Below, one piece after another: positions 1 through 25,436 of a stretch of 25,436 bases of DNA. A model generated the notes under the pieces. That model had not been told where the DNA came from. It made no database searches and was given only the letters and a program-made list of their open reading frames with translations. Where the stretch lies: the IMG/VR virus record IMGVR_UViG_3300048591_000144, positions 1 to 25,436 of that record, one strand, 5' to 3'. A program made the translations under genes and the position numbers. Position 1 is the first letter of the stretch; every line of letters begins with the position of its first letter. Source of the DNA: a virus.

Positions 1-2
1 TG

Positions 3-377
3 GAGAACGGCGCGGTGAAGAAGCACGGCCTGAATGGCGCGAAGGGCGACGCGAAGCAGGGCCTCGGGCGCGACGTCGTGCACCTCGGCGGCAACAGCGG
101 CTATCAGGCGATCAACCTCGCGTTCCTGTGGGGCGCGCGCCGCATCGTTCTCCTGGGGTTCGACATGCAGCACACCGGCGGCAAGGGCCACTGGCACGGC
201 GACCATCCGGGAAAGAAGGGCGTGAAGCCACCCGTGCGCAACTGGGTGCCGCGCTTCACGCGGCTCGCCGAGGATCTCGCCGCCGAGGGCGTCGAGGTCG
301 TCAACGCGACGCGCGAGACGGCGCTGCGGTGTTTCCCGCTCGTGCCGCTCGAAACCGCGCTCGGGGGTGATCGATGA
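3..377 (+). CDS. MptE/sialyltransferase-like phage protein, C-terminal part
   Basis: The reading frame is open at the left window edge, so the true start lies upstream and only the last ~125 residues are visible. They contain GGNSGYQAINLA followed by GARRIVLLGFDMQ and then HWHGDHPG. This arrangement occurs in small phage proteins resembling the DUF115/MptE or sialyltransferase-like Rossmann-type fold. The final part (EGVEVVNATRETALRCFP) is typical of the end of that fold. It sits directly before the head-tail connector gene (ATGA overlap) and near a GT9-like glycosyltransferase and a methyltransferase, so a role in building or modifying a glycan is plausible. Substrate and reaction cannot be read from this fragment. 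The GTG at position 15 is only the first possible start in the window, not the real one. Confidence 0.6.
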   Translation, partial: ENGAVKKHGLNGAKGDAKQGLGRDVVHLGGNSGYQAINLAFLWGARRIVLLGFDMQHTGGKGHWHGDHPGKKGVKPPVRNWVPRFTRLAEDLAAEGVEVVNATRETALRCFPLVPLETALGGDR

Positions 378-733
378 GTGTCGTGCTGCTCGAGGAGGTC
401 AAGGCGCACCTGCGGGTCGTGCACGACGCCGACGATGCGCTGATCCAGTCGCTGCTCGATGCCAGCGAGGAAGAGGCCAAGCGCTTCCTCAACCGCACGC
501 AGCTCCCAACGCTGCCGGTGGACTACCCGCCGGAGTACGCGAGCGAGGAAGCGGAAAGCCCGGTGTCGGAGGACGTGCCGTCGTCGGAAGACCCGATCGC
601 CGGTGACGCGCGCACAGCGATCTACCTGCTCGTGCAGGCCAGGTACGACGCCGTTGGCGCAGACGAGATGGCGAAGCTGCGCGCCGCGGCCGAGACGCTC
701 CTGATGCCGTACCGCGTGGGGCTGGGGGTCTGA
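374..733 (+). CDS. Head-tail connector protein, HK97 gp6-like
   Basis: 119 residues. The N-terminus (LLEEVKAHLRVVHDADDALIQSLLDASEEEA) has the pattern of the phage gp6-like connector family: a helix, an 'LRV..D.DD..I..LL.AA' motif and a second helix. A variable acidic loop (about residues 53-76) is followed by a C-terminal helix (ARTAIYLLVQARYDA). These proteins form a ring under the portal and join the head to the tail. The ATG overlaps the stop of the upstream gene as ATGA, and the stop overlaps the next ATG as TGATG, so translation is probably coupled. The 53-76 stretch, rich in Glu, Ser and Pro, is longer than in compact family members. Family assignment is by pattern only. Confidence 0.82.
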   Translation: MSVVLLEEVKAHLRVVHDADDALIQSLLDASEEEAKRFLNRTQLPTLPVDYPPEYASEEAESPVSEDVPSSEDPIAGDARTAIYLLVQARYDAVGADEMAKLRAAAETLLMPYRVGLGV

Positions 734-1065
734 TGCAGACGCAGCGCCTGCGCCACCGCATTGACATCGACGAGCGCACGCTGGTCGAGGATCCGATGGG
801 CGGGTCGTCGCTCACCTGGGCGCCGTTCGCAACCGCCGTGCCGGCCGAGGTCGCGCCGCTGTCCGCGCGCGAGTTCCTCTCGGCGAACCAGACGCACGGC
901 GAGGTCACGGCGCGCATCACGATCCGCTGGATGGACGGGCTCGACGCGACGATGCGCATCCGCCACGGCGACACGGTCTACAACATCGCCGGCGTGCTGC
1001 CGGATGCGAAGTCCGGCCGCGAGCACATCACGCTTCCGGTCACGGCGGGGGTCAACGAGGGATGA
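733..1065 (+). CDS. Head-tail adaptor / head closure protein
   Basis: 110 residues. It begins RLRHRIDIDERTLVEDPMGG and continues with W.PFATAVPAEV.PLSAREF, then ARITIRWMDGLDATMRI and a 'VYNIAGVLPDAKSGREHITL' ending. This is the hallmark layout of the SPP1 gp16 / phage head-tail joining family: a small beta-barrel that closes the connector after DNA packaging and forms the interface for the tail. It follows the gp6-like connector by a TGATG overlap, the usual order in HK97-type modules. The next start (ATG 1062) overlaps its stop as ATGA. Confidence 0.85.
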   Translation: MQTQRLRHRIDIDERTLVEDPMGGSSLTWAPFATAVPAEVAPLSAREFLSANQTHGEVTARITIRWMDGLDATMRIRHGDTVYNIAGVLPDAKSGREHITLPVTAGVNEG

Positions 1066-1961
1066 GTCGCCTGTATGTTCGCGGCATGCACGGCCTGGGC
1101 GACAACCTGCATCAGCGCGGCGTGTTGCGCCAGCTCGCCGAGCGTCACGACGAGATCTGGCTCGAGACGTCGTGGCCGAGCGTCTATCACGACATGCCGG
1201 CGATCCGGTGCGTCGCCAAGGGCACGAGCCTGCGTACGCAGCTGAAGAACGCGCGACGCCAGGCGGGGCTCTTTCGCCGCGCGCCGGCGATCGGCGGGCA
1301 GCTGCGCATCTGGTACGCGCCGCAGGACGTTCGCCATACGGGATCGGTGCTCGCCGCGATGTGCGCGAACGCCGGGGTGGATCCAGAGCGCGCCGACTTC
1401 CGGCTGCCGGTGCCGCAGGAATGGAGCGACCAGGCGCGCCGAATCGTGGGCGCGACCGATCGCCCGATCCTCGTTTACCGGCCGCTCGTCGAGCGCACGG
1501 AGTGGGGCGGGTGCCGCGCGCGTAATCCGGAGACGCGGGCCTACGCCGAGCTTTTCGCGCGCGTGCGCGAGCGCTACTTCGTTGTGTCGGTCGCCGATCT
1601 CGTGCCGCGGGTGGAGTGGATGGTGAGCGAGCCGATTCAGGCGGACGCGACGTTCCACGCCGGCGAGCTGCACTTCGAGGCGCTGGTCGGGTTGTTCTCG
1701 CTCGCCTCGCTCGTCTGGTGCTCGCCGGGTTTCGCCGCGCCGTTGGCGCAGGCGGTCGGAACGCCGGTCGTGTGCGTCTTCGGCGGCTACGAGTCGAGCC
1801 GGTCGTTTTCCCTGGGCGCGCGCTTCACGCCCTACCTCGGCATCGATCCGATCGAGCCGTGCGAGTGCTTTCAGCATCAGCACAGCTGCCGCAAGGCGAT
1901 CGACCTGGCCGCGGCGGCGCAGCGCGTCGACGAGTTCATGAGCTTGCGGGAGGCTGCTTGA
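1062..1961 (+). CDS. GT9-like glycosyltransferase
   Basis: 299 residues. The N-terminus (LYVRGMHGLGDNLHQRGVL) resembles the start of GT-B heptosyltransferase-like (GT9) enzymes, where a glycine loop and a G-D motif open the first Rossmann domain. The C-terminal domain has the donor-site pattern: LVGLFSLASLVWCSPGFAAPLAQAVGTPVVCVFGG (residues about 207-240), where a conserved residue set before 'A.A.G.P.V.LFG' contacts the nucleotide sugar. A cysteine cluster near residue 270 (PCECFQHQHSC) is also seen in GT9-type proteins. The gene is locked into the head-tail cluster by ATGA overlaps on both sides (its stop overlaps a TTG start). A cargo gene modifying the virion surface or host lipopolysaccharide is the natural inference. 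No signal peptide or membrane segment is visible. Confidence 0.75.
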   Translation: MSRLYVRGMHGLGDNLHQRGVLRQLAERHDEIWLETSWPSVYHDMPAIRCVAKGTSLRTQLKNARRQAGLFRRAPAIGGQLRIWYAPQDVRHTGSVLAAMCANAGVDPERADFRLPVPQEWSDQARRIVGATDRPILVYRPLVERTEWGGCRARNPETRAYAELFARVRERYFVVSVADLVPRVEWMVSEPIQADATFHAGELHFEALVGLFSLASLVWCSPGFAAPLAQAVGTPVVCVFGGYESSRSFSLGARFTPYLGIDPIEPCECFQHQHSCRKAIDLAAAAQRVDEFMSLREAA

Positions 1962-2548
1962 AGATCGAACGCAACCGGCCGTCGGTGAAGGTGACGCCAC
2001 GCGGCTACGACACGACGGGGCTTCCGCGGCGCTTCTTCAACGCCGGCGAGCTGGACGTCTGGCTGCACCTGGTCGAGTCGGTATCGCCGGAGATCGTAAT
2101 CGAGTTCGGGGTGCACGAGGGCCGCAACGCGGCGGCAGCCTTTCGAAACATCGCCTCGATCTGGCGATACGTCGGCGTGGACGTCACGCCCGGCTATCGC
2201 TCGCGCATGCCAGTGCAGCGGCTCGAGGTGCCGGCAACGCCGGGGCGCCTCGTGCGCTCCGATCGCCGCTTCGAGCTGATCGTGCGCCCGAACGGCACGC
2301 TGGATCTCGTGGCCGACGATCTGCCGATGGCCGACGTCGTCTTCATCGACGCGGACCACTCGCGGGTGTGCGTGGAGCACGACTACACGCTCGCGCGCCA
2401 GGTGCTGCGCCCGGGCGGGATGGTGATCTTCCACGACGACAACGGGTTGCCGCAGGTCGAGGTGACGCAGACGCTGAACGACCTGTGCGAGCGCGGAGAG
2501 GAGATCGTGCACGTCGCCGACACGTGGCTGTCGTTCGTGAGGCCTTGA
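1958..2548 (+). CDS. Class I SAM-dependent methyltransferase (Methyltransf_24-like)
   Basis: 196 residues from a TTG start. I chose TTG 1958 because GGGAGG ends 4 nt upstream and the start overlaps the previous stop (TTGA); the open frame continues upstream only as an out-of-frame overlap with the glycosyltransferase gene. Motif I is IVIEFGVHEG (E49, G51, G55), followed by VGVDVTPGY (acidic D75 at the end of strand 2). Next come DVVFIDADHS near residue 127 and LRPGGMVIFHDD, the signature of Methyltransf_24-type SAM enzymes that act on sugars or small molecules. It directly follows the glycosyltransferase, so a partner role in decorating the same glycan is likely. Substrate unknown. Confidence 0.8.
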   Translation: MKIERNRPSVKVTPRGYDTTGLPRRFFNAGELDVWLHLVESVSPEIVIEFGVHEGRNAAAAFRNIASIWRYVGVDVTPGYRSRMPVQRLEVPATPGRLVRSDRRFELIVRPNGTLDLVADDLPMADVVFIDADHSRVCVEHDYTLARQVLRPGGMVIFHDDNGLPQVEVTQTLNDLCERGEEIVHVADTWLSFVRP

Positions 2549-3021
2549 TGGCGCGCACCGTCGTTCGGGTTGAAGGGCTGCGCGAGCTGGGCGAGTCCAT
2601 GCGCGCGCTCGGGCGGGAAACGTCGCTGAAGATCGCCGGCTCGATGACGAGTGCCGCTGCGAAGGTGGTCAAGGAGGACGCGATCCGCCGTGCGCCCGAG
2701 CACGACGTGCCGCACGAGGTGGACGGCGTTCTCGTGCAGCCCGGGAACCTCAAGCGCAACATCGTCGCGAAGAAGGTCTCGAAGAACAAGACGACCCTCA
2801 CGTCGGCGCACATCGTAACCGTTCGCGGCAAGAAGAAAGACGGATACGCCGCGCGCTACGGGCGCCTGCAGGAGTTCGGCACCGTGCACCACGCACCGCA
2901 GCCGTTCCTGCGCCCGGCGTTCGATGCGAACCGGATGCAGGCCGTGCAGGCGATGAAGAAGACCGGCGAGCGCCGGATCGCGGCCGCGGTGAAGAAGGCA
3001 GCGAAAGGGGTGAAGCGATGA
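2548..3021 (+). CDS. HK97 gp10-like head-tail/tail protein
   Basis: 157 residues, ATG at 2548 overlapping the previous stop (TGATG). The N-terminus is VRVEGLRELGESMRALG; helix 1 contains a lysine-rich stretch leading to KEDAIRRAPEHDVP. The C-terminal hallmark YGRLQEFGTVHHAPQPFLRPAFDAN matches the HK97 gp10 family ('.EFGT...P.PFLRPA.'). These proteins sit at the junction of head and tail in HK97-type siphoviruses. A basic tail (EKRRIAAAVKKAAKGVKR-like) closes the protein. It overlaps the following gene by ATGA. Confidence 0.88.
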   Translation: MARTVVRVEGLRELGESMRALGRETSLKIAGSMTSAAAKVVKEDAIRRAPEHDVPHEVDGVLVQPGNLKRNIVAKKVSKNKTTLTSAHIVTVRGKKKDGYAARYGRLQEFGTVHHAPQPFLRPAFDANRMQAVQAMKKTGERRIAAAVKKAAKGVKR

Positions 3022-3401
3022 CGACGCAGGCGCAGTTGCTGACGGCAGTCGTCGCCGCGCTGCGCCCGCTCGTGGGCAATCGCGTCTACACGCGCACGTT
3101 CCTGCAGCCTTCGGGCCTGCCGACGTGGCCGGCGATTCGACTGTCGGTCGTCAGCGCGGTGCCGTACCCGGATGCGTGCGGTGACGGCGGCGACGAGGGC
3201 GCGGACTTCCGGCTGCAGGTCGACGTGGCGCACGCGGCCTCCGCCGGCGAGACGGCGATCCAGACGCTGCGGGCGTCGGTGAAGGCGGCGATGACCGCGC
3301 TCGGCGCCGAGTACGCATGGGCCGGCGAGTTCAACGACTACGACGAGGCGACAAAGACGAACCGCGTCGCGCTCGACTACCTGGTGTACCTCAGTACCTG
3401 A
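3018..3401 (+). CDS. Tail completion/terminator protein, DUF3168 family
   Basis: 127 residues. The pattern is 'LLTAVVAALRPLVGNRVYTRTFLQPSGLPTWPAIRLSVV', then FRLQVDVAHAASAGETAIQTLRASVKAAM, and an ending LDYLVYLST. Together they match the DUF3168 family of phage tail-completion proteins, which cap the tail tube and bind the head connector. It is the last gene before two terminator-like hairpins, so it closes the head-tail joining block. It starts with ATG 3018 in an ATGA overlap with the gp10-like gene. Confidence 0.82.
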   Translation: MTTQAQLLTAVVAALRPLVGNRVYTRTFLQPSGLPTWPAIRLSVVSAVPYPDACGDGGDEGADFRLQVDVAHAASAGETAIQTLRASVKAAMTALGAEYAWAGEFNDYDEATKTNRVALDYLVYLST

Positions 3402-3404
3402 TTC

Positions 3405-3427
3405 CCCGCCTCGAGCGGGTTTCTTCT
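3405..3427 (+). terminator. Terminator-like hairpin after DUF3168 gene
   Basis: Stem CCCGC (3405-3409) and GCGGG (3415-3419) with a 5-nt loop, followed by TTTCTTCT. Weak to moderate as an intrinsic terminator: the stem is only 5 bp, but it is all GC and a T-rich run follows at once. Confidence 0.5.
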
Positions 3428-3428
3428 C

Positions 3429-3454
3429 GGCCGCCTTCGTGCGGCCTTTTGTTC
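3429..3454 (+). terminator. Second terminator-like hairpin before tail tube gene
   Basis: Stem GGCCGC (3429-3434) and GCGGCC (3441-3446), a 6-nt loop, then TTTTGTTCTT. With the hairpin at 3405-3427 it forms a tandem pair in a 67-bp gap, one of the few breaks in the overlapping late operon. It may let part of the transcripts stop so that the tail tube gene is set apart in dosage, or act as an RNA processing or stability element. Confidence 0.6.
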
Positions 3455-3468
3455 TTCAGGAGGCCGAC

Positions 3469-4125
3469 ATGGCAGGCGGAAAGCGTCACAAGTTCCACGG
3501 TTCGACGTTTCAGATCATCACCGGCTTCGACGAGGATTCGCCGAACCCCGCGATCACCGGCGTCACCGCGGCGAATCCGCCCGTGGTCACGGCGGCCGGG
3601 CACGGCTTGTCCGATGGCGACGTCGTGAAGATCACGGGCGTGCTCGGGATGGTCGAGCTGAACGACGAGATTTTCATTGTGCAAGCGAAGACGAACGACA
3701 CCTTCGAGCTGGCCGACGTGAGCGGTGCGAGCTACGGCGCGTACACGAGCGGCGGCGAGATCCAGAAGGCGACGTTCTCCAACTTCTGCGAGCTGACGAA
3801 CTACAACCGCCAGGGCGGCACTTCGCCGGAGATCCCGGCGACCTCGGCGTGCTCGACGGCGCAGGAGTTCGAGATCGGCCTGCCGGATTACGGCACGACG
3901 CAGATCGACTACAACTTCGCGCCGCGCACCGCCGTGCAACTCGCTGTGCAGGAAGCGTACGACTCGGGCGACAAGATCGCCACGCGCGTCACGCTGCCCA
4001 AGTCCGGCGGCACGATGGTCCAGCTCGGCTACATCCAGCAGACGAGCGAGAACGCCGGCGTCGGCGGCCTGTGGGTCGGGTCGCTGACGATGCGCAACAC
4101 CGGGCCGCGGGCGGACTTCGCATGA
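3469..4125 (+). CDS. Major tail (tube) protein with FCCH-like insertion
   Basis: 218 residues. The start is ATG 3469, 5 nt after AGGAGG (3458-3463), the best ribosome-binding site in the window and fitting for an abundant structural protein. The C-terminal half (FCELTNYNRQGG, then QIDYNFAP, then GYIQQTSENAGVGG and a final LTMRNTGPR) has the layout of siphovirus tail tube subunits. Residues about 27-95 (ITGVTAANPPVVTAAGHGLSDG to SGASYGAYTSGG) resemble the small beta-rich domain often labelled 'ubiquitin-activating E1 FCCH' that decorates phage tail proteins. The position between tail completion protein and the G/T chaperones confirms the role. The stop overlaps the next start as ATGA. Confidence 0.82.
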   Translation: MAGGKRHKFHGSTFQIITGFDEDSPNPAITGVTAANPPVVTAAGHGLSDGDVVKITGVLGMVELNDEIFIVQAKTNDTFELADVSGASYGAYTSGGEIQKATFSNFCELTNYNRQGGTSPEIPATSACSTAQEFEIGLPDYGTTQIDYNFAPRTAVQLAVQEAYDSGDKIATRVTLPKSGGTMVQLGYIQQTSENAGVGGLWVGSLTMRNTGPRADFA

Positions 4126-4442
4126 ACCGCGAGGACCTGATTGCCGCGATGCAGGCGACGGCTGCACAAGCGCCTCGGCCGGTGACGGTGCCTGGCTGGG
4201 GAGAGGTCTTCGTGCGCTCGGTCACGGTCGAAGAGATCGAGGCGCAGACCGAGGACACCGAGGGTGCGAAGGACAAGCACAAGATCGCGCGCGGCGTTGC
4301 GCGCGTGCTGTGCGACGCCGAGGGCAACGCGCTGCTGGATCCGGCGAACGAGGAGCACGTCAAGCTCCTCGCCAAGCAGCCGTGGCCGCTGCTGCGCCGG
4401 ATCCTCGCCGTCTCGGATAAGGGCGCCGACCCGGGAAACTGA
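4122..4442 (+). CDS. Tail assembly chaperone G-like protein
   Basis: 106 residues, ATG in an ATGA overlap with the tail tube gene. It looks like the small helical tail assembly chaperone (lambda gpG role): N-terminal VTVPGWGEVFVRSVTVEEIE, a Glu/Lys-rich middle and C-terminal VKLLAKQPWPLLRRIL helices. These bind the tape measure protein and recruit tail tube subunits. The last two sense codons, GGA and AAC, complete a GGGAAAC slippery heptamer directly before the TGA stop, so some ribosomes shift -1 to make the longer G-T product. Confidence 0.8.
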   Translation: MNREDLIAAMQATAAQAPRPVTVPGWGEVFVRSVTVEEIEAQTEDTEGAKDKHKIARGVARVLCDAEGNALLDPANEEHVKLLAKQPWPLLRRILAVSDKGADPGN

Positions 4443-4750
4443 CGCCGCGCCGGGAGTTCCTGCACGACCTGGCGCTCGAGCTCGGGATGCCGACGACGAC
4501 GCTCGCGCGCGTGATGACCGAGCGCGAGTTCCGCGGCTGGCAGGTCTACGCCGCACGTCGAATGCTGCCGACGCGGCGCATCGAGTTCTACCTCGCGCAG
4601 ATCGCGCTCTTGATCGCGCGGACGATGGGCAACAACCAGGAGGCGACGTTGGCGGACTTCCTTTTCGATCCGGATGCCGAGCCGTCGGAAGACGAGCTCG
4701 AAGCGGCGAAGGAAGCATTCGACTTCTCGCCGCGCAACGCGAAGGACTGA
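4122..4750 (+). CDS. Tail assembly chaperone G-T fusion by -1 frameshift
   Basis: Shares the 106 residues of the G-like protein, then slips -1 at 4433-4439 and continues from codon CTG at 4439 to the TGA ending at 4750, adding 103 residues (209 total). The added part (LTPRREFLHDLALELGMP, then VMTEREFRGWQVYA) resembles the lambda T / DUF4035 pattern 'LA.E.G....L...M...EF..W...'. This frame is closed upstream by TAA at 4418, so the T part has no strong start of its own before the ATG at 4487, which lies within the conserved region. In lambda-like phages the G-T protein binds the tape measure and tail tube subunits and is absent from the finished virion. Function follows from synteny and the slippery site. 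Confidence 0.85.
4433..4439 (+). promoter_or_regulatory. -1 programmed ribosomal frameshift site GGGAAAC
   Basis: The heptamer fits X XXY YYZ (G GGA AAC) in the frame of the G-like gene, and the stop TGA (4440-4442) follows at once. Slippage gives GGG AAA CTG, exactly the frame of the T part. A Shine-Dalgarno-like AAGGG at 4419-4423 lies 9 nt upstream, and a possible downstream stem GCGCC (4447-4451) with GGCGC (4471-4475) could stimulate slipping. The lambda G/T site is GGGAAAG. Confidence 0.9.
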
Positions 4751-4753
4751 GGC

Positions 4754-6904
4754 ATGGCATCGTCTCTCGGCAGCCTGGTTGTCTCGCTTGGGCTGGACGC
4801 GGCGCAGTTCGTCGACGGCCTGACGAAGAGCGAATACCAGGCGCGTGCGTTCGTGCGCAACGTCACCGCGACGACGACGCGCATGGTGGGCGTGTTCGCT
4901 GCGGTCGGCGTCGCCGCGGGTGGTGCGCTGGCCGTGCTCGGGAAGGCGGCCGGTGCGATCGCGGTGTATCAGGATCTCGCTGACCAGGTGGGCGATACCG
5001 CCGAGGCGGTCGCCGGGCTGCAGCTCGCTGCCGACTTGAGCGGACAGGGGCTTGACACGGTCGCGCGCGCGTCGGTGAAGCTCACTGACGCGCTGGCGAA
5101 GGCCGACGACGAGAGCAAGGGCGTCGGCGCGGCGCTCGCGGCGATCAACGTGCCGCTGGACGAGTTCAAGCAGCTCGACCCGGTCGCGCAACTCGAGCGC
5201 GTCGCGCAGGCGCTGGCGGGGTTCGAGGATGGCGCCGGCAAGACGGCGGTCGCCGTTGCGCTCTTCGGCCGCGCAGGCGCCGAGCTGATCCCGTTCCTGA
5301 ACGACCTGGCCGAGACCGGCGGGCGGAACCTGCGCCTGACGAAAGAGCAGATCGCAGCGGCCGACGACTACGCGAAGAAGTACGACCGCCTGAAATCGGA
5401 GATCGCCGGCTTCGTGCAGGTGGTCACTGCCGAAGCAATCCCGGCGGCCTCGACGCTCGCGACCGAAATCGGAAACGTGCTTCGCGAATCGATGGGCGCC
5501 GGCGGTGCGCTGAAGACGCTCGCCGCCGATGGCTCGATTCGCCGATGGTCGGAGAACGCTGCGGTCGCGATGGCCGTCGTTGTCGAGTCGTTCGTGTTCG
5601 CGGCGAAGGCTGCGCGCGTGACGGTCAACGCTTTCGGCGCCGCGTTCTCGGACGTGAAGCTCGGTGGCACGGTAGCCAAGAACATGTTCGGCGGGTTCCT
5701 GTTCGAGTCGAATCGAAAGGATCTCGCCGACGCACTGGCCGATCGAAACAAGACGGTTGCTGATTTCAACGCGCAGCTCGACGACCTCATCAATTACGAC
5801 GGCGCGAAGCTCAGTCGCACGCTGCGCGAGACGTTCGCCGCAGGTGATCTCGTCGGGCCGCCGGCGCCCACGAAGACGAAGCCGACGCTACGCTTCACCG
5901 TGCCTGGCGCGGGCGGCAAGGGCGGCAAGGGCGCTGGCTCCATGTTCGGCGACATCGAGGACCAGGCGGCGCGCACGCGGCAGGCGGTCGCGAACCTGAT
6001 CTCGAATTCGGAGGTCGCCGCCGCGCGCGAGTACGCGCTGCAGATGGAGTTCCTCGACAAGCTCTTCTTCGACCTCGGGCTCGACGCGCAGGTGTACGAC
6101 TCGGCGATGAAGGGGCTCACGCACTCGACGGTGACGTTCGGCGAGGACGGCCGCAAGGCGCTCGAGGACCAGGCGTCGGCGTGGCTCGACACGCTCGATC
6201 CGCAGCGCGAGGTGAATCGAAACCTCGAGAAGCTCAACCGGATGCTCGAGGCCGGCATCGTAACGCCGGCGCAGGCCGAGGCACTTCGCAAGATGTTTGC
6301 CGACGCCAACAAAGAGCTGTCCGAGATGGATCAGTTCGCCATCGAGGCGGCACGCAACATTCAGGATGCCTTCGGCGACACGCTGTACGACGCGATGCAG
6401 GGCAATTTCGACGACATCGCGGGGAGCTTCAAGCGAATGATCGACCGGATGGTCGCCGAAGCGCTGGCGGCGCAGCTGGCGCGCAAGCTGATGGGCGACT
6501 TCGGCAAGACAGGCGAGATCGGCGGGTGGTTCGGCGCCGGGCTCAATTGGCTGCTCGGCGCGGGTGGCGGCGGCGGCTCAGGATTGCCGGTGCCCGTCGT
6601 CGCGAGCGCAGCGAACCCGTTTGGCGTGGCGGGACTCGCCGGCGGCGGCCCGGTCGAGGCAGGCGGCCTGTATCGCGTCAACGAGCGCCGCACGGAGATG
6701 CTCAGCGTCAACGGCAAGGACTACCTGATGGCGGGCGCCGCTGGGCGGGTGCGCCCGAATCCGCAGCTTACGATAGCCGGTGAGCAGCGTCCGGTCGTGC
6801 AGATGACGGTCTACGCCAACGACGCCGAAAGCTTCCGCCGCTCGGAGAATCAGATCGTCGCCGGGCTGGGCGCGCGCCTCGGCCGCGGGAGTCGCGTGCG
6901 ATGA
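4754..6904 (+). CDS. Tail tape measure protein
   Basis: 716 residues, 3 nt after the T frame. The N-terminus (SSLGSLVVSLGLDAAQFVDGL) is typical of tape measures of GTA-like and lambda-like tails. A hydrophobic segment (about residues 40-65, VGVFAAVGVAAGGALAVLG) and a second apolar stretch near residue 270-290 may help DNA entry through the membrane. The bulk is helical with AEL.PFLNDLAE and repeated Ala/Lys/Glu heptads. The C-terminus (GLAGGGPVEAGGLYRVNERRTEMLSVNG) is the 'GG.V..G..Y.V.E.G.E.' ending found in many tape measures. At the usual ~0.15 nm per residue it predicts a tail of roughly 105 nm. The stop overlaps the next ATG as ATGA. Confidence 0.93.
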   Translation: MASSLGSLVVSLGLDAAQFVDGLTKSEYQARAFVRNVTATTTRMVGVFAAVGVAAGGALAVLGKAAGAIAVYQDLADQVGDTAEAVAGLQLAADLSGQGLDTVARASVKLTDALAKADDESKGVGAALAAINVPLDEFKQLDPVAQLERVAQALAGFEDGAGKTAVAVALFGRAGAELIPFLNDLAETGGRNLRLTKEQIAAADDYAKKYDRLKSEIAGFVQVVTAEAIPAASTLATEIGNVLRESMGAGGALKTLAADGSIRRWSENAAVAMAVVVESFVFAAKAARVTVNAFGAAFSDVKLGGTVAKNMFGGFLFESNRKDLADALADRNKTVADFNAQLDDLINYDGAKLSRTLRETFAAGDLVGPPAPTKTKPTLRFTVPGAGGKGGKGAGSMFGDIEDQAARTRQAVANLISNSEVAAAREYALQMEFLDKLFFDLGLDAQVYDSAMKGLTHSTVTFGEDGRKALEDQASAWLDTLDPQREVNRNLEKLNRMLEAGIVTPAQAEALRKMFADANKELSEMDQFAIEAARNIQDAFGDTLYDAMQGNFDDIAGSFKRMIDRMVAEALAAQLARKLMGDFGKTGEIGGWFGAGLNWLLGAGGGGGSGLPVPVVASAANPFGVAGLAGGGPVEAGGLYRVNERRTEMLSVNGKDYLMAGAAGRVRPNPQLTIAGEQRPVVQMTVYANDAESFRRSENQIVAGLGARLGRGSRVR

Positions 6905-7518
6905 GCTTCATCGACGAACGCTTCCCCGAGAAGTGGGCACTGGATGCCGTGCGCTCGATCCTGTGGGTCAACGAGATCGTCGCCACGCGGAACCAGCGCG
7001 AGTCGCGCAACACGCCGTTCGCCTTCCCGCGCTACGAATGGGATCTGTCGATGGCGGCGAAGGTCGGCCGCGCTCGCGCCGAGTTCGATGACTGGTTCCT
7101 CGTGATGCGCGGGCAGGAGCACACCTTCCCGCTGCGCGACCCAGCCGACTACACGGTGCCCCGGCAGCGAATCGCCACCGGCGACGGGGCGACGAAGACG
7201 TTCCAGCTCGTCAAGACGCATACCGTTGGCGCCACCGCGTTCGATCGCGAGATCCAAACCCCCGTCACCAGTTCGGTGCGCGTGTGGGTGAACGGCGTCG
7301 AGCAGCTTTCTGGCTGGTCGGTGAGCCGTACGACGGGCATCGTCACCTTCACGGCGGCGCCGGCGGATGGCGCGGTGATCGAGGCGACGTGCGCGTTCGA
7401 CATGCGCGTGCGTTTCAATCAGGCACAACTTGACTGGCGCATTGCCGAGAAGAACGTCTCGAAGGGCTACCTGTGGGTCTGTCCGGGCCTCAAGTTGATC
7501 GAGGTAATCGGCGAATGA
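6901..7518 (+). CDS. Distal tail protein, DUF2460 (TIGR02217) family
   Basis: 205 residues. It opens FIDERFPEKWALDAV, a clear DUF2460/TIGR02217 signature, followed by NEIVATRNQRESRNTPFAFPRYEWDLS. A 'DWFLVMRGQEHTFPLRDPADY' motif comes next, then GDGATKTFQLVK and VWVNGVEQLSGWSVS. In gene transfer agents and related siphophages this is the first of four tail-tip proteins and forms the distal tail ring under the tape measure. The order DUF2460, DUF2163, NlpC/P60, hub in this window is the same as in Rhodobacter-type GTAs. The coding starts and stops overlap as ATGA at both ends. Confidence 0.93.
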   Translation: MSFIDERFPEKWALDAVRSILWVNEIVATRNQRESRNTPFAFPRYEWDLSMAAKVGRARAEFDDWFLVMRGQEHTFPLRDPADYTVPRQRIATGDGATKTFQLVKTHTVGATAFDREIQTPVTSSVRVWVNGVEQLSGWSVSRTTGIVTFTAAPADGAVIEATCAFDMRVRFNQAQLDWRIAEKNVSKGYLWVCPGLKLIEVIGE

Positions 7519-8429
7519 GATCCGTCCACCCCGCCATCACCGCTGCCCGGCTGTCGAGCAGCTCGCGCCTGTGCAAGATCTGGCGCATCGAGCGCAAGGA
7601 TAGCGTCGTGCTGCGATTCACCGAGCACGATCGGGATCTGACCGTTGATGGCGAGACGTTTGAAGCGACGGCGTCGTTCGACCCGAGCACGATCAAGGCA
7701 ACGGGCGATCTCTCTGTAGACGATCTCGACGTGCAAGGCGCGTTCGACTCGTCGTACATCACCGCCGAGGACCTGACCGCCGGCCGGTACTACGGCGCAT
7801 CGTTTTTCGTCGCCGAAGTCCTGTGGGACAACGTAGCCGCCGGAATGGACGTGCTGCGCTTCGGCTGGCTCGGCCGCGTGAAGGAGTCGGGCGGCAAGTT
7901 CGTTGCCGAGCTGCTTGGGCTCACGGCGCCGCTTCAGCAGCCGATGATGCGCGTGTACGCCGTGGCCTGCGATGCCACGCTCGGCGATGCCCGGTGCGGG
8001 GTTGATCTCGCGCCGTTCACGCAGACGGGCACCGTGACGGCGGCGACCGATGCGCGCGTATTCGCCGCCTCGGGCCTGACGCTCGTCGAGGAAACCTACT
8101 TCGATTTCGGCAAGGTCACATGGACGACTGGCGCCAATGCCGGCCTGTCGATGGACGTGGGCACCTCTGACGGAACGAACGTCGCGCTCTTCTGGCCGAT
8201 GCCGTTCCAGATCTCGGCTGGCGACACGTTCTCGATCACGGCTGGCTGCAACAAGAGCCTCGGGCAGTGCATCTCGCGGTTCGCCAACAAGCTGAACCAT
8301 CGCGGCCATCCGCACGTGCCGGTCAACGACGAACTCATCAAGGGCCCCGTGCCCGGCGCCTCCACGCCGGCCGCAACCCCGCCGTCGTCTGTGGACGGCT
8401 CCGGCAGCGACTGGGGTGGCGGATGGTGA
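7515..8429 (+). CDS. Tail-tip protein, DUF2163 (TIGR02218/BR0599-like) family
   Basis: 304 residues from ATG 7515 (ATGA overlap with the DUF2460 gene; the open frame extends upstream only inside that gene). Key signs: LSSSSRLCKIWRIERKDSVVLRFTEHDRDL at the N-terminus, then FDPSTIKATGDLSVDDLDVQG, and the Cys-bearing C-terminal block (CDATLGDARCGVDL near residue 156 and GCNKSLGQCISRF near residue 248). In GTA structures this protein is a hub component and its cysteines bind an iron-sulfur cluster or are paired. The last residues (SVDGSGSDWGGGW) form a flexible end. It overlaps the NlpC/P60 gene by 7 nt. Confidence 0.9.
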   Translation: MRSVHPAITAARLSSSSRLCKIWRIERKDSVVLRFTEHDRDLTVDGETFEATASFDPSTIKATGDLSVDDLDVQGAFDSSYITAEDLTAGRYYGASFFVAEVLWDNVAAGMDVLRFGWLGRVKESGGKFVAELLGLTAPLQQPMMRVYAVACDATLGDARCGVDLAPFTQTGTVTAATDARVFAASGLTLVEETYFDFGKVTWTTGANAGLSMDVGTSDGTNVALFWPMPFQISAGDTFSITAGCNKSLGQCISRFANKLNHRGHPHVPVNDELIKGPVPGASTPAATPPSSVDGSGSDWGGGW

Positions 8430-8821
8430 CGCGCGAGCAGTTCGTGGCCGAAGCGCGAACGTGGCTCGACGTGCGCTGGCAGCACCAGGGGCGCAACCGC
8501 CATGGCGTCGATTGCATTGGCCTCGTGCTGGTGACGTGCTGGGCGCTCGGGCTCACCGACTACGACGTCAAGGGGTATGGCAGGACGCCTAACGCCGGCT
8601 TCCTGCGGCGCGAGTGCGACCGGCTGATGACGCGCGTTCGTGAGGCGCAGGCGGCCGACGTTCTGCTCATGCGCTACGGGAGCGAGCCCCAGCACATGGG
8701 CATCGTCACGGATCGCGGCGTGATCCACGCCTACGCGCCGGCCCGCAGGGTCGTCGAGACTGATTCGCTGCCCGGTCAACTGTCGGTTGTCGCCGCATAC
8801 ACCGTGCCGGGGGTGGCGTAG
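8423..8821 (+). CDS. NlpC/P60-family tail peptidase
   Basis: 132 residues from ATG 8423 (the open frame starts earlier but only inside the preceding gene; GTG 8426 is an alternative). The papain-like catalytic set is visible: Cys31 in HGVDCIGLV, His91 in QHMGIV and a third polar residue, His102, in IHAYA. These cell wall endopeptidases, TIGR02219 type, sit at the tail tip and cut peptidoglycan crosslinks so the tail can reach the inner membrane. It lies between DUF2163 and the hub as in GTAs. The stop TAG overlaps the GTG start of the hub gene by one base. Confidence 0.93.
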   Translation: MVTREQFVAEARTWLDVRWQHQGRNRHGVDCIGLVLVTCWALGLTDYDVKGYGRTPNAGFLRRECDRLMTRVREAQAADVLLMRYGSEPQHMGIVTDRGVIHAYAPARRVVETDSLPGQLSVVAAYTVPGVA

Positions 8822-11800
8822 TGGCGCAGCTCGCCGTCGCCGCCGCAGTGTCCTACGCGGCCGGTACTGCTGCGACTGCAGCCGGTATCGCAGCGGGAAC
8901 GACATTCCTCGGCATGACCGCGGCCGGATGGGGCTGGATGGTCGGCTCGATCGTCGGCTCGATGATTTTCGCGCCGGGCGGAGAAGACGGCCCCCGCGTT
9001 CAGGACGGAAAGTTCTCCAGCAACGCCATCGGGCAGCCGATACCGCTGAACTTCGGCACGCATCAGCACGGCGCACAGATTCTCTGGTGGTCCGGTCTGA
9101 TCGAGGATTCGGAGGAAGTCGGCGGCAAGGGTGGCGGCGGGGCACGGCAGTTCAGCTACTCCTGCAACGTGCTTCTGTCGGCGTGCGAAGGCCCGCAGGC
9201 CGCCGTCCTGCAGGTCAAGGCCAACGGTCGCATCATCGCGACGTTCAACGGCGTCGATTTCGACGTCGACGAGGAGTTACTGCAGCCCGGCTCCGTGCGC
9301 GCGTACCTCGGCACCGAGGATCAGGGGATCGATCCGACGTATCAGGCTGCGGTAGGCGATGCAGCCATCCCCTACCGGGGCGAGGTGATCGTTGCCATCG
9401 ATGGTCTGCAGCTCGCGTTTTCAGGAAATCGTCCGCCGAACTTCGAGGTGATCGTTGCGCAGGACGTCACCGCAGACCTGTGCCCGGACGCGCTCTACGC
9501 TGAGACCGCTGCGGCTGGCGAGGTGATGTACGCCGGCAGCAATGGCACGTTCGGCGACGACTCGTCATCCAGCGCTTACGACCCATCCAACAAGCGCCTG
9601 TATATCGCCTCGCGCGCCGCGGACAAGTCGACGTGGCAGATCGAGGAATACGACGCGACGGCGTTTCCTCCGGCTCTGGCGCAGACGATCGCGCTGCCGT
9701 CGTGGGCGGGCAGCCAGGTCGACTACGCAGGTCTGGCATTCGATCCCGACAACGGGATGCTCTACGTGTTCGCCGGCGGCACCGGCGTGTCTGGGGACTG
9801 GGGCAAGCCCTTCGCCTATCTCCTCGACAACGGTGTGCTGCGCGAGTCCCGCGCGAAGCTCTCGCCGACCTGGGGAGACTTCGACGACGGCACCGGCGAG
9901 CAAGCCGGCAACGGCGGCTATTACGGTGTGGTATCCGCGATCTACCCGGATGCTGGCGCGCCGCTGGGCGAGGTAGGACGTTGGAGCGAGACGTCGGCCT
10001 ATATCAACTACCGTCTGTTCCGGCTACGCAATGGCTCGCAAGGCGACGTCAGCGGCCGCGGCTGGTACGACGAGGACACGTCGGGACGCTGGAACGAGAG
10101 CCCGACCGTCTACTACGTCCCCAGGCCGTGGGGATTCAACATCGCCTGCCGCGGCATCAACCCCGAGGACGCCCGAGAGTACATCGACGACCACGGAACG
10201 GTAACGGAGATCTCCGGGCGCCTGGGATCTCCGACTCTGGCGTCCGCGCGGGTGTGCCACTCGATTCGCCGGTCGCGCGGCTACATCATGCGCGGCCGGT
10301 TCATCGCGCAGATCGACCTGGACAACCCGACTGCCTACGCCACGCCTTTCACCGAGATCCCGGCCGAGGTGGCGTTTACCGCCGGCAAGTTTCAGCTTTC
10401 CTACAGCGAGTCGTCCGATCGCTTGATCGTGTTCGGCCACTCGGCCGACACGCTGCACGTGTGGACACTGGACCCGATCACCTACGCGGTGAAGACCCAT
10501 TGCTCGGAGGAGATCCCGGCCGACCGTAGGCTTTGTCGCCCATACTACGTCGCACCCGGCGTACTTGTAGCGGCTGTGAATACCGCATTCGGCGGCCATG
10601 GAGTGGCAGCGCTGCGTGTTCCAGGCGGCTTCGTGACCGGCAACCCCGTCACGCTGCGCTCGATCATCGAGGCCGTGTGCCTGCGGTCCGAGTTGCCCGC
10701 CGAAAATCTGGACGCCACGGAAGCGACCGATCTCGTCGCTGGGTTCAAGGTTGCGCGCCAGACGAGTGCGCGTGCGATTCTGCAGTCGCTGCAGCCTGCG
10801 TATTTCTTCGATGCTGTCGAGAGCGGCACGAAACTCGTTGTCCGAAAGCGCGGCGCAGCCGAAGTTGCAACGATCGACGCCGGAAACCTTGGCGCGCGGA
10901 TGTTTCAGGTCACCGAGAGCGAGCCCGCTCCTGCCTACGAACGCGAGCACGTCGAGGAGATCGAGACACCGAGAGTCGTCGAGGTCTCCTACGTCGATGC
11001 TGATGCCGGGTACGACGTAGGCGTTCAGCGAGCCGAGCGACAGACAGGCACTGCGAAAGCGCCGCTTGCGATCGAAGTGCCGGTCGTGCTGACCGCCGCG
11101 CAGGCACAGACGATCGCGTTCGTGAATCTCCTGCACGCGCACGCGAGCAAGGACCGCGTTAAGTTTTCGCTTCCGCACAGCTACGACGCGCTCGAGCCAG
11201 CGGACGCGGTTTTTGTGCCGATGGCTGGTGGCAATCACCGCGTGCGGATAGACGCAGTTACGCGCGCGCGGCCGATGCTCGAGTGCGAGGGGGCACCGGA
11301 AGAACGATACATCTACGACGTGCTGACCGGCGGCTCTCCCCGTCTCTTCGGGCCGAGTCAGGCGGATCCGGCAACGATCGCCGACACGCGCCTCGTGCTG
11401 CTCGACATCCCGCCGCTGCGCGACGCGGACGACTCTCTGCTCATCTACGTGGCGATGGCGGGCGACACGCGCGACAAGGGCTGGCCCGGGGCGAGCCTCT
11501 ACACGTCGATCGACGGCGGCACGAGTTACACCGTGCAGTTCTCGACGACGCAGCCCGCGACGATCGGTTCGACGCGTTCCGTGCTGAGCGATTGGACCGG
11601 TGGAAACCACTGGGACGAGACGAGCACCGTTGACGTGCGGCTGACCTCCGGCACGTTTTCGTCGGCGACGAGTCTTGCCGTGTACAACGGCACGAACGCC
11701 GTGGCCGTCGGTGCCGAGATCCTGCAGTTCCGCGATGCCGAGCTGATCGACACGGATGTCTGGCGGCTCTCCGGACTGCTGCGCGGCCGCAAGGGCACCA

Positions 11801-12288
11801 CGGTTTCGGAGCACGGCATCGGCGAGGCGGTGGTCCTGTTGTCGTCGGCTCTGCTCGTGCATGCGACGACTGCGCTTGGCATGGTCCGCCACTACAAGGC
11901 GGTGACGGCGGGTAAGTCGGTCGCCGATGCGCAGGCCCATGCATTCACGCTCGCCGGCAACAGCATTCGGCCGCTTTCGCCCGTCCACATCCACGGCTCT
12001 CGCGCCGGCGACGATCTCACGATCACCTGGATCCGGCGCGCGCGCATCAACGCTGAATGGCGCGACCTCATCGACGTACCGCTCGATGAGCCGAGCGAGG
12101 CGTACGAGATCGACATCCTCGACGGATCGACGGTCGTTCGCACGCTCACCGCCACGACGCCGAGCGTCGTCTACAGCGGCGCACAGCAAACGTCGGATTT
12201 CGGGGCGCCGCAGGCATCCGTTGCGGTCGCCGTGTACCAGATGAGCAGCCGCATCGGTCGCGGCCACGCAGGGACTGCAACACTATGA
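8821..12288 (+). CDS. Tail hub / host-specificity protein with propeller-like insertion
   Basis: 1155 residues, GTG start directly after the NlpC/P60 gene. N-terminal Ala/Gly-rich hydrophobic helix region (about residues 1-60, TAATAAGIAAGTTF), then the conserved GKFSSNAIGQPIPLNFGT and FSYSCNVLLSACEGP. The segment of residues about 237-605 has repeated blade-like motifs (YDPSNKRLYIASR, FDPDNGMLYVFAGG, ESSDRLIVFGHS) and looks like a beta-propeller inserted before the hub core. The core resumes at VTLRSIIEAVCLRS, through PAYFFDAVESGTKLVVRKRG, a Phage-tail_3-like section near residue 757 (LTAAQAQTIAFVNLLHA) and LRGRKGTT near residue 989, the usual C-terminal mark of GTA-type hubs. It forms the tail-tip central fibre base and binds the fibre proteins downstream. 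Confidence 0.88.
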   Translation: MAQLAVAAAVSYAAGTAATAAGIAAGTTFLGMTAAGWGWMVGSIVGSMIFAPGGEDGPRVQDGKFSSNAIGQPIPLNFGTHQHGAQILWWSGLIEDSEEVGGKGGGGARQFSYSCNVLLSACEGPQAAVLQVKANGRIIATFNGVDFDVDEELLQPGSVRAYLGTEDQGIDPTYQAAVGDAAIPYRGEVIVAIDGLQLAFSGNRPPNFEVIVAQDVTADLCPDALYAETAAAGEVMYAGSNGTFGDDSSSSAYDPSNKRLYIASRAADKSTWQIEEYDATAFPPALAQTIALPSWAGSQVDYAGLAFDPDNGMLYVFAGGTGVSGDWGKPFAYLLDNGVLRESRAKLSPTWGDFDDGTGEQAGNGGYYGVVSAIYPDAGAPLGEVGRWSETSAYINYRLFRLRNGSQGDVSGRGWYDEDTSGRWNESPTVYYVPRPWGFNIACRGINPEDAREYIDDHGTVTEISGRLGSPTLASARVCHSIRRSRGYIMRGRFIAQIDLDNPTAYATPFTEIPAEVAFTAGKFQLSYSESSDRLIVFGHSADTLHVWTLDPITYAVKTHCSEEIPADRRLCRPYYVAPGVLVAAVNTAFGGHGVAALRVPGGFVTGNPVTLRSIIEAVCLRSELPAENLDATEATDLVAGFKVARQTSARAILQSLQPAYFFDAVESGTKLVVRKRGAAEVATIDAGNLGARMFQVTESEPAPAYEREHVEEIETPRVVEVSYVDADAGYDVGVQRAERQTGTAKAPLAIEVPVVLTAAQAQTIAFVNLLHAHASKDRVKFSLPHSYDALEPADAVFVPMAGGNHRVRIDAVTRARPMLECEGAPEERYIYDVLTGGSPRLFGPSQADPATIADTRLVLLDIPPLRDADDSLLIYVAMAGDTRDKGWPGASLYTSIDGGTSYTVQFSTTQPATIGSTRSVLSDWTGGNHWDETSTVDVRLTSGTFSSATSLAVYNGTNAVAVGAEILQFRDAELIDTDVWRLSGLLRGRKGTTVSEHGIGEAVVLLSSALLVHATTALGMVRHYKAVTAGKSVADAQAHAFTLAGNSIRPLSPVHIHGSRAGDDLTITWIRRARINAEWRDLIDVPLDEPSEAYEIDILDGSTVVRTLTATTPSVVYSGAQQTSDFGAPQASVAVAVYQMSSRIGRGHAGTATL

Positions 12289-13130
12289 CGACTACCACGA
12301 ATCTCGCGATCGAGCTGATCGACGTCAACCAATCGCAGAAGGAGGTCGTCGCCAACGAGGCATTCAGCGACATCGACGCCGCGATCTGCGATTCGGTCGA
12401 CGTCGAGGTAACGGACGGCACCAACAGCATCAGCGCCGCGACGATGCGCGAGGCCCAGCGCCTGAATCTGGTGGACGGGTCTCCCACGGCTGCATTCGGC
12501 GTCGTCCTGGCTTCCGTGAGGCGCCTGCTGATCGTGACGAACAGCACGGCGTACGACGCGACGGTCTCGTGTTCCGGTGCCGGCGAGGCGCTCGTTACGG
12601 CGGGCGCATCGCGTGCGCTCTACTGCGATGGCGTCGACGTGTTCGGGCTGACCGCGCAGGCGATCGGAGGCGCGTTCATCAACCTGTCCGACGCTCCGGC
12701 GAGTTACAGCGGTGCGGCGAACAAGCAACTGCGTGTGAACGGTGCCGCCAATGCAATCGAGTTCGTGCCGGACGCGCATGCAATCCCTGTCGCATGCTCA
12801 GACGAGACGACGGAGTTGACCACTGGCGTGTCAAAGGTGACGTTCCGCATGCCCTACGCCATGACGCTGACGGCTGTTCGCGCGAGCGTCACGACAGCGC
12901 CAACCGGATCTGCCGTTACCGTTGACATCAACGAGAGTGGCGTATCGATCCTATCTACGAAGCTCACGATCGACGCAGGAGAAAAAACCTCGACCACGGC
13001 AGTCACTCCGGCCGTTATCAGCAATTCGAGCCTTTCCGATGACGCCGAGATCACGATCGATATCGATGCAGTCGGATCGACGATCGCCGGCGCTGGGCTG
13101 AAGGTGTACCTCGTCGGGCGGCCCACCTGA
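12285..13130 (+). CDS. Tail fibre / receptor-binding protein, putative
   Basis: 281 residues, ATG in an ATGA overlap with the hub gene. The N-terminus has ELIDVNQSQKEVVANEAF, like the DUF2793-type 'QAQKEVTVNEAL' anchor of proteins placed after GTA-like hubs. A middle joint (LSDAPASYSGAANKQLRVNG) resembles repeat units of fibre shafts. The C-terminal ~100 residues (MPYAMTLTAVRASVTTAP, then DINESGVSIL and TIDAGEKTSTT) match a beta-sandwich module recurring at the ends of phage fibres and spikes. Codon use here looks less GC-extreme than in the hub, in keeping with exchangeable fibre ends. Receptor unknown. Confidence 0.7.
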   Translation: MTTTTNLAIELIDVNQSQKEVVANEAFSDIDAAICDSVDVEVTDGTNSISAATMREAQRLNLVDGSPTAAFGVVLASVRRLLIVTNSTAYDATVSCSGAGEALVTAGASRALYCDGVDVFGLTAQAIGGAFINLSDAPASYSGAANKQLRVNGAANAIEFVPDAHAIPVACSDETTELTTGVSKVTFRMPYAMTLTAVRASVTTAPTGSAVTVDINESGVSILSTKLTIDAGEKTSTTAVTPAVISNSSLSDDAEITIDIDAVGSTIAGAGLKVYLVGRPT

Positions 13131-13660
13131 TGCTGCTCAACCCGTACCGATTCGGTGCGTCGTGGCAGATCGTCGATGCGTGGGTGGAGAACATCAACTC
13201 CACCCCATGGGGCGGTTACACGTGTCGACTGCGCGTTGATCGATCGCTGATTGCGGATTCCGCTACGACGTTGATCCGCCTCACGCTCAAGGCGCATGCC
13301 TCCGATGGCGGCGCATCAGCGACCAAGGTCTACGTCGGGGTCGCAGCTGACGCAGGAAACGAATACGACTTCGACGGTGCGCCTGTCGAGGTGACGTTCT
13401 CCACATCTTCTGGCTTCTTCCTAGCGCCAGGTGCTTCGATCGTCTCCGACGAAATCGCGCTCGCGCTTGATGGCACGCGTGACCTTTTGATCACCATGCA
13501 GACCGCCAGCGGACAACCCGGTGACTTCTCCGGGTACGTCGACCGTACGGGCTGGCGGTGCTGGTACAAGGCCGGCTCCGATGCTTCGACCGAGGATGCA
13601 ACAGGCTACAGCAACAACGCGGTCGATGCAGTTGGCACCGTGAAGATCGAGGTTAGGTAG
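13130..13660 (+). CDS. Tail accessory / fibre-associated protein, unknown
   Basis: 176 residues, starting with ATG 13130 in a TGATG overlap with the fibre gene. It opens MLLNPYRFG, an N-terminal tag common in small proteins next to siphophage fibres. The rest is Ser/Thr/Gly-rich and beta-predicted (STSSGFFLAPGASIVSDEIAL and TRDLLITMQTASGQPGDF), consistent with a jelly-roll or carbohydrate-binding fold. It is the last gene before an intrinsic terminator. Catalytic residues are not obvious; a receptor-binding or adhesion accessory role is inferred from position. Confidence 0.6.
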   Translation: MLLNPYRFGASWQIVDAWVENINSTPWGGYTCRLRVDRSLIADSATTLIRLTLKAHASDGGASATKVYVGVAADAGNEYDFDGAPVEVTFSTSSGFFLAPGASIVSDEIALALDGTRDLLITMQTASGQPGDFSGYVDRTGWRCWYKAGSDASTEDATGYSNNAVDAVGTVKIEVR

Positions 13661-13692
13661 CGCGCGTGCACTCGCCGAATCCGCATGACACA

Positions 13693-13718
13693 GGTCGCCT
13701 TGAGCGGCCGTTTTTTTT
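13693..13718 (+). terminator. Intrinsic terminator after the tail genes
   Basis: Stem GGTCGC (13693-13698) and GCGGCC (13704-13709), with one G-U pair, around a 5-nt loop, followed by G and eight T (13711-13718). The best terminator in the window; it separates tail genes from the lysis cassette. Confidence 0.85.
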
Positions 13719-13728
13719 GGAGCCGTGA

Positions 13729-14076
13729 ATGGCCGATGCAAACCCCACTCTCATTGATGCGTTCGCCGCGGCAGTGGCGAAGCTCTGGCCGGGCCTGCTC
13801 GGCTCACTGATCGCGCTGCGGTGGTTGCCGGCGGAGACGACGCGCACCGATCGCGCCATCGCTGCCATCGGCGGGTTCGCCGCGGCATCAACGGTCGGTC
13901 CCATGATCGCCGATCTGTCTGGCGTGCAGTCGGTGCGCATCGAGAGCGGCATCGTTTTCGTCGTCGGTCTTTTCGGAATGGCGGTCGTCGGCGAGCTGAT
14001 GAGCGCCATCAAGGAAGTCGGCATTCCGACACTCGCACGTGACTTCATCCGCAAGCTCTTTCGCCTCGGAGGCTGA
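13729..14076 (+). CDS. Holin-like membrane protein
   Basis: 115 residues, ATG at 13729 six nt after GGAG. At least three apolar segments are visible: LLGSLIALRWLP (about 23-34), AIAAIGGFAAASTVGPMIA (about 43-62) and GIVFVVGLFGMAVVGELM (about 74-91), ending in a basic tail (ARDFIRKLFRLGG). It is the first gene of the lysis cassette, before a signal-less amidase that needs a holin to reach the cell wall. A class I-type holin is the simplest reading, but no specific family signature was recognised. It may instead be the antiholin of the pair with the next gene. Confidence 0.6.
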   Translation: MADANPTLIDAFAAAVAKLWPGLLGSLIALRWLPAETTRTDRAIAAIGGFAAASTVGPMIADLSGVQSVRIESGIVFVVGLFGMAVVGELMSAIKEVGIPTLARDFIRKLFRLGG

Positions 14077-14077
14077 C

Positions 14078-14362
14078 ATGGTGCTCGTTGCGCTGTACTG
14101 GGCCTCGCTCGTCGTCGTCATGGCAACCGCCGTAGTTGTCGCGCTGCATCCGGACATCCCAGGAGGGTTCGTTGGGACGTTCTGGCTGGGCGGTGTGGCG
14201 ATGTTCTCGCTCGCGGGATTCGGTCACACGCCGATGACGTGGCTCGTCGGATTCATGGCGTGCCTGGCTGGTGCCTGCGTGTGGGGCGCATCCCGCTGGC
14301 TGCATTGCCGGACGCGCGCTGATCGTGCAGCGGTCGAGCAGCGGTTGCGGGAGTGGGCGTGA
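14078..14362 (+). CDS. Second small membrane protein of lysis cassette (holin/antiholin candidate)
   Basis: 94 residues from ATG 14078, 5 nt after GGAGG (14068-14072); the open frame extends upstream but only across the previous gene. Three hydrophobic segments are seen: VALYWASLVVVMATAVVVAL (about 3-23), GTFWLGGVAMFSLAGF (about 33-48) and WLVGFMACLAGACVWGA (about 54-71), then a basic, charged end (RTRADRAAVEQRLREWA). Its place between a holin-like gene and the endolysin suggests it controls membrane hole timing. The stop overlaps the GTG start of the endolysin as GTGA. Confidence 0.55.
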   Translation: MVLVALYWASLVVVMATAVVVALHPDIPGGFVGTFWLGGVAMFSLAGFGHTPMTWLVGFMACLAGACVWGASRWLHCRTRADRAAVEQRLREWA

Positions 14363-14901
14363 GGGTCTGCATCGACCCCGGACACGGTCTCGCCAACGCG
14401 ACGTGGGGCGTGTTCGACCCGGGCGCCGTTGCCGGCGGCGTGCGCGAGGCCGACGTCGTGCTCGCGGTTGCGCTCTTCCTGCGCGACGAGTGCGCGCGCC
14501 GCGGCTGGCCGTCGATGATGACCCGCGAGAGCAACGAGCAGGCGAGCCAGCTTCGGTATCGCGTCTCCAAGGCCCGAGCGTTCGATGCCGACGTCATCGT
14601 TTCGGTCCACTGCAATGCCGCGATGACACCGCAGGCGCACGGCACCGAGACGCTGTACCTGGCGTCGCAGTGGGTAGCAGCAGCCGTGCAGCGTCGGCTC
14701 GTGGCGGCGCTTGGCACGCGCGATCGCGGGGCCAAGCAGCGCACGGACCTCGCGATTCTGCGCTACGAACGGCCGGCGATCCTGTGCGAGTTGGGTTTCC
14801 TCACCAATGAGGCCGAGCGCCGGATGCTGCTCGATGAGCAGGTGCAGCGCGCCGCCGCCGTGGCGATCGCCGACGGACTTGCGGAGACGGTACGGCCATG
14901 A
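14359..14901 (+). CDS. Endolysin, N-acetylmuramoyl-L-alanine amidase (Amidase_3)
   Basis: 180 residues from GTG 14359, preferred over GTG 14353 because GGGAG lies 6 nt upstream and it overlaps the previous stop (GTGA). The zinc amidase set is complete: His9 in CIDPGHG, Glu30 in GGVREADVV, His84 in VSVHCNA and catalytic Glu144 in LCELGFLTN. The enzyme cuts the bond between muramic acid and the stem peptide. There is no signal peptide, no membrane anchor and no separate wall-binding domain; the catalytic domain makes up the whole protein, so it needs the upstream holin-like protein(s) for release. Confidence 0.95.
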   Translation: MRVCIDPGHGLANATWGVFDPGAVAGGVREADVVLAVALFLRDECARRGWPSMMTRESNEQASQLRYRVSKARAFDADVIVSVHCNAAMTPQAHGTETLYLASQWVAAAVQRRLVAALGTRDRGAKQRTDLAILRYERPAILCELGFLTNEAERRMLLDEQVQRAAAVAIADGLAETVRP

Positions 14902-14966
14902 CGCTGCTGATCGACCTGCTCGTGCTCGGCGTGATCGTGCTGTTTCTGCTTCCGTGGGTGCTATGA
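14898..14966 (+). CDS. 22-residue single-span membrane peptide
   Basis: Tiny reading frame with ATG at 14898 (ATGA overlap with the endolysin stop) and TGA at 14964-14966 (ATGA overlap with the spanin start). It is almost wholly hydrophobic (LLIDLLVLGVIVLFLLPWVL), one membrane span with no charged tail except Asp6. The double overlap keeps translation coupled from endolysin to spanin. It may be a small lysis helper, or a spacer whose translation matters more than its product. Coding status is judged from the overlaps and hydrophobicity alone. Confidence 0.5.
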   Translation: MTLLIDLLVLGVIVLFLLPWVL

Positions 14967-15352
14967 GCCGAGATCTGCTCGTCTGGGCCGGGGGCCTGCT
15001 GTTCGTCGCCTGCCTGCTCGGCGGGCTCTACGGACTGGGTCGGATGCACGGCGCGCAGGTAACGCGCGAAGAGGCACTCGCCGCCGAGAACGCGCGCATG
15101 ACGGCGGTCTCGCTGGCGGTGGGCGAGACGGTCGCGCGCAGCAATGCACTGTCGATCGAGGTAGAGCGCCTGCGTGCACGCTCCGAGCGGGTGCGCACCA
15201 TTACGAGGGAGATCCGCGTTGAGGCCGATGCTGATTGCCGCAGCCTGCCTGCTGACTGGCTGCGCTTGTGGAACGCCGAGCCCGGTGATCGTCCCGATGC
15301 CGGCGCCGCCCGCGTGGACGATGCAGGCCGGATGTCAGTGGCCACGCATTGA
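14963..15352 (+). CDS. Inner-membrane spanin (Rz-like)
   Basis: 129 residues from ATG 14963 (the open frame extends upstream inside the endolysin). One N-terminal membrane anchor (LLVWAGGLLFVACLLGGLYGLG; residues about 5-26) is followed by a periplasmic helical stretch rich in Ala, Glu and Arg (EEALAAENARMTAVSLAVGE to EVERLRARSERVRT), a likely coiled coil. Such i-spanins pair with an outer-membrane lipoprotein to fuse the two membranes at the end of lysis. An o-spanin frame starts inside this gene in another frame, the Rz/Rz1 arrangement. Confidence 0.85.
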   Translation: MSRDLLVWAGGLLFVACLLGGLYGLGRMHGAQVTREEALAAENARMTAVSLAVGETVARSNALSIEVERLRARSERVRTITREIRVEADADCRSLPADWLRLWNAEPGDRPDAGAARVDDAGRMSVATH

Positions 15353-15494
15353 CGGCGCCGGCCGCGTGCCGATCGACGCTGCGGCGCAGGCCGTGCGCGA
15401 GGCCAAGACCGAGATGGCGAGTTGCGAAGCGCGGCTCGATGGATTGCAGCAGTACGTCCGGGACGTCGTACGCCCGGCAGGAGTAACACCATGA
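15219..15494 (+). CDS. Outer-membrane spanin lipoprotein (Rz1-like)
   Basis: 91 residues from TTG 15219, or 88 from ATG 15228. I prefer TTG because GAGGGAG (15205-15211) sits 7 nt upstream, while the ATG lacks a well-spaced site, and because it gives an Arg before the apolar core. Signal peptide (MLIAAACLLTGC) with lipobox LLTGC; the cysteine would be lipidated. The mature part starts with a Pro-rich stretch (GTPSPVIVPMPAPPAW), typical of Rz1, and ends in a helix (QAVREAKTEMASCEARLDGLQQYV). It begins inside the i-spanin gene in another frame and runs 142 nt past it. The stop overlaps the next ATG. Confidence 0.85.
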   Translation: MRPMLIAAACLLTGCACGTPSPVIVPMPAPPAWTMQAGCQWPRIDGAGRVPIDAAAQAVREAKTEMASCEARLDGLQQYVRDVVRPAGVTP

Positions 15495-17716
15495 CCGATA
15501 CCCCCGGCTCTTTGCTCGACGCACATCTTGCCGCGCTGTCCGCGCGCACCGATGCCCTGGAAATCCGCATCGCCGTCCTCGAGCGCGTGGTGGCGGATGG
15601 CACGCCTCCGGTGGATCCGCCGGAAGAACCGCCCGTCGAACCGCCGGACGAGCCGCCCACCGATCCTGACCCGCCCGAAGAACCGGCCGATCCCGATCCA
15701 CCGGACGACCCCGATCCGCCTGTTGACCCGGAGGATCCTACCGAGCCGGAAGACCCGCCCGCACAGCAAGGAGCGCTCGCACGCACGCCGATCCCGCTCA
15801 CCAATCTGCTGCTGCTCACGACGCATCATCGCTCCAGCCGGTACGAGCGGTTCCAGAATGCAACCACGCTCGTTGGGCAGACGGCGAAGATCTCCTTCCA
15901 TTGCTTCGACTTCGTGAGCGGCGGAAAGGAACTGCCGCTGAACGGCGAGTATCGACTGCTCGTGAACGGCGAAGAACGAGCGAAGGTGACGTGCTCGGGA
16001 GCGAAGGTCGGCACGTTCGCGCTCGATCTCGCGCCGCTTCCGGACCAGACGTGGCTGCGTCTCGAAGTGCTTGGCGCTGGCGTCACTGTTCCGTGGGCCG
16101 TGTTCCTGAATCGCTCCGGTGCACAGGTCGAGAATCCGCCTCCGGCTCCCGTCGTCTCCGGCTCCTACGAATGGGTCAAGCACCATCCGGAGTCCTTCTT
16201 CGGCGCGATCCCCTCTGCATTCCGCCCGACAGAGCTTCCGCTCTTGCCGCGTGAGCACCCGCCCGTCTCGGTCGGTGACGCACTCGTGCGCACGAACATC
16301 GCGCCGTCGCGCGCTGGCACGATTCGGCGACTCGTGCGCAACAAGTACGGCGCCGTAAGCACGTTCAACAAGCAGGCATACTTTTTCAGCGATTTGATCG
16401 CGAAGACGCCGCGCTTCCCCTTGCTCGACGGGCCGCGCGGCCGCGGCACGATCACGATGCCAACGCACGTGATGGTCGGGAGAGGGGACAAGTTCTACGT
16501 CTGCGAACCATGGCGCTTCGTGCGCATCCATGCGGACGGCTACGTGCACACGCTTGCCGGCTGGCGGCATCGACAAGAAGGCGAGACGCCGCCGACCGGA
16601 TGGGGCAGTGAAACCGCCGCCGAGCCGCAGGACATGGAGTTCGTCGGCGAGTGGGATCCATCGGTCCCGGCGGAGCGCCGGCAATTCCGCGAGCTGTGGG
16701 GCAATGCCTGGTGGCAGCGGTCCACCGAGACGGACGAGTCTGCGGCAGAGTTGCCGCCCGAGCCCGGACACTCTGACGTCTGGCAGAAGCCGCACAAAAT
16801 CGGTGTGCGCTCGTTCCTCGCCGACTCGCAGATGGATCGCGTAGTCGCGTTGCAGTTCTCCCCGATCATTCATGGCGCGCCGGTGATTTCCGAGTTCTGG
16901 CGCGGCCCGGACTGCTGGGACGTCGTCTCGACGGGATACGACACGATCGCCATCAGCGAACGGCAGGCCAACCGCATCGTCGAGGTGCACGCGGGCACCG
17001 GAGAGTTGGTGCGCGTCCTCGTGCAAGGCCCGGCTTACGGCGCGTTCGCCACGGTCCAGCAACAGAATCGGTTCGTCATTCGCACGTCGACGCTGGAAGC
17101 ATGCCGTACCGCGCCGTGCCTGCTGCCGGAGGGCATGGCGGTGATGGACCGCTGGCTGTATTGGGGGTCGGTCGCGCAAGCCGAGATCCGCCGCGTCCAT
17201 CTCGACACCGGCGAGATCCAGACGGTCGCGCGGCCCAAGACCGACAACAACAGCAACTTCATCAAGCTCGCTGTGTCGGATGGCACGTTCGGGCCGCGTC
17301 ACACGGTGTTCTCGACGTCGTGGACCGTCATGACGAACGGATGGCCCGAGGCGTTCGTGCCGCAGGCGGATGGTACGTGGAAGAAGTGGGCCTACGCGAC
17401 GATCGCCGCCGGCTCGCCGAACACGGGCCGCGCGAAATCGTGGGCGCCCGTGAGCTACGGCAGCGCGGTCGGCGTGGGCGAAGGCCGGCTCATGTTCGGC
17501 TCGGCCGCAGAGGGGCTGGTGGCCATGAGCAAGGCGCTGCCTGCCGACGAGACGATCGACATCGCGAAATACAAGGCCGGCGCCGCGGAGTACACGCTGT
17601 GGGAGCCCACACACGGAGACGGCGGTTTCGGGTTCGCGGGACTTCCGCTGCCGTGGGGCGAATCGGCCGCGATCGACTACTACCTGTCGGCACAGGGACA
17701 CCGGAGAGCGCCATGA
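15491..17716 (+). CDS. Large coiled-coil/Pro-Glu-Asp-linker/propeller-like protein, unknown
   Basis: 741 residues, ATG 15491 in an ATGA overlap with the o-spanin. Residues about 8-34 form a heptad helix (LLDAHLAALSARTDALEIR), a likely oligomerisation coil. Residues 37-91 are an acidic, proline-rich linker with repeated PPEEPP/PDPP units. The rest is beta-rich with repeated blade-like units: GDKFYVCEPWRFVRIHADG, DSQMDRVVALQFS, TIAISERQANRIVEV, VMDRWLYWGS and IRRVHLDTGEIQTV, similar to NHL or YWTD propellers. No signal peptide or membrane span is visible. Its place after lysis genes and before attP is typical of cargo genes or late tail appendages. A virion-attached sugar-binding or enzymatic appendage is possible, but no catalytic signature was recognised. 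Confidence 0.6.
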   Translation: MTDTPGSLLDAHLAALSARTDALEIRIAVLERVVADGTPPVDPPEEPPVEPPDEPPTDPDPPEEPADPDPPDDPDPPVDPEDPTEPEDPPAQQGALARTPIPLTNLLLLTTHHRSSRYERFQNATTLVGQTAKISFHCFDFVSGGKELPLNGEYRLLVNGEERAKVTCSGAKVGTFALDLAPLPDQTWLRLEVLGAGVTVPWAVFLNRSGAQVENPPPAPVVSGSYEWVKHHPESFFGAIPSAFRPTELPLLPREHPPVSVGDALVRTNIAPSRAGTIRRLVRNKYGAVSTFNKQAYFFSDLIAKTPRFPLLDGPRGRGTITMPTHVMVGRGDKFYVCEPWRFVRIHADGYVHTLAGWRHRQEGETPPTGWGSETAAEPQDMEFVGEWDPSVPAERRQFRELWGNAWWQRSTETDESAAELPPEPGHSDVWQKPHKIGVRSFLADSQMDRVVALQFSPIIHGAPVISEFWRGPDCWDVVSTGYDTIAISERQANRIVEVHAGTGELVRVLVQGPAYGAFATVQQQNRFVIRTSTLEACRTAPCLLPEGMAVMDRWLYWGSVAQAEIRRVHLDTGEIQTVARPKTDNNSNFIKLAVSDGTFGPRHTVFSTSWTVMTNGWPEAFVPQADGTWKKWAYATIAAGSPNTGRAKSWAPVSYGSAVGVGEGRLMFGSAAEGLVAMSKALPADETIDIAKYKAGAAEYTLWEPTHGDGGFGFAGLPLPWGESAAIDYYLSAQGHRRAP

Positions 17717-17814
17717 CGCTGATCGCTTCTCTCATCGCCTTCGCCGCCGGCGTGTACGTCGCCCGCCGCTGGCCCGGCCTGATCGATCTCGCGCTCGGCA
17801 TCTTCCGGCGCTGA
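17713..17814 (+). CDS. 33-residue single-span membrane peptide
   Basis: ATG 17713 overlaps the previous stop as ATGA; stop TGA at 17812-17814. Hydrophobic segment LIASLIAFAAGVYVA, followed by Arg-Arg-Trp-Pro and a second amphipathic helix (GLIDLALGIF) ending Arg-Arg. The layout (apolar N-terminus, positive C-terminus) is that of a small inner-membrane peptide. Coding status rests on the overlap and composition. Function unknown; superinfection control and membrane targeting are both possible, with no specific evidence for either. Confidence 0.5.
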   Translation: MTLIASLIAFAAGVYVARRWPGLIDLALGIFRR

Positions 17815-17817
17815 GCC

Positions 17818-18057
17818 GTGCCGTACCGCACGGCCGATCAGCAGCTCGATCGGCTCGATCGACGCATGGCGCGCGCCGCCATCGAGGCGCAGAGGCTGTC
17901 GGAGCAACACGAGGCACGCGCAGGTGTGGCTCGCGTCCTGCGGGACTCCGCCGAGCGGCACCGGGATCTCGTCGCGCTGCTGCGCGCCATTGCCGGCACG
18001 ACGCGGCTCAGCGATGCCCACCGGCTGGCACGGCGCTACCTCGAGTCGATCCTGTGA
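17818..18057 (+). CDS. Small helical protein, unknown
   Basis: 79 residues from GTG 17818, three nt after the 33-residue peptide. Charged and helical throughout, with a heptad-like pattern (QQLDRLDRRMARAAIEAQRLSEQHEARA, then LRDSAERHRDLVALLRAI). The C-terminus (LSDAHRLARRYLESIL) resembles a small helical bundle. It overlaps the next start by TGATG. I did not recognise the family; it may be a coiled-coil partner of the neighbouring proteins. Confidence 0.5.
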   Translation: MPYRTADQQLDRLDRRMARAAIEAQRLSEQHEARAGVARVLRDSAERHRDLVALLRAIAGTTRLSDAHRLARRYLESIL

Positions 18058-18428
18058 TGCTGTTGCAATCCGGCCGCGCCGCGATCACCATCGAGCCGCT
18101 GGCAGGGCTCATTCGCATCCTCGACGGCCCGCCGGCCGAGGACGACGGGCACCCGCCGTTTTCGGCGATCTGCACGGCCGACCGGCTCTCCGAGGACGAA
18201 CTGGTGCTGCGCGGTTTCGCGGGCTCCGGCGTCACGCGCGCGCATCTCGCCCTCATTGCCCGCTGGGCACGATCGCAGGGCTACCGGTGGATCTACGCGG
18301 ACCGGACCGCCGGGCACGCGCTGCCGAGGGCCTCGATGCGCACCGCCCGCCCGTCGGGCCATACGACCAGGACGGCGCCGGAGGGCAGGATCAGCAGGTG
18401 CATGCCGGCAGCGTGCCGGGTGGCGTAG
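18057..18428 (+). CDS. Small GNAT-like phage protein, last late gene
   Basis: 123 residues from ATG 18057 (GTG 18054 is also possible), overlapping the previous stop as TGATG. The first ~85 residues look conserved (ITIEPLAGLIRILDGPP, then FSAICTADRLSEDELVLRGF and LIARWARSQGYRWIYADRTAG); the end recalls the tail of an acetyltransferase-type fold ('A...G...I....'). The last ~35 residues are Arg/Ser/Pro/Thr-rich and look unlike a folded domain, which may mean a changed or frameshifted end. It is the last rightward gene before attP. Family assignment is weak. Confidence 0.45.
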   Translation: MLLQSGRAAITIEPLAGLIRILDGPPAEDDGHPPFSAICTADRLSEDELVLRGFAGSGVTRAHLALIARWARSQGYRWIYADRTAGHALPRASMRTARPSGHTTRTAPEGRISRCMPAACRVA

Positions 18429-18488
18429 GCCGAGCGGCTTGCGAGGCGCCTACAGGAGCGCCGATCGCGGGTCGGCTGGTGCTACCCT

Positions 18489-18510
18489 ACCGCCGGGCCG
18501 TTTCGGCGGT
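18489..18510. other. Hairpin in the attP left arm, possible weak terminator
   Basis: Perfect 7-bp stem ACCGCCG (18489-18495) and CGGCGGT (18504-18510) with an 8-nt loop. No T run follows (TCCTGGGG), so it is weak as an intrinsic terminator, but it could act as a two-way barrier between the converging operons. Its loop and right arm also contain GGGCCGTTTC, which matches the core of the 19-bp repeats at 18546 and 18697. Confidence 0.4.
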
Positions 18511-18545
18511 TCCTGGGGGCGCTACGCGCGTCGCAGCATGGATCT

Positions 18546-18564
18546 TGTGGGGCCGTTTCTGCCA
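18546..18564 (+). repeat. 19-bp direct repeat, left copy (candidate integrase arm site)
   Basis: TGTGGGGCCGTTTCTGCCA, identical to 18697-18715; the copies begin 151 bp apart and bracket the IHF site and tRNA fragment. A diverged third copy aligns at 18490-18508 (13 of 19 bases), 56 bp upstream. Confidence 0.8.
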
Positions 18565-18569
18565 CGAAT

Positions 18570-18605
18570 GCATGCTGTGCATGGGCTCCATGCTCTCCAT
18601 GCGCA
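18570..18605 (+). repeat. Four tandem 9-bp repeats (candidate excisionase or accessory binding array)
   Basis: Units GCATGCTGT, GCATGGGCT, CCATGCTCT and CCATGCGCA follow each other without gaps (consensus SCATGSnCn). Units 2 and 3 also form an inverted repeat GCATGG-GCT-CCATGC (18579-18593). The array sits between the left arm repeat and the IHF site, where excisionase sites are found in other phages. Confidence 0.65.
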
Positions 18606-18608
18606 TCG

Positions 18609-18621
18609 TAAGCAGTTGATT
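18609..18621 (-). promoter_or_regulatory. IHF binding site, perfect consensus match
   Basis: On the minus strand the site reads AATCAACTGCTTA, fitting WATCAANNNNTTR at every fixed position. It lies in a less GC-rich pocket 6 bp left of the tRNA fragment. The 6-bp inverted repeat TCGTAA (18606-18611) / TTACGA (18622-18627) surrounds it. IHF would bend attP so that arm-bound integrase reaches the core. Confidence 0.75.
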
Positions 18622-18627
18622 TTACGA

Positions 18628-18672
18628 GGGCCTCTAGCTCATGTTGGTTAGAGCAGCGGACTCATAATCCGT
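18628..18672 (+). pseudogene. tRNA(CAU) 5'-half, candidate att core
   Basis: The 45 bases fold as the first half of a tRNA: acceptor 5' strand GGGCCTC (18628-18634), T8, A9, D stem GCTC (18637-18640) with GAGC (18651-18654) around a 10-nt loop ending GGTTA, and anticodon stem GCGGA/TCCGT (18656-18660, 18668-18672) with loop CTCATAA. The anticodon CAT is at 18663-18665 (elongator Met or lysidine-modified Ile2). No T-arm (GTTCRA) or acceptor 3' strand follows, so it is not a working tRNA. It is most likely the identity segment with the host tRNA gene used for integration. Confidence 0.75.
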
Positions 18673-18684
18673 GGGCTTCATAGG

Positions 18685-18710
18685 GAAACGGTGCTCTGTG
18701 GGGCCGTTTC
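18685..18710. repeat. Inverted repeat GAAACGG/CCGTTTC near int stop
   Basis: GAAACGG (18685-18691) and CCGTTTC (18704-18710) form a 7-bp inverted repeat with a 12-nt loop. The right arm is part of the 19-bp repeat, so this may be a second, opposite half-site for integrase on the right arm of attP. There is no T run, so it is not a clear terminator for int. Confidence 0.5.
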
Positions 18711-18715
18711 TGCCA
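18697..18715 (+). repeat. 19-bp direct repeat, right copy (candidate integrase arm site)
   Basis: Identical to the copy at 18546-18564, same orientation, ending 3 bp before the integrase stop codon and starting 24 bp after the tRNA fragment. A match of this length by chance within 200 bp is very unlikely. Confidence 0.8.
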
Positions 18716-18718
18716 GAG

Positions 18719-19699
18719 TCAGGCGCGCTTCTTCTTGCCCCAAATCGTCGCCAACAGCTCGGCTTTCCGCTCGGCGTACAGGTGCGCGTAGCGGTTCGTC
18801 GCCTGCGCCGTCCGGTGCCCGAGCACCTTCCCGACCTCGTTCAACGTGGCGCCCGTTGCCTGCAAGGCAGAGGCGGTGCTATGTCGCAGATCGTGCGGAA
18901 CGATGTGCTCCATGCCGACTTCGCTTCGCGCCTCGCGGAACACTCGGCTGTGCCACGAATAGTCGTGCGGCAGCGGCCAATGACGAGCGTAGCGGCGGAA
19001 CTTCGGGAGAACCGGCTTCATTTCCCGGTCGCCGTTCTTCGGCTCCGGCATGAGGAAGTACGCGCCGTCTGCGATCGGCTCGGCCCGGTACAACTCTCCC
19101 GGCCGCGATCCGGTGGCGAAGGTGAGCAGCACCCATGCGCGTGTAGGAAAGTCGTGAATCGCGCGAGCCAGTTGGAGTACCTCGGCCCGCCGCAGGTAGA
19201 AGTGCCGCTCGTTGTTCACGCTCGGCATCGGCATCGCGGCAATCCAGTCTTTTGAACCGATGCTGTGGTATTTGAGCGCGTAGGACGCGGCAGATCGTAG
19301 CGTGGCGAGCCGCTGGCGGATCGTGGCGGGAGCTAGGTCGTCCTTGTGTTTGCTCGCGTACTTGCGGGCCACCTTGCCTAGTTCGTCAAGGCCACGGCCC
19401 TTGTAGTCGTCCAGAAGGTGGACGAGATTCAGCGCGGAGTTCTTGCCGTCCTTGAGTTCCGGGACGCGCTCGCGCAGATAAAGCGCGACGGCTTCATCGA
19501 TCAGCGGGACGGTGCTGATCCGCTTCCCGGTAGACAGACGAGCGTAGGTTCTCGCCGTTTCCTGTTCGTCGTAGCGCCGCGCTTGAGTTTCACTCCAGCC
19601 GCGAGGAAGGAGGCGGCTAAGTCGATGCCGCTCCCCGTCGATCGTCGCTTTGAACTGCCAGCGCCAGCGGTTGCGCTCTTCGTCGAAGTAGTACGACAT
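18719..19699 (-). CDS. int: Tyrosine integrase
   Basis: 326 residues from ATG at 19699, with AAGGA just upstream; the open frame extends further to 19762 but only within the excisionase gene. The N-terminal part (SYYFDEERNRWRWQFKATIDG) is the small DNA-binding beta domain that contacts arm sites. The catalytic domain shows Arg199 (TGSRPGEL), His269 and Arg272 (PHDLRHS), His295 (LGHRT) and nucleophile Tyr304 (TNRYAHL), a complete tyrosine recombinase set. The C-terminus is basic (WGKKKRA). It lies next to attP and directs integration into a tRNA(CAU) gene. Its start sits at codons 51-52 of the upstream excisionase-like gene, giving a 199-nt out-of-frame overlap. Confidence 0.95.
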   Translation of the reverse strand: MSYYFDEERNRWRWQFKATIDGERHRLSRLLPRGWSETQARRYDEQETARTYARLSTGKRISTVPLIDEAVALYLRERVPELKDGKNSALNLVHLLDDYKGRGLDELGKVARKYASKHKDDLAPATIRQRLATLRSAASYALKYHSIGSKDWIAAMPMPSVNNERHFYLRRAEVLQLARAIHDFPTRAWVLLTFATGSRPGELYRAEPIADGAYFLMPEPKNGDREMKPVLPKFRRYARHWPLPHDYSWHSRVFREARSEVGMEHIVPHDLRHSTASALQATGATLNEVGKVLGHRTAQATNRYAHLYAERKAELLATIWGKKKRA

Positions 19700-19851
19700 G
19701 CGTCCTTGTATGCCTGAACGTCGGATTCCGCGAACCGGACGGCACGCCCGAACCGATGGCATGGGAGCGGGCCTTTCGGGGCGGCGATAGCGTACACCGT
19801 CCGCAGATCAAGTCGCAGCCGCTCGGCTACTTCTTCGGCGGTCAGTAGCAT
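19501..19851 (-). CDS. xis: Excisionase-like HTH protein (MerR/AlpA type)
   Basis: 116 residues; ATG at 19851 in a TGATG overlap with the upstream gene. The first ~52 residues are a clear HTH_17/excisionase domain: LLTAEEVAERLRLDLRTVY (helix-turn-helix) and HRFGRAVRFAESDVQAY (wing and helix), as in TIGR01764-type proteins. The remaining ~60 residues are Ser/Thr/Arg/Lys/Gly-rich, appear unstructured and are read over the start of int in another frame; they may be real tail or merely long readthrough in GC-rich DNA. Probably binds attP (the 9-bp tandem repeats are a candidate) and steers Int towards excision; it may also act as an autoregulator. Confidence 0.8.
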   Translation of the reverse strand: MLLTAEEVAERLRLDLRTVYAIAAPKGPLPCHRFGRAVRFAESDVQAYKDACRTTSTKSATAGAGSSKRRSTGSGIDLAASFLAAGVKLKRGATTNRKRREPTLVCLPGSGSAPSR

Positions 19852-20063
19852 CAGCCGCGCGCCTCCCCGACCTTAAACGCTTCCCGGCATTCCTGCGACA
19901 GCAGCGCGAACCGAAGCCGCTCGATCTCGGCCTGCTGGGATCGCAGGTAGTGCATGGCGTCGCGCCAGAGTAGTGCTGCCTCCGGTCGCCCGGTAAGATC
20001 GCATCCGTCGGCGGCGCGCTGCATCCAATGCATCATCGTCTCGAAGTCGGGGGCGTCGTTCAT
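19851..20063 (-). CDS. Small phage protein, unknown
   Basis: 70 residues from ATG 20063, in TGATG overlaps at both ends (with the upstream and the excisionase gene). Helical: FETMMHWMQRAADGCD, then ALLWRDAMHYLRSQQAEIERLRFALLSQE, likely two helices, the second with leucine heptads. No recognised family. It is cotranscribed with xis and int, so it may join in their control, but nothing more can be read from the sequence. Confidence 0.6.
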   Translation of the reverse strand: MNDAPDFETMMHWMQRAADGCDLTGRPEAALLWRDAMHYLRSQQAEIERLRFALLSQECREAFKVGEARG

Positions 20064-20365
20064 CACCGCGCCTCCGCGTCCTTCGCCAGCCGCACACGCT
20101 CGCACATCCGCTCGTGCATCGCCTCGGCCTCATCGTAGGTGCTGCACCGCTCCTGCTCCTGATCGAGCGGCCCGCCGAATACCATCGTCTCGAAGAGCAG
20201 TGGTGGGCCGTCGCCGTAGGCGTGGTTCAGCGCGAGGAATACCGTGCTCACCTCGGCATTGCCGATCGCCGTCATGGCGATGCGCCGGTCGCCGGTGAAG
20301 GCCGCTTGCGCCGACATGACAGGTACTGTCCTGCGGCCGACGAGCTTGTAGTAGAGGTGTTGCAT
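20063..20365 (-). CDS. Conserved phage protein, unknown
   Basis: 100 residues from ATG 20365, with GGAGA 7 nt upstream (rather than the longer open frame from 20485, which overlaps the upstream gene out of frame). The pattern YYKLVGRRTVPV, then TAIGNAEVSTVFLALNH, then GPPLLFETMVFGGPLD and ending RCSTYDEAEAMHE is one I recall from small proteins in many temperate phages of GC-rich proteobacteria: 'STVFLGLDH..G.GPPLLFETMVFGG'. Their function is not known. Its ATG overlap with the next gene suggests coupling. Confidence 0.75.
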   Translation of the reverse strand: MQHLYYKLVGRRTVPVMSAQAAFTGDRRIAMTAIGNAEVSTVFLALNHAYGDGPPLLFETMVFGGPLDQEQERCSTYDEAEAMHERMCERVRLAKDAEAR

Positions 20366-20432
20366 CACCGATTCTCCGCTGGTACGAACTTCTTCACGAA
20401 ATCCTTCCAGAAAACGCAGGTCGGCATCCCGC

Positions 20433-20969
20433 CTAGTTCTCGCCGGTCGGCTTGTGATGTACGTGGTCGCCGGTGTCGATCCCATTCAGCCGCCACACAG
20501 GCCTATCGAACCGAATCACGCCCCGCTTGCGCAGCGCCTGTAGCCGCCCGTCGATCACCCGGAAGTCCTCGCGCTTGAGTTTTTTACCGAGCATGCCGGC
20601 CTCGATCGCGATCGGTCCGTGCGACTGCATTTCGAGGAACGTCGCGCCGAGTAGAGTGTCGATGCGTGCGACCAGCAGTGCGTCGAGATTTTCGTATGTG
20701 CTCATATCCTTTGCCTGCGCGAGCGCGGCACCGGCAACGCTGCGAAGGTGAAAAACATCCCTGCGCCAGTCGTCGATGTCACGCGAGTTCGTGCTGACCG
20801 TATCGTCGGCATAGCTTCTGATGGCGGACAGCACCGCGCGCATCCTCTCGTTCTCGGCGGTCAGGCGGTCTATCTCGGCGAGCACTGCGCGCGCATCCGC
20901 GAGCGTCAGCGTGTGGTGCGGGTATCCGTTCTCGACGGCTTCGCGTAGGCGCGATTCGGCCGGGGTCAT
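20433..20969 (-). CDS. Composite early protein: helical N-part and wHTH-like C-part, unknown
   Basis: 178 residues, ATG 20969 six nt after AAGGAG. The N-terminal half (SRLREAVENGYPHHTLTLADARAVL, then AEIDRLTAENERMRAVL) is a coiled-coil helix motif often seen in Ea22-like early phage proteins. The second half begins MSTYENLDALLVARI (Met89) and continues ALRKRGVIRFDRPVWRLNG, resembling a small winged-helix DNA-binding unit. Both are in one frame, although Met89 is preceded by AAAGGA in nearly contiguous spacing and could be an internal start. Two joined gene pieces are possible. Confidence 0.6.
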   Translation of the reverse strand: MTPAESRLREAVENGYPHHTLTLADARAVLAEIDRLTAENERMRAVLSAIRSYADDTVSTNSRDIDDWRRDVFHLRSVAGAALAQAKDMSTYENLDALLVARIDTLLGATFLEMQSHGPIAIEAGMLGKKLKREDFRVIDGRLQALRKRGVIRFDRPVWRLNGIDTGDHVHHKPTGEN

Positions 20970-20972
20970 CGC

Positions 20973-21566
20973 TCACTCCTTCGCCGCGAGCGCGGCACGG
21001 TCGATGCGTTCGATCTCGGCGAGGATCAGCGCAGCAGCCTTGACGAGATCGCGGCGCGGGTCGCTCGGCTTCCACCATTCGTCGGCCCACGGCCAGAAGC
21101 GCAACTGTGCAATGTCATTGCCCTTTACGCCGACTGCCGACAGCGCGTAACAGGCGGCGGCCCGCGCCATTTCGCCCTCGTCATACTCGTCGTCGTGCGC
21201 GGGCGTATACCCTTCGCTTTCGATCTGGCGGCGGCGTTCGGCGAGAACGTCGCGGGCGGCTTGCGCCTCGGTCGGCTCGCTCTGCGGCTGCGCTGCGGGC
21301 TGTGGGGCGGGCGGATGCGTGAATAGCGGAGTAGGCGTCACCATGCTCTCCGTCAGTTCATCGAAGTAGTCAGCAGGGCGCACGAACGACAGGCCGCTTC
21401 CGTAGCGGCGAGGGAACATCCACGCTACCGGCTCCGGTGCCTCTGCCCGCCCCCGCGCAAGCTGTGCGGCGGTGCTGGCGTCTGCGGACTGTTGCTTGAA
21501 GCCGGCGCGTTCAAGAGCCGATGCGCTCTCTTCGAGCCGCTTGGCGAGGGCTTGGTAGTCGGTCAT
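20973..21566 (-). CDS. Early phage protein with Ea22-like C-terminal domain
   Basis: 197 residues from ATG 21566 (upstream extension of the frame overlaps other genes). N-terminal helix (LAKRLEESASALERAG), then a middle patch (EPVAWMFPRRYGSGLSFVRPADYFDEL) similar to a unit seen in Ea22-type phage proteins, a Pro/Ala-rich spacer and a conserved end: RDVLAERRRQIESEG, YTPAHDDEYDEGEMARAAACYAL, then FWPWADEWWKPSDPRRDLVKAAALILAEIERIDR. The end domain recurs alone in many phage early regions; its biochemical role is unknown. Its last codons (AAG GAG TGA) double as ribosome-binding site for the next gene. Confidence 0.75.
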   Translation of the reverse strand: MTDYQALAKRLEESASALERAGFKQQSADASTAAQLARGRAEAPEPVAWMFPRRYGSGLSFVRPADYFDELTESMVTPTPLFTHPPAPQPAAQPQSEPTEAQAARDVLAERRRQIESEGYTPAHDDEYDEGEMARAAACYALSAVGVKGNDIAQLRFWPWADEWWKPSDPRRDLVKAAALILAEIERIDRAALAAKE

Positions 21567-21760
21567 TTCGACATCCACCTTCCGGTGTGAATGTTGAAAT
21601 CTCGCAGCGCACGCTTGAGCTTCGCGAGGCGGTAGCCAGATACGGAACGCAGTGAATCTTCGAGCAGATCGGCCATCGCGTTCGCGTGCTGATCGACGGC
21701 TCGCCGCGCATCCCTTGCCTGCGCCATCGCGTTCCTGATTTCGTCGAATGCGTTCTGCAT
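21563..21760 (-). CDS. Small early protein, unknown
   Basis: 65 residues from ATG 21760, preceded by GGGAGGAtctg and overlapping the upstream stop by one base. Helical (FDEIRNAMAQARDARRAVDQHANAMADLLED) then basic (YRLAKLKRALRDFNIHTGRW), so it may bind DNA or a partner. No family recognised. Confidence 0.6.
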   Translation of the reverse strand: MQNAFDEIRNAMAQARDARRAVDQHANAMADLLEDSLRSVSGYRLAKLKRALRDFNIHTGRWMSK

Positions 21761-22092
21761 CAGATCCTCCCTCCCCATGCCAGCCGATCGCCATAGCGAC
21801 TCGGCAGGTGCTTCGTACAAGAACCCTCCCGCCTCACCACGCGCGGCGGGACGTACCGCCCCTGCAACGACAGCATCGGCGCGGTAGACGGCGCGCCGAG
21901 CACGCCCTCGAGCGCGAGGATCAGGTTCTCGCGCGTCAGGTTGAAGGCGCCGATTGCGATGTCGTTGGCGTCTCCGCACAAGTCGATCGCGACCATGACG
22001 ACCTGCACCGGGCGACCGGTCGAGTTGCTCAACTGGTTGCCGGCGATGATCGCCATGCCGGGCACGAGATCCTTGACGGTGACGGCGCTCAT
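21760..22092 (-). CDS. Early protein, unknown
   Basis: 110 residues, ATG 22092 in an ATGA overlap with the upstream gene. N-terminal ~65 residues are beta-rich (VTVKDLVPGMAIIAGNQL, then VQVVMVAIDL and IAIGAFNL); the C-terminal part (REGSCTKHLPSRYGDRLAWGG) is basic. The first part could be a small barrel such as a DNA-binding OB-like or translation-related fold, but I see no decisive motif. Confidence 0.5.
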   Translation of the reverse strand: MSAVTVKDLVPGMAIIAGNQLSNSTGRPVQVVMVAIDLCGDANDIAIGAFNLTRENLILALEGVLGAPSTAPMLSLQGRYVPPRVVRREGSCTKHLPSRYGDRLAWGGRI

Positions 22093-22622
22093 GCCGCGAT
22101 CCTTTCGCTCTCGGCCTGGGGCGGCGTCAGCGTGATCGTCGTCTCGCGCTTAACCATCCGCGAGAGCCGGCCCGCGGCCTTCTCGTCGACGTCGGAGTGC
22201 GAGACGCGGAACGTGAGCGTCACCGAGCCGCCCTCGTGCGGGTTGATCTTCACGTCGTTGACCTTGCAATCGCCGAGCTCGATCGCCGACTTCCCGCCGA
22301 GCCCGTAGTCGACGGTGAGCAGGTAGCCGGCGCCCTCGTAGTCGATCTCGAAGGGACCGCGCAGCTTCGGGTTTCGCAGATTCGGCAGATCCGAGACCGG
22401 CTCGACGGCGTCGAGCTCGCCCTGCTCGGGCTGGGCCTGCTGCGGCTGCTCGCTCTTCCAGTACAGCGCGGCGCGCAGCTGCGAGCCGAACTCGGAGAGC
22501 ACGTCGTTCGGCACCTTCACTTCGAACCGGATGTCGCAGGCGGGCACCTCTTCCTTGCCGTGGGTTTCGCTGCGGGCGTTGTACGAAGCGATCTTCGCGG
22601 TCGTCTTCTCGAGGGAGAACAT
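22089..22622 (-). CDS. Conserved early phage protein beside RecT/YqaJ, unknown
   Basis: 177 residues, ATG 22622, AGGAG 9 nt upstream. Sequence pattern EKTTAKIASYNARSETHG, then VPACDIRFEVKVPNDVLSEF, QGELDAVEPVSDLPNLR and a core DYEGAGYLLTVDYGLGGKS, then VNDVKINPHEGGSVTLTF. I recognise the pattern as a family found in the recombination block of many temperate phages; it has no assigned function. It is mostly beta-sheet with few helices. The acidic, charged surface and its place within the recT operon make an ssDNA-linked or RecT-accessory role an untested inference. Confidence 0.7.
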   Translation of the reverse strand: MFSLEKTTAKIASYNARSETHGKEEVPACDIRFEVKVPNDVLSEFGSQLRAALYWKSEQPQQAQPEQGELDAVEPVSDLPNLRNPKLRGPFEIDYEGAGYLLTVDYGLGGKSAIELGDCKVNDVKINPHEGGSVTLTFRVSHSDVDEKAAGRLSRMVKRETTITLTPPQAESERIAA

Positions 22623-22646
22623 CGGGCGGGGCTCCTGGTGGTGGGG

Positions 22647-22898
22647 TCAGTACGATCCGTACTCGTCGCCTTGCGCTGCCTTCCAGCGCTCTTCGGCGGC
22701 GGCGTCGCCTATCGCGTGGCGCGCGTCGCGCTCGATCTCGCGGATCTCGGCGTTGTGCGCCCGGCGCATCTGGGCAATCTGCGCGTGCAGGCGCTCGATC
22801 TCGGCCGCGGCCTCGTCGCACAGCGCCGGGTCGATGCTGTGCATGCTGTGACGGCAGCGGGCGGCAGACTCGCGCAGCTTCTCGGCCAGCGTGCTCAC
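22647..22898 (-). CDS. Small helical early protein, unknown
   Basis: 83 residues from GTG 22898, in a GTGA overlap with the upstream gene; the longer frame starting at 23078 is only an Arg-rich shadow of that gene. Nearly all helix: AEKLRESAARCRHSM, then EAAAEIERLHAQIAQMRRA and EIREIERDARHAIGDAAAEERW, a likely coiled-coil dimer. No known family. Confidence 0.6.
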   Translation of the reverse strand: MSTLAEKLRESAARCRHSMHSIDPALCDEAAAEIERLHAQIAQMRRAHNAEIREIERDARHAIGDAAAEERWKAAQGDEYGSY

Positions 22899-23125
22899 GC
22901 CTCGACCTCGCGCGGTTCGTCGTCGAGCTCGAGCTCCGGCTCGTCGTCGGTGTCGAGCACCTTCGCGCCAGTGGTCAGCAGCTCGATCAGCGTCTCCTGC
23001 CCGGCGACGGCCGCGCGGTACTCGCTCTTCACGACGTGGCGGATCGCCTGCGCCTGGTTGTGCGCGCGGACGAGCCATTCGTCGCCGGTGCGGGCCGATG
23101 AGACACGGTAGATGCGGCGGCTCAC
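22895..23125 (-). CDS. Small conserved phage protein, unknown
   Basis: 76 residues, ATG 23125 in an ATGA overlap with the upstream gene. N-terminal 45 residues (RRIYRVSSARTGDEWLVRAHNQAQAIRHVVKSEY) follow a short pattern often seen in phage early proteins ('Y.V......RLVRA.S.AQA..HVA...'), with an acidic C-terminal tail (DDEPELELDDEPREVEA). A small regulator or a DNA-mimic-like tail is imaginable; nothing more can be supported. Confidence 0.65.
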   Translation of the reverse strand: MSRRIYRVSSARTGDEWLVRAHNQAQAIRHVVKSEYRAAVAGQETLIELLTTGAKVLDTDDEPELELDDEPREVEA

Positions 23126-23460
23126 TCGACGACCTCGACTTCCAGAAGATCGACGTTCGCCTCGAAGCCGAGCGTGCGCAGCTCGTCGACCTTGCGCTGC
23201 GCCTCGTCAGGCTCTTCGAAGTCGAGCGGCTGCATCCGCACGTCCTCGCGCTCGGCGGTGACCCGGTGCACGCGCTTCACCTCGGGCGGCGCCGGCACGA
23301 GCACGAGAAACTGCGAGTAGTAGTCCTGCCCGATCTTCAGCGTCGAGCCGTTCTCGTCGGTGAGCGTGAGCGAGTGCAGCTTGCCGTCGACGAACTCGGC
23401 GTCCGCCTTGATGCCCTGCAGCTTGATCTCGCTCGGGCTCTTGACCTTGACCATCTTCAT
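23122..23460 (-). CDS. Early protein, unknown
   Basis: 112 residues, ATG 23460 seven nt after AGGAG. Beta-rich first half (VKVKSPSEIKLQGIKADAEFVDGKLHSLTLTDENGSTLKIG), with a YYSQFLVLVPAPPEVKRVHRVTAE strand-turn section and a helical end (PDEAQRKVDELRTLGFEANVDLLEV). Could be a two-domain small protein. No known family. Confidence 0.55.
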   Translation of the reverse strand: MKMVKVKSPSEIKLQGIKADAEFVDGKLHSLTLTDENGSTLKIGQDYYSQFLVLVPAPPEVKRVHRVTAEREDVRMQPLDFEEPDEAQRKVDELRTLGFEANVDLLEVEVVE

Positions 23461-23493
23461 TGCCGTGCTCCTGTTCGTTGTGGTGGAGGAGAA

Positions 23494-23507
23494 GGCCGCT
23501 CTCGGCC
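23494..23507. other. Small hairpin between two early genes
   Basis: GGCCG (23494-23498) and CGGCC (23503-23507) with a 4-nt loop in the 93-bp gap 23461-23553. On the minus strand TTCTCCTCC follows, so a weak terminator or RNA pause signal is possible. Nothing else was found in the gap. Confidence 0.35.
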
Positions 23508-23553
23508 GGTCACGCCTGGTCGGAGGAGGAGCCCGCGGCGTTCCGGGCGGTGG

Positions 23554-23673
23554 TCATTTCTTCGGTTGGATGCGAAGCAGCCGCCACAGCAGCGTCTCGA
23601 ATCGCGTGAGAAACCGCGCGCTCCCGCCGTCGTCCACCAACAGGAATCCGTCTCGCTTCTTGTGGACCCGCAC
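23554..23673 (-). CDS. 39-residue early protein, unknown
   Basis: GTG at 23673, 5 nt after AAGGAG (the last codons of recT) and 2 nt after the recT stop; a GTG at 23679 in the same frame is less well spaced. The product is basic with a small core (GFLLVDDGGSARFLTRF, then WRLLRIQPKK). Too short for common gene-length cut-offs, but well placed and ribosome-bound by sequence. Confidence 0.5.
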   Translation of the reverse strand: MRVHKKRDGFLLVDDGGSARFLTRFETLLWRLLRIQPKK

Positions 23674-23675
23674 GC

Positions 23676-24728
23676 TCACTCCTTCGCCTTGAGCGCCTTG
23701 CGCAGCCGCCCGAACTCGTTGCTCGCGTCGGGCTGCTGGTCGGCGGGCAGTGTCTGGATGAGGTCGCCGAGAGCGTCGAGGTCGTCGAGGCTCTTCGCGG
23801 ACTGGAAGCGCTCCATCAGCTGCGCGAAGGTGATGCGCGGCGCGACGTCGGCGTCGCCCTGCGTCGCCTGCTCGAGCCCCGCGGCCTGCTCGGCGTCGAT
23901 GTTGGGGGGCGGCGCGTCGTGCTCGATCTCGGCGTGCTCGCCGACGATCGTGAACTCGCCGTCGATCGTGTCGAGCTGCTGATCCTTGTCGGCCGCGGCC
24001 ATGCCGTCGAGCGCCACCGCCGTCTGGAACTCGACCGACAGCGGCAGGTACTTCGCCAGGCGCCGGATGACGGTCTTGCGGCCCATCTCGGTGAAGTGGT
24101 CGTGCCAGGGGCCGTACTTCCCCTTGCTCTGCGTCGCGGCCATGATCTCGCGCACCTGGTGCACGCTCATGAACTCGAAGGCGTGCCCGCCGCCCTGCAG
24201 CTTCGCCACCGCGTAGAAGCCGATCACCTCGCCGCGCTCGCCCATCGAGGGCGAGTGATTCAGCCTTTCATCGAGCCCGTAGACCAGTTCGAAGTGGTCG
24301 TTCGTGCAGACTTCGTGCGCGGCGATGCTGGCGATCTGCCCCGAGCGGCGCGCGAGGTCGATCAATCCCTTGTAGCCGATGACGACCTGCACGCTCTTGA
24401 CCCAGCGCTCTCGGCCCTGCGCATCCTTGCGCTTCGTGTTGAACGGCACGAGGTAGGCGTGTCCGAGCACGGTGTTCGGCTCGAGGCCCATCTGCGCGCA
24501 CTGGCCGATCGCGCCGATGAGCGAGGGGATGTCGCACTCAGCCAGCGCCGGCGTCGTCGTGGCGGCGATCTGCGCCACCTTGAGCAGGCGCTCGGCGTTA
24601 AGGTGCTTCGGCAGCATCTTCGCGATCTCGCCGCGACGCTGATTCAGCAGGTGCGCGATCTTCTCCTTCGGCTTCATTTCGGCGACGGCGGTGCCGCTGG
24701 TAACGGCGCGGAGGGCTTGATTCGACAT
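23676..24728 (-). CDS. recT: RecT-family single-strand annealing protein
   Basis: 350 residues, ATG 24728 with AGGAG upstream. The RecT pattern is complete: PKEKIAHLLNQRRGEIAKMLPKHL near the N-terminus, then CDIPSLIGAIGQCAQMGLEPN, GHAYLVPFNTK, VQVVIGYKGLIDLARRSG, GFYAVAKLQGGGHAFEFMS and GPWHDHFTEMGRKTVIRRLAKYLPLS (about residue 200-230). The C-terminal third is acidic and less conserved. It binds the ssDNA made by the YqaJ exonuclease encoded 19 nt upstream and pairs it with complementary strands. Likely used for phage recombination or replication repair. Confidence 0.96.
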   Translation of the reverse strand: MSNQALRAVTSGTAVAEMKPKEKIAHLLNQRRGEIAKMLPKHLNAERLLKVAQIAATTTPALAECDIPSLIGAIGQCAQMGLEPNTVLGHAYLVPFNTKRKDAQGRERWVKSVQVVIGYKGLIDLARRSGQIASIAAHEVCTNDHFELVYGLDERLNHSPSMGERGEVIGFYAVAKLQGGGHAFEFMSVHQVREIMAATQSKGKYGPWHDHFTEMGRKTVIRRLAKYLPLSVEFQTAVALDGMAAADKDQQLDTIDGEFTIVGEHAEIEHDAPPPNIDAEQAAGLEQATQGDADVAPRITFAQLMERFQSAKSLDDLDALGDLIQTLPADQQPDASNEFGRLRKALKAKE

Positions 24729-24747
24729 GGTTGCTCCTCGGTAGGGG

Positions 24748-25436
24748 TCAGCGAATGCGGAAGACGCGCGACTCGCTCGCGGTCTTGAACTGCTCGAACA
24801 GGTCCGGGTGCGCGGCTTTCAGCGCCGACTGGTCAAGGCGGTTGCTCGTCTGCGACTTCCACGTGATCGCCGGCTTGCCGTTGATCGTCACGCTCGCGGC
24901 GTCGCGCATGAACAGCTGAATCGCTTCCTTCTCGTCGCCGATCGCGCGCTCGAGATCCTTCGCCCGGTGCGTCAGGTCGACCAGGCGCGCGATGCGCTCG
25001 ACGATCTCAGGCGTCGCCTCGATCGCGTTGCCGGCGTCACGCCGGTAGAGCACGCGCAGGTCTTCGACGTTGGCCGGCGGGGGCGGCGTGCGTGTGAGCA
25101 CGTGCTCCTGCCAGAACTCGATTTCGCGCTTTCGCAGCGTCGCGATGATTTCCTCGTCGCGCTCGACGCGGTACACGCGCACGTCGTCGAAGCCGATCAT
25201 CGCGAGCACGTAGCAGAGGTCGCGGGCCCGCACCATCAGCCCGTGCTGCGCCTGCGCGGTCACGTACACCGGGCAGTCGTCGGCGCCTTCCTCGCCCCAA
25301 TCGCGCGCGGCCAGCGGGTGCACCGTCTTGATCTCGACGTTCTCGCCGCCGGCCGTCTCCGCGTCGATCTCGGCCTTGATGAACGGGTGCTCGCGATCGG
25401 TGTATCGCTCGTTGACCGTCACCAGCTGCAGGCCAG
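24748..25436 (-). CDS. YqaJ-type viral recombinase exonuclease, C-terminal part
   Basis: The frame is open past the right window edge (the visible codons read through to 25436), so the N-terminus is missing. The nuclease core is visible: HPFIKAEID, then VEIKT with the Glu-x-Lys pair of PD-(D/E)XK enzymes (as in lambda exonuclease), then CPVYVTAQAQHGL with the downstream Gln. The C-terminal ~100 residues form helices (EIVERIARLVDLTHRAKDLER) and an end (KPAITWKSQTSNRLDQSAL) typical of YqaJ proteins. It resects dsDNA 5' to 3' to load RecT. Confidence 0.92.
   Translation of the reverse strand, partial: GLQLVTVNERYTDREHPFIKAEIDAETAGGENVEIKTVHPLAARDWGEEGADDCPVYVTAQAQHGLMVRARDLCYVLAMIGFDDVRVYRVERDEEIIATLRKREIEFWQEHVLTRTPPPPANVEDLRVLYRRDAGNAIEATPEIVERIARLVDLTHRAKDLERAIGDEKEAIQLFMRDAASVTINGKPAITWKSQTSNRLDQSALKAAHPDLFEQFKTASESRVFRIR

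Follow-up and report, generated by a model that had tools for sequence, protein, structure and literature searches.

The 45 nucleotides at 18,628-18,672 (+ strand) of the DNA analysed here are best explained, with high confidence in that explanation as a whole, as the bacterial-identity core of a complete and working phage attachment site (attP) that carries the 5′ half of its target tRNA gene. The stretch analysed, hereafter the window, is an IMG/VR virus record of 25,436 bp and represents a fragment of a phage genome. Elements that integrate into tRNA genes are usually argued to carry the 3′ half of the gene in order to keep the host promoter. The opposite arrangement is seen in a natural lysogen of a relative of the window phage, and a comparison with other members of the same integrase family suggests that it is a derived state.

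The tRNA half and the surrounding attP

The block at 18,628-18,672, which reads GGGCCTCTAGCTCATGTTGGTTAGAGCAGCGGACTCATAATCCGT, corresponds exactly to the 5′ half (45 nt) of a bacterial tRNA-Ile2(CAU) gene. It covers the acceptor 5′ strand, the D arm and the whole anticodon arm, with the CAT anticodon at 18,663-18,665, and the sequence that follows from 18,673 is not tRNA. ARAGORN detected no complete tRNA in the 25,436-bp window, and a covariance search of the same DNA gave nothing beyond a weak and broken tRNA match that starts at 18,628. The part that runs from the D loop to the anticodon stem (GCTCATGTTGG...TCCGT) recurs exactly in four genomes of the Quisquiliibacterium family, where it sits within tRNA genes that are identical at the 5′ end as well, and a chance match is therefore excluded. 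The original prediction of a tRNA(CAU) 5′ half extending from the acceptor 5′ strand to the anticodon stem is hence confirmed by the sequence and by four bacterial genomes. The C4 and C5 acceptor bases, together with the existence of a separate Met gene, lead us to presume that the target is Ile2 and not Met. A phage nucleotide search yielded only unrelated lytic phage tRNA genes, and the 119 loci recovered by an exact search with the tRNA core were nearly all complete phage tRNA genes, with no 5′ halves among them.

It had also been claimed that the D loop holds an extra base and that a lysogen would consequently express an altered tRNA(CAU). The extra base is real with respect to the shorter GCTCAGTTGG type, but not with respect to nearly all the Burkholderiales tRNA-Ile2 genes compared, in which the D loop is of the same length or longer. 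Moreover, the phage D loop (ATGTTGG) is native in genomes G409, G417, G426 and G428 of the likely host family, in which a lysogen would thus not be expected to make an altered tRNA, and the phage and host copies of the lysogen described below are identical. The native D loop points to the Quisquiliibacterium family as the probable source of hosts for the window phage.

The tRNA half is flanked by two exact copies of an 18-bp arm-type repeat (GTGGGGCCGTTTCTGCCA), both on the + strand and both putative integrase arm-binding sites. The distal (P-side) copy, at 18,547-18,564, begins 114 nt before the anticodon loop, and the proximal (P′-side) copy, at 18,698-18,715, lies at +37 from the start of that loop. 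These are the two matches found in the whole window at up to three mismatches, against 0.01 expected. The repeat is present once at each end of a Quisquiliibacterium prophage, at -115 and +37, and an exact search of IMG/VR recovered it only in that prophage itself. A third, imperfect arm-like copy (GGGCCGTTTCGGC) at 18,495-18,507, 55 bp upstream of the P arm, is possibly a second P-side arm site. A predicted IHF-type site, AATCAACTGCTTA (WATCAANNNNTTR), occupies 18,609-18,621 on the minus strand, 52 nt before the anticodon loop; it is the sole perfect match to the IHF consensus in the 25-kb window, against 0.06 expected, and it is also present in the Quisquiliibacterium copy. Between the P arm and this site lies an imperfect inverted repeat (GCATGCTGTGCATGG/CCATGCTCTCCATGC, 18,570-18,602), the place of which is taken in the Quisquiliibacterium copy by an unrelated, perfect 9-bp inverted repeat (GCGCATAGA/TCTATGCGC).

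The likely core is the anticodon stem-loop GCGGA-CTCATAA-TCCGT (18,656-18,672, + strand), whose anticodon loop is common to all attachment sites in the family. Judging from sequence, the 7-bp overlap is probably the loop itself (18,661-18,667), with the stems acting as core-type Int sites, and host identity stops 5 nt 3′ of the loop. Int would be expected to bind the arms of this attP, and IHF its predicted site. The features examined as diagnostic of a tyrosine-recombinase anticodon-loop tDNA module, namely an adjacent integrase, flanking arms and a loop-centred core, are all present.

The integrase is encoded at 18,719-19,762 on the minus strand (tyrosine recombinase, Pfam PF00589, E = 8e-14; conserved protein from near 19,699), with its stop codon 3 nt from the P′ arm, and its nearest match is the Quisquiliibacterium prophage integrase, at 79% identity. 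An HTH_17 protein (19,501-19,851, minus strand; PF12728) overlaps the integrase start, is 81% identical to the neighbour of the Quisquiliibacterium integrase and may play an excisionase-like role. The integration module, composed of int, the HTH gene and the att arms (window 18,540-19,851), has about 80% in common with the Quisquiliibacterium locus (L009 ~7400-8620, G001:C3). The Quisquiliibacterium prophage possesses a P22-type portal gene and shares only the integrase and HTH protein among the window proteins compared. The 5′-half module thus seems to be mobile between unrelated phages. Elsewhere in the window, two ORFs among head-tail genes (1,062-2,548) resemble by eye a glycosyltransferase/heptosyltransferase and a SAM methyltransferase, a 764-aa protein with proline-, glutamate- and aspartate-rich repeats near its start (15,422-17,716) has no Pfam match, and a RecT family protein (PF03837) and a weak YqaJ-like match (23,676-25,422) probably constitute a phage recombination pair.

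The Quisquiliibacterium transsilvanicum lysogen

The genome of Q. transsilvanicum DSM 29781 contains two exact copies of its 5′ half, located 56 kb apart on one contig. At the integrase-distal end of the prophage the core lies within an intact tRNA(CAU), and the DNA upstream of this gene is homologous to the P side of the window, repeat and IHF site included. At the integrase end, other DNA leads into the core, and phage DNA that includes the second repeat comes after it. That other DNA can be identified as native host flank because it is matched by the empty site of a relative (G421, locus L176), with 87% identity over 1,142 bp spanning the host 5′ flank into an intact tRNA-Ile2, and it bears a TATACT -10 box. 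The rebuilt tRNA-Ile2 of Quisquiliibacterium hence consists of a phage 5′ half and the resident 3′ half, 56 kb away from the stranded host promoter. The integrase gene is whole in this lysogen, and the two copies are identical over 46 bp, so that the exact crossover cannot be placed within them. The predicted joining of a phage 5′ half to a host 3′ half, with displacement of the host promoter, is thus observed, and both a crossover outside the fragment and an unrelated remnant are contradicted by the lysogen of the relative. Searches for close integrases or duplicated cores in sets of 300 and 399 Burkholderiales genomes revealed a second exact copy only in Quisquiliibacterium, among the matches listed. 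For the window phage itself no lysogen is known, and the step from attP to lysogen rests on the Quisquiliibacterium relative.

A second tyrosine integrase resides just 3′ of the rebuilt tRNA-Ile2 (L008:5272-6447, within region L008 (G001:C3) 5272-6697), and a displaced tRNA 3′ half, running from GACTCATAA, is found on a different contig (G001:C4:11617-11661; L163 about 1480-1525). The simplest reading, which has to bridge a contig gap, is that a classical 3′-half element entered the same tRNA gene from the opposite side; in that case mobile DNA is now the source of both halves of the functioning tRNA.

The structure of this lysogen bears directly on other readings of the tRNA half. In tRNA-dependent lysogeny, which is known in actinobacteriophages, some of them with tRNA-Ile2 (PMC10865867), the host tRNA is destroyed, a separate phage tRNA substitutes for it, and the 5′ half would be merely the recombination core. 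The window being a fragment, a tRNA elsewhere in the phage is conceivable. Nonetheless, the lysogen tRNA is rebuilt intact, the 56-kb Quisquiliibacterium prophage contains no other tRNA gene and neither does the window, and the shared block is a 45-nt half with 43 identities between otherwise unrelated phages, as opposed to about 10 bp in such phages, all of which makes this reading very unlikely. Pattern searches of the Quisquiliibacterium genome disclosed no second intact tRNA-Ile2; the other CAT match with full arm context there is an elongator tRNA-Met-like gene.

It is slightly less probable still that the half is a functionless leftover of a past tRNA or of imprecise excision, decayed and without a role in integration. 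The failure to find a lysogen of the window phage would agree with such a remnant, but the half lies between paired arm repeats at conserved spacing, it retains 43 of 45 nt in common with the Quisquiliibacterium prophage copy while the stretch that separates P arm from IHF site has diverged, and the relative did integrate through its 5′ half. The least credible possibility is that the polarity has been misread, the intact tRNA being an untouched host copy and the integrase-end half the phage's own, in an ordinary arrangement: since both copies are identical the junctions alone are uninformative, but, barring a coincidental synteny, the empty site in G421 reveals native host 5′ flank with a -10 box upstream of the integrase-end half, and the intact tRNA is preceded by DNA homologous to the P side of the window.

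A change of half within one integrase family

An alignment-based search for integrase relatives provided 61 IMG/VR loci in addition to genomes, and 48 of these loci had enough DNA beyond int to be read. A rule-based scan identified a tRNA 3′ half (T arm, acceptor strand and CCA) in 47 of the 48, comprising 34 half genes and 13 loci with an ARAGORN tRNA as well, some of which are probably integrated copies; the remaining locus (L253) has a 3′ half by eye. One further relative, from the bacterial family of Quisquiliibacterium, carries the 3′ half of tRNA-Cys. It came from a search for more 5′-type relatives by two-sequence alignment, which found none in IMG/VR and, in the family genomes, this one relative of the 3′ type. 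The 5′-half carriers known in this integrase family are the window phage and the Quisquiliibacterium prophage only. Targets across the family include Ile2(CAU), Cys, Lys, Ser and Leu. A tRNA(CAU) is combined with a 3′ half in Bordetella phage IFTN8 and in loci L203, L215 and L233, and genome G008 (L259) harbours a classical lysogen in the same tRNA-Ile2(CAU) gene.

Repeat pairs surround the core in most of the 3′-half relatives examined, although a few of the best pairs are weak and may be due to chance. In L196, L215, L222, L230, L233 and L250 the distal repeat has its start between -113 and -115, compared with -114 in the window and -115 in Quisquiliibacterium, and the IHF motif is found at -52 in two 3′-half loci (L203 and L215) as it is in the window. 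For the proximal repeat, on the other hand, the start is at +37 in the two 5′-half carriers and at about +92 to +97 among the 3′-half types that target Ile2, Lys and Cys, making the P′ side some 57 nt shorter in the former. Conserved distal and shortened proximal spacing argue that the reaction and the geometry of the distal arm have stayed unchanged while the 3′ half disappeared and the 5′ half came to lie distally. The most direct comparison is with Bordetella avium phage vB_BaM-IFTN8 (OM293957), which has an integrase about 40% identical, the same target and anticodon-loop core, similar arm repeats, a distal offset of -114 and the same orientation of the core relative to int. Unlike the window, IFTN8 bears a 3′ half, and after it a terminator-like hairpin, in the interval from core to int, and its integration would keep the host promoter. 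A terminator between the tRNA 3′ half and int is found in 11 of 35 3′-half relatives, against 2.4 expected, and is absent from the window, which is suggestive of its loss alongside the 3′ half but nothing firmer. In Bordetella phage IFTN2 (L195 2540-3713) and in L199, L207 and L209 the whole att cassette, which in IFTN2 consists of arms and core with the 3′ half of tRNA-Cys, is inverted relative to the integrase gene.

In the integrase tree the two 5′-half integrases form one clade (100/100) on a long branch among 3′-half relatives (84/93 for the enclosing branch). The 5′-half state hence appears to be derived within the family, through one change of state with two known members, and a route via a phage carrying a complete tRNA is plausible. 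In the scheme that we propose, the tyrosine integrase would recombine the CTCATAA loop of the phage core with the same loop in the host tRNA-Ile2(CAU), presumably assisted by the arm-type sites on both sides and by IHF bending. Because the phage 5′ half is integrase-distal, an intact tRNA would be rebuilt at that end from the phage 5′ half and the host 3′ half. Left behind at the integrase end, and aimed into the 3′ end of int, would be the promoter of the host gene together with its original 5′ half. Relatives hold the 3′ half between core and integrase; the window lineage would have lost it, and the 5′ half would have been fitted inside the unchanged distal spacing.

Transcription of the rebuilt tRNA and significance of the switch

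With the host promoter left at the integrase end, we infer that transcription of the rebuilt tRNA begins in prophage DNA. It had been anticipated that the phage would have to supply a promoter at 18,606-18,627 or further upstream. The host promoter is indeed displaced in the lysogen of the relative, but 18,606-18,627 is the location of the IHF consensus, and scans with consensus and weight matrices found no sigma-70-like promoter there or further upstream. A -10-like box precedes 21 of 24 native host tRNA-Ile2 genes at a distance of 7-26 nt; none precedes the 5′ halves in either phage, and about 70% of shuffled sequences score as high as the phage ones. The conserved block beside the tRNA was considered as a promoter and rejected, as it coincides with the IHF consensus and its position is kept in relatives, and the best distant candidate, in Quisquiliibacterium, is weak and overlaps the P arm. 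A phage ORF in the same direction ends about 54 bp upstream of the rebuilt Quisquiliibacterium tRNA, and read-through from it is possible. In the window, the genes upstream of the 5′ half are late-region genes, a point in favour of a dedicated start that has escaped recognition.

Integration through a 5′ half is rare but known. Islander lists 159 islands with a 5′ fragment and 3,760 with a 3′ fragment (159/3,919; PMC4383910), and a 5′ tDNA fragment is displaced in 9 of 88 elements of Sinorhizobium meliloti (PMC11476347). In both sets, as in the window, the element provides the 5′ part of the tRNA and the resident 5′ part is displaced; the Islander 5′ class, in particular, is matched by the window attP, with its 5′ part, and by the Quisquiliibacterium lysogen, where the displaced 5′ fragment is at the element's far end. 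What distinguishes the present case is that the 5′ type represents a switch within a single integrase family, in which the other members that could be read use the 3′ half, in some cases that of the same gene. Archaeal pTN3-type integrases likewise use the tRNA 5′ half as attB and part the rebuilt gene from its promoter, a situation that a review describes as seldom seen in bacteria (PMC8371274; PMC5495485). In that system, though, integration at an attachment site internal to the integrase gene splits that gene, and the integrase promoter is believed to drive the tRNA. In the window the attP core (18,628-18,672) is outside int (which ends at 18,719), and in the lysogen of the relative the integrase stays whole, at the prophage end opposite the rebuilt tRNA. 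Mycobacteriophage Fionnbharth resembles the window phage in that its prophage supplies an essential tRNA from its own DNA, but it does so with a whole tRNA gene and a core of about 10 bp (PMC10865867), whereas a half gene suffices here and the tRNA is rebuilt. As far as the literature consulted shows, a within-family switch with conserved distal arm geometry and a partly shared target gene is new.

A more far-reaching proposal, which we put forward as tentative and consider rather unlikely in its entirety, is that the half carried flipped with crossover and distal geometry kept, placing the host's only AUA-decoding tRNA under prophage-controlled transcription and leaving the displaced promoter antisense into int, where it may silence int in the lysogen. 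More generally, the family offers a clean comparison, in which a single type of integrase uses both halves, partly of the same tRNA gene and through the same loop, and it shows that recombination geometry does not determine which half is carried. It also provides a testable system for the control of essential-tRNA expression in a lysogen. Finally, the Quisquiliibacterium locus seems to have 5′-type and 3′-type elements on one tRNA gene and, if the two-element reading is true, a switch of half may let an element use a site that is already occupied from the other side.
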